From Sphingobacteriales bacterium (GTDB lineage: Bacteria; Bacteroidota; Bacteroidia; Chitinophagales; Chitinophagaceae), in the NCBI GenBank assembly GCA_004295245.1, contig REAR01000068.1:1-44433 (forward strand): a stretch of 44,433 nucleotides of DNA. Direction: 5' to 3'. The translations under genes were made by a program, and so were the position numbers. The notes beneath the pieces were generated by a model. That model searched no databases and had not been told where the DNA came from. It saw only the letters and a program-made list of their open reading frames with translations. This document shows, one piece after another, positions 1 to 44,433 of this stretch. The stretch's first letter is position 1. Every line of letters begins with the position of its first letter.

Positions 1-557
1 TAAGATAGTTAGTTAATAATTGTTTGTAATGTTTCAAATCTTCCAAAGGCATTCCCTCTAATTTTGCAGCTTCATCCCAACGGCGCATAGTAATCATCAA
101 TGCAAACAAGGGGTCATTTTCAAAAGCTATTGCTTCAGCTTCATTCATGCGTCCACCCTGATATTCTAATGTTTTCTTACTGGCTTCAGACAATGCCGCA
201 TAATACCCGGGTTCTTTTAATGTAAGGTATCTTTTTGCTGTAACATGACTGCTTACCAATTTACACAACCTGTTTGCAAAGCCTTTTTTTTTCAAATAAA
301 GCGCACCAATTTCTTCGTGGTCTTTAATGCCCCAACCTTCCATGTGGTTATTAGTGGCTGCGGCTACACAAATATGTCCAATATCAAAAGGCAGCAAGCA
401 CCACTTCATCATCATAGCCTTGTTGCTTTGCAAAGGCTGCAGCCTGCAGCATGTGTTCCAGCTGGCTAACCTTTTCACCGGCATACTCTTTGCCTCCATG
501 ATCTTGGTAAAGAGTTATAATTTCTGCTGCAATTTTTGAGGCGGCTTCTTTTCGCAT
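1..557 (-). pseudogene. PhnZ/TmpB-like HD-domain oxygenase, frameshifted and cut by the window edge
   Basis: The minus strand reads from an ATG at 555-557 to the left edge, about 185 codons, close to the usual length of about 190 for the phosphonate-degradation HD-domain family. PhnZ and TmpB are di-iron oxygenases that cleave the C-P bond of hydroxylated aminophosphonates (known for the family). Frame 1 gives 57 codons with the first His ligand motif (EHMLQ) and ends at TGA 384-386. The next frame continues with DIGH, KDHEEIG, SSHVTAKRYL and RRWDEAAK, which match the remaining ligand motifs in order. At the break, only four T residues separate the Ala codon from the Asp of the HD dyad, so about 5 nt are missing, including the dyad His codon. 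The gene lies 6 bp downstream of the phosphatase-like gene. It is either a true pseudogene or a sequence error near a contig end. The family call is fairly firm; the substrate is inferred. Confidence 0.75.
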
Positions 558-563
558 CTATTA

Positions 564-1637
564 TTATTTAATAATACTTTCAATGGGTGCAGCAACCGGA
601 TGAGTGGTGATAAAGGTAAACCCCAGTGATTTGGCAATTGTAGCTGCAATTTGTTTTTGAAACAATTGCATTTCTGTTCTTACTTCTCCAAGAGCAGGTA
701 CTTTTGGACCAATAGCAGCCAGCCATATCTCACTGGCGTCAGTAATTTTTGATCCATGGTGCTTCCACTGTTCTTTAATACTATCTCCACGGCCATGATC
801 GCAGGTAATTAGCAGGGTGGTATTGTTTTTATAAGCGGGCATTGATTGTAGCGTGTTCCATAAATCTGCTATCATTTTATCTTGTGCATGGGCACTGCCA
901 ATATATTGGTCATACATGCCGGCATGTGCAAAGTCATCGGTTTCATCAAAAGCTATATATAGCACTTTAGGTTGGTAGGCTTTCAGGTATTCTCTTGCTG
1001 CCATATAAGTTATAACATCGGGTCTTACACCAATGGGTTTGGTGGTTAAAAATTGCATATCGTTTAATAGGCTTAGTTGTGGGTTGGTGAAAGCCAATGT
1101 GTCAATATCTGCATTTACGTAAATGCCACTGCGCGGCTCGTTTAAAATGTATGGAAATACATCCCATGTGGTGAATGCTGCTACCTTGCCCTGATAGTTT
1201 TTTTGTTTGTTGATAAACTCAAGCACCGTTTCGTTTTTATTATAAATTTTATCGTTAGAGTTTACACTAGTATCTGGGTAGCCGGTAAAAATTTCGTTGT
1301 ACCCGGGGTAGGAGAACCAGTAAGGATTGGCATTGTTAACTTTGTTTTTATATAGCCGGTTGCCGTATAGCTGGCCCTGCTGTGCAATGGTGCTCCATAA
1401 AAATGGAAATAGTTTTTTGCGGCGTTCTGTTTCTGTGGCTGCCCAGAATTTATCGTAAAGTCCTTTTCTATCGTGGTTGTAAACAGAGTCATTCATTAAT
1501 GTTTCGTCGATACCTTTAAATACTTCCTGCCAGCGCATACCATCTAGTGTAACGATTACTACATTGCCGTTTTGTGCTGTTGTTGTGGTAATTGTTATAA
1601 GTGTGAGCAAAAAAATAAATAAGAAATTCTTTTTCAT
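564..1637 (-). CDS. Secreted alkaline-phosphatase-superfamily hydrolase (phosphodiesterase/phosphonate-hydrolase type)
   Basis: This 357-aa protein has an N-terminal signal peptide (hydrophobic run ending TTTTAQ), so it is exported to the periplasm or surface. Two-metal-site motifs of the alkaline phosphatase superfamily are visible: VTLDGMRWQEVF near residue 30 (first metal Asp), YPGYNEIFTG near residue 113 (nucleophile region), DETDDFAHAG near residue 232 (D-x3-D-x2-H metal ligands), TCDHGRGD near residue 280 (DH pair) and HHGS near residue 295 (metal His). The superfamily includes nucleotide pyrophosphatases, phosphodiesterases and phosphonoacetate hydrolase; the sequence does not separate these. 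It sits between susD (171-bp gap holding a dispersed repeat) and a PhnZ-like gene 6 bp downstream. That context favours release of phosphate or a phosphonate from an imported or surface-bound substrate, which is inference. Confidence 0.8.
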   Translation of the reverse strand: MKKNFLFIFLLTLITITTTTAQNGNVVIVTLDGMRWQEVFKGIDETLMNDSVYNHDRKGLYDKFWAATETERRKKLFPFLWSTIAQQGQLYGNRLYKNKVNNANPYWFSYPGYNEIFTGYPDTSVNSNDKIYNKNETVLEFINKQKNYQGKVAAFTTWDVFPYILNEPRSGIYVNADIDTLAFTNPQLSLLNDMQFLTTKPIGVRPDVITYMAAREYLKAYQPKVLYIAFDETDDFAHAGMYDQYIGSAHAQDKMIADLWNTLQSMPAYKNNTTLLITCDHGRGDSIKEQWKHHGSKITDASEIWLAAIGPKVPALGEVRTEMQLFQKQIAATIAKSLGFTFITTHPVAAPIESIIK

Positions 1638-1662
1638 TGTAACTGTTTAATTATTGTTTTGT

Positions 1663-1715
1663 GTTGAAGGGTGCGACGCAAGGATGATGCCCGGAGCGGT
1701 TAGGCTGGTTTACAA
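1663..1715 (+). repeat. Dispersed TGCGACGCAA element, copy 1
   Basis: The core is at 1671-1681, preceded by GTTGAAGG and followed about 25 nt later by GCTGGTTTAC, the typical outer end. It lies in the gap between the susD-like and phosphatase genes. The core continues AAGG rather than the commoner AAC. The middle contains a short CCG/CGG stem. Confidence 0.85.
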
Positions 1716-1808
1716 AAACTATTTAAAGATAAACACTGTAGTTAAAAAAGAGGCGAAACAAAAACAGTTTCGCCTCTTTACCTGTAAGCTGCCGGGTTAT
1801 TGTTGTAC

Positions 1809-3401
1809 TTACTTAATTACCCACATGTCTGCATTGATATCATCGTTACCACTGAATTGACGTTGCAATGCTTGATTTAAATTTTGTCCGTTGGTGGTTC
1901 TTTCTGTACCCGGATATTGAAAGCGTTTAGGAATGAGACCGCTGTTACCAGTGCCGGCGCCACCTTTTGCAAAGGAAGGAATTGCGGTTCTGCGATAGTT
2001 ATAATACGCTTCGTAACCAGAGTGCATGAAGAAGGCAAGGTATTTTTGTTTTAATATTTGCTCTAAGCCAGCGGCAGTGTTACCTGCGTATTTAACGGTG
2101 GGTTGATTGTAATAATCGTTAAACAGGTAGGTTACTTTGTAATTAATATAATCTGCGCTTTCGGTTACTTTACCTCCGGCTTTTAGATAATAAAAATCGT
2201 TGACACCTTCTTTAATACCATAAAAATTTATTGAGGCCTGCATGCCTTTTTTATACCAGTCTTCTGCATCTCCACTGATCCAGCCGCGGTTGATGGCTTC
2301 TGCTATGTTGAAACACATTTCTGAATAACCAACAAGGATACCGCTTTCTGCGGTGTAGGTGTTATAATATCTTTTTCTGCCATAGAATGAATAGATACCT
2401 GGAACAAAACCAGCGCCATTATCTTGGCCTGCTTTTGAAGACATGTCTGCTAAATCTTCTGCTGGGCTTGCACCTACGTATGCATTATGATCTGTAGGCA
2501 ATAAGCCAGCTTTTAATTTTGAACCAGCGGGTTCTGCTACGGCAAATGTGCGGGGATCTTTTAATGCAGTTAGTAAACCTAAGTGGGTTGATGACATGTT
2601 GTAGCGGGTGGCATCAAAACCATAGTTATCCGGATTTACCGGGTATTTATTAAACGGATTGATGTAAACAAACTGCAAGTTATCTGCCATATCATTAAAA
2701 ATGGGATACTTGGTTTTGTTGGCCAGTATATTGTTGAAGCTTGTTTTAATGGCCAGATCTGTGTCTGCTTCTTTTTTGCTTAATGCCACCAATACTCTCA
2801 GGCGAAACGTATTAACTGCTTTTTGCCATTTGCGCAAATCGTTGTTATAATAAAAATCGCCCAATAATGAATTATCTGCATTGCTGATAAGTTGTGTTAA
2901 ATCGGTATTGGCTTCTTCTAGCCATTTGTTTATTTGAATGAAGATGTCTTTTTGAGTATCATAAACAGGAGTTAATGTCTCTGTGCCTTTTAATGCTTCC
3001 TTCATTGGTAAATCGCCCACACGCATCGTCATTTCATAAAATAAATACGCACGAAAGAATTTACCTAATGCTGCATATGGGTTTAATGCGTTTGCACCTC
3101 CGCGAACCGCTTCTTCTTCCATCTTTATTACATTTTTTAGTGTGAGGTAATAAAGGGTGGCGCCTGTCCAGTTGTATTCTTGATTGCCATAATAATTATA
3201 GTTACAGCAGGCGTATTGATTCCAGCGGTGTTCTATACCCCAGGGACGTTGGTTAATACTAACTTCTATACCGTTTAATGCCAGCGATGCCGGTACTGTT
3301 ACGGGGCGGTTAGGATCTGTTTCTAATTCATCAAACCTTTTTTGGCAGCTGGTGGCGGCCACCAGTGTAATTGCCAAAAGGAAGAACAGTTTCTTTTTCA
3401 T
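1809..3401 (-). CDS. SusD/RagB-family outer-membrane nutrient-binding lipoprotein
   Basis: This 530-aa lipoprotein has a signal peptide ending in a lipobox, AATSC, with the lipidated Cys near residue 19. The start is the Met of MKKKLFFLL, which gives a standard signal peptide. The body matches the SusD-like_2 type: the N-terminal DELETDPNRPV motif, then TPR-like helices with YAALGKFFRAYLFYEMT near residue 110, and a C-terminal IPKRFQYPGTE segment. SusD proteins form a lid over their partner SusC and capture the ligand at the cell surface (known for the family). The gene is 19 bp downstream of the SusC gene, so the two should be co-transcribed. SusD sequences do not predict the ligand well. 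The phosphatase and PhnZ-like genes downstream point to a phosphorus compound rather than a glycan, which is inference. Confidence 0.93.
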   Translation of the reverse strand: MKKKLFFLLAITLVAATSCQKRFDELETDPNRPVTVPASLALNGIEVSINQRPWGIEHRWNQYACCNYNYYGNQEYNWTGATLYYLTLKNVIKMEEEAVRGGANALNPYAALGKFFRAYLFYEMTMRVGDLPMKEALKGTETLTPVYDTQKDIFIQINKWLEEANTDLTQLISNADNSLLGDFYYNNDLRKWQKAVNTFRLRVLVALSKKEADTDLAIKTSFNNILANKTKYPIFNDMADNLQFVYINPFNKYPVNPDNYGFDATRYNMSSTHLGLLTALKDPRTFAVAEPAGSKLKAGLLPTDHNAYVGASPAEDLADMSSKAGQDNGAGFVPGIYSFYGRKRYYNTYTAESGILVGYSEMCFNIAEAINRGWISGDAEDWYKKGMQASINFYGIKEGVNDFYYLKAGGKVTESADYINYKVTYLFNDYYNQPTVKYAGNTAAGLEQILKQKYLAFFMHSGYEAYYNYRRTAIPSFAKGGAGTGNSGLIPKRFQYPGTERTTNGQNLNQALQRQFSGNDDINADMWVIK

Positions 3402-3420
3402 AATTTACTTTTTTATGGTT

Positions 3421-6400
3421 TTAGAATACCAGGTTAATGTTAAAGCCAAATCTTTTTACGGTAGGTGATTGCAGGCTGCTGCTTGTTTGGCTGCCGGCAT
3501 ACTGATCTATATCCACATCTTTATTCTTTTTGTCTGTGAAATAGAAAAGATTTCTACCCACAAATGAAATGGTGGCGCTTTTGATAAATGTTCTTTCTAA
3601 AACTTTAGCAGGCACGCTATAGCCAAATGTGATCTCTCTTATTTTAGAGAAGGTTTTACTCATCAGGTTGCCTTCTGCTGTTGAGTAGTAGCGGCTGATA
3701 TAATCTTGCAGATATGTTTTAACAGTGTTGGGAGCAAAAGTTAAATCTTTGTAGTTAGTGATACGACCTGTTACCGCATCGTACTGTGGTGTACCGCTGG
3801 TTATAACAACCCCTTCGCCTACCCACGATTTTACTTCTTTGTAATCCTGGTAGCGTGCATCGCCCATTGCGCCTTGTACTGTTTCTATATGACGGCCACC
3901 CCGGAAGGTTTGACGACGGATATAATTTTCCATAGTGCCGCCCACACGTCCATCAATTTGAACAGTAAGATTAAAGCCTTTGTAACGAAATTTGTTGGTT
4001 AAGCCCCAAACCCAATCTGGATTACCATAGCCAAGGATTTGATTTTTAGGATACCGTAAAGGACGACCCCCTGCATCATTAATAATTTGTCCATCTGGGG
4101 TGCGAACAAATGCCTGTCCTTGGTAAATATCTAATCGGTCACCTTTTTTTACAAACAAATCACCTACTTGTATGGAGTCTGCTGGCAATTCAGCATAGGT
4201 TTGCTTGTAAGTACTCCAGTTGAATAAAACATCCCACTGAAAACCAGACTTTGTAGTTATGGGGTTGCCGCTTAATGCCAGCTCAACACCATTGGTTTTG
4301 TATTTGGCGGCATTTATAAAGAGGGCGGTATAGCCGGTTGTTTGAGAAATAGGGTTACGGAAGATCTGAGGCCCGTCTATATAACTGAAATAAACAGCGT
4401 CTAAGGCAATTTTATTTTTCAGAAAACGAATATCAAATCCAGCTTCATAATTGGTACGGGCAGCGGTGGCAATATCATCGTACAAATTATCTGTGTAGTA
4501 AGCAGCGGTGGTATTATTATAATCTAAACGGGTATTATAAACTTTGCTTACCAGGTTATAGGTAGGTCCATCATAAGAAGTGCTGTAGGGTGCGCCATAA
4601 CCAATAGGGTAGGATGCGGGCCCGATATATGCCTGGGTGCCGCCATCTCTAACATTAGCAAAAGAACCTTTTAGTTTTAAGAATGAAATGGCTTGTGGCA
4701 TCTTTATATAATCTGATACCACCGTACTAACCGAAACAGATGGATATGTTCCGGGTTTTGAACCGGGGATGGCCGATGATTTATCGGTACGTACAGTAGC
4801 GCTGATGTTTACATAATTTTTATAAGAAATATCTGCAGAAGCATAGGCGCTTAATACGAGTAACTCAGATTCAAAGCTGGCAGCTTTAATAGGGTTACGG
4901 GAGTTAGAAAAATTATAAACGCCGGGTACATTCAAATAATCGGTTGAAGTAAAATTAGAATTGAACCGCATGTTACGGATATTGCCTCCTGCCATTGCGT
5001 TAACACTCCAATCTTTCAGAAATGTTTTTTTGTAACGGACCAATAACTCGGTATTGTTTTCAAATAATTTACGCAGGTCTTCACGGTAATCTCCACGGGC
5101 TTCTTCACGGCCATAAGAGGTTGCTGAGAAAGGAAACTTTTCTGTGCGTAATAAATCATAACTGGTTACAGAAGCACGGCCTAAAATTTCAAGATCTTTT
5201 ATGGGTTTAAAGCTTAAAGAAGTGTAGCCATAAAAATCATTCTTGTAATGACTACGTAACCATTCCTTTGTTAAAAACCAGGGGTTATTGTAGCGCTGGT
5301 ACTCTGCATAAATTTGTTGTACACCTTCTTTACCGGGTTGCCAGTAATTGCGCATATCATCAATATTCCAATCGGCTCCTCCCCAAATAGTAATATTATA
5401 GATCATGCTATTGGGGCCATATTGTACATCAGGCACGTTGGGTGTAAATTGGCGGTTAAAGTTTACGTTGGCTTCAAAACGTAATTTATCAGAAAAATTA
5501 TGACCTACTGCCGTATTAAAGTTTACACTGTTTAATTGTGTGTTAGGCACAATACCTTTTTGATAAGTATGTGTTAAGGAAAAACGCAGATCAGATTTTT
5601 CTGTGCTGGAGGATACGGCAATATTATTAGTGGTTAACAAACCTGTTTGAATAAAGCGATTCAGGTTGTCTTTACCACGTGCTAACCATGGCGTTGGTTT
5701 GCGCAAACCAGTAACAGGGTCTAAAGGGCTATCGTATTGAGCAATTAGTTGTCCTTCAAACTTAGGTCCCCAAATATCATAATCGCCATCATTTAAACCG
5801 CCGCCGCGGCCGTTTACAAACGAATAACGGCCATGGTCGCCAGGGCCATATTCATCCTGCACTTTTGGAATGGCCACAAAACCACTCTCAAACATAGTGC
5901 TGCTATTAAACTCTACGGAGTAGCCTCTTTTATCTCGGCTGCCTTTTTTTGTATTAATTATTATTGCTCCGTTAATGGCACGGTTGCCATATAAAGCAGC
6001 AGCAGTCGGTCCTTTTAACACTGTATAGCTTTCAACATCATCAGGGCTTATATTCCAGGTATCAGAATTAATGGGTACACCATCTACCACAAAAAAGTTA
6101 AGACTGTTACCACGCAATAATACTTGGGGCCGGCCTAATATTTCTGCAGATGTACCTATAGATAAACCAGCAACTTTGCCCACAAGGCCATTAATGGCAT
6201 TGGGTTCTCTGGCCTTAATTAAATCGGCACCTTTTACTTCTTGTGTTGAGTAACCAATACGCTTGGCATCTTTTTTTATACCTAATGCGGTTACCACAAC
6301 TTCATTCAGGCTTTTAGAGTCTGGTATAAGGCTAATAATACCAATACCATTTGCAATTGTAATTTGAGTTTGTACATAACCAACAGAAGAAATCAGTAAC

Positions 6401-6618
6401 ACATCATCTTCTTTGGCTGTAATTGAAAATCTTCCGGTAGCATCACTGGTAGTTTGTTTACCACTAGACACTAATTTAACGGTTGCACCAGCAATGGGTT
6501 GCTGGTTATCGTTGGCTACAATGCGGCCATTAACGCTGCGCTGTGCCAGACAGACTATATTAATAGTCAAATAAACAATCAGCCACAAGGCTCTTGTTAA
6601 TACTGTTGTTTTCATCAT
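3421..6618 (-). CDS. SusC/RagA-family TonB-dependent outer-membrane transporter
   Basis: This 1065-aa protein has a signal peptide (ending CLAQ), then a carboxypeptidase-regulatory-like domain (VNGRIVANDNQQPIAGATV, about residues 28-95). Next comes the SusC signature region LNEVVVTALGIKKDAK and a plug domain (about 120-225, with VLLRGN and a YTVLKGPTAAALYG segment). The rest is a long beta-barrel ending in an aromatic outer-membrane signal, GFNINLVF. SusC proteins import substrates across the outer membrane using TonB energy and a SusD partner. It is the first gene of a minus-strand operon SusC, SusD, phosphatase, PhnZ-like. Length and domain order are normal for the family, and no N-terminal STN domain is evident. 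The upstream 254-bp gap contains CACATTTGC on the minus strand near 6650, one base off the Bacteroidota -7 consensus. Confidence 0.95.
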   Translation of the reverse strand: MMKTTVLTRALWLIVYLTINIVCLAQRSVNGRIVANDNQQPIAGATVKLVSSGKQTTSDATGRFSITAKEDDVLLISSVGYVQTQITIANGIGIISLIPDSKSLNEVVVTALGIKKDAKRIGYSTQEVKGADLIKAREPNAINGLVGKVAGLSIGTSAEILGRPQVLLRGNSLNFFVVDGVPINSDTWNISPDDVESYTVLKGPTAAALYGNRAINGAIIINTKKGSRDKRGYSVEFNSSTMFESGFVAIPKVQDEYGPGDHGRYSFVNGRGGGLNDGDYDIWGPKFEGQLIAQYDSPLDPVTGLRKPTPWLARGKDNLNRFIQTGLLTTNNIAVSSSTEKSDLRFSLTHTYQKGIVPNTQLNSVNFNTAVGHNFSDKLRFEANVNFNRQFTPNVPDVQYGPNSMIYNITIWGGADWNIDDMRNYWQPGKEGVQQIYAEYQRYNNPWFLTKEWLRSHYKNDFYGYTSLSFKPIKDLEILGRASVTSYDLLRTEKFPFSATSYGREEARGDYREDLRKLFENNTELLVRYKKTFLKDWSVNAMAGGNIRNMRFNSNFTSTDYLNVPGVYNFSNSRNPIKAASFESELLVLSAYASADISYKNYVNISATVRTDKSSAIPGSKPGTYPSVSVSTVVSDYIKMPQAISFLKLKGSFANVRDGGTQAYIGPASYPIGYGAPYSTSYDGPTYNLVSKVYNTRLDYNNTTAAYYTDNLYDDIATAARTNYEAGFDIRFLKNKIALDAVYFSYIDGPQIFRNPISQTTGYTALFINAAKYKTNGVELALSGNPITTKSGFQWDVLFNWSTYKQTYAELPADSIQVGDLFVKKGDRLDIYQGQAFVRTPDGQIINDAGGRPLRYPKNQILGYGNPDWVWGLTNKFRYKGFNLTVQIDGRVGGTMENYIRRQTFRGGRHIETVQGAMGDARYQDYKEVKSWVGEGVVITSGTPQYDAVTGRITNYKDLTFAPNTVKTYLQDYISRYYSTAEGNLMSKTFSKIREITFGYSVPAKVLERTFIKSATISFVGRNLFYFTDKKNKDVDIDQYAGSQTSSSLQSPTVKRFGFNINLVF

Positions 6619-6817
6619 ATGCAGTTTGTTTTAGTAGTTTACTTACTGCAAATGTGAAAGTGGCCTGTAATGAAAATGTTACTGTACTATTACCAAACAA
6701 TTAAGCTTAAAGAAAACACGGTTAAACGCTGCAACTGTTTGATATCGTGTGAATGAATTATGAAGGAATTGTAATTTCTTTATTACGAAAACTAAAAGAC
6801 CTGAGCTTTGCCCTGCT

Positions 6818-6869
6818 GTTGCAGGGTGCGACGCAACCAATGCCGGGCTTTGCACCCGTGGTGATACAA
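6818..6869 (+). repeat. Dispersed TGCGACGCAA element, copy 2
   Basis: The core GTGCGACGCAAC is at 6826-6837, followed by a CGGG/CCCG mini-stem and GTGGTGATAC as a diverged outer end. GGGTGC (6824-6829) can also pair with GCACCC further on. It lies between susC and scpA, just past the scpA stop. Confidence 0.8.
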
Positions 6870-6872
6870 AAA

Positions 6873-7667
6873 TTATTCTGTTACTTCTGGGGCGAATGAC
6901 TGAAAAACATCTTCTTCACGTTCTTCATTCCATTCTATAATAAAATTATTGCTGCCTTCACCGGTCATAATACTCATGTAGCGCATTTGAATTAATTCTA
7001 GCAGCGATAAGAAAAAAAATATGGCATGAATGCGGTTTTCGCAGTTTTCAAATACTTTTTCAAAGGCAACCGTTTTATGTTCTTTAACACGGGTCAGCAT
7101 TTCTTCTCGGCTACTTTCCATGGTGTAATTATAGCGCACCACGGTATGCACCGGCCGGTTATTTTTATCGTATAAACGTTGCATTACTTTTTCAAACGTC
7201 TTCATTAGTTTAAATAAAGTAATGGCCTGTATCTCGGTGCCTTCGCCGGCTTCTTCACCAACAGATGATAATTCTTTTTGCAGGTTGCCACGCTTTACCA
7301 TCAGCATCCGTGTAGCTTCCATCTCAGCCATTTGCACAGCCGCCTCTTTATATCTTTTATACTCTAAAATTTTATCAATCAGTTCCTGGCGGGGGTCAAT
7401 TTCATTACCCTGTGCATCTATTTCTTTACGCGGCAGTAGCATTTTAGCTTTAATGCGCATGAGTGTAGATATAAAGAGAATGAACTCGCTGCTCAACTCA
7501 ATATTCAGTTTCTCCTGCGTGTGTATGTACGCTAAAAAATCAGTAATAATTTTTGTGATAGGTATATTATAAATATCCAGTTCATCTCTTTCAATAAAAA
7601 AAAGTAACAGGTCAAACGGACCTTCAAACTGTGGTAACTTTATTTGATACGATATGGGTTGGCTCAC
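6873..7667 (-). CDS. scpA: Segregation and condensation protein A
   Basis: This 264-aa cytoplasmic kleisin bridges the SMC heads with ScpB and compacts and segregates the chromosome (known for the family). The N-terminal signature YQIKLPQFEGPFDLLLFFIE and the following IYNIPITKI and SSEFILFISTLMRIKAKMLL are the SMC-binding helices of ScpA. The C-terminal winged-helix region FFFLSLLELIQMRY is present near residues 218-231. Length is normal. Start at MSQPISYQIKL agrees with the family. scpB is not in the window. The gene stands alone on the minus strand, bounded by dispersed-repeat copies on both sides (6818-6869 and 7688-7739). Confidence 0.95.
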   Translation of the reverse strand: MSQPISYQIKLPQFEGPFDLLLFFIERDELDIYNIPITKIITDFLAYIHTQEKLNIELSSEFILFISTLMRIKAKMLLPRKEIDAQGNEIDPRQELIDKILEYKRYKEAAVQMAEMEATRMLMVKRGNLQKELSSVGEEAGEGTEIQAITLFKLMKTFEKVMQRLYDKNNRPVHTVVRYNYTMESSREEMLTRVKEHKTVAFEKVFENCENRIHAIFFFLSLLELIQMRYMSIMTGEGSNNFIIEWNEEREEDVFQSFAPEVTE

Positions 7668-7687
7668 AATTTTTTATTTTTTTTTTG

Positions 7688-7739
7688 ATAATCAGCAATA
7701 GTATTTCATATCAGCAGTTGTTGCGTCGCACCCTTCAAC
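7688..7739 (-). repeat. Dispersed TGCGACGCAA element, copy 3
   Basis: The minus-oriented core (GTTGCGTCGCAC on the plus strand) is at 7720-7731. It is preceded by ATAATCAGCAAT as the outer end and followed by CCTTCAAC. It lies just upstream of scpA. Confidence 0.85.
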
Positions 7740-7773
7740 AGCAGCGCCAGTAGCAGCAACGCACACAAAAACA

Positions 7774-7802
7774 AACGTCTCAACTTATTAAGTTGAGACG
7801 TT
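7774..7802 (-). terminator. Strong hairpin, likely terminator of the DUF3078 gene
   Basis: A perfect 14-bp inverted repeat (AACGTCTCAACTTA and its complement) has a single central base. On the minus strand it is followed by TGTTTTTG. It sits about 100 bp past the stop of the minus-strand DUF3078 gene. The stem is nearly symmetric, so some effect on the other strand is possible. Confidence 0.65.
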
Positions 7803-7902
7803 GGCAAACCTACACTAAAATTAGGTGCTATTGAAATTTGGCGCCACTGCTGGTTTCAAATTGTACATAAAATGTGTACATAAACAGCTGGCGGCCGCTG
7901 GC

Positions 7903-8925
7903 TTAAAATTTAGTTGAAAAACCTACACCCAGCAAAGAACGCATTTGCGTAGCCGGAGAAGTTTTTTTAGGCCCAAACTGGCGGATATCGTCATCATAAA
8001 TCACGTCAAAATTATAAGTAACATTCAGCCATTTGTTTACTTTCATTGAAATTACGTTGGTCCAGAATATATCTACTTTTTCGGGATGCGCTTCTTTTGA
8101 AGCTGTTGGCTTGCCGGGTACCGGGGCCTTCAGGTAATTAGAGTAAAGGTCTAAACGGCTTTGGTAAGTAACGTTTTTAAATATTTCTTTCTTAAAGTTA
8201 GCAGAAACAAAACCGCCTACCTGTATTGCCACCTGTTGGCGGGGGTTAACACCATAGGTTTGTGCCAGCGGCGTTTCCACAAAACCATCAGAAGGGTCAA
8301 CACCACCTTGAAAGTAATAGCTGTAAGGATTATTGGTAACAATAATCCAACGGGCAGATACCGGAGAAGCAAACACACTGAAATAGGAAGTTGGCTTCCA
8401 GGTAAAACCCGGGGCAATGGTTAAATACGCAGGTGCAAATAACCCCGAAATTCTTTTTTGCAGCCCTTTGCCACGGTAATCATAATTAAAACCATCAGTA
8501 AATTGGGTACGGAAGTTAACCATACCAGATAAATCTAACTTTGGTTTTAATGCGTAACCGTAACGGCTTAGTAAATCTAAGCGATCATCTGTTTTTCTTA
8601 CGCCTTGGCTGGTTGTGTTAACCATGGCATAGCTAAAATCAATATTGTTAGACCAGCTATGTTTACCCCACTGTTTATTTGCAAACAGGTTCATAAAAGC
8701 AGCTGTAGAAAATGAGAATTTTTCTGCACCGGCAGCCCAGTTACGGCTTCCACCCTGTGCCAGGTTTAATGAAAATAAGCCACCTTTTTGCCAGCCTTTT
8801 TTCTTAGGATCAGCAGCTTTAATTTCTTTTGCCGCAGTTGCTTGTATTTCTTTTAGGTTACTGTCCTGTGCTTTTGCATTAACCAGGCAGGTAGCTGAAA
8901 TAGCTACGAGTAAGAATTTTCTCAT
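7903..8925 (-). CDS. DUF3078 domain protein, predicted outer-membrane beta-barrel
   Basis: From the chosen start (MRKFLLVAIS) the protein is 340 aa with a signal peptide ending VNAKAQ. An in-frame Met 12 codons upstream (8959-8961) falls inside the mscL terminator hairpin and would bury the signal peptide, so it is rejected. After a charged linker (KKGWQKGGLFSLNLAQGG, about residues 42-60), the sequence matches the DUF3078 family: alternating aromatic and polar stretches such as SWSNNIDFSYAMVNT, DRLDLLSRYGYAL and a C-terminal GVGFSTKF, typical of beta strands ending in an outer-membrane signal. No molecular function is established for the family. It is monocistronic by its flanking terminators. 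Confidence 0.85.
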   Translation of the reverse strand: MRKFLLVAISATCLVNAKAQDSNLKEIQATAAKEIKAADPKKKGWQKGGLFSLNLAQGGSRNWAAGAEKFSFSTAAFMNLFANKQWGKHSWSNNIDFSYAMVNTTSQGVRKTDDRLDLLSRYGYALKPKLDLSGMVNFRTQFTDGFNYDYRGKGLQKRISGLFAPAYLTIAPGFTWKPTSYFSVFASPVSARWIIVTNNPYSYYFQGGVDPSDGFVETPLAQTYGVNPRQQVAIQVGGFVSANFKKEIFKNVTYQSRLDLYSNYLKAPVPGKPTASKEAHPEKVDIFWTNVISMKVNKWLNVTYNFDVIYDDDIRQFGPKKTSPATQMRSLLGVGFSTKF

Positions 8926-8954
8926 ATTCTGTTGAGTATTTGGTTTATTTAAAA

Positions 8955-8986
8955 TCACCATTCCGGCCGGGTAGCTGGAATGGTGA
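8955..8986 (-). terminator. Rho-independent terminator of mscL
   Basis: On the minus strand TCACCATTCC pairs with GGAATGGTGA (10 bp) around a 12-nt GC-rich loop and is followed by TTTTAAATAAA. It begins about 20 bp after the mscL stop and precedes the DUF3078 start. Confidence 0.7.
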
Positions 8987-9006
8987 CAAATATAGCCTTA
9001 AAAATT

Positions 9007-9375
9007 TTATTTTTTCAGTGCGTCGCGTATTTCACGTAAAAGGGTAATGTCTTCGGGCGTTGCAGCAGGTGCTTCTTCCTGTTTTTTCTTCATATTATTA
9101 ATGCCTTTTACCATTAAGAACAGTACAAAAGCAACAAAAATAAATTTAATAACTGCAGCCAGAAATTTACCATACTTTACTGAGCCCATTGCCAGTTTAT
9201 CAATATCCACCACACCAGCAGCTTCTAAAGCCGGGGTTAATAAAAGTGGTGTAATTACATCATCTACTAAAGATGATACGATGCTGCCAAAAGCACCACC
9301 AATTATAACGGCAACTGCCAGTTCAATAACATTGCCTTTAATAGCAAAATCTTTAAATTCTTTAAGCATACCCAT
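9007..9375 (-). CDS. mscL: Large-conductance mechanosensitive channel
   Basis: This 122-aa inner-membrane protein opens under membrane tension during osmotic downshock. The hallmark N-terminus MLKEFKDFAIKGNVIELAVA and the first transmembrane helix VIIGGAFGSIVSSLVDDVI are followed by a periplasmic loop (about residues 45-68). A second helix, AAVIKFIFVAFVLFLMV, leads to the cytoplasmic helix EDITLLREIRDALKK. It is slightly shorter than many homologues (about 130-145 aa) because of a short periplasmic loop. Start at MGMLKEF fits the family. It is followed by its own terminator and so is probably transcribed alone. Confidence 0.97.
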   Translation of the reverse strand: MGMLKEFKDFAIKGNVIELAVAVIIGGAFGSIVSSLVDDVITPLLLTPALEAAGVVDIDKLAMGSVKYGKFLAAVIKFIFVAFVLFLMVKGINNMKKKQEEAPAATPEDITLLREIRDALKK

Positions 9376-9469
9376 AGTAGTAAGTTTTGTTGGTTTTAAA
9401 ATGAATTAAATATAATGAAAAGCATTTATGAGTCGCTTTAAGGCAATATTAAGTTGTCAACACACTAAA

Positions 9470-10216
9470 TTATTTTTTTAAACCCGGGTATTGCATGTTT
9501 AATGATTGCAGGCATTGTCTTATTTGTTTTGCAACAAGATATTCTTTATACCAGTTTTGATCGGCTGGTATAATGTTCCAAGGCGTTTGGGTACAATTGT
9601 TAAAGCATTCTTCATACAGGTGCATGTAAATGTCCCAAAGTTTTGCTTCTTCAAAATCTTTCTCATTGTACTTCCATTGCTTGGAGGGGTCATGTATGCG
9701 TTCATTCAATCGTTCCTGCTGCTCTTCCGGCGAAATATGCAGGTAAAATTTTAATACCTGTGTGCTGCTTTGTGTGGTTAGTAACTCTTCAAAATGATTA
9801 ATGGCATTTATTCTTTTTGCTGCAGTGGCGTCATCGCACCATTTATGTACCCGTGTTATTAAAATATCTTCATAATGGCTGCGGTTAAATACTTGTATCA
9901 TGCCCTTTGCGGGTGCATGCTGGTGTATACGCCATAAAAAATCATGTTTCAGTTCTTCTTCTGTGGGGGCTTTGTACGATTTTACGGTAACGCCCTGTGG
10001 GTTTAATTTTCCCAGCACATTACGGATGAGGCCATCTTTACCACTGGCATCCATGCCTTGTATTACCACCAACAGCGCATGTTTAGATTCGGCATACAGA
10101 AGATTCTGCAATTCGCTCAACTCTTCAATAATGGAAGCTGTTTTTTCTTTTATTTCTTTTTTATCAAGATCGTTAGGTGCCCGGGTGCTTAATTTTTTTA
10201 AGGAAATACTGCCCAT
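9470..10216 (-). CDS. Polyphosphate kinase 2 family protein (polyphosphate:nucleotide phosphotransferase)
   Basis: This 248-aa cytoplasmic P-loop kinase transfers phosphate between inorganic polyphosphate and nucleotides. Walker A GMDASGKDG is at residues 54-62, the Walker B region FNRSHYEDIL is near 110-119, and the lid module with NERIHDPSKQWK is near 170-181. These are the PPK2 signatures. The last part, WNIIPADQNWYKEYLVAKQI, is also typical. The length fits single-domain PPK2 of class I or III; the sequence alone does not fix whether ADP, GDP or AMP is the preferred substrate. It is divergent from the EamA transporter gene with only 50 bp between the two starts, so their promoters must overlap. 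Confidence 0.92.
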   Translation of the reverse strand: MGSISLKKLSTRAPNDLDKKEIKEKTASIIEELSELQNLLYAESKHALLVVIQGMDASGKDGLIRNVLGKLNPQGVTVKSYKAPTEEELKHDFLWRIHQHAPAKGMIQVFNRSHYEDILITRVHKWCDDATAAKRINAINHFEELLTTQSSTQVLKFYLHISPEEQQERLNERIHDPSKQWKYNEKDFEEAKLWDIYMHLYEECFNNCTQTPWNIIPADQNWYKEYLVAKQIRQCLQSLNMQYPGLKK

Positions 10217-10266
10217 ATTTTTTTGATTTTACCCAAGATAAAAATTATTTCTTTTACGCATAGAAA

Positions 10267-11175
10267 ATGCCACATTTGCATCCTATGGCTCAAAAACCTG
10301 TTGCTTTTTTTAGTTGGCTTTTATTTGTAGTGCTTTCTGTTATTTGGGGCAGCTCGTTTATTTTAATGAAATTGGGCTTGTATGATGCTGCAGGTAAACC
10401 GGTATTAAGCGCTTATCAGGTAGCGGCATTGCGTATGCTTTCTGCAGGTCTTTGTTTATTGCCTTTTATTATAAAAGCGTTTCGTGAAGTACCCGGTGAA
10501 AAAATAAAATTCATTGTATTGTCTGGGTTGTTGGGTAGTTTTTTTCCGGCTTTTCTTTTTTGTATTGCTGAAACACAAATAGACAGTGCCTTAGCGGGCT
10601 CTTTAAATGCGCTTACCCCTATTTTTGTTATTCTTATTGGTGTTTTTGTATACAAATCCGCTGTATCTAAAAGTAATATTATAGGTGTGGCAATTGCTTT
10701 GGCAGGGTGTTTTTTATTATTAGTTGCAAAGTATAATAGTACTACCGGCAATTGGCTATACACCGGCTATGTTATTATTGCTACTATTTTATACGGCATT
10801 AATGTAAATGTTGTAAAACACCGGTTGCATCAGGTAGGGTCTATAAATATTGCCACCATCGCATTTGTTTCTTTAATTATCCCAGCCTTATTGGTCCTTT
10901 TTTTTACTGGTTATTTTCAATTACCATTAACTGAGGCTATCTATTTAAAAGCAACAGGTGCAAGTGCATTATTGGGGGCGGCTGGTACCGCTGTTGCGTC
11001 TGTACTATTTTACATGTTGGTTAAAAGAGCCGGCGCATTGTTTAGCAGCATGGTAACTTATGGCATACCATTTATTGCTATTTTATGGGGGGTGTATTAT
11101 GGCGAAACTGTTACTTTAATGCAGGTACTAAGCCTGGCCATTATTTTAGCAGGTGTTTATATTGCTAATAAATAA
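10267..11175 (+). CDS. EamA/DMT-superfamily transporter
   Basis: This 302-aa inner-membrane protein has about ten hydrophobic segments arranged as two EamA repeats. The first repeat starts with FSWLLFVVLSVIWGSSFILMKLGL, and LNALTPIFVILIGVFVYK is its characteristic end. The second contains YVIIATILYGINVNVVK and ends SLAIILAGVYIANK. DMT permeases export metabolites or amino acids; the substrate cannot be read from sequence. An alternative start six codons downstream (MAQKPVAFF, 10285) is possible, because CACATTTGC at 10268-10276 resembles a -7 box and would place the first ATG in the promoter. Confidence 0.9.
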   Translation: MPHLHPMAQKPVAFFSWLLFVVLSVIWGSSFILMKLGLYDAAGKPVLSAYQVAALRMLSAGLCLLPFIIKAFREVPGEKIKFIVLSGLLGSFFPAFLFCIAETQIDSALAGSLNALTPIFVILIGVFVYKSAVSKSNIIGVAIALAGCFLLLVAKYNSTTGNWLYTGYVIIATILYGINVNVVKHRLHQVGSINIATIAFVSLIIPALLVLFFTGYFQLPLTEAIYLKATGASALLGAAGTAVASVLFYMLVKRAGALFSSMVTYGIPFIAILWGVYYGETVTLMQVLSLAIILAGVYIANK

Positions 11176-11179
11176 AAAA

Positions 11180-11203
11180 CCGGTGTTTCCACCGGCTGTT
11201 TAT
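11180..11203. terminator. Bidirectional terminator between the EamA transporter and frr
   Basis: CCGGTG (11180-11185) pairs with CACCGG (11190-11195) around a TTTC loop. The stem has a T-rich tail on the plus strand and a run of six T on the minus strand, serving the convergent genes on both sides. Confidence 0.7.
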
Positions 11204-11204
11204 T

Positions 11205-11768
11205 TTATATTGCCATTATTTCTTTTTCTTTTGTTGCAAGGTGTTTATCTACCAACGCAATGTATTTATCAGTTATTTGCTGAACATCTTTTTCTGCATC
11301 TTTAACGGCATCTTCACTTACACCTTCTTTCTGTAGTTTTTTAATATGCTCAATAGCATCTCTGCGTATGTTGCGTATGGCTACTTTAGAATGTTCTCCC
11401 TCTCCATTGGCTCTTTTTACCAGTTCTTTTCTGCGCTCTTCAGTAAGTGGGGGTAAATACAAGCGTATTAAAACGCCATCGTTTTGAGGAGTAATACCAA
11501 TATTAGATGCCATAATTGCTCTTTCAATGGGCTGCAGCATATTTTTTTCCCAGGGCTGTATGGATAGGGTTCTGGCATCTAATACAGATATATTGCCCAC
11601 CTGGCCAATGGGAGTAGGGTTGCCATAATAATCAACTGTAATACTATCTAACATGTTGGGATTGGCTTTTCCGGCTCTTATTTTAACGAGTTCTGCTTCC
11701 AGGTGTGTGATGGCTTTATGCATACCATCTTCTGTTTGTGCTATAATTTTTTCTGTTGTGTCTGACAT
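11205..11768 (-). CDS. frr: Ribosome-recycling factor
   Basis: This 187-aa cytoplasmic protein works with EF-G to split post-termination ribosomes. It shows the full RRF pattern: LEAELVKIRAGKANPNMLD near residues 23-41, YYGNPTPIGQVGNISV, then ARTLSIQPWEKNMLQPIERAI, NIGITPQNDGVLIRLYLPPLT and EERRKELVKRA, ending in a long helix. Length is standard. pyrH, often next to frr, is not beside it here; the upstream gene is a WecA-like transferase. A TAGATTTG box lies 23 bp upstream. Confidence 0.98.
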   Translation of the reverse strand: MSDTTEKIIAQTEDGMHKAITHLEAELVKIRAGKANPNMLDSITVDYYGNPTPIGQVGNISVLDARTLSIQPWEKNMLQPIERAIMASNIGITPQNDGVLIRLYLPPLTEERRKELVKRANGEGEHSKVAIRNIRRDAIEHIKKLQKEGVSEDAVKDAEKDVQQITDKYIALVDKHLATKEKEIMAI

Positions 11769-11790
11769 ATGTGTATGAATTAAGAAGCTG

Positions 11791-11798
11791 CAAATCTA
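11791..11798 (-). promoter_or_regulatory. Possible -7 box of frr
   Basis: The minus strand reads TAGATTTG, matching the Bacteroidota TAnnTTTG -7 element, about 23 bp before the frr ATG. No TTG -33 element is found at 17-23 bp spacing, so this is tentative. Confidence 0.35.
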
Positions 11799-11830
11799 AT
11801 AAACCTGAACAAATAATGCGCCGTGCATTT

Positions 11831-11933
11831 GTTACCAGGCTGCTAATATAATAGCTGTAACAGTAGTTGCACAAAGCGCTACAGATGAACTGAGCGTAGC
11901 AACGATGTTACCATGCTTGCTACTGCGGGTAAA
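11831..11933. repeat. Degenerate inverted pair related to the dispersed element
   Basis: The left arm starts GTTACCAGGCTGC and contains CAGTAGTTGC. The right arm contains GTAGCAACGATGTTACC and ends CTACTGCGGGTAAAC. The outer ends and the CAACGATGTT stretch match the dispersed element, but the TGCGACGCAA core is mutated in both arms. The pair fills the 172-bp gap between frr and the WecA-like gene. Confidence 0.5.
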
Positions 11934-11940
11934 CACCTTG

Positions 11941-13065
11941 CTATTTTTGCTCTAAAACGGCGTCTTTTGTTAAGGGAACAATTTTAGAAGAACCTTCGGC
12001 ACTTTTATTGGTAGTTGCTACAAAAAGGCGGGTTCTTTTACGGGTATAGTATAGGCCGCTGATGCCAGTAAAGAATATTGTAAACAAACCGAATATTAAC
12101 CAGGTGCAACCAATGCTGCGCAATGCATATGCTGCTGCTATTAATACAAGGTTTACACCTACCAGGGTTAATGTAATGGTGCGATGGCTAAGGCCCTTAT
12201 CGATTAACAGGTGATGTATATGATTTCTATCGGGGCTAAAAGGAGAACGACGGTGAAAAATGCGTATTGCAAATACACGCAATGTATCCATTAAAGGAAT
12301 TAATAAAATAGTAAAGCCTATTGCTGGTGAAGCTGCTACAGGCACTGCCACACCGGTGCTTCCGGCAACGTTTATAAATTTAATAACCAGTATGGCGTGT
12401 ATAAGGCCCAATAACAGCGAGCCGGTATCGCCCATAAAAATTTTGGCTGGCTGAAAATTAAAAATTAAAAAAGCTATTAAGCTGCCCGACAATGCAAAGG
12501 CCATAACAGCATAAGGCATCATATTTACACTGCTAAAATAAAAGCCAAAGACCAGTGATGCCATTAATGCTAATGAACCTGCCAGCCCATCCACTCCATC
12601 TATAAGGTTAAATGAGTTGATAATTACAATAACCGTGAGGTAGGTAAAAATAAGACTGAACATTGGGGGTAAATCCCCCTGCAGGCCTAAAAACCCGTGC
12701 ATACTATGTATTTGTATGCCTCCTTTGTACACAATAAGAAAAGCTGCCATTACCTGCCCAATAAATTTTTTAATAGGAGAGATATCCAGTATGTCATCTT
12801 TTAATCCTAAAAAGAAAATAACAAAAGCAGCAGCAAAAAAATATTGAATTTCAGGCGAGCCTGCAAAAGGAATAATGATAAGGCAACTTAAAATGAAACC
12901 GGCAAAAATGCCCAAACCACCCAAAGAAGGGATGGGTTTATTATGAATTTTACGGGCATCTGGTATATCAAACAACTTCTTGCCCTCAGCTACTGTAACA
13001 ATTACGGGTATAGCCAGGAAACAAATGAAAAAAGCAATAGACAAAGACAGTAAAATATCAAACAT
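11941..13065 (-). CDS. MraY/WecA/TagO-family undecaprenyl-phosphate sugar-1-phosphate transferase
   Basis: This 374-aa polytopic inner-membrane protein of the GT4 (PNPT) family moves a HexNAc-1-phosphate from UDP-sugar to undecaprenyl phosphate, starting lipid-linked glycan synthesis. Visible motifs are PIPSLGGLGIF near residue 44, the Mg-binding LKDDILDIS near residue 88, the NSFNLIDGVDGLAG signature near residue 150, FMGDTGSL near residue 210, and the cytoplasmic HRRSPFSPDRNHIHHLL loop near residue 270. The HIHHLL loop is of the WecA/TagO type rather than MraY, so an O-antigen, capsule or enterobacterial-common-antigen-like role is more likely than peptidoglycan. The polar C-terminal tail (TRKRTRLFV onward) is extra. 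There is no neighbouring glycan cluster. Confidence 0.9.
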   Translation of the reverse strand: MFDILLSLSIAFFICFLAIPVIVTVAEGKKLFDIPDARKIHNKPIPSLGGLGIFAGFILSCLIIIPFAGSPEIQYFFAAAFVIFFLGLKDDILDISPIKKFIGQVMAAFLIVYKGGIQIHSMHGFLGLQGDLPPMFSLIFTYLTVIVIINSFNLIDGVDGLAGSLALMASLVFGFYFSSVNMMPYAVMAFALSGSLIAFLIFNFQPAKIFMGDTGSLLLGLIHAILVIKFINVAGSTGVAVPVAASPAIGFTILLIPLMDTLRVFAIRIFHRRSPFSPDRNHIHHLLIDKGLSHRTITLTLVGVNLVLIAAAYALRSIGCTWLIFGLFTIFFTGISGLYYTRKRTRLFVATTNKSAEGSSKIVPLTKDAVLEQK

Positions 13066-13259
13066 TTGCTAGGTTTTGGTCTTCTTGTTGTTTGTTTTTT
13101 ACTCCTAACCAGCTACCAATGGGCTGCAAGATAGGCGATGTTTCTCATATTACGAGAATAAACGCATCAGGGTTGGAGGGTATTCTAAAGAAACGGTTAT
13201 GATAATAAATTAGTGTAAAAGTTTAATGGCTTTTTAAGGCAACCGTTTATTTTTTCTTT

Positions 13260-13267
13260 TAGCTTTG
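13260..13267 (+). promoter_or_regulatory. -7 promoter box of the transketolase gene
   Basis: TAGCTTTG matches TAnnTTTG and lies 21 bp before the ATG at 13289. It overlaps the in-frame TTG at 13265, which argues against that codon as the start. A clear TTG -33 element is not seen. Confidence 0.5.
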
Positions 13268-13288
13268 CCGCCGTTCAAAAAAACTATT

Positions 13289-14125
13289 ATGCCAAACCTT
13301 TCAGCAATTGCCAGCCAAATAAGAAGAGATATTGTGCGCATGGTACACGGTGTAGCCAGCGGCCATCCCGGTGGGTCTTTAGGTTGTACAGATTACTTCA
13401 CTGCTTTATTTTTTAAAGTAATGAAGCATAACCCCAACTTCAATATGAATGCCACTAATGAAGACGTGTTTGTGCTTTCTAATGGCCATATTTCGCCGGT
13501 GTATTATTCTACCCTTGCCCGAAGTGGTTATTTTGAAGTAAAAGAACTGGGCACTTTCAGAAAATTAAATACCCGCCTGCAAGGCCACCCGGCTACCCAC
13601 GAGCATTTGCCCGGTATTCGCATTGCTTCTGGTTCTTTAGGCCAGGGCATGAGTGTGGCTATTGGCGCAGCGCTTACTAAAAAATTAAACGGAGAAAAAA
13701 ATCTGGTATTCAGTCTTCATGGAGACGGTGAATTACAAGAAGGCCAGATATGGGAAGCTGTTATGTTTGCAGCCCACCATAAAGTAGACAATCTCATTTC
13801 CACTATAGACTGGAACGACCAGCAAATTGACGGACCTACTAAAAAAGTAATGAACCTGGGCGACCTGGCCGCAAAATTTAAAGCCTTTGATTGGGAAGTG
13901 TTGCACCTGGATAATGGCAACGATGTAGAGGAAGTGGCCGCGGCTTTAGAAAAAGCAAAAACAATGACAGGAAATGGTAAGCCTATTGTGATATTGATGA
14001 AAACAGCTATGGGCAAAGGCGTTGATTTTATGGAAGGCAGCCATGAATGGCACGGCATTGCACCAAACGATGAGCAATTACAAAAAGCATTGGCACAACT
14101 ACCAGAAACATTGGGTGATTATTAA
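13289..14125 (+). CDS. Transketolase, N-terminal subunit
   Basis: This 278-aa protein carries the thiamine-diphosphate-binding half of a split transketolase of the pentose phosphate pathway. Family motifs are VHGVASGHPGGSLGCTDYF near residues 15-33, LSNGHISPVYY, GHPATHEHLPGI, ASGSLGQGMSVAIGAAL, the ThDP motif HGDGELQEGQIWEA with STIDWNDQQIDGP about 25 residues later, and KTAMGKGVDFMEGSHEWHG. The start at 13289 gives MPNLSAIAS; an upstream TTG lies within the promoter. Split transketolases normally have the C-terminal (pyrimidine-binding plus C domain) gene directly downstream. Here the next gene is unrelated and a strong terminator intervenes, so the partner must be elsewhere. Confidence 0.95.
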   Translation: MPNLSAIASQIRRDIVRMVHGVASGHPGGSLGCTDYFTALFFKVMKHNPNFNMNATNEDVFVLSNGHISPVYYSTLARSGYFEVKELGTFRKLNTRLQGHPATHEHLPGIRIASGSLGQGMSVAIGAALTKKLNGEKNLVFSLHGDGELQEGQIWEAVMFAAHHKVDNLISTIDWNDQQIDGPTKKVMNLGDLAAKFKAFDWEVLHLDNGNDVEEVAAALEKAKTMTGNGKPIVILMKTAMGKGVDFMEGSHEWHGIAPNDEQLQKALAQLPETLGDY

Positions 14126-14150
14126 TAAATTTTTATAACAAATATTTTAA

Positions 14151-14176
14151 AGACCAGCATTGCTGGTCTTTTTTTA
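14151..14176 (+). terminator. Rho-independent terminator of the transketolase gene
   Basis: AGACCAGCA (14151-14159) pairs with TGCTGGTCT (14161-14169), followed by seven or more T. It is 25 bp past the stop codon. Confidence 0.8.
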
Positions 14177-14180
14177 TTTT

Positions 14181-14231
14181 GTAACCAACAGCAGCATTTC
14201 AATGAAGCATCCTTGCGTCGCACTTGTTAGC
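14181..14231 (-). repeat. Dispersed TGCGACGCAA element, copy 4
   Basis: The minus-oriented core is at 14213-14223, with outer end GTAACCAACAGC at the left and a CATT/AATG mini-stem in the middle. It immediately follows the transketolase terminator. Confidence 0.85.
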
Positions 14232-14425
14232 GGCACCGCTATGGGCAACAAACATGCAGTTATACATCAGCTGCATTTGGCAACAACTATATAACAAGTA
14301 TAAAGCAACAGTACTAGTTATGTATAATTTAACGCCGCTACTTTATGGAAAAACAATTCGTAAAGAATCTAATGAGTACATAAATGCGCAAACGATAGCA
14401 GCTGCCAGCCATAAATTTAATAGAA

Positions 14426-14710
14426 ATGAACAATCAAATTTCAGTATCTTGCCCAACGCCAAATAGCCAGTCTATGAGCTTTGATCAGCAAGAAAAAAGA
14501 AGAAAAAATTATGTAACCATGCGATCTGTAAAAGACTATGGCATGGGGCTGTTAATATTAACTTGCGGTATTTTTTTTCTGTTCTCAGAAAAATTTGGAG
14601 TAACCATTGAGCTGGATGCCATTTTTAGAAATTTATTTGGAGGTATGTGCGTGGTGTATGGTTTGTTCCGCATCTATCGCGGATATAAAAAAAATTATTA
14701 TTCAGAATGA
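14426..14710 (+). CDS. Small two-TM membrane protein, unknown function
   Basis: This protein is 94 aa from 14426, or 78 aa if it starts at the Met at 14474 (MSFDQQEKRRKNY). The later start is attractive because TATCTTGC at 14448-14455 resembles a -7 box. A charged N-terminal stretch is followed by two hydrophobic segments (GMGLLILTCGIFFLFSE and LFGGMCVVYGLFRIYRGY), so a small inner-membrane hairpin protein is predicted. The stop overlaps the start of the PstS-like gene by 4 bp (ATGA), which shows translational coupling. I do not recognise a family. In other Bacteroidota, PstS-like and TPR genes often follow ExbB/ExbD/TonB genes, so a membrane-energy role is conceivable but unproven. Confidence 0.75.
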   Translation: MNNQISVSCPTPNSQSMSFDQQEKRRKNYVTMRSVKDYGMGLLILTCGIFFLFSEKFGVTIELDAIFRNLFGGMCVVYGLFRIYRGYKKNYYSE

Positions 14711-15645
14711 TGGCGAGTGTAATAAAAATAATGGCAACAGGTAAATGCTTTGTTTTAAGTATAGCAGTTGTACTCTTAATAGCATGCAATAATTCAGCTG
14801 CCCGCACCGATCTGGATAGCCGCACCAGCGGTACCATACATATAAGTGTGGATGAATCCTTCAAGCCGGTAATAGACTCTCATATAAAAGTGTTTGAAGC
14901 ACTAAACCCCGAAGCAAAAATTATAGCGCATTACAAACCACAGGCAGAGTGCCTGAAAGATTTAATGAATGACAGCATTCGTATGGTTATTACCACCCAC
15001 CGGCTAACCGATGAGGAGTTGGAGATAATGAAAGATACGCTTGAGTTTTACCCCCATCAAGATAGAATTGCATATGATGCCATTGCGGTTATTGCCAATA
15101 AAAATTGTAAAGACAGTTTGATGGATATGACGGACATCCGCTCATTGGCAAAAGGTACCAGTGGCTATAAATATAAATTAGTGCTGGATGGTTTAACAGC
15201 TACCAGCACCGTGCGTTATGCGGTGGATAGTTTAACCCGCGGTGCTCCTTTTGGTAAAAATGTGGTGGCTGCCCCCAACAGCATGGGTGTAATAGATTAT
15301 GTGAGTAATAACGAAGATGCCATTGGCTTAATTGGTGTAAGCTGGATTGGAAACCCCGAAGACACTATGCAAAGCAGTTTTTTAAAAAAAGTAAAACTGG
15401 TGCAACTGGAGTGTTCTTTATGCGACCCTATAGTATACACAGGGCCCTATCAGGCTAATATTGCCCGTGCTAGGTACCCTATGATACGGGCATTGCAATA
15501 TATTTTAAAAGAAAATTATGATGGACTTGGCAGCGGTTTTGCCAACTTCCTCATCTATGAAAAAGGGCAATTGATTTTTAGAAGAGCGTATTTGTGGCCC
15601 GGTAGTATGAGTTTTGATCGCAGAAATGCAGATATAATACAGTAA
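14707..15645 (+). CDS. PstS-like phosphate-family substrate-binding lipoprotein
   Basis: This 312-aa protein has a lipoprotein signal (SIAVVLLIAC, lipidated Cys near residue 27). A start eight codons downstream (MATGKCFVL) would also give a good signal, but the ATGA overlap with the upstream gene favours 14707. The body is a PBP-type fold: GTIHISVDESFKPVID near residue 42, IRMVITTHRLTDEE, YDAIAVIANK near residue 132 and GFANFLIYEKGQLIF near the C-terminus, as in PstS-like proteins. No ABC permease or ATPase genes are near. It may therefore act outside a classical Pst transporter, as a surface-anchored binding protein linked to the preceding small membrane protein and the following TPR protein. 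Confidence 0.85.
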   Translation: MMASVIKIMATGKCFVLSIAVVLLIACNNSAARTDLDSRTSGTIHISVDESFKPVIDSHIKVFEALNPEAKIIAHYKPQAECLKDLMNDSIRMVITTHRLTDEELEIMKDTLEFYPHQDRIAYDAIAVIANKNCKDSLMDMTDIRSLAKGTSGYKYKLVLDGLTATSTVRYAVDSLTRGAPFGKNVVAAPNSMGVIDYVSNNEDAIGLIGVSWIGNPEDTMQSSFLKKVKLVQLECSLCDPIVYTGPYQANIARARYPMIRALQYILKENYDGLGSGFANFLIYEKGQLIFRRAYLWPGSMSFDRRNADIIQ

Positions 15646-15721
15646 AACCGTTTGGGTTTTAGCAGATTAGAAATGTAAGCAATAAATTGTATCTAAATAT
15701 GAAGCTGCCATACTAACAACT

Positions 15722-15778
15722 GTTGAAGTGATTGCGACGCAAGGATGCTGCTTTGAAAAACAAAGGCTGGTATATTAA
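15722..15778 (+). repeat. Dispersed TGCGACGCAA element, copy 5
   Basis: The core is at 15732-15742 (TTGCGACGCAA), preceded by GTTGAAGTG. The middle forms CTTTG-AAAAA-CAAAG and the outer end is GGCTGGTATAT. It lies between the PstS-like and TPR genes. Confidence 0.85.
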
Positions 15779-15862
15779 GAAATGAAAAATTGAAACGAAG
15801 ACAACCATTTTGAATGACTCAATTTCTATAAATTTACACACTACTTAAAAAAGAAGCCGACA

Positions 15863-17575
15863 ATGAACAAAAGCAAAATGTGTTTACTGGTTGCAACAGC
15901 TGTTTTAGGTGCTGTTAACTTGCTTGCTCAAAGTGTAGACCAGGGTAAACGTTATTTTAATGCACAACGTTTAAAAAGTGCAAAAGATCAGTTTGAGAAA
16001 TTAATTACTGCCAACCCTAATAACATTGATGCTGTTTATTGGTTGGGTCAAACAGAAATTGAGTTAAAGAATACAACAGGGGCTAAAGACCTCTATCAAA
16101 AAACACTGGCCACTAACGGAAGCGCTCCTTTGGCTTTAATAGGAATGGGCCATGTGGAATTAATTGATGGTAAAAAAGAAGATGCCCGCCAGCGTTTTGA
16201 AACCGCGATAAGTTTAACCAAGAACAAAGACATTAATGTATTTAATGCAGTTGCTCAGGCTAATATTGATGCTAAGGATGGTGATGCCACATATGCCATT
16301 GAAAAATTAAATCTGGCAACGCAGGTTAAGAATTTTAATAACGCAGAAACCTGGATGTTGATGGGAGATGCTTACCGTAAATTGATTGATGGTGGAGGTG
16401 CGGTACAGTCTTATCAAAAAGCATTGATAGCAGACCCAAAGCTGGCTGCTGCTAAATATAAAATTGGTAAAATTTACCTGACGCAGAAAAACTATGAGTA
16501 TGCACTGCCAGCTTTTGAAGAAGCTACACAAATAGATGCTGCATATGCGCCTGCATATTATGAGTTGTTCTATTACTATTATTATAGAGATATTGATAAA
16601 GCTGCAGTATACTTTGATAAATATCTTGCTAATACAGACCCCGGCCCTACCTCTGAATACGACCGTATAAGTATTTTATATGCACGTAAAAAGTATGCAG
16701 ATTGTATTGCAGCTTCTACCCAAAAAGTAAATGCTGAGGGAGATAATGCAGATAAACGTTATTACAAGCTAATAGCTTACAGCTATTTTGACCAGCAAGA
16801 CTCTTTAAATGCAAAAAATTGGTTGGACCAGTATTTTGCCAAACAAAAGCCCGATGCCTTTAGCCCGAATGATTATGAATTTAGAGCACAGGTGTTAAGT
16901 AAGTTTCCGGGTAATGAAGCAGAAGCATTGCGCCACTACGATTTGGCAGTAAATGCAGATACTTCTTACGATGGCAAAATGGAGCTAATGACAAAAGCAG
17001 CAGACTTTGCAAAAAAGGTGGGTAATAATGAAGCAAATGCTAATTGGATGGAGGCTATCTATAAAGCTAAAAAGAAAACCTCTAATACCGATTTGTATAA
17101 TTTAGGATTTGCCTATTACCGCTCTAAAAATTACGCCAAGTCTGACAGTATATTCACTTCATATATCGACAAGTATCCGAATGAAATTTTTGGTTATTTG
17201 TGGACGGCCCGCAGTAAACAGGCGTTAGATGATTCTACCAACTCAAAAGGGTTGGCTGTGGATGCCTACAAAACTTTATTGGATAAAGCGGCTACAATAG
17301 ATTCTGTTAAATACAAGAGCCAGATTTTGTCTTCTTGTTTTTTCCTGATCCAATATTATAATGATATAAAAAAGGATAAACCAACCGCAATCTCTTATTG
17401 TGATAGAATTTTACAAACAGATCCAGCTAATGCTGATGCAATCAGAATTAAAGATATACTAAGCAGGGCTCCGGCTGCTAAACCGGCTGGGCCGGCGGCT
17501 AAACCCAAAACCGGGGCAGCCAAGCCTACCAGCAAAGCAAAGCCAAAAAAAAACAGTAATTCAGAATTAGTATAA
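15863..17575 (+). CDS. Secreted tetratricopeptide-repeat protein
   Basis: This 570-aa protein has a signal peptide (CLLVATAVLGAVNLLAQ). Many TPR helices follow from about residue 25 to 520, for example AKDQFEKLITANPNNIDAVY, AVQSYQKALIADPKLAAAKY and YALPAFEEATQIDAAYAPAY. The tail is low-complexity, rich in Pro, Ala and Lys (about 530-570), and probably disordered. TPR solenoids mediate protein-protein contacts; the partner is unknown. The gene follows the PstS-like lipoprotein gene in the same orientation across a 217-bp gap with one dispersed repeat, and ends at a strong terminator. A periplasmic scaffold is the simplest reading, which is inference. Confidence 0.88.
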   Translation: MNKSKMCLLVATAVLGAVNLLAQSVDQGKRYFNAQRLKSAKDQFEKLITANPNNIDAVYWLGQTEIELKNTTGAKDLYQKTLATNGSAPLALIGMGHVELIDGKKEDARQRFETAISLTKNKDINVFNAVAQANIDAKDGDATYAIEKLNLATQVKNFNNAETWMLMGDAYRKLIDGGGAVQSYQKALIADPKLAAAKYKIGKIYLTQKNYEYALPAFEEATQIDAAYAPAYYELFYYYYYRDIDKAAVYFDKYLANTDPGPTSEYDRISILYARKKYADCIAASTQKVNAEGDNADKRYYKLIAYSYFDQQDSLNAKNWLDQYFAKQKPDAFSPNDYEFRAQVLSKFPGNEAEALRHYDLAVNADTSYDGKMELMTKAADFAKKVGNNEANANWMEAIYKAKKKTSNTDLYNLGFAYYRSKNYAKSDSIFTSYIDKYPNEIFGYLWTARSKQALDDSTNSKGLAVDAYKTLLDKAATIDSVKYKSQILSSCFFLIQYYNDIKKDKPTAISYCDRILQTDPANADAIRIKDILSRAPAAKPAGPAAKPKTGAAKPTSKAKPKKNSNSELV

Positions 17576-17581
17576 AGTTTT

Positions 17582-17613
17582 AAACCCCGGATTTACCTCC
17601 GGGGTTTATTTTT
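17582..17613 (+). terminator. Rho-independent terminator of the TPR gene
   Basis: AAACCCCGGA (17582-17591) pairs with TCCGGGGTTT (17598-17607) around a 6-nt loop, followed by ATTTTTTG. It separates the TPR gene from the nuo operon. Confidence 0.85.
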
Positions 17614-17632
17614 TGATTTTGATGTTGAACAG

Positions 17633-17662
17633 TTGTTTTTTGATAGGGCTGCCTTATTTTTG
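17633..17662 (+). promoter_or_regulatory. Promoter of the nuo operon
   Basis: TTG at 17633-17635, a 19-bp spacer and TATTTTTG at 17655-17662 match the Bacteroidota housekeeping promoter (TTG, N17-23, TAnnTTTG). The predicted transcript would start a few bases after 17662, so the nuoA leader is very short. Confidence 0.75.
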
Positions 17663-17675
17663 CGGCACAACAAAT

Positions 17676-18095
17676 ATGGTAGCACCAATGAATTGGATTT
17701 TCTTACAGGTGAAAAACCCCATAACAGATGTTTCTTCTGCCGGCAGTTACCTACCTATTGCTATTCAATTAATTTTTGCTGTTTTGTTTATTGCCGCTAT
17801 GATGGGGTTAACCCATTGGTTAGGCCCCAAAAGAAATACGGCAGATAAGTTGGAAAATTTTGCCAGTGGTATTGAAAGCCATGGAGACGCCCGCCAACCA
17901 ATGGCTATCAAATATTTTTTAGTAGCTATTTTATTTGTGTTGTTTGATGTAGAGGTTATTTTCTTTTATCCCTATGCGGTTAATTTCAGACAGTTAGGAT
18001 GGGAAGGTTTTTTTGCCGTTTTAATGTTTGTTGGTTTCTTTTTGGCAGGCTTCTTTTACATTATTAAAAAAGGAGCGTTAAACTGGGAGGATTAA
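17676..18095 (+). CDS. nuoA: NADH-quinone oxidoreductase subunit A
   Basis: This 139-aa membrane subunit of complex I has three hydrophobic helices. The matrix-facing loop FASGIESHGDARQPMAIKYFL and the helix LVAILFVLFDVEVIFFYPYAV carry the acidic residues conserved in NuoA. The open frame begins at 17613, but that part lies within the terminator and promoter region. The first ATG after the -7 box is 17676 (MVAPMNWIF), with 17688 as an alternative. It is the first gene of a complete nuoA-N operon. Confidence 0.95.
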   Translation: MVAPMNWIFLQVKNPITDVSSAGSYLPIAIQLIFAVLFIAAMMGLTHWLGPKRNTADKLENFASGIESHGDARQPMAIKYFLVAILFVLFDVEVIFFYPYAVNFRQLGWEGFFAVLMFVGFFLAGFFYIIKKGALNWED

Positions 18096-18204
18096 AAGTA
18101 GTGTTGGCATTATTATAAATGCTGGTATACAACTTTTGCAAAATAGTATTGTTACAGAGATAGCGTATTTAAATTATCCTATTTTCAAATTTTCAAACTA
18201 AACT

Positions 18205-18786
18205 ATGGCACGTCCTGTTCAATATAATGTAAAAAACGAAGGTGGTAAACCGCTACAAATTGTAGGGGCGCCAGAGGGGTTTAACGGCGATGGTTTTTTT
18301 ACAACGAAACTGAGCAATGTGGTGGGCTTGGCCCGCAAAAACTCTATTTGGCCCTTGCCCTTTGCCACTTCTTGCTGTGGCATTGAGTTTATGGCTACCA
18401 TGGCTTCTCATTACGACTTAAGTCGTTTTGGTGCAGAAAGGGTAGGCTTCTCACCCCGCCAGTGCGATTTATTAATGGTTATGGGAACGATTGCAAAGAA
18501 AATGGGCCCCGTATTACGTCAGGTATATTTGCAAATGGCAGAACCCCGTTGGGTATTAAGTGTGGGTGCCTGCGCTTCATCGGGTGGTATTTTTGATACC
18601 TACAGCGTATTGCAAGGCATAGATCAGATTATACCGGTTGATGTTTATGTGCCGGGTTGTCCGCCCAGGCCAGAAGCTATTATTGATGGCTTTATGAAAA
18701 TACAGGAGCTTGTGGGTAAAGAAAGCATCAGAAGAAGAAACGGCGAAAAATATAAACAGTTAATGGAAAGCTACGGCATTCAATAA
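18205..18786 (+). CDS. nuoB: NADH-quinone oxidoreductase subunit B
   Basis: This 193-aa subunit carries cluster N2, the last iron-sulfur cluster before quinone. The four Cys ligands are visible: adjacent Cys 57 and 58 in TSCCGIE, Cys 123 in VGACASSGG and Cys 152 in VPGCPPRPE. NuoB sits at the junction of the peripheral and membrane arms with NuoD. Length and N-terminus are normal. It is second in the operon, 109 bp after nuoA. Confidence 0.98.
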   Translation: MARPVQYNVKNEGGKPLQIVGAPEGFNGDGFFTTKLSNVVGLARKNSIWPLPFATSCCGIEFMATMASHYDLSRFGAERVGFSPRQCDLLMVMGTIAKKMGPVLRQVYLQMAEPRWVLSVGACASSGGIFDTYSVLQGIDQIIPVDVYVPGCPPRPEAIIDGFMKIQELVGKESIRRRNGEKYKQLMESYGIQ

Positions 18787-18840
18787 CCTGATAAAATAAA
18801 AGCAATACCCGTTTAGGGCCTTGCTTTTTTTAATATACAC

Positions 18841-19344
18841 ATGGAACTGACCAACGATATTATTAAACAGCGTTTAACTGAAAAATTTGGCGACGAGGTT
18901 ACCAATTTTGAAGCACCTTATGGTATGCTAACTTTTGAAGCACCTAAAGAGCTTAACCTGAAAGTGCTTCAGTTTTTATTTGAAGATGATATACTGCAGT
19001 TTCGGTTTTTAACAGACCTGTGTGCTGTTAATTACCCCGATGATGAAGGTAGAGAGTTGGCAGTGGTGTATCATTTGCATAACCTAGTTAACAATGTAAG
19101 AATACGTTTTAAAGTATTTACAGCAGTTGAAACACCGGATGTATTTAGTGCTACAGCATTGCATGCAGGCGCTAACTGGATGGAGCGTGAAACCTATGAT
19201 TTTTTTGGGGTGAACTTTGTGGGCCATCCTAACCTGAAGCGCATTTTGAATGTGGATGAAATGGATTATTTTCCGCTGCGCAAAGAATACCCGCTGGAAG
19301 ATCAAACCCGTATTGATAAAGACGATGCTATGTTTGGCCGGTAA
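18841..19344 (+). CDS. nuoC: NADH-quinone oxidoreductase subunit C
   Basis: This 167-aa protein is the 30-kDa peripheral-arm subunit of complex I, separate from NuoD here (they are fused in E. coli). The family signature is ANWMERETYDFFGVNFVGHP near residues 105-124, followed by LKRILN and FPLRKEYPLED. The N-terminal domain includes LTDLCAVNYPD near residue 59. It is located 54 bp after nuoB. Confidence 0.97.
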   Translation: MELTNDIIKQRLTEKFGDEVTNFEAPYGMLTFEAPKELNLKVLQFLFEDDILQFRFLTDLCAVNYPDDEGRELAVVYHLHNLVNNVRIRFKVFTAVETPDVFSATALHAGANWMERETYDFFGVNFVGHPNLKRILNVDEMDYFPLRKEYPLEDQTRIDKDDAMFGR

Positions 19345-19367
19345 TAGTTTTAATTAAATTCAATATT

Positions 19368-19574
19368 ATGAACTTAAATAGTGCCGTTATTTTTAGGGTC
19401 ATTGGATTTATAGTGTTCTTTATAATAATGATAAACAACATATTTTTTAAGTCTTTTTCAGACTGGAAAAATGTGCTTATGATTGCTATTTGTATTGTGT
19501 TATGCAGCGTTTACCTTTTTGGTATTATTAGAATTCTAAAAATGAGAAAGATAGAAAAGAGCAACAATGTATAG
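19368..19574 (+). CDS. Two-TM miniprotein inserted between nuoC and nuoD
   Basis: This 68-aa protein has two hydrophobic segments (AVIFRVIGFIVFFIIMINNI and VLMIAICIVLCSVYLFGII) joined by a short polar FKSFSDWKN loop, and a basic tail (KMRKIEKSN). It starts 23 bp after the nuoC stop on the same strand. It is not a core complex I subunit and I do not recognise a family. The composition is what a real small membrane protein would show. Possible roles are an accessory or assembly factor of complex I, or an unrelated hitchhiker. Confidence 0.65.
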   Translation: MNLNSAVIFRVIGFIVFFIIMINNIFFKSFSDWKNVLMIAICIVLCSVYLFGIIRILKMRKIEKSNNV

Positions 19575-19625
19575 TTGTCTGGTAGATTTTTCGACTGTAT
19601 TAAAGGTGTTGATTAATGAAAAGTA

Positions 19626-19680
19626 GTTGAAGTGTGCGACGCAACAATGCTGCTTGAAGTTGCCAATGCTGGTTTCATAA
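19626..19680 (+). repeat. Dispersed TGCGACGCAA element, copy 6
   Basis: The core GTGCGACGCAAC is at 19634-19645, preceded by GTTGAAGT, with outer end ATGCTGGTTTCATAA. This is one of the most complete right-half copies. It lies in the gap before nuoD. Confidence 0.9.
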
Positions 19681-19703
19681 ATAAAAAAATAAAAAGACAG
19701 TAA

Positions 19704-20936
19704 ATGTCTGAACTGATACATCAAAACATAAAACTGCCCGAAGGCTCAATAGAAAAGCAAACCACCACGCTTAACCTGGGGCCTACACACCCGGCTACGC
19801 ATGGCGTGTTTCAAAACATTTTAGAGCTGGATGGCGAACGTATTGTAAGTGCCGATCAAACAGTGGGCTATATACATCGGGCTTTTGAAAAGCTGGCTGA
19901 GCGCCGCCCCCTGTACCAAATTACACCTATTACAGACCGGTTAAACTATTGTTCTTCTCCTATCAATAATATGGGCTGGCATATAACCTGCGAAAAACTG
20001 CTGGGCGTGCAAACCCCCAAGCGGGTAGATTATATGCGGGTAATTATTATGGAACTGGCACGTGTTGCAGATCATTTAATCTGTAATTCAATTGTAGGGG
20101 TAGATACGGGTGCATACACCGGCTTTTTATACGTAATGCAATACCGCGAGTTGATTTATGAAATTTATGAAGAGATCTGCGGTAGCCGCCTAACCACAAA
20201 CATTGGTCGTATTGGTGGCTTTGAAAGAAATTTTAACGGCGTAGTGTATGAAAAGTTGGAACGCTTTTTAAAAGAATACCCAAAAGTGCTGAAGGAGTTT
20301 GAAAACCTTTTTCAGCGCAACCGCATTTTTATGGAGCGTACCCAAGGCACCGGCGCTATTAGTGCAGAACGTGCTTTAAGTTATGGTTTTACTGGTCCTA
20401 ACCTGCGTGCCACGGGTGTTGATTATGATGTGCGGGTACACAACCCTTACAGCAGCTACGAGGATTTTGATTTTGAAATACCCGTGGGCTCTACCGGAGA
20501 TAATTACGATCGGTTTTTGGTACGTAATCAGGAAATGTGGCAAAGCCTCTCAATTATACAACAAGCCTATCAGAAAGTACAAGCGTTTAAAGGGGCTGAT
20601 GCAGAAGTGTATCATGCAGATGTGCCGGAGTATTATTTGCCAGCAAAAAAAGATGTGTATACCAAAATGGAAGCACTCATCTGGCACTTTAAAATTATTA
20701 TGGGCGAAATAGAAATGCCCAAAGGAGAAGTGTATCAGAGTGTTGAAGGCGCAAACGGTGAGCTGGGTTATTATTTCATAAGCGATGGTGGCCGCACACC
20801 GTATCGCCTGCATTTTCGCCGCCCCTGTTTTATTTATTACCAGGCTTATAGTGAGTTAACGCAAGGGGCTATGTTAAGCGATGCCGTAATAACAATGAGT
20901 AGTTTAAACCTGATAGCCGGAGAGTTGGATGCATAA
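19704..20936 (+). CDS. nuoD: NADH-quinone oxidoreductase subunit D
   Basis: This 410-aa protein is the 49-kDa subunit, related to the large subunit of NiFe hydrogenases. It forms the quinone site with NuoB. Signature segments are NLGPTHPATHGVFQNILELD near residue 25 (the HPATHG loop contacts quinone), TVGYIHRAFEKLAE, DRLNYCSSPINNMGW, RIGGFERNF near residue 170 and the C-terminal HFRRPCFIYYQAYSELTQG. Length is normal. It is preceded by a dispersed repeat and followed by another. Confidence 0.98.
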   Translation: MSELIHQNIKLPEGSIEKQTTTLNLGPTHPATHGVFQNILELDGERIVSADQTVGYIHRAFEKLAERRPLYQITPITDRLNYCSSPINNMGWHITCEKLLGVQTPKRVDYMRVIIMELARVADHLICNSIVGVDTGAYTGFLYVMQYRELIYEIYEEICGSRLTTNIGRIGGFERNFNGVVYEKLERFLKEYPKVLKEFENLFQRNRIFMERTQGTGAISAERALSYGFTGPNLRATGVDYDVRVHNPYSSYEDFDFEIPVGSTGDNYDRFLVRNQEMWQSLSIIQQAYQKVQAFKGADAEVYHADVPEYYLPAKKDVYTKMEALIWHFKIIMGEIEMPKGEVYQSVEGANGELGYYFISDGGRTPYRLHFRRPCFIYYQAYSELTQGAMLSDAVITMSSLNLIAGELDA

Positions 20937-20944
20937 TTTTTTTA

Positions 20945-21002
20945 TGTTACCAGCCACAGAATAAAAATAAGCATCGTTGCGTCGCACACTTGTGCCACAT
21001 AT
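20945..21002 (-). repeat. Dispersed TGCGACGCAA element, copy 7
   Basis: The minus-oriented core is at 20976-20987. The outer end GTTACCAGCC is at the left; the inner side continues ACACTTGTGCCACATA, identical to the copy at 29380. It lies between nuoD and nuoE. Confidence 0.9.
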
Positions 21003-21061
21003 TATAAATGAACAAAGTGTGGTAGCACAGTTAAAAACGCAACTGAAAAAATAAAAGAGCA

Positions 21062-21565
21062 ATGAGTGTACAGTTTTCAGATACTAAGCTGCAAGAAGTG
21101 CAAAAGATGATTGCCCGCTATCCGGAGGGAAAGCAGAAAAGTGCTCTCATACCTATATTGCATGTAGCCCAGCAGGAGTTTGGTGGCTGGCTGAGTGCAG
21201 AAACAATGGACTATGTGGCATCACTGCTGCAATTAGACCCCATTGAAGTGTATGAAGTAGCTACTTTTTACAGTATGTATAATTTAAAGCCGGTAGGTAA
21301 ATATTTGTTTGAAGTATGTCAAACCGGTCCATGCATGCTAAACGGCAGCGATAATATTATAGAATATATAGGGCAGCGGCTGAATATAAAAGCCGGCGAA
21401 ACCAGTGCAGACGGATTGTTTACTTTAAAAACAGTAGAATGTTTAGGTGCCTGTGGTTATGCCCCCATGATGCAGTTGGGCAAACATTACCGCGAGCATT
21501 TAACCAAAGAAAAAGTGGATGCTATTATAGAAGAGTGCCGTAAAAATGCCGCAGCAAACAATTAG
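21062..21565 (+). CDS. nuoE: NADH-quinone oxidoreductase subunit E
   Basis: This 167-aa protein is the 24-kDa thioredoxin-like [2Fe-2S] subunit carrying cluster N1a in the NADH-dehydrogenase module. The Cys ligands lie in CQTGPCMLNG near residue 86 and ECLGACGYAPMM near residue 126. The N-terminal helical part with KQKSALIPILHVAQQEFGGW is typical. It is 2 bp upstream of a secreted NTF2-like gene that separates it from nuoF. Confidence 0.97.
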   Translation: MSVQFSDTKLQEVQKMIARYPEGKQKSALIPILHVAQQEFGGWLSAETMDYVASLLQLDPIEVYEVATFYSMYNLKPVGKYLFEVCQTGPCMLNGSDNIIEYIGQRLNIKAGETSADGLFTLKTVECLGACGYAPMMQLGKHYREHLTKEKVDAIIEECRKNAAANN

Positions 21566-21567
21566 TA

Positions 21568-21984
21568 ATGAAAACAGCTATTACTATATGTTGTTTGCTG
21601 CTTGGGGTTTTTACCAAGGCCCAAACAGCAGAAGAGAAGTTGATACAAACAGTAAAAGAATTTCATCAGGCATTGGTAAAAAAGAACACCGTTAGCATCA
21701 ACCAGCAAACCGATAAGCTCTTAACCTATGGCCATAGCAACGGCTGGATTGAAAACAAACCGGCATTAATAAAAAACCTGGAAACAGGTTACATGATATA
21801 TAACCGTTTTAAAGAAGATAGTGTGCAGGTGGCTATTGCAGGCAACACGGCACATATACGTTTTATAGCAGATATAGCGGCAACGCTAAATGGTAAAGAG
21901 GGATTATTTCACTTAAAAGTGATGGAAGTTTGGATACGCAAAGGAAAACGTTGGTTGTTATTTGCCCGACAGGCAGTAAAATAA
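21568..21984 (+). CDS. Secreted NTF2-like (DUF4440/SnoaL-type) protein within the nuo operon
   Basis: This 138-aa protein has a signal peptide (TICCLLLGVFTKAQ), so it should be periplasmic. The rest has the pattern of small NTF2-like folds: an N-terminal helix EKLIQTVKEFHQALVKK, LTYGHSNGWIENKPALIKNL near residue 50, then alternating strands ending VMEVWIRKGKRWLLFARQAVK. Such proteins bind small ligands or act as enzymes, and the function of this one is unknown. It is only 2 bp after nuoE and 29 bp before nuoF, so it must be in the operon. It is not a known complex I subunit. Confidence 0.82.
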   Translation: MKTAITICCLLLGVFTKAQTAEEKLIQTVKEFHQALVKKNTVSINQQTDKLLTYGHSNGWIENKPALIKNLETGYMIYNRFKEDSVQVAIAGNTAHIRFIADIAATLNGKEGLFHLKVMEVWIRKGKRWLLFARQAVK

Positions 21985-21990
21985 AATTCA

Positions 21991-22005
21991 CTCCGCAAAA
22001 CGGAG
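21991..22005 (+). promoter_or_regulatory. Hairpin that can mask the nuoF Shine-Dalgarno sequence
   Basis: CTCCG (21991-21995) pairs with CGGAG (22001-22005) around CAAAA. The GGAG at 22002-22005 is 8 nt before the nuoF ATG at 22014, an unusually good Shine-Dalgarno for this window, so the stem could limit nuoF initiation. The stem is short and could be chance. Confidence 0.35.
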
Positions 22006-22013
22006 CAAAGTAT

Positions 22014-23363
22014 ATGGGAAGAAAAGTTTTATTAGAACATGCAAAAATTGAAGGTATCCGTTACTACGATACTTACCGCAAGCACGGTGGTTACACTGCT
22101 GTGGAAAAGGCTTTTAAAATGGCACCTAATGATATTGTGGAAGAAGTAAAGAAAAGTGGTTTGCGTGGCAGAGGCGGCGCTGGTTTTCCTACCGGTATGA
22201 AGTGGAGCTTTTTGGCCAAACCAGAAGGTGTGCCACGTTATTTGGTATGCAATGCAGATGAAAGCGAACCGGGTACTTTTAAAGACCGGTATTTAATGGA
22301 GTTTTTGCCCCACCTGTTGATAGAAGGTTTGATTGTAGCTTCATATGCACTGGGCAGCAACCGCACGTATATTTATATCCGCGGCGAGTATGCATGGATT
22401 GTAGACATTTTAGAACAAGCTATTGATGAAGCCAATGCAAATGGCTGGTTGGGTAAAAATATTTTAGGCAGCGGGTTTGATTGTCAGATTTACGTACAAC
22501 GCGGCGCTGGCGCTTATATCTGCGGCGAAGAAACCGCTTTAATAGAATCTTTAGAAGGTAAGCGTGGTAACCCCCGTATTAAACCCCCGTTTCCGGCAGT
22601 AAAAGGTTTGTGGGATTGCCCCACCGTGGTAAACAATGTAGAAACATTGGCAGCTGTAGTACCTATCTTAAATATGGGTGGCGAAGAGTATGCAAAAATT
22701 GGTATTGGCAGAAGCACGGGCACCAAATTAATATCTGCCTGTGGCAATATTAATAAACCTGGGGTGTATGAAATAGATATGACCATTAGTGTAGAAGAAT
22801 TTTTATACAGCGATGAATATTGTGGTGGCATAGCCAATGGAAAAAAATTAAAAGCCTGTATACCGGGTGGTTCATCAGTGCCTATTTTGCCTGCTAACCT
22901 GTTATTAAAAACAGCCAAAGGAGAAACCCGTATGATGACCTATGAAAGTTTATCAGACGGGGGCTTTGCAACTGGTAGTATGATGGGTAGCGGAGGCTTT
23001 ATTGTATTAGATGAAGACCAGTGCGTGGTGCACCATACGTTAACATTGGCTCGTTTTTACCGTCACGAAAGTTGCGGGCAATGTTCTCCCTGCCGCGAAG
23101 GAACCGGTTGGATGGAAAAGATTTTAAAGAATATTGAATACGGCAAAGGCAAGACCAGTGATATAGATTTGTTGTGGGATATACAAAGAAAAATTGAAGG
23201 CAATACCATCTGTCCGTTGGGGGATGCCGCCGCATGGCCCGTGGCCGCAGCCATCCGCCATTTCAGAGATGAGTTTGAGTGGCACGTGCAAAACCCGGAA
23301 GAAAGCCAGCGCCGTAATTTTGGGTTAGCGCATTATGCAGATCCGTTGGCGGTAAATGCATAA
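22014..23363 (+). CDS. nuoF: NADH-quinone oxidoreductase subunit F
   Basis: This 449-aa subunit (start MGRKVLLEHAKI) binds NADH and FMN and carries the [4Fe-4S] cluster N3. Motifs are the glycine-rich SGLRGRGGAGFPTGMKWSF, the ESEPGTFKDRYLME FMN site, AGAYICGEETALIESLEGKR, and the cluster ligands SCGQCSPCREGTGW with NTICPLGDAAAW. The open frame extends to 21930, but that start would overlap the preceding gene by 55 bp. The ATG at 22014 has a GGAG 8 nt upstream and matches the family N-terminus. Confidence 0.97.
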   Translation: MGRKVLLEHAKIEGIRYYDTYRKHGGYTAVEKAFKMAPNDIVEEVKKSGLRGRGGAGFPTGMKWSFLAKPEGVPRYLVCNADESEPGTFKDRYLMEFLPHLLIEGLIVASYALGSNRTYIYIRGEYAWIVDILEQAIDEANANGWLGKNILGSGFDCQIYVQRGAGAYICGEETALIESLEGKRGNPRIKPPFPAVKGLWDCPTVVNNVETLAAVVPILNMGGEEYAKIGIGRSTGTKLISACGNINKPGVYEIDMTISVEEFLYSDEYCGGIANGKKLKACIPGGSSVPILPANLLLKTAKGETRMMTYESLSDGGFATGSMMGSGGFIVLDEDQCVVHHTLTLARFYRHESCGQCSPCREGTGWMEKILKNIEYGKGKTSDIDLLWDIQRKIEGNTICPLGDAAAWPVAAAIRHFRDEFEWHVQNPEESQRRNFGLAHYADPLAVNA

Positions 23364-23520
23364 TAGTAAAGCGTTGTAAAGAAGGCAAAACGAAAGTAGC
23401 TAATTGTGTATCTGTATCGCCAACACTAGGTCCTGATATACGTACAAGTAAAATAAATAGTGCGCAATCTATAATCTTTACGCTTCAGCTCCATTGCGGC
23501 TTTGCGTGAAATAATATAAT

Positions 23521-24627
23521 ATGGCAGAAGAAAAAAAATTATTTAAAGTAACCATTGATAACATCACCATTGATGTGGAGCCGGGCACTTCTATTTTAAA
23601 TGCAGCCCGCACAATTGGTGGAGATGTTACACCACCAGCCATGTGCTATTACAGCAAATTGCAGGGTAGTGGTGGCAAGTGCCGCACTTGTTTGGTAGAA
23701 GTGGCTGCCGGCTCAACTGCAGACCCACGCCCCATGCCCAAGCTGGTAGCCAGTTGCCGCACCAATGTAATGGATGGTATGGTGGTAAAAAATATTACCA
23801 GCGAAAAAGTAATTGATGCCCGCAATGGTGTGGTAGAGTTTTTATTAATCAACCACCCGCTGGATTGCCCCATTTGCGACCAGGCAGGCGAATGCCACCT
23901 GCAAGACCTGAGCTATGAACACGGTAAAGAAGGCACCCGGTATGAATTTAAACGTCGCAGTTTTGATAAAGTAGACCTGGGCGATAAGATACAACTGCAC
24001 ATGACACGTTGTATTCTTTGCTATCGTTGTGTGTTTACGGCCGACCAGTTAACCGCTAAAAGAGAACATGGCATATTAGACCGTGGCGATCATGCACAGA
24101 TTGCCACCATGATACAAAAGAATTTACAGAACGACTTTATAGGAAACGTAATTGATGTTTGCCCGGTAGGCGCATTAACCGATAAAACATTTCGTTTTAA
24201 AAACCGCGTGTGGTTTACCAAACCGGTAGATGCACACCGCAATTGCAATAAATGCTGTGGCGAAGTACAATTGTGGATGCGGGGTGAAGAAGTGTTTCGT
24301 GTAACGGCCCGCAAAGATGAATGGGGAGAAATAAAAGACAGCACACAAGGTAAACCCGGCTGGATTTGTAACGATTGCCGCTTTGATAAAAAAGAAACCA
24401 GCGATTGGGTAATTGAAGGACCTACAAAAATTGATCGTCATTCTGTTATTTCACAAGGGCATTATGTGGGTGTAACCAAACCCACTGAAACATTTAATGC
24501 CGTGCACAATGGCCGCAGCCCTAAATTGCTGATGGATATACATGATGTGAGTGAAGTAAATAAACAACATATAGAACTAAGTGCCTTAAACCGCCCGGCG
24601 CACAGTACCGATTTTGATAAAAAGTAA
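23521..24627 (+). CDS. nuoG: NADH-quinone oxidoreductase subunit G, short form
   Basis: This 368-aa iron-sulfur subunit has a ferredoxin-like [2Fe-2S] domain with PAMCYYSKLQGSGGKCRTC near residues 39-57 and ASCRTN. Next is the His/Cys cluster segment HPLDCPICDQAGECHLQDLS near residue 116, then [4Fe-4S] ligands TRCILCYRCV and IDVCPVGALTDK. A 4Fe-4S/MGD-type motif CNKCCGEVQLWMRG leads to GKPGWICNDCRFDK. The large molybdopterin-oxidoreductase-like domain of E. coli NuoG (about 900 aa in total) is absent. Short NuoG is usual in Bacteroidota and is not a truncation. The 157-bp gap before it holds no gene. Confidence 0.95.
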   Translation: MAEEKKLFKVTIDNITIDVEPGTSILNAARTIGGDVTPPAMCYYSKLQGSGGKCRTCLVEVAAGSTADPRPMPKLVASCRTNVMDGMVVKNITSEKVIDARNGVVEFLLINHPLDCPICDQAGECHLQDLSYEHGKEGTRYEFKRRSFDKVDLGDKIQLHMTRCILCYRCVFTADQLTAKREHGILDRGDHAQIATMIQKNLQNDFIGNVIDVCPVGALTDKTFRFKNRVWFTKPVDAHRNCNKCCGEVQLWMRGEEVFRVTARKDEWGEIKDSTQGKPGWICNDCRFDKKETSDWVIEGPTKIDRHSVISQGHYVGVTKPTETFNAVHNGRSPKLLMDIHDVSEVNKQHIELSALNRPAHSTDFDKK

Positions 24628-24639
24628 GAGCCGGGCAGT

Positions 24640-24780
24640 AAACCGGTGTGCAGCAGTGGTTGCGTCGCACACTTGTACAGTTGATTTTTTAAATAAGCCG
24701 GAGCACCGTTGAATGCTAATTGAATGTTGAAGTGTGCGACGCAACGGAAGTTGAATAAAGAACAAATGCTGGTATAATAA
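24640..24780. repeat. Inverted pair of dispersed elements, copies 8 and 9
   Basis: The minus-oriented core is at 24659-24670 and the plus-oriented core at 24734-24745, separated by 63 bp, with outer ends pointing away (AAACCGGTG left, ATGCTGGTATAATAA right). The pair fills the nuoG-nuoH gap. Confidence 0.88.
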
Positions 24781-24790
24781 AAATAAAAAA

Positions 24791-25843
24791 ATGTTATTAG
24801 CTATTGACTGGTTATTGTTATTAGAGAAATTGGTACTGATTGTGATTATTGTTTCAGTATCGCTGGTAATTGCTATGTATGAAACCTATGCAGAGCGTAA
24901 GATTGCTGCATTTATGCAAGATCGCCGCGGGCCTAACCGTGCCGGCCCTTTTGGTTTATTACAACCACTGGCCGATGGAGGTAAACTTTTTTTTAAAGAA
25001 GAAATTATACCCAATACTTCTAATAAATTTTTATTTATACTAGGGCCTTGCTTAGCTATGATGACGGCCATGATGACCAGCGCTGTTATACCCTGGGGTG
25101 GCACGGTAGCTGTGTTTGGCCGTAGCGTTAGTTTACAAATTGCAGATATTAATATTGGAATTTTATTTGTGTTTGGTGTGGTAAGTATGGGGGTGTATGG
25201 TATTATGATTGGCGGTTGGGCATCTAATAACAAGTTTTCTTTGCTGGCAGCGTTGCGGGGTGCCTCTCAAATGATATCGTATGAGCTGGCAATGGGGCTA
25301 TCGTTAATTGCTTTGCTAATGATGACGGGTAGCCTGCGCCTGAGTGTAATTGTAGACCAGCAAATGACCAGCGGTGTGTGGAACGTAGTGTATCAGCCAC
25401 TAGGTTTTTTAATTTTCTTGGTATGTGCGTTTGCAGAGTGTAACCGCACCCCGTTTGACCTGCCCGAAGCAGAAAACGAATTAAACTTTGGGTATCATCA
25501 GGAGTACTCATCTATGAAATTGGGTTTTTACTTGTTTGCTGAATATATAAACATGTTCATAAGCAGTGTTATTATGGCAACCTTATATTTTGGTGGCTAT
25601 GATATACCGTTTGTAAACGAAGCTGCTTTAATTGCAAAAGGTAATAACTGGATACAATGGATAGGCCCGCTTGTGCTGATTATTAAAGTAGGCTTCTTTA
25701 TCTTCTTGTTTATGTGGGTACGTTGGACGATTCCACGTTTCCGCTACGATCAGTTAATGAACCTGGGATGGAAAAAACTGATACCATTGGCATTATTAAA
25801 TATGGTATTAACCGGGGCATTGGTATTGTGGTTAAAGAAATAA
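24791..25843 (+). CDS. nuoH: NADH-quinone oxidoreductase subunit H
   Basis: This 350-aa membrane subunit connects the quinone chamber to the proton channels. Diagnostic segments are ETYAERKIAAFMQDRRGPNR near residue 31, PFGLLQPLADGGKLFFKEE, and FAECNRTPFDLPEAENELNF near residue 215 followed by GYHQEYSSMKLGFYLFAEY. These conserved acidic loops form the E-channel. Hydrophobic helices cover the rest, ending VRWTIPRFRYDQLMNLGWK. Length is normal. Confidence 0.98.
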   Translation: MLLAIDWLLLLEKLVLIVIIVSVSLVIAMYETYAERKIAAFMQDRRGPNRAGPFGLLQPLADGGKLFFKEEIIPNTSNKFLFILGPCLAMMTAMMTSAVIPWGGTVAVFGRSVSLQIADINIGILFVFGVVSMGVYGIMIGGWASNNKFSLLAALRGASQMISYELAMGLSLIALLMMTGSLRLSVIVDQQMTSGVWNVVYQPLGFLIFLVCAFAECNRTPFDLPEAENELNFGYHQEYSSMKLGFYLFAEYINMFISSVIMATLYFGGYDIPFVNEAALIAKGNNWIQWIGPLVLIIKVGFFIFLFMWVRWTIPRFRYDQLMNLGWKKLIPLALLNMVLTGALVLWLKK

Positions 25844-25922
25844 GTGGTCATGAATTTTTGATAAAATATATTTGCGAAATCTTTGAAGCAGCCGTTGCTG
25901 CAACAACGATAAAGAAATAAAT

Positions 25923-26477
25923 ATGGAGCGATTAACGAACAGAGCAAAAGCAGTAGAACGTAAGCCCATGACTTTTTTGGAAAGTCTGTACTTATGGAAT
26001 ATTGCCAAGGGAATGGGCATAACGCTGAAACACTTTTTTAAAAAGAAAGCCACCATCAGCTACCCCGAACAAAAACGGGAGTTTAGCCCGGTGTTCAGAG
26101 GTTTGCATGTGCTTAACCGCGATGAAGAAGGAAGAGAAAATTGCACTGCCTGTGGGTTGTGTGCAGTAGCTTGCCCAGCAGAAGCCATTACTATGGAAGC
26201 TGCGGAGCGACTGCCCGGAGAAGAGAACCTATACCGCGAAGAAAAATATGCAGCAAAGTATGAGATAAATATGTTGCGCTGCATTTTTTGTGGTTTGTGC
26301 GAAGAGGCTTGTCCGAAAGATGCTATTTATTTAAGTGAAACATTTGCGCCGGCTAATTACCAGCGCCAGACATTTATATATGGTAAACCCGATTTATTAA
26401 TACCGCATCCAAAAGAAGAGCCCGAGTTATATGCAAAGGCTGCCGGAGGAAGGGTAGTGGTAAAAACAGGTAACTAA
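25923..26477 (+). CDS. nuoI: NADH-quinone oxidoreductase subunit I
   Basis: This 184-aa ferredoxin-type subunit carries the two [4Fe-4S] clusters N6a and N6b. Two CxxCxxCxxxCP motifs are visible: ENCTACGLCAVACPAEAI near residue 74 and MLRCIFCGLCEEACPKDAIY near residue 116. The N-terminal ESLYLWNIAKGMGITLKHFF is the amphipathic segment that docks to the membrane arm. It begins 79 bp after nuoH. Confidence 0.98.
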   Translation: MERLTNRAKAVERKPMTFLESLYLWNIAKGMGITLKHFFKKKATISYPEQKREFSPVFRGLHVLNRDEEGRENCTACGLCAVACPAEAITMEAAERLPGEENLYREEKYAAKYEINMLRCIFCGLCEEACPKDAIYLSETFAPANYQRQTFIYGKPDLLIPHPKEEPELYAKAAGGRVVVKTGN

Positions 26478-26534
26478 GAAGTATTACCAGTGTAACAAAC
26501 TGGTGGTTTTAAAATTTAACTGCTTACAACAATC

Positions 26535-27035
26535 ATGGGTGTAACACAAATTCTATTTTGGGTTTTAACGGTGCTGGCATTGGGCAGTGCGTTAATGGTG
26601 GTTACCAGCCGCAACCCTGTATATAGCGTACTGTATCTTATTCTTTGTTTTTTCGCCATTTCTGGTCATTATATTTTAATGAATGCACAGTTTTTGGCCG
26701 TTGTAAACATTATTGTTTATGCCGGGGCCATTATGGTGCTTTTTCTATTTGTAATAATGCTGATGAATTTAAATGCCAGCGTGGAGCCGCAAAAAAATAA
26801 ATGGTTGAAAATAGCCGGCGCTATTGCAGGCGGTTGTTTACTGCTGGTATTGGTTGCCGCTTTTAAAGATGCGGATATTAAAACACAACTTGTACAAACA
26901 AAGGACGGAGAGATTGGCCTTATTAATAATTTGGGTATGGCATTGTTTAAAGATTATGTGGTGCCATTTGAAATAAGCAGTGTGTTGTTTTTAAGTGCCA
27001 TGGTGGGTGCTGTGGTAATTGGTAAGAAAGAATAA
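26535..27035 (+). CDS. nuoJ: NADH-quinone oxidoreductase subunit J
   Basis: This 166-aa polytopic membrane subunit matches the ND6 family: [20 protein letters not shown] near residue 25, then [20 protein letters not shown] followed by [11 protein letters not shown]. This includes the pi-bulge helix TM3 that gates proton transfer in ND6 homologues. The C-terminal helix is [20 protein letters not shown]. It is 14 bp upstream of nuoK. Confidence 0.96.
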
Positions 27036-27049
27036 TAAGAAAATATATT

Positions 27050-27391
27050 ATGCCTGTTAACTATTACATATTTGTAGCGCTGGCTTTATTCAGTATTGGC
27101 GTGGTGGGGGTATTAACCCGCCGCAATGCCATTATTGTTTTTATGTGTATAGAAATTATGCTGAATGCCGTAAACCTGCTGCTGGTAGCTTTTTCAAAAA
27201 TGCATGCAGCAGTTTATGCAGCAGCGGCACCGGCAACAGTAACCGGCACAGGTATAGATGGACAACTTTTTGTATTTTTTATTATGGTGGTGGCAGCTGC
27301 TGAGGTTAGTGTGGGTCTGGCCATTATTGTAATGATGTATCGGAATATTCACTCGGTAGACATTAATTTTTTAAACCGACTGAAACATTAA
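27050..27391 (+). CDS. nuoK: NADH-quinone oxidoreductase subunit K
   Basis: This 113-aa protein of the ND4L family has three membrane helices. It carries the two buried glutamates typical of NuoK, in [19 protein letters not shown] near residue 36 and [19 protein letters not shown] near residue 84. The sequence between them ([15 protein letters not shown]) is a few residues longer than in E. coli NuoK. It is followed by a small ACCGGC/GCCGGT inverted repeat at 27399-27412 in the gap to nuoL. Confidence 0.97.
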
Positions 27392-27458
27392 TCAACAGAC
27401 CGGCTTGCCGGTAACTGAATAATAAAACAATCAAACTTCGCAAAAGCGATTGGTGATT

Positions 27459-29339
27459 ATGAGTAAAATTGTTGCTTTAGTTCCATTATTGCCGTTACTG
27501 GGTTTTCTCATTAACGGATTATTGCGCAAACAGCTTTCTAAAACCGCTGCCGGTATCATTGGTTCCGGCACAGTACTGGGTGCCTTTATAATAAGTGTTT
27601 TACTGTTTATAGATGTACGCAACGGTAAAACCGGTGTGGTAGAATTTTTTCCTTTCATTAGTTTTGATACAGTAAAAATTCCGTTTGCTTTTTTAGTAGA
27701 CCAGTTAACGGCTATCTATCTTTTAATAATTACCGGTGTTGGTTTTTTAATACATGTGTATTCCACTGCTTATATGCACGATGAAGAAGCACCGCATTTT
27801 GCCCGCTACTTTGCTTACCTCAACTTGTTTGTGTTTTCAATGCTATTGCTGGTGTTGGGTGCTAACTATGTAATTATGTTTATAGGTTGGGAAGGTGTGG
27901 GGCTTTGCTCATATTTATTAATAGGGTACTGGTTTAAAAACCCACAATACAATAACGCCGCTAAAAAAGCTTTTGTAATGAACCGCATTGGCGATTTAGG
28001 TTTTTTACTGGCAGTATTTTGGTTGCTGGCAAAATTGAGCACGGTAACCTATGGAGAAGTATTTAGTGCTGATGCTATAAAGGCATTATCACAAACAGAT
28101 ATCACCATAATTACTTTATTATTTTTTGTGGCAGCTACCGGTAAAAGTGCACAAATACCTTTATACACCTGGCTGCCCGATGCTATGGCGGGTCCAACAC
28201 CCGTATCTGCATTAATACATGCGGCCACTATGGTTACCGCAGGTATTTACTTAGTAGCAAGAACCAATATACTTTTTTCAATGGCAGAAACCACCCAGCA
28301 TGTAATTGCATGGATTGGTGTGGCCACCGCTTTACTGGCAGCCACTATTGCCGTTAAGCAAAACGATATTAAAAAAGTACTGGCCTATTCAACTGTTAGC
28401 CAGTTAGGGTATATGTTTTTAGCATTGGGTATGGGTGCGTATACAGCAGCCGTGTTTCATGTAATGACGCATGCTTTCTTTAAAGCATTATTATTCTTAG
28501 GTAGTGGTAGCGTAATACATGCTATGGGCGGAGAGCAAGACATACGTAAAATGGGTGGGTTGGCCAAGCATATGAAGATTACCTATTTTACTTTTTTAAT
28601 AGGTTGTTTAGCTATTGCAGGTGTGCCAATGTTTAGCGGCTTCTTTTCTAAAGATGCTATTTTATTAAGTGCTTACGAGCATAACAAAATTATTTGGGGC
28701 ATTGCTTTATTGGTAGCTGCATTAACTACCTTCTATATGTTCCGTTTACTGTTCTTAACTTTTAAAGGTAGTTTCCGCGGCACAGAAGAACAGCAGCATC
28801 ATTTGCATGAAAGTCCTCGGGCAATGACTATTCCTTTAATTATTTTGGGTGTGCTTTCTATTGTTGGCGGCTATATTTCAGTGCCAGAAGTTTTTGTGGC
28901 TGGTGGAGATAAGTTGGGCCAGTTTTTAGCACCCATTATTCCGTTGCACACACATGCAGTATCGCATATGGAAGAATATGCTTTAATGGGCGGCACCACT
29001 TTATTAGTGGCTATTGTAATTGTATTTGCCTGGAATAAATACAAAACTTATAAAGAAGAAACCAACGGTGCGTTTGGTAATTTGCTGGAGAATAAATGGT
29101 ATGTAGACGAATTGTATAATACCATTATTGTAAAACCCATTAACTGGTTAGCTGGGTTTATAGAAAATGTTTTAGAACGTTCAGGCATTGACGCAATAGT
29201 AAATGGGGTCGGTCGGGCCGTTCAATACAGCAGCCGTCAACTGCGCTTGCTGCAAAGCGGCCAGGTAGGTAGCTATGTGTTGTTAATGATTGCCGGCATG
29301 GTGCTGTTGTTTGTATTGCAGTTCTTTTTAAAAAAATAA
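27459..29339 (+). CDS. nuoL: NADH-quinone oxidoreductase subunit L
   Basis: This 626-aa antiporter-like proton-pumping subunit starts at ATG 27459 (MSKIVALVPLLP). The frame can be opened at an upstream TTG, but that is not needed. Signatures are YFAYLNLFVFSMLLLVLGAN, FIGWEGVGLCSYLLIGYW with the key Glu near residue 144, and AGPTPVSALIHAATMVTAGI near residue 245. The extended C-terminus holds the long lateral helix region and a final helix, VLLMIAGMVLLFVLQFF. Length is normal for NuoL. Confidence 0.98.
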   Translation: MSKIVALVPLLPLLGFLINGLLRKQLSKTAAGIIGSGTVLGAFIISVLLFIDVRNGKTGVVEFFPFISFDTVKIPFAFLVDQLTAIYLLIITGVGFLIHVYSTAYMHDEEAPHFARYFAYLNLFVFSMLLLVLGANYVIMFIGWEGVGLCSYLLIGYWFKNPQYNNAAKKAFVMNRIGDLGFLLAVFWLLAKLSTVTYGEVFSADAIKALSQTDITIITLLFFVAATGKSAQIPLYTWLPDAMAGPTPVSALIHAATMVTAGIYLVARTNILFSMAETTQHVIAWIGVATALLAATIAVKQNDIKKVLAYSTVSQLGYMFLALGMGAYTAAVFHVMTHAFFKALLFLGSGSVIHAMGGEQDIRKMGGLAKHMKITYFTFLIGCLAIAGVPMFSGFFSKDAILLSAYEHNKIIWGIALLVAALTTFYMFRLLFLTFKGSFRGTEEQQHHLHESPRAMTIPLIILGVLSIVGGYISVPEVFVAGGDKLGQFLAPIIPLHTHAVSHMEEYALMGGTTLLVAIVIVFAWNKYKTYKEETNGAFGNLLENKWYVDELYNTIIVKPINWLAGFIENVLERSGIDAIVNGVGRAVQYSSRQLRLLQSGQVGSYVLLMIAGMVLLFVLQFFLKK

Positions 29340-29350
29340 AATAAGTGGGT

Positions 29351-29518
29351 GGCCAGCAGCTGTTGTAATAGCAACAGTGGTTGCGTCGCACACTTGTGCC
29401 ACATAAAATAATGCAACATTTTGTGGCTCCGCCCGGGCGGGGGTGGTACAATAGAATAACTTTCAGCTGAAGGGTGCGACGCAACAATGTTGATGCGCCT
29501 GCAAAAGCTGGTTACAAA
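29351..29518. repeat. Inverted pair of dispersed elements, copies 10 and 11
   Basis: The minus-oriented core is at 29380-29391 and the plus-oriented core at 29474-29485. The left copy has a CTGTTG/CAACAG mini-stem, and the right copy ends AGCTGGTTACAAA. Between them, GCCACATAAAAT pairs imperfectly with ATTTTGTGGC, next to a GC-rich CCGCCCGGGCGG palindrome at 29429-29440. The pair fills the nuoL-nuoM gap. Confidence 0.88.
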
Positions 29519-29553
29519 AAAAATGAGCTACACAATTGTAGCTGTAAATAAAT

Positions 29554-31014
29554 ATGATTGCAGTTTTATTATTTCTGGTTCCACTAATAAGCGGCATACT
29601 GTTGTTTGCAACTAAAAATGCACAGCAGGCAAAAATGCTGGCTTTATTGGCGGCCATTGCCACACTGGTGGTTTCTTTGTTAGGGCTTACAGCTTTAAAA
29701 CAACCTGCCTATCTTGAATTTGATGTGGCCTGGTTAACTGGCATTAATAGCCGGTTTCATTTAAAATTAGACGGCATTGGACAATTAGTATGTTTATTAA
29801 CTGCAATTTCTTTTCCTTTAATTATCTTATCCGCCTGGAACAATGAGTACAGCAAACCGAATAACTTTTTTGGTTTATTATTATTAAGTCAGGCTGGTTT
29901 AATGGGTGTGTTTTTATCGGTAGATTTATTGTTGTTTTATTTTTTCTGGGAGCTGGCCTTAATACCCGTTTACTTTTTATGCTCTGGTTGGGGCGGAGAA
30001 AAACGTATTGCTGTTACGTTTAAATTTTTCATTTATACGTTTGTAGGTTCTTTAATTATGCTGGTAGGCATTATTGCCTTGTATTTTCAGTGCAATGAAA
30101 CTTTTGATCTGAAAATTATATTATCGCAGAAAATAGATCCGCAGGTACAGAATTGGTTGTTTTGGTTCTTCTTTGTAGCGTTTGCTATTAAGATGCCTGT
30201 TTGGCCATTTCATACCTGGCAGCCCGATACCTATGAGCAATCGCCTACGCCGGTAACAATGGTGCTAAGCGGCATTATGGTTAAAATGGGTTTGTTTGCT
30301 GTTATCCGTTGGGTGGCTCCTGTTTTTTCAAGTGCATTTTACCAATGGGGCGATACTATTTCTTTACTGTGCATAGTAGGTATGCTGTATGCATCTGTTG
30401 TTGCAATAAAGCAAGACGATTTAAAACGTTTGATTGCGTATTCTTCTATCGCACATATTGGCTTAATGTGTTTGGCCCTATTTGCCAGCAACAAAAGCGG
30501 TATGCAGGGTGCAGTGCTGCAAATGTTTGTACACGGTATAAATATTATTGGTTTGTGGATAGTGGCTAATACAATAGAACAAAATTACGGTACCCGTAAA
30601 ATTTCTGAACTGGGAGGTTTGGCACAACAAGCACCCACACTTACCATTATGCTTGTAATAATAGCATTAGCAAATATTGCATTGCCGCTGACCAATGCAT
30701 TTGTAGGCGAGTTTATGATGTTTAACGGTATGCTATCTTCTAAAATAACACGCTATAATGAGCTTGATACGGTGTTGGCCGGTTTGTGTATTATACTGGC
30801 AGCGGTGTATACTTTAAATATGATTAAGCAGGTATTTTATGGAGCGGTTAAAAGAGAAGCAGTTGGCAACAATGCTTTTACAATGCCCGTAAAACTTGCA
30901 TTAACAGTAATTATAGTACTGATACTGGTAATGGGTGTGTACCCCAAACCATTTTTAGATTTAACCAATGAAGCGGTAGATGCTGTGTTAAACAGAATGA
31001 TTACTGTTAAGTAA
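29554..31014 (+). CDS. nuoM: NADH-quinone oxidoreductase subunit M
   Basis: This 486-aa antiporter-like membrane subunit of complex I carries the ND4 hallmarks: YFFWELALIPVYFLCSGWGG near residue 129 (conserved Glu), FAIKMPVWPFHTWQPDTYEQ near residue 211 (conserved Lys) and SPTPVTMVLSGIMVKMGLF. Also present is DDLKRLIAYSSIAHIGLMC near residue 288. Length is normal for NuoM. It follows nuoL after a 214-bp gap that carries the repeat pair 29351-29518. Confidence 0.98.
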   Translation: MIAVLLFLVPLISGILLFATKNAQQAKMLALLAAIATLVVSLLGLTALKQPAYLEFDVAWLTGINSRFHLKLDGIGQLVCLLTAISFPLIILSAWNNEYSKPNNFFGLLLLSQAGLMGVFLSVDLLLFYFFWELALIPVYFLCSGWGGEKRIAVTFKFFIYTFVGSLIMLVGIIALYFQCNETFDLKIILSQKIDPQVQNWLFWFFFVAFAIKMPVWPFHTWQPDTYEQSPTPVTMVLSGIMVKMGLFAVIRWVAPVFSSAFYQWGDTISLLCIVGMLYASVVAIKQDDLKRLIAYSSIAHIGLMCLALFASNKSGMQGAVLQMFVHGINIIGLWIVANTIEQNYGTRKISELGGLAQQAPTLTIMLVIIALANIALPLTNAFVGEFMMFNGMLSSKITRYNELDTVLAGLCIILAAVYTLNMIKQVFYGAVKREAVGNNAFTMPVKLALTVIIVLILVMGVYPKPFLDLTNEAVDAVLNRMITVK

Positions 31015-31032
31015 AGCAGATTAGAGACAATT

Positions 31033-32415
31033 ATGAATGCAATAATTTTTTCGGCCATCTTTGGCGTGGTAATGATGTTTAGCGGCGTATTTTTTTCGTC
31101 TAAACAACTTATACGTAACCTGGCTATTGGTTTAATGGCAGCGCTGTTGGTTTTAAATGCCGCAGAATTGCAGGGCTATGGTTTGTTTGATATTAACCTC
31201 AATAACATGCTGCACTTTACCAGTTTTGGACTGGTATTTAATTGCATTGCATTTGCGGCCACTTTTATTTATCTGTTATTAAGTGCCCGGGATATTGAAC
31301 AGGTTGGGGTAAACCTGGCAGAATACTTTGCCCTTATCTTTTTTATTTTATGCGGCGTAGGCATTGCCACCTCTTTCAACAGCTTGTTAATGTTGTTTTT
31401 GGCTATTGAAATTATATCTATACCCTTATATATTTTAACCGGCAGCGATAAACGTAACCTAAAAAGTAATGAAGCTTCGCTGAAGTATTTTTTAATGGGT
31501 GCTTTTTCTACCGGTATTATGTTAATGGGTATTGCCCTAATATATGGCGCCACAGGTACTTTTAGTCTTGATGCTATTGCAACGGCTACTAAAGGTTTTG
31601 AAACACTGCTAACAGGCGGCTTGTTGCTTTTATTAATTGCCATGTCGTTTAAAGTGTCTGCTGCCCCCTTTCATTTCTGGACACCCGATGTATACGATGG
31701 TGCCCCCACAGTATTTACTTCTTTTATGGCTACCATTGTAAAGGCAGCCATCTTTGCAGCATTTATTAAATTATTTGAAAAAGCCTACCTGCCTTCTGTA
31801 GCAAGCTGGAAGGCTGCCCTCACATTTATTATAGTGGCTACCTTGTTTATTGGTAATATAACTGCAGTGTTTCAGCAAAGCGTGAAGCGCATGCTGGCTT
31901 ACTCAAGTATTGCACAAGCAGGTTTTATGCTGTTTGCTCTATTTGGCTACAGCGATTTTGGTAAAGAAGGTATTTTACTTTATGCCGCTGCTTACAGTGC
32001 TGCAACCATTGGCATTTTCGCCATTTTATTAAAGATGAGCGATTATACTTTTGATGGATACAATGGCCTTGCAAAACGAGAGCCCGTACTGGCTTTTGTA
32101 AATACAATATTCTTATTATCATTGGCAGGCATTCCGCTAACAGCCGGTTTTTTTGCTAAGTATTATATGTTGGTGGCTGCTGTAAAAAGTGGCGCTTCTT
32201 TGTGGCTGGTAATTTTTGCTGTGTTGTGTGCGGCAGTTAGTGTGTACTACTATTTCCGCGTTATACAAGCCATGTATTTTAAAACAGCAACAACAGAAGA
32301 CGTTACAACAGCACCCGTAACCATTAACTTTAAAGTAATACTTATTGTTTTGGCTGCAATAATCGTGTTGCTGGGTTTATTTCCACACTGGTTGTTTACC
32401 AAGGTATATTTTTAA
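31033..32415 (+). CDS. nuoN: NADH-quinone oxidoreductase subunit N
   Basis: This 460-aa protein is the third antiporter-like subunit and the last gene of the operon. Motifs include LMLFLAIEIISIPLYILTG near residue 118 (conserved Glu), FKVSAAPFHFWTPDVYDGAP near residue 207 (conserved Lys in the preceding segment) and QQSVKRMLAYSSIAQAGFML near residue 281. It starts 18 bp after nuoM. No stem-loop terminator with a T-run is evident after the stop; a repeat pair follows directly. Confidence 0.97.
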   Translation: MNAIIFSAIFGVVMMFSGVFFSSKQLIRNLAIGLMAALLVLNAAELQGYGLFDINLNNMLHFTSFGLVFNCIAFAATFIYLLLSARDIEQVGVNLAEYFALIFFILCGVGIATSFNSLLMLFLAIEIISIPLYILTGSDKRNLKSNEASLKYFLMGAFSTGIMLMGIALIYGATGTFSLDAIATATKGFETLLTGGLLLLLIAMSFKVSAAPFHFWTPDVYDGAPTVFTSFMATIVKAAIFAAFIKLFEKAYLPSVASWKAALTFIIVATLFIGNITAVFQQSVKRMLAYSSIAQAGFMLFALFGYSDFGKEGILLYAAAYSAATIGIFAILLKMSDYTFDGYNGLAKREPVLAFVNTIFLLSLAGIPLTAGFFAKYYMLVAAVKSGASLWLVIFAVLCAAVSVYYYFRVIQAMYFKTATTEDVTTAPVTINFKVILIVLAAIIVLLGLFPHWLFTKVYF

Positions 32416-32566
32416 GCAGGTAGTCAGCATGGGTGCAATTATCAGCATCGTTGCGTCGCACCCTTCAACGGCAGTATTTCTAATGGGCAACAACAAAGTG
32501 CAAATGCACAAGAGTGCGACGCAACAACTGCTGCCATACTTACTGAAGCCGGTAAACAAACTTTTC
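32416..32566. repeat. Inverted pair of dispersed elements, copies 12 and 13
   Basis: The minus-oriented core is at 32450-32461 and the plus-oriented core at 32514-32525, 52 bp apart. The right end reads AAGCCGGTAAACAAA. The pair starts at the nuoN stop codon and occupies most of the gap to the glycosyltransferase gene. Confidence 0.88.
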
Positions 32567-32621
32567 TTACTTTACATACATTGTATTTGTAATATTCTGC
32601 CACGCACAGCGTTTTTGCATT

Positions 32622-33809
32622 ATGCTGATTGTACATATTATTTTATGGTTGCTTTTTATTTACCTGGCCGCAGGTACCATTTACCTTTTTGTAATAGCCA
32701 TAGCCGGCCGGTTTGGTAGTTTGCCGGTTTTTACAACAGCAACAAAAAAGAATAAGATAGCAGTTATCATTCCCTCTTATAAAGAAGATGCCATTATAGT
32801 AGATACTGCAACAAAGGCCCGGATGCATGGCTACGAGCAGCATAATTTTGAGGTATTGGTTGCCGCAGATAAACTACAGCCAGCAACGGTTGCTGCGCTC
32901 AGGGCTATACCGGTACAGGTGCTGGAGTTAGATGTGAACATGAAATCAAGATCGGTAAATGCTGCACTGCAATACCTGGATGGAAAAGGGTTTGATATAG
33001 CTGTGATACTGGATGCTGATAATATTATGGGAGAGGGTTGTCTTGAAAAAATAAACGATGCCTATAATAAAGGGTATAAAGCATTACAGTGCCATCGTAC
33101 TGCAAAAAATCAGCAAACACCGGTGGCCTTGCTGGATGGCATGAGCGAGGAAATAAATATCAACTTGTTTAGACGAGGGCCTGCGGTAATGAATATTTCA
33201 GCGGCACCTATTGGCTCGGGTATGGCCTTTGAGTTTGGCTTATTAAAAGAAATTTTCAGCACACAACATATATTAAATAATCCCGGAGAAGACAGAGAGA
33301 TTGATTTGCACCTGATGAAAAAAGGAATTGCCATGCAATTTATTGATGGGGCATATGTGTACGATGAAAAGGTTGCCAGCGCAGCCGTGTTTGAAAAACA
33401 ACGGGTAAGATGGTTGGAGGCGCAGGTAAATCATGTGCGTCGTTTTTTTGATGATGATTTAAAGGATACTCCTAAAACTGCTGTTTACTACAATAAATTT
33501 TATCAGAATCTTTTATTGCCCCGGTTATTGTATATAATGGTATTTGGCATATTTGGCGTGCTGGCGATAGCATCTTTAATATGGGGTTGGGCATTTATGC
33601 AACCTGCTGCAATAATCTGGCTGATTGTTATAGGCATTTATATACTCACACTTATCATCTCTATTCCTTCAAAATTTTATCAATTAGCTACTTTAAAAGC
33701 CATTGCACAGGTGCCAGCCCTTATGATAAGTATGTTAAAAGCGTTACTGCGCATTAAAAAGGGCAGAAAGGAATTTCTACATACCCCTAAAACTTTCACT
33801 AACGAGTGA
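32622..33809 (+). CDS. Membrane-anchored family 2 glycosyltransferase
   Basis: This 395-aa protein has an N-terminal membrane helix (HIILWLLFIYLAAGTIYLFV) and a GT2 catalytic domain. IAVIIPSYKED near residue 48 is the nucleotide-sugar-binding start, ILDADN near residue 130 is the DxD-type metal motif, NNPGEDREIDLHLMKKG near residue 224 is the acceptor/catalytic acidic segment, and KQRVRWLEAQ near residue 262 is the (Q/R)xxRW motif of processive-type enzymes. Two or three hydrophobic helices follow (about 305-365). It probably makes a surface or exported polysaccharide; donor and product are unknown. It stands alone between the nuo operon and the hydrolase genes. Confidence 0.88.
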   Translation: MLIVHIILWLLFIYLAAGTIYLFVIAIAGRFGSLPVFTTATKKNKIAVIIPSYKEDAIIVDTATKARMHGYEQHNFEVLVAADKLQPATVAALRAIPVQVLELDVNMKSRSVNAALQYLDGKGFDIAVILDADNIMGEGCLEKINDAYNKGYKALQCHRTAKNQQTPVALLDGMSEEININLFRRGPAVMNISAAPIGSGMAFEFGLLKEIFSTQHILNNPGEDREIDLHLMKKGIAMQFIDGAYVYDEKVASAAVFEKQRVRWLEAQVNHVRRFFDDDLKDTPKTAVYYNKFYQNLLLPRLLYIMVFGIFGVLAIASLIWGWAFMQPAAIIWLIVIGIYILTLIISIPSKFYQLATLKAIAQVPALMISMLKALLRIKKGRKEFLHTPKTFTNE

Positions 33810-34079
33810 TTGTACTAAATCATGTCGTATTTTTTCCACAACTTATTCAGTAAAACTTACAGAACCTGTTTTGGTCTCTATTTTGCACCTTGTTTTTATA
33901 ATTAATTACCCTAATAGAACGGATTTTTCTGCCTGCCAAATAAAATTTTTCCCTTTTAAAACCGTTTAAACCTACAGTTGATGACCCTGATTCACTTTTT
34001 GGTAAGGATTTTGCTTAAAATCAATTCTAAATCCTTGTCTGAAAAGCTAATGAATCCAAATAATCCAAATCCAGAATCT

Positions 34080-37000
34080 ATGAAAGCAAACCTGTACACA
34101 AAATCCAGGGGCATTGTGCTAATGCTCTTATTTTTAACTTTCGCTTTTCATTCCTACTCTCAACAAGTTACCAGAAATGTTACCGCTTCCAATGGTACCT
34201 ATATTGGTTTCTATGAGTTTAAGCCTTACAATTATAATGCGAACCCCACCAGAAAATATCCATTAATTATTTTCTTACATGGCATTGGGGAAAGAGGTAA
34301 TGGTACCACAGAATTACCAAGAGTGCTTACATGGGCTATTCCTAACTATTGTGCTAATGGTGCAACAATGACCTTTAATGTAAACGGGCAAGAAGAGTCT
34401 TTTTTAACCTTATCGCCGCAATTAAGTTTATCGTGGGGTAACTGGCAGCCATTTTACGTTGAAGAGATGATAAAATGGGCAAAGCAGACGATGCGTGTAG
34501 ATACCAACCGTATTTATTTAACAGGTCTTAGCCTTGGTGGCGGTGGAGTTTGGAAATATGCAACTTCTTCAGCGGCTGCAGCTAAGTCATTAGCAGCTAT
34601 AGCGCCAGTTTGCGGCACCTGTGATTATACTAATTTTTGTAATATAGCTCAGAACCGTGTAGGGGTTTGGGCATTTCATGCGCAGGACGATGGAACGGTA
34701 GGAGTGGGATGTACTTTTAATGCCATCAATCAAATTAATGCTTGCAGTCCTGTAGTAAAGCCTCGTCAATCTATTTATCCGGATGGAGGTCATTTTATTT
34801 GGAACAGATCGTTTGATACGACCCATAATATTCACACACCAAATATGTACGAGTGGTTGCTATCACATGATAGAAGTTTACCCCCACCTGCTAATGCTTT
34901 ACCAATTGCAGATGCGGGGCCTGATAAATCAATTGGATTACCAATTTCAACAACTACATTAACAGGGTTGGCTTCTTCAGATCCGGATGGCGCAATTGCT
35001 TCTTATTATTGGGAACAAATTGGAGGGCCAAACTGGACGCCTTTGTCAAGTAACCAAACGGCCACAATTACAGTAAACAGCTTAAATCAACAAGGTGTTT
35101 ATACATATAAAATGACGGTGACTGATATCGCCGGAGCTACAGACTTAGATACCGTCAGTATTAATGTGTTTCCTCCAGGAGGTTACAACGCACCGCCTAT
35201 TGCAAATGCGGGACCCGATCAGACAATTACTACCAACAGTGCTGTATTAAATTCTTATGGCACAACAGATACAGATGGTACTATTACAAGTTTCACATGG
35301 TCAAAAGTAAGCGGGCCTGCTCAGGGAACTGTAACCAATCAGAATTATGCGGTAGCAAATGGAGTTTCATTGGTAGGTGGGGTTTATAAATTTCGCCTTT
35401 TTGTAACCGATAATTTAGGTGGGGTAGATGATGACACTGTTCAGATAACAGTAAACCTTCCTGGACCAACCAACCAACCACCGGTTGCTAATGCGGGAAC
35501 AGATATTACTATTACACTACCGACAAGCAGCACAACACTGAATGGTAGTGGTTCAACAGATGCTGATGGTAGTATTAATAATTATACATGGACAAAAATT
35601 GCTGGTCCATCGTCTTATACAATTTCTAACTCTTTTGCTGCAAATACTGGTATTGGCAGCTTAACTCAAGGCACTTATTCATTCAGATTAGTGGTAACAG
35701 ATAATAGTGGATCTACAGACGATGATACGGTAAATGTTGTAGTAAATGCAGCACCGCCGCCACCACCCCCAGCAAACCAACCACCAGTTGCCAATGCAGG
35801 AACAGATATTACTATTACACTACCAACAAGCAGCACAACGCTGAACGGTAGTGGTTCTACAGATGCTGATGGAACTATTAATACTTATGCATGGACAAAA
35901 ATTGCTGGCCCTGCTACTTATACTATTGCCAATGCCTCTACTGCAAGTACCGGATTAAGTAATTTGGTACAGGGTACTTATTCATTCAGATTAGTGGTAA
36001 CAGATAATAGTGGAGCTACAGACGATGATACGGTAAATGTTGTAGTGAACGCTGCACCATTGCCACCACCACCCCCAGCAAACCAACCACCAGTTGCTAA
36101 TGCAGGAACAGATATTACTATTACACTACCAACAAGCAGCACAACGCTGAACGGTAGTGGTTCAACGGATGCTGATGGAACTATTAATACTTATGCATGG
36201 ACCAAGACATCCGGGCCGGCCAGTTATACAATTGTGAACCCTGCCTCTGTTAATACAGCGCTTAACAATCTTACGGAAGGTGTTTATACTTTCAGATTAA
36301 CTGTTGTAGATAATGCTGGTGCCAGTGCAACAGATGATGTAACGGTAACGGTAGCGCCACAACCTAATGCCGGCCCTGTTGCCAATGCAGGAAATGATAT
36401 AGAGATAACATTGCCAATCAATAGGGCTAACTTGGATGGTAGTAATTCTTCAGACCCAGATGGTTCAATTATTTCTTACACATGGGTAAGAGCAACTGGC
36501 CCAGGTGCGGTAACAATAGTCAATTCAAATACTTCCCGTCCATCAGTTGATGGTTTAAGTCAGGGGTTGTATGAATTTGAATTAACCGTAACTGATAACA
36601 GGGGGGCTGTTGCAAAAGATAGAGTGCTGGTGAAGGTGAATAAAAAACCCAATGCAAAGCCAATAGCTAAGGCAAATAAAGATACCAGTGTTGCGCTTAC
36701 TTCTGCCAAAGCAAGGTTAAGTGGCACCGAGTCTGTTGATACAGACGGAGCGATAGTTGCTTATAAGTGGACACAAGTTTCCGGCCCTGCAATTGCCGCA
36801 GTTGTATCTCCTGCAACTGTAGAAACAGAAGTATTAAACTTACAGGAAGGTGTGTATGAATTTGAATTAGCTGTTACAGATGATGAAGGAGATATTGCAA
36901 CCACTACTGTTAGAGTATCTGTTATTAATGCATTCAGATATAGTAAACTCTTTAAAATTTATCCAAATCCGGCCAAAGAAGTAATTCAATTACAGTTAAT

Positions 37001-37196
37001 TGATGATGCTAAAGGTCGTTGCAGGGTATTTATCTATGATGTAAAAGGAAGAAGTGTGTTAGAAACAGAATTTTCAAAAGATCAGTCTATGCTAACAAAG
37101 GCGATAGATGTATCAAAATTAAAGCCTGGTATGTATTATTTGCAAGTACTAGAGTCTGATGGCAGCAGAATTATGCGCCAATTTGTAAAACACTAA
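34080..37196 (+). CDS. Secreted alpha/beta hydrolase with seven PKD-like repeats and T9SS tail (paralogue 1)
   Basis: The chosen start (MKANLYTKSRG) gives a clean signal peptide; the frame is open up to 33978 and 34050 is another option. From 34080 the protein is 1038 aa. The hydrolase domain (about residues 30-270) has YPLIIFLHGIGERGNGTTEL (oxyanion-hole region), the nucleophile elbow GLSLGGGG, the likely Asp in FHAQDDGTVG and the His in DGGHFIWN. Seven PKD-type repeats of about 100 aa follow (motif NGSGSTDADG...TW...GP...VTD). A type A T9SS sorting domain starts at FKIYPNPAKE. Proline-rich PPPPPPANQ linkers separate repeats 3-5. Export should be through the type IX system. The substrate is unknown (ester, polyester or carbohydrate ester). 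Confidence 0.9.
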   Translation: MKANLYTKSRGIVLMLLFLTFAFHSYSQQVTRNVTASNGTYIGFYEFKPYNYNANPTRKYPLIIFLHGIGERGNGTTELPRVLTWAIPNYCANGATMTFNVNGQEESFLTLSPQLSLSWGNWQPFYVEEMIKWAKQTMRVDTNRIYLTGLSLGGGGVWKYATSSAAAAKSLAAIAPVCGTCDYTNFCNIAQNRVGVWAFHAQDDGTVGVGCTFNAINQINACSPVVKPRQSIYPDGGHFIWNRSFDTTHNIHTPNMYEWLLSHDRSLPPPANALPIADAGPDKSIGLPISTTTLTGLASSDPDGAIASYYWEQIGGPNWTPLSSNQTATITVNSLNQQGVYTYKMTVTDIAGATDLDTVSINVFPPGGYNAPPIANAGPDQTITTNSAVLNSYGTTDTDGTITSFTWSKVSGPAQGTVTNQNYAVANGVSLVGGVYKFRLFVTDNLGGVDDDTVQITVNLPGPTNQPPVANAGTDITITLPTSSTTLNGSGSTDADGSINNYTWTKIAGPSSYTISNSFAANTGIGSLTQGTYSFRLVVTDNSGSTDDDTVNVVVNAAPPPPPPANQPPVANAGTDITITLPTSSTTLNGSGSTDADGTINTYAWTKIAGPATYTIANASTASTGLSNLVQGTYSFRLVVTDNSGATDDDTVNVVVNAAPLPPPPPANQPPVANAGTDITITLPTSSTTLNGSGSTDADGTINTYAWTKTSGPASYTIVNPASVNTALNNLTEGVYTFRLTVVDNAGASATDDVTVTVAPQPNAGPVANAGNDIEITLPINRANLDGSNSSDPDGSIISYTWVRATGPGAVTIVNSNTSRPSVDGLSQGLYEFELTVTDNRGAVAKDRVLVKVNKKPNAKPIAKANKDTSVALTSAKARLSGTESVDTDGAIVAYKWTQVSGPAIAAVVSPATVETEVLNLQEGVYEFELAVTDDEGDIATTTVRVSVINAFRYSKLFKIYPNPAKEVIQLQLIDDAKGRCRVFIYDVKGRSVLETEFSKDQSMLTKAIDVSKLKPGMYYLQVLESDGSRIMRQFVKH
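35478..36372 (+). repeat. Three near-identical tandem PKD-coding repeats
   Basis: Units start at 35478, 35781 and 36087, giving periods of 303 and 306 bp. The first part of each unit (ANAGTDITITLPTSSTTLNG) is nearly identical at the DNA level, and units two and three are the closest to each other. This points to recent internal duplication or gene conversion. Confidence 0.85.
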
Positions 37197-37219
37197 ATAC
37201 TTTAATTAAACTCAATTTA

Positions 37220-37250
37220 AAAGGCGGTTGTAAAACCGCCTTTTTTTATT
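37220..37250 (+). terminator. Rho-independent terminator after hydrolase paralogue 1
   Basis: AAAGGCGGTT (37220-37229) pairs with AACCGCCTTT (37234-37243) around GTAA, followed by a T-run. It is 23 bp past the stop. Confidence 0.88.
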
Positions 37251-37365
37251 TGATATTTTTTTTTAATTTCAAGATCCATTCCTGTTTAAAACCACCCTGT
37301 ATTACGGTTGTAATGTTTAATCCTGCCTCTCTGTGCTTATTAACCTAAATCATTAAACTACTGCT

Positions 37366-39351
37366 ATGATGAGGAAACCACTACTCCTTGCTGCCATGCT
37401 ATTGGTATGTGTATTTGTAACTGCGCAATTAACACAGCAAACCACTTCTTACAATGGAAATACTATTGGCTTTTATGAGTTTAAACCAGCAGATTTTGCT
37501 ACAAAACCTACTTCATACAAACATCCTGTTATAATATCACTACATGGTGTGGCTGAAAGAGGCGATGGTATAACTGGCGCTGGAGGTCAATTAACAAGAG
37601 TATTAGATGCCGGCATACCATTAAAGCTGAATCAGGGGGCTACCATGCAATTTACTTGGCAGGGTAATGTGGAAAGCTTTATTGTATTGGCGCCGCAAAT
37701 GTCAACAACTTATGGTGTTTGGCAGGAATTTTACATTGATGCAATGATTGCTTACGCAGCAACCATTAATAACAGTGGCAATTTGAAGGCGGATATGAAC
37801 CGGATTTTTCTTACCGGCTTCAGTTTGGGCGGTGGGGGTTGTTGGAAATATGCAACTTCATCGGCCACGGCAGCACAAAAGATTGCTGGTATTGTTCCGG
37901 CAGCTCCTTCCGGAGATGGAACTGATTTTTGTGTGATTGCTGCAAATAAAGTAGCTACTTGGGCTTTTCATAGTATTGATGATCCAACCATTCCCATTTC
38001 TCTAACTCAAACCGCAGTTAATAGCATTAATGCCTGTAGCCCGGATGTGCCAGCAAGGGGTACATATTATACAGATGGAAGCCACGCAATATGGAATAGC
38101 CGCGTGTACGATACCTCAAATTTTTGGCATTACCCCAATATCTATCAATGGATGTTGAAAGTTAGTCGTTCTTTAAACCCTGCTACCAACCTTCCTCCGG
38201 TTGCAGATATTGTAGGGGCTCCACCAAATTACACACTCACTGTTCCTGTTAAAGAAATTTACCTTGACGGTAGTGCATCTTACGACCCCGACGATATTAT
38301 TGTAAACTATGAATGGGAAAAAGTATCGGGCCCTGCAGGCTTTAGTACCAATTTTTCAACCGGCACCCGGCCTACAACTTACCTGCGTCGTACCGACTTT
38401 GGTGTAGGGTTCGATTTGGGTACTTACCGCATTAAATTAAAAGTGCAGGATTACTTAACCACCAAAAGATCTGAAATTGCAGAAGAAGTATATATCACAG
38501 TGGCTTTGCCCACATCTGGTAATGCATTACCAGCTGCAGATGCAGGCAGCGATCTTACTTTAAACCCTAATGTTACAGCTACAACCGTATTTGGTAATGG
38601 CCGAGATTGGGATGGCTGGATAAACACCAATAGTTGGGTTAAAATTTCTGGGCCCAACGCAGGCACCATCAGCAACGGTAATACCAATAGCCCCAACATA
38701 AGTGGATTGACATTGCCCGGGGTTTATGTATATGAATACACAGTAACAGATAATAGTGGCGGACAAGGTAAAGACACCGTATCTATTACTAAACTAAGTT
38801 TTGCATTGCCGCTAACTTTTGAGTATTTAAAAGCTCAAAACCTGGGTAATAATAATTTAATAAACTGGGCCACCAGCCAAGAAGTAAACAGTAGTTATTT
38901 TGAAGTACAGCGATCTGCAAACGGAGCAAGCTTTACCACAATTGGTGTGGTAACTGCATTAAATGAAAATAAAAATCAATATAGTTTTACAGACGCAACC
39001 GCTCTTTCAGGCACCAGTTATTATCGGTTAAAACAGGTAGATAAGGACGGTGCATTCACTTACTCAAAAACCGTAGTGATAAAAAACACCAACAATAAAC
39101 TGGTTTTAGAGCGCTACCCTAACCCAGTTACCAATAACTTAAGCGTATTAGTAGCTGCAAGCAGCAACGGCAATTTGCAAATAATAATTACAGATTTGCA
39201 GGGCCGCGTGGTTAAACAAGAGCAATGGAGCAAACAACAATTACAATTACGCAAAGAAATTAATGTAGGCTTCTTAAAAGCAGGTAACTACCAATTAACA
39301 GTACAGTTTACAAACGGACAAAAGCAAACAGTTGCATTTACAAAAATGTAA
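37366..39351 (+). CDS. Secreted alpha/beta hydrolase with two PKD-like domains and T9SS tail (paralogue 2)
   Basis: This 661-aa protein has a signal peptide (LLLAAMLLVCVFVTAQ); the start may be the first or second Met. The hydrolase domain shows HPVIISLHGVAERGDG, nucleophile elbow GFSLGGGG, Asp in FHSIDDPTIP and His in TDGSHAIWN. Two PKD-like domains follow (LDGSASYDPDDIIVNYEWEK, then NGRDWDGWINTNSW, which is diverged). A domain typical of T9SS cargo (NWATSQEVNSSYFEVQRSAN...YYRLKQVDKDG) precedes the type A sorting tail LERYPNPVTNNLSV...GNYQLTVQF. It is more diverged from paralogues 1 and 3 than they are from each other. Its own terminator upstream suggests separate transcription. Confidence 0.9.
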   Translation: MMRKPLLLAAMLLVCVFVTAQLTQQTTSYNGNTIGFYEFKPADFATKPTSYKHPVIISLHGVAERGDGITGAGGQLTRVLDAGIPLKLNQGATMQFTWQGNVESFIVLAPQMSTTYGVWQEFYIDAMIAYAATINNSGNLKADMNRIFLTGFSLGGGGCWKYATSSATAAQKIAGIVPAAPSGDGTDFCVIAANKVATWAFHSIDDPTIPISLTQTAVNSINACSPDVPARGTYYTDGSHAIWNSRVYDTSNFWHYPNIYQWMLKVSRSLNPATNLPPVADIVGAPPNYTLTVPVKEIYLDGSASYDPDDIIVNYEWEKVSGPAGFSTNFSTGTRPTTYLRRTDFGVGFDLGTYRIKLKVQDYLTTKRSEIAEEVYITVALPTSGNALPAADAGSDLTLNPNVTATTVFGNGRDWDGWINTNSWVKISGPNAGTISNGNTNSPNISGLTLPGVYVYEYTVTDNSGGQGKDTVSITKLSFALPLTFEYLKAQNLGNNNLINWATSQEVNSSYFEVQRSANGASFTTIGVVTALNENKNQYSFTDATALSGTSYYRLKQVDKDGAFTYSKTVVIKNTNNKLVLERYPNPVTNNLSVLVAASSNGNLQIIITDLQGRVVKQEQWSKQQLQLRKEINVGFLKAGNYQLTVQFTNGQKQTVAFTKM

Positions 39352-39357
39352 ATACAA

Positions 39358-39412
39358 TAGTTAGCCAAGCTACAACGCTTTGCCAGACAGTTGTTGCGTC
39401 GCACTCTTCAAC
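39358..39412 (-). repeat. Dispersed TGCGACGCAA element, copy 14
   Basis: The minus-oriented core is at 39393-39404, with outer end TAGTTAGCCAAGC at the left and TCTTCAAC on the inner side. It starts within 10 bp of the stop of hydrolase paralogue 2. Confidence 0.85.
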
Positions 39413-39481
39413 TGAAGAATAAAAAGCAGCAATGAAAAATTAATAACAATAACAATATTTAATAGTAGATCTACGATGTTT

Positions 39482-39516
39482 CAAAGCGATGACACTGTCA
39501 TCGCTTTGTTTTTTTC
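39482..39516 (+). terminator. Rho-independent terminator after hydrolase paralogue 2
   Basis: CAAAGCGATGACA (39482-39494) is a perfect inverted repeat with 39496-39508, followed by eight T. It lies 130 bp past the stop, beyond repeat copy 14. Confidence 0.82.
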
Positions 39517-39747
39517 CACATATTGATATGAATCATGTGAGTTCAATTCTTCAAATTGTTTTTGGTATAATTATTGAAAATTATCTGCATCTCCTCAACT
39601 CCCTTTGAAAGCTACATTAACCTACATAGTAAGGCTGTTATTCCTTATTCAAGTTTTGTTGTTGACGTTACTCTTGCCATCAATCATCAGGCAATAGTTA
39701 TTGTTTTGTAATGGACGCATTGCAAGCGTTTAACTGTTGTGATGTAA

Positions 39748-39771
39748 CGAAAAAAGTACAGACTTTTTTCG
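39748..39771. other. Hairpin of unknown role upstream of hydrolase paralogue 3
   Basis: CGAAAAAAGT pairs with ACTTTTTTCG (10 bp) around ACAG. On neither strand is it followed by a clear T-run. It lies about 250 bp before the paralogue 3 start and could be a leader structure or an isolated inverted repeat. Confidence 0.4.
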
Positions 39772-39904
39772 ATGGGGGAGTATTGTTTTATAACAAGAAA
39801 AAAAATTCAATATTCTATAATTGCTGGTAAGTAAGGCGGCGTGTAATAGAACATAGGTGTTGCGCCAAAAAAAATCCCGTGCTGATTAGTAGTGCATAGG
39901 ATGC

Positions 39905-39956
39905 AGTGTGCGACGCAACGATGTTAGATTGAAATACAACTGCCGGTTTCAATAAA
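39905..39956 (+). repeat. Dispersed TGCGACGCAA element, copy 15
   Basis: The core GTGCGACGCAAC is at 39908-39919, with outer end TGCCGGTTTCAATA. It lies about 60 bp before the start of hydrolase paralogue 3. Confidence 0.87.
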
Positions 39957-40016
39957 AACTCTTTACAGCCAGTACGAAACCTTTTTTGTATCACTTTAAA
40001 AACTGCATCACAAACT

Positions 40017-42281
40017 ATGAGGACTTTTTTACTGGCTATGGGCATACTATGCCTTAGCTTCAATACTTTTTCTCAGCAGGTAGCCAAATCGCTTACCGCA
40101 GCTAACGGAAATTTTATTGGCTTTTATGAATTTAAGCCATACGATTACAGTGCCAACCCCGGCAAAAAATATCCTTTAATTATTTTCTTACACGGTGTGG
40201 GAGAACGTGGCAATGGTACAACTGAATTAATTAGAGTAACCGCTCATGCTATACCCAAGTATTGCGCAGCTGGTGCTACTATGTCATTTAATTATCAGGG
40301 GCAACAACATTCTTTTATGGTATTGTCTCCGCAGCTTAGCGCATACTACGGTAGCTGGGAGCCTTTTTATGTAGAAGAAATGATTAAGCATGCCAAACAA
40401 AATTTACAGGTAGATACCAACCGTATTTATATTGCGGGCCTTAGTTTGGGTGGTGGTGGCACCTGGAGATACCCTACCTACTCTGCCGCAAATGCCAAAC
40501 AAATTGCAGCTATTGCACCGGTATGTGGTACTTGCGAGTGGACAACTGTTTGCAACATTGCACAAAACAAAGTAGCTGTATGGGCCTTTCATGCACAAGA
40601 TGATGGCGTGGTAGGCGTTGGTTGTACCAACGGTGCAGTAGATGCTATTAATTATTGCAACCCGCAAATACCTGCTATTAAAACTATTTACAGCACGGGC
40701 GGCCATTGGATATGGGATATGGCTTTTGATACAACCAACAACCGGCATACACCTAATATGTATCAATGGCTTTTAAGTAATTCAAAAACTGGTACGCCTG
40801 TACCTGCACCGCCGCCAACCAATATTGTACCGGTTGCTAAAGCGGGTAACGACCAGACGATTACACTGCCCACAACTTCTGTAAACTTAGATGGCGCTGG
40901 CTCTTATGATACTGATGGTTCTGTTGCCAGCTATAGCTGGTCAAAAATATCTGGCCCTTCTGCATATACTATTGGCAATGCCACCAGCTCTTATACCGGT
41001 GTAAACAACCTGGCTTCTGGTGTATATAGCTTCCGTTTACAGGTAACTGATAACTACGGTGCTACTGCTGCCGATACAATTATTGTAACCGTTAATACTG
41101 CTACGGGTTTACAAGCTCCTGTTGCTGAAGCTGGCGACAACCAATCTATTGCAACAAATAATACGGTATTGAATTCGTGGGGCAGCTCATCTCCCAATGG
41201 GGCAATCACATCTTATTTATGGCAACAAATGAGTGGCCCAAATACAGCAGCGTTTGATTATAACTTTTACTCCACTGTAAGAATCAGCAGCCTTGCAGAA
41301 GGCACTTACTGGTTTCGTTTAACAGTTACAGATGTTGCTGGTATGAGTGCTTCAGACTCTGTAAAAGTGGTGGTTACATTAAATACGGGTGGTGGCCAAA
41401 ATCCGGTGGCCGCTGCTGGCCCCCACCAAACTATTACTACCAATAACACCGTATTAAATTCATGGGGCAGTGCATCGCCAAATGGTGCTATTACATCTTT
41501 TTTGTGGCAGCAGGTTAGTGGTCCAAATACTGCAACGGTAAACTATGGCACCTATGCTACTGCTTCGGTAAGTAATATGATTGGAGGTGTTTATAAATTC
41601 AGGTTAACGGTTAAAGATGCTACCGGTGCCAGTGATGATGATACTACAACAGTTACGGTAAATACAACCGCAGTGGCGCAGCCTCCGGTTGCAGAAGCAG
41701 GCCCTTCTCAATATATTGCTGGTTCTTCGGCTATTTTAAATTCTTGGGGTTCTACTTCGCCTAATGGCCCTATTGCCAGTTATAATTGGCAATTAATAAG
41801 CGGGCCTGCAGGTGCTGCTATTAGTTATGGTAATTATGCTGTGGCAATAGTTAATAACTTGGTGCAAGGTACTTATGCGTTTCAATTAACTATTACAGAT
41901 GTAAGCGGCGCTACTGCAACAGATACTACTTATGTATATGTAAACATAAATGGCGGTGGTGCTACCAACAGTAGCAATACCGCCTACGAGCAGGGCATGG
42001 CTGCAGCTAATAGTAATACACGTGGGTTTGTAATAGAAAAAATGTACCCCAACCCCACCAAAGATTTATTGATTGTACAAATAAACAATGCAGTGAAAGG
42101 CAATGGCCGTATGGCTGTGTATGATATGAATGGTCGTTTATTATTGCAACAAGCAGTTATAAAAACCTTTGAAAATTATAATTCAATAGTAAATATGAAA
42201 ACCCTCTCTCCGGGTCTGTACCTGGTAGAAGTAAAAATTGGCGATACGTACAGAGTGATACAGCGTATTGTTAAGCAATAA
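40017..42281 (+). CDS. Secreted alpha/beta hydrolase with four PKD-like repeats and T9SS tail (paralogue 3)
   Basis: This 754-aa protein has a signal peptide (FLLAMGILCLSFNTFSQ). The hydrolase domain is close to paralogue 1: YPLIIFLHGVGERGNGTTEL, elbow GLSLGGGG, FHAQDDGVVG and STGGHWIWD supply the likely Ser-Asp-His set. The first PKD-like repeat has the usual DGAGSYDTDGSV. The next three carry NSWGSSSPNG, NSWGSASPNG and NSWGSTSPNG in place of the Asp-rich turn. The type A sorting domain is MYPNPTKDLLIVQI...GLYLVEVKIGDTYRV. The convergent HAD phosphatase gene ends only 3 bp away. Confidence 0.9.
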   Translation: MRTFLLAMGILCLSFNTFSQQVAKSLTAANGNFIGFYEFKPYDYSANPGKKYPLIIFLHGVGERGNGTTELIRVTAHAIPKYCAAGATMSFNYQGQQHSFMVLSPQLSAYYGSWEPFYVEEMIKHAKQNLQVDTNRIYIAGLSLGGGGTWRYPTYSAANAKQIAAIAPVCGTCEWTTVCNIAQNKVAVWAFHAQDDGVVGVGCTNGAVDAINYCNPQIPAIKTIYSTGGHWIWDMAFDTTNNRHTPNMYQWLLSNSKTGTPVPAPPPTNIVPVAKAGNDQTITLPTTSVNLDGAGSYDTDGSVASYSWSKISGPSAYTIGNATSSYTGVNNLASGVYSFRLQVTDNYGATAADTIIVTVNTATGLQAPVAEAGDNQSIATNNTVLNSWGSSSPNGAITSYLWQQMSGPNTAAFDYNFYSTVRISSLAEGTYWFRLTVTDVAGMSASDSVKVVVTLNTGGGQNPVAAAGPHQTITTNNTVLNSWGSASPNGAITSFLWQQVSGPNTATVNYGTYATASVSNMIGGVYKFRLTVKDATGASDDDTTTVTVNTTAVAQPPVAEAGPSQYIAGSSAILNSWGSTSPNGPIASYNWQLISGPAGAAISYGNYAVAIVNNLVQGTYAFQLTITDVSGATATDTTYVYVNINGGGATNSSNTAYEQGMAAANSNTRGFVIEKMYPNPTKDLLIVQINNAVKGNGRMAVYDMNGRLLLQQAVIKTFENYNSIVNMKTLSPGLYLVEVKIGDTYRVIQRIVKQ

Positions 42282-42284
42282 TTT

Positions 42285-42875
42285 TTACCGGAACGGAGTA
42301 TAATACGATAAGGTGGCAAGCGCTAACATGGGCTTGTCACCTTTTGTATCTCCATAGCAATAGATGTGTTGGTACTGTTGCAGGTTATAGCGTTCTTTAA
42401 TTCTTCTTACTTTTTCTTCACCGTAGCAATTAGCCCCTTCAATATTGCCGGTAATGCAATTGTTTTGTATTTGTAAGCGGGTGCCCATTAATTCTATATT
42501 ATGCTGGCGGCACCAATAAGCAATCCAGTTTTCTGCAGAGGCAGATACAATAACAATGGTAGCGTTGAGTGCTTTTAGTTTTTCTATTTCTATTAATGCT
42601 TTGGGGCGTATCAATTTGGGTAATTCTTTTGCAGCAAAATCATCACACATTGTTTGAAACTGATGTGCTGGCATATTTTTAAAAAAATGTGCCAACACTT
42701 TTTCTTTAGCTGCCTGGTTAGTAATAAACCCCAGCTTATAAGCCACCAGCCAGGGTGCTTGTAATGCAAAGCCTGCATAAAACCCCAGCCGCCCTTTCCG
42801 AAATTTTAAAATTTCTAATAAGGTGTCTTTGGTGGTAATAGTGCCATCAAAATCAAAAAAGGCAATAGTTTGCAT
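42285..42875 (-). CDS. HAD-superfamily IB phosphatase
   Basis: This 196-aa cytoplasmic protein has the HAD motifs in order: motif I FFDFDGTITTKDT near residue 6 (nucleophile Asp), motif II VSASAENW near residue 110, a Lys in EEKVRRIKE near residue 154, and motif III YCYGDTKGDKPML near residue 172. The cap is the short helical type of subclass IB, as in SerB-like and PGP-type phosphatases. It is downstream of a DprE2-like SDR and a DprE1-like oxidase on the same strand. In actinobacteria a phosphatase acts in the same polyprenyl-phospho-pentose pathway, so a lipid-linked or sugar phosphate substrate is plausible (inference). Confidence 0.88.
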   Translation of the reverse strand: MQTIAFFDFDGTITTKDTLLEILKFRKGRLGFYAGFALQAPWLVAYKLGFITNQAAKEKVLAHFFKNMPAHQFQTMCDDFAAKELPKLIRPKALIEIEKLKALNATIVIVSASAENWIAYWCRQHNIELMGTRLQIQNNCITGNIEGANCYGEEKVRRIKERYNLQQYQHIYCYGDTKGDKPMLALATLSYYTPFR

Positions 42876-42922
42876 TTGTTTTTTTATGGGTAACCGGCAG
42901 TAGTATGGCTATTGGGCTTTTC

Positions 42923-42998
42923 TTGCGTCGCACACGTGTACTGCAGTACACGTGTGCGACGCAACGATGTTGAATAGTTATACCACTGCTGGTAACTA
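42923..42998. repeat. Perfect 42-bp palindrome made of element copies 16 and 17
   Basis: 42923-42964 is a perfect inverted repeat (21 + 21 bp, centre CTG/CAG at 42943/42944) formed by a minus and a plus core (42923-42933 and 42954-42965). The right arm continues CGATGTTG to CTGCTGGTAACTA, overlapping the SDR stop codon. It can form a long hairpin between the SDR and HAD genes. Confidence 0.93.
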
Positions 42999-43727
42999 TA
43001 TTTTCATTTTCTTAAACTGAAACTCTGGTATATTTTTTATTATGAGCATTAACCAGCGCCACATCCATTTTACATATACTGTGTTCTTCTTTTTTTGTAC
43101 GGCAGCAAAAACAGTTTTTGCAACCAGTGCCGGAGTAGCCGTTAATAAGCCGGGTAATTTTAAATCTTCCGTCATTTTGGTATAAACAAAACCGGGCTTA
43201 ACGGTTACCACATGCACGCCGCTTTTAAAAAGATAATTACGTAAGCCATCTAAATATGCCGTAAAGCCGGCTTTGCTGCTGCCATAAATTAATTTAGAAG
43301 CACGGCCTCTTTCTCCGGCCACAGAACTGATGCCAGCAATACAACCTTTTTGTTGCTGCTGGTAATGTGCTGCAATAATATTGAGTATGGATACGGCACC
43401 AGTATAATTAGTGTCTATCATTTGCTGTGCCAGGTGCCAGTTGGTAAAAGAATCGTCTTCATTGTGCATTACGCCAAACACGCAAATGGTTACATCTGGC
43501 TTTACCGGCAGCGATTGAAAAAATGCATGGTGTGAAGCATAGTTCACCGCATCAAACTCGTGCAGGGTGCAGCTGTTGCTGTAACGTATGGCAATATCTG
43601 ATTGGGCAGCAGTTAGCCGCTGCACATTGCGGGCAGCTAACTGTACATTGTATTGGTTGGCTGCAAATTCTTTTGCAATAGCCATTGCTATGTCTGAACT
43701 GGCGCCAAGTATTAAAACGGTTGACAT
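42996..43727 (-). CDS. Short-chain dehydrogenase, DprE2-like
   Basis: This 243-aa cytoplasmic Rossmann oxidoreductase has the NAD(P)-binding motif GASSDIA at residues 8-14 and QLAARNVQRL near residue 29 for cofactor recognition. The catalytic region is GISSVAGERGRASKLIYGSSKAG (Ser, Tyr and Lys of the SDR triad). The C-terminus TVYVKWMWRWLMLIIKNIPEF is hydrophobic, as in DprE2 homologues. It begins 2 bp after a DprE1-like oxidase, and the DprE1/DprE2 pair together epimerises polyprenyl-phospho-ribose to arabinose in mycobacteria. The equivalent reaction here is inferred from pairing and similarity. Confidence 0.85.
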   Translation of the reverse strand: MSTVLILGASSDIAMAIAKEFAANQYNVQLAARNVQRLTAAQSDIAIRYSNSCTLHEFDAVNYASHHAFFQSLPVKPDVTICVFGVMHNEDDSFTNWHLAQQMIDTNYTGAVSILNIIAAHYQQQQKGCIAGISSVAGERGRASKLIYGSSKAGFTAYLDGLRNYLFKSGVHVVTVKPGFVYTKMTEDLKLPGLLTATPALVAKTVFAAVQKKKNTVYVKWMWRWLMLIIKNIPEFQFKKMKI

Positions 43728-43729
43728 GT

Positions 43730-44203
43730 TTAGCGGGATGTTTCGGTTAATAACAACCTTTTTGATTGCACAGAAGCAAACTTATGTTTAGGGTTGTATT
43801 TATTTATAATGCTGATAAATTTTGATAGCTGTGGATAGCTGGCTTGCAAAACGGAAGGCTGCATGCGGGCATCTTTACTCATATATAATCTGCCGCCATG
43901 CTTTAATACCAATTGGTCCAACTGATCGCAAAATTCAAATAAGCCTTTACGAACCGGAAAATCTAACGCCAGCGTGTAGCCCTCTGTAGGAAAAGAAATG
44001 ATACTTTCTTGCTTGCCAAAAACTTTTAGTACTGCCAAAAAAGACCCCAGCCCTTCATTACTGATGGCTTGTAAAATTTCTATTAAACCTTCTTTAGCAT
44101 GCAGCGGTAAAACAAACTGGTATTGAATAAATCCTTTTTTCCCATAACCACGGTTCCAATGTAAAATGGCATAAAACCATACTTCTAGTACTTGCAATAA
44201 CAT
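43730..44203 (-). pseudogene. DprE1-like FAD-linked oxidase, C-terminal part only
   Basis: The 157-aa frame matches the C-terminal substrate domain of DprE1-type oxidases: [61 protein letters not shown], and a final FASVQSKRLLL. The N-terminal FAD-binding domain (about 250 residues in full-length homologues of about 440 aa) is missing. The first nine or so residues from the Met at 44203 do not fit the family. From about 44173 the plus strand instead codes the middle of a ZIP transporter, so the true gene is interrupted there. It ends 2 bp before the SDR. Loss by rearrangement or a mis-joined assembly are both possible. Confidence 0.75.
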
Positions 44204-44433
44204 TACATAATATACCCGAAGGATTAGCTGTGGGCGTTTTATTTGGTGGCGCAGCTGCAGGTATTGAAGGTGCTACCTATGGTGGCGCTATAGCGCTAGC
44301 CATTGGTATAGGTATTCAGAATTTTCCTGAAGGGCTTGCGGTCAGTATGCCGCTGCGAAGGCAGGGATTGAGTCGATTCAAATCTTTCTATTATGGAATA
44401 CAGCCCAGCTGCTGTTTCAAAGGTTATTGGAGA
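44173..44433 (+). pseudogene. ZIP-family metal transporter, internal fragment
   Basis: On the plus strand the frame from about 44173 reads [20 protein letters not shown] and later [20 protein letters not shown]. The two HNxPEG/QNxPEG helices form the binuclear metal site of ZIP transporters (GufA/ZupT type). No start codon or upstream half of the gene exists here, because the sequence to the left is the antisense of the DprE1-like gene. The last 40 or so bases fit the family only if small indels are assumed (a GQxS motif followed by AV). It is a fragment, broken on the left and cut by the right edge. Confidence 0.72.

Follow-up and report, generated by a model that had tools for sequence, protein, structure and literature searches.

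Why does a perfect 42-bp palindrome stand between two genes of a Chitinophagaceae genome? The question concerns both whether the palindrome is real and what kind of sequence it is made of. It arises in a window of 44,433 nucleotides, the whole stretch of DNA that was analysed, from a 3.37-Mb genome referred to here as G000.

The palindrome and the junction that it occupies

The two arms, 42923-42943 and 42944-42964, are 21 nt each and 100% complementary with a spacer of 0, as the first-pass annotation had claimed. At the composition of the window, 2.3e-8 perfect 42-bp palindromes are expected by chance, and the second-longest perfect palindrome in the window measures 18 bp. Two opposed copies of one repeat meet here, also as proposed, each arm consisting of an 11-bp core, TTGCGTCGCAC, and an inner tail. 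Imperfect pairing extends beyond the perfect palindrome on either side, through the outer arms GGTAACCGGCAGTAGTATGGCTATT and AATAGTTATACCACTGCTGGTAAC, and the inverted pair centred on 42923-42964 spans ~110 nt, from ~42889 to 42998. This pair is predicted to fold at -35.9 kcal/mol as DNA (z -9.3) and at -59 kcal/mol as RNA of the coding (operon) strand (z -10.8). An Rfam scan of the window returned 0 matches at the gathering score; within 42800-43100 the best weak match was MIR810, at 25 bits with 170 needed. The stretch 42923-42964 is best read as the place where two units of a dispersed, non-coding miniature repeat join into a convergent dimer. The window holds 18 cores of this repeat, comprising 16 exact copies of TTGCGTCGCAC (class A), one TTGCGTCGCAA and one of class C, arranged with the flanking genes as follows.

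42285-42875, minus strand: HAD-IB family hydrolase, lying downstream at the split junction (profile match)
42880-42885: T-run beside the left unit's outer end; read on the coding strand, an A-run ahead of the HAD start (sequence; the unit consensus includes a T-run)
42889-42943, plus strand: left unit, with outer end GGTAACCGGC, variable middle, core at 42923-42933 and inner tail at 42934-42943 (unit consensus; limits approximate)
42923-42964: perfect 42-bp palindrome, two abutting cores TTGCGTCGCAC with inner tails (sequence)
42944-42998, minus strand: right unit, opposed, with inner tail, core at 42954-42964 and outer end, the last bases being the SDR stop TAG (sequence)
42996-43727, minus strand: SDR family oxidoreductase, upstream gene, DprE2-like at a score below that model's cut-off (profile match)
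24660-24744: convergent pair, cores 24660-24670 (plus) and 24734-24744 (minus) (core search)
29381-29484: convergent pair, cores 29381-29391 (plus) and 29474-29484 (minus) (core search)
32451-32524: convergent pair, cores 32451-32461 (plus) and 32514-32524 (minus) (core search)
39394-39918: convergent units in one gap, 514 nt apart, cores 39394-39404 (plus) and 39908-39918 (minus) (core search)
7721-7731, plus strand: single unit core, class A (core search)
14213-14223 and 20977-20987, plus strand: further single A cores (core search)
1671-1681, 6826-6836 and 19634-19644, minus strand: further single A cores (core search)
15732-15742, minus strand: single unit core, variant TTGCGTCGCAA (core search)
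11892-11902, minus strand: single unit core, class C, TTGCTACGCTC then A (core search)

In the same window, three adjacent long ORFs at 33978-42281 have repeated stretches in common and look like paralogues.

Tight pairs, in which two opposed exact cores are separated by no more than 30 nt, number 38 in the genome and take solely a 36-nt (31) or a 42-nt (7) form; 20 of the 38 are perfect palindromes, two of these in the 42-nt form (42923-42964 and one in contig C84). The suspicion that the palindrome is an assembly artefact, whether a false join or an inversion error, can draw on the fragmentation of the assembly into 269 contigs and on contig C141, which terminates in an apparent unit tail. 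It is nevertheless exceedingly improbable, given that the site lies ~1.5 kb inside its contig between two intact genes, that the tight pair recurs 38 times, and that convergent units are present also in G164, a one-contig genome. The same counts tell against the earlier argument that a perfect hairpin of this size is normally unstable and hence either recent or maintained. With 20 of 38 tight pairs perfect, perfection is not unique and is poor evidence of recency, and the perfect centre is mostly explained by a core that is nearly invariant genome-wide. An 824,209-base sample of the genome, window included, contains 13 perfect palindromes of at least 36 bp and up to 50 bp, that at 42923-42964 among them, which makes it typical of a class. 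A small hint of local homogenisation is the rare tail ACGTG shared by both arms, found in 4/258 A units, these two included.

The neighbouring genes had been described as DprE2-like and HAD. The second label stands and can be narrowed to HAD-IB hydrolase (TIGR01490, above cut-off). The first is better given as SDR (NF005489, above cut-off), the DprE2 model NF053786 reaching 202 of the 250 bits that its cut-off demands. The outer end of the element does supply the SDR stop codon, TAG at 42998-42996 on the minus strand. An empty site, for which the annotation had pointed to sister genomes, is present in relatives. Ten with a close SDR were compared, HAD lying beside SDR in nine (in G016 no HAD was seen beside SDR), and 8/9 comparable junctions are free of insert. 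In these eight (G001, G002, G004, G008, G009, G023, G029 and G030) the SDR TGA overlaps an ATG, GTG or TTG in the HAD frame, a putative HAD start read from sequence. The SDR/HAD gap of G011 (L107) holds a different inverted-repeat insert of ~185 nt.

The comparison indicates that in G000 a dimer was inserted at an SDR-HAD junction that overlaps in 8/9 comparable relatives. The dimer stands between the SDR stop and the start of HAD, and any translational coupling that existed would thereby have been lost. A transcript of SDR and HAD would contain a 42-nt perfect hairpin between both genes, and a REP-like influence on mRNA stability or HAD expression is plausible by analogy.

A directional unit with few core classes

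The exact core occurs 955 times in G000, against 2 occurrences of the reversed control, and the repeat recurs once per ~3-4 kb, between genes. Its unit is a directional stretch of ~55 nt or more, with an outer end beside the gene (a T-run, then ACC[AG]GC), a variable middle, the 11-bp core, and an inner tail of CTTGTAC or CTTCAAC type that points into the gap. When units are aligned on the core, ACC[AG]GC lies ~28 nt before it and CATCG- or CTTTTG-like letters immediately before it; the flanks of any two units are ~42% identical (ungapped). Besides the tight pairs, a first sample of G000 (440,041 bases) contains pairs with a core-to-core spacing of 42-145 nt and many solitary units, and a second, separate set (384,168 bases) has 35 convergent pairs and 1 divergent pair less than 200 nt apart. 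Single units are without structure of their own in five unit sets, with alignment folds of -0.3 to -1.3 kcal/mol; the mean single-unit MFE z is ~0 for every set but G000, where it is -1.6. Mean identity is 0.412 for single units and 0.430 for paired ones, a difference equalled in 5/200 random splits.

Because units had been picked by their core, the flanks were also searched with the core masked, at thresholds giving 3 control hits each and with matrices trained on core-selected units, which makes the search not wholly independent. In G000 this returned 164 matches, of which 138 carried A, A2 or B cores and 11 carried class C (TTGC[CTG]ACGCTC), with 0 at one mismatch and the rest unrelated or shifted. 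Canonical cores accounted for 114/126 matches in G164 (4 more with one mismatch), 34/51 in G172 (4), 28/37 in G087 (1) and 21/39 in G026 (1, and 14 unrelated). Core classes are few and discrete, intermediates between them being scarce, whereas the flanks vary. Within class C, written TTGCXACGCTCY, X matches Y (C-G 23, T-A 14, G-C 10, G-T 1, A-C 1; n=49 distinct contexts in the loci examined). In G164, 40/117 units carry a second core, TTGTGTCACTC, and convergent pairs less than 300 nt apart in that genome are AB (9), BA (6), AA (5) and BB (0). A loose flank-only scan for more core classes gave 958 unclassified matches against 769 control matches, the controls not being deduplicated; further classes are therefore quoted solely from cases seen by eye. 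Short hairpin inserts occur in or beside the core at L309, L258, L302 and L184, which makes the core look like a hot spot for insertion.

At least one exact core is present in 261/394 Chitinophagaceae genomes, and 133/394 are without an exact A core. Counts are highest in G230 (2170), G172 (1832), G164 (1690, on one 5.53-Mb contig), G094 (1640) and G087 (1367), and the two congeners of G000, each ~85% complete, have 3 and 1. High counts in other genera against 3 and 1 in congeners were counted as the patchiness of mobile DNA. Among 23 genomes from other families of the order, the exact core occurs 0-2 times, like the reversed control (0-3). Within one paper library, a literature search by core string (TTGCGTCGCAC, GTGCGACGCAA) and by topic returned no title describing the repeat, and the string matches were, by their titles, all on eukaryotes.

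Gene borders and alternating orientation

Units keep to the borders of genes. In 440 kb, 132/138 exact-core units lie outside ORFs as delimited by a crude caller, with a median distance to the gene of 31 nt for the outer end and 98 nt for the inner end. Among G000 gaps of at least 50 nt, with all core classes counted, occupancy is 50% for tandem (n=147), 67% for convergent (n=42) and 29% for divergent gaps (n=41). Where a gap holds two units, these converge in nearly every case (39 convergent, 1 divergent and 0 parallel in G000; 19, 1 and 0 in G164). Gaps with both slots filled are over-represented in G000 (odds 3.2, p 0.0001) and G172 (odds 15, p 0.0003), an excess not seen in G164, G087 or G026.

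Single units in separate gaps likewise alternate in orientation. Sorted by distance (below 1.5, 1.5-3, 3-5 and above 5 kb), parallel and alternating neighbours stand at 0:21, 1:19, 4:11 and 3:4 in the first G000 set, at 1:15, 1:23, 2:10 and 0:3 in the second and at 2:16, 6:12, 2:7 and 1:1 in G164, the last series being significant only below 1.5 kb. Permutation of single orientations yields P <1/5000 in G000, 0.0012 in G164 and 0.011 in G087, and no significance in G172 (0.33) or G026 (0.76). Neighbour orientation alternates within ~3 kb in G000, and the pattern is weaker or absent elsewhere. Three '-+' neighbours less than 200 nt apart occur in the G000 sample. Such alternation in direction is unusual for an ordinary repeat and is not predicted by simple random insertion.

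One candidate cause, both-or-none pairing around a gene block, was set aside, with p 0.43 in G000 and 0.27 in G164. Alternation showed no dependence on core identity when homotypic and heterotypic neighbours were compared.

Site-specific recombination at the cores would offer another cause: direct repeats would delete the intervening DNA and be purged, inverted repeats would only invert it and survive, and alternation as well as core identity would therefore follow. The rarity of parallel neighbours at short range fits this account. Across all unit pairs in G000, parallel to opposed counts in the bins 0.2-1, 1-2, 2-3 and 3-4 kb are 1:19, 3:39, 27:48 and 70:72, which gives 4:58 for 0.2-2 kb and equality beyond 3 kb. 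The avoidance of parallel pairs is, however, not confined to identical cores. At 0.2-3 kb, parallel pairs are 3 homotypic and 5 heterotypic and opposed pairs 54 and 44 (Fisher p 0.47 in G000, with A and A2 counted as different; 0.78 in G164), and recombination at the cores is accordingly a very unlikely explanation.

Possible mobility or recognition, and relation to known repeats

Dimer insertion, border position, discrete core classes and alternation are features of the data; what spreads or keeps the units is a matter of interpretation. The account that we judge probable is that of a miniature element of REPIN-like kind, its core under strong constraint, which is mobilised in trans and enters gene borders, often next to A/T runs. 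Units would spread by DNA mobilisation through some enzyme acting in trans, perhaps since lost, and the core would stay exact because something must recognise it. In favour of mobility are the 955 cores against 2 in the control, the 1690-2170 copies in some genera, the insert-free junction in 8/9 relatives, the position of 132/138 units outside ORFs, the convergent two-unit gaps, and the masked-core search of G000, in which 138/164 matches had A, A2 or B cores. An orthologous gap in G164 (L188:2549-2720) and G082 (L223:3200-3300) points the same way: in both genomes the stop codon is followed by a '+' unit of class B type, and an additional '-' A unit is present solely in G164.

Against it, neither the Y1 nor the RAYT-like loci examined revealed a linked transposase. 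G000 itself has one Y1 match, of IS200 type (NF033573 above cut-off, RAYT model NF047646 below), with a '+' unit on one side and, on the other, a contig end resembling a '-' unit tail, an arrangement that looked like a REPtron. Yet units were found in the searched flanks of 2/28 and 2/30 Y1 loci, this gene counted in both, and within 700 nt of 0/20 RAYT-like loci. Other palindromes, of CCCACGGTTTAAACCGTGGG, AAACCGTTTTAACGGTTT and AAATGGTTTAAACCATTT types, flank the IS200-type Y1 gene in 9/10 loci by eye (L040:5605-6323, L136-L139, L142-L145), the tenth, L154, having yet another palindrome family, and G026 carries 263 A cores with no Y1 match. A linked tyrosine transposase was rejected on these grounds. 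Composite transposons were rejected as well: the convergent units listed at spacings of 0.5-2.7 kb enclose what read as ordinary or core genes such as rplS, mraY and ATP synthase epsilon (names by eye), and no transposases. Also counted against mobility are the absence of an established target-site duplication or exact element end, relatives being too diverged to fix the ends, the apparently near-equal divergence of single and paired units, the sites that different genera have in common, and an alternation that simple random insertion would not produce.

Among ten class A copies each in G035 and G029, which belong to different genera, 3/10 sites are common and in the same orientation: recR to metH, 5' of prfA and 5' of trpB (gene names read from sequence). 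Of 80 prfA loci, source genome G035 included, 76 had sufficient upstream DNA; a unit lies within 300 nt upstream in six of them, in a single orientation, with A (2) and B (4) cores, and the 520 kb of these loci hold 3 other units elsewhere. At recR, a unit stands at +200 to +235 in 4/30 loci, again with G035 included, in a single orientation and with cores A, B, C and C; one other unit occurs in the 108 kb of these loci. Inspection by eye shows one common, site-specific inner flank in prfA-gap units whether their cores are A (L235, L280) or B (L275, L302), which suggests that a core may change in place at this site; independent insertion at a hot spot may also account for these units. G164 and G087 have similar outer flanks at trpB, but the core is lost in G087.

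The main rival to the mobile element is a recognition signal that is spread over the whole genome and exists in dialects. In this reading the core would be the binding site of a putative trans-acting factor, serving for instance DNA uptake, the organisation of the chromosome or the processing of transcripts; units would be kept by selection at gene borders, and the core class would shift when the factor's specificity shifts. The discreteness of the core classes, with scarce intermediates and variable flanks, alternation within ~3 kb, the three sites common to G035 and G029, the uniform orientation with mixed cores at prfA and recR, and the inner flank common to A- and B-core units in the prfA gap are all in keeping with it. 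On the other side, no such factor is known; 133/394 family genomes are without an exact A core and congeners have 3 and 1, so that the signal would be dispensable or replaced there. In addition, 70/76 prfA and 26/30 recR loci are without an exact unit at those sites, the trpB core was lost in G087 despite its conserved outer flank, and the prfA and recR sets each contain the source genome G035. On balance we regard the recognition signal as unlikely, and it and the mobile element can both be partly true. More speculative, and to be held with still greater doubt, is a Chitinophagaceae-wide directional recognition code, in which gene borders would carry ~1000 or more sites, each with an exact 11-bp core, in few dialects that switch in place and alternating within ~3 kb, to be read by a putative factor shaping chromosome, transcript or DNA-exchange behaviour.

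By analogy with the parts of PMC3116915, PMC3733652 and PMC6006769 that bear on it, the repeat appears to work like a REPIN/BIME system. It resembles REPINs and BIMEs, as described in the relevant parts of PMC3116915 and PMC2817692, in its high copy number between genes, hairpin-forming inverted doublets, alternating orientation and patchy copy number; inverted doublets are over-represented in G000 and G172. It differs in that its unit is not palindromic, it has no RAYT link, RAYT-like genes flanked by the repeat numbering 0/20, and its alternation spans genes to ~3 kb. Whereas REPIN singlets are decayed according to the pertinent part of PMC3116915, single units here appear hardly more diverged than paired ones. 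With 955 copies and 132/138 units outside ORFs, the repeat is high-copy and extragenic as REPs are; the REP monomer is a palindrome or hairpin and the single unit in five sets is not, and the repeat is therefore not a REP.

CGTC-tagged REPs, in the portion of PMC3733652 that concerns them, are intergenic, form mostly opposed dimers, have no flanking transposase and come also from Bacteroidetes; the present repeat shares these traits and has CGTC within its core. Unlike them, as far as that portion defines them (terminal CGTC, an 8-9 bp stem starting with AT, and a CCA tail), the unit consensus has no AT-starting 8-9 bp stem beside CGTC, no CCA tail and no foldable monomer. The same source describes, in part, GTAG REPs whose ends supply a TAG stop codon, as the unit end does here.

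MITEs are likewise non-coding, with opposed ends and patchy copy number, but the present repeat has no fixed length, its single units are common, and no target-site duplication was established among relatives too diverged to fix exact ends. DNA uptake sequences of Neisseriaceae and Pasteurellaceae occur as very many exact short cores, in dialects and with frequent inverted pairs. The repeat may be likened to these in its numerous exact short cores, dialects and inverted pairs, but its flanks are conserved over tens of bases and it is almost wholly intergenic.

A family reaching ~2000 copies, with non-palindromic units, discrete cores and distance-limited alternation, does not fit the REP/RAYT picture. 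The repeat offers a test case for high-copy spread without a linked tyrosine transposase, and the conserved sites at prfA, recR-metH and trpB are places to measure selection on a non-coding signal.

Several observations stand beside these results. Between recR and metH lies a conserved RNA-like block, GGCGGATTTGTTTATTGTTCGGCCT ... GAACTAATAAACG ... CGTTTATA (L315, L326, L329, L341, L342; L176:1540-1650), which in L315 has no Rfam match at E 0.1. A RAYT-like gene of G029 beside trpB (L184:800-1860; NF047646 at 76 bits, cut-off 80) is flanked by palindromes of CATAGTCAGAGACTATG and CCGAAGTCAGAGACTTCGG types, and in the unit that follows the gene a hairpin insert interrupts the core. Eleven stretches of viral contigs (L345-L355), which may be phage or host DNA, contain the exact extended core GTTGCGTCGCACWCTTGTAC.
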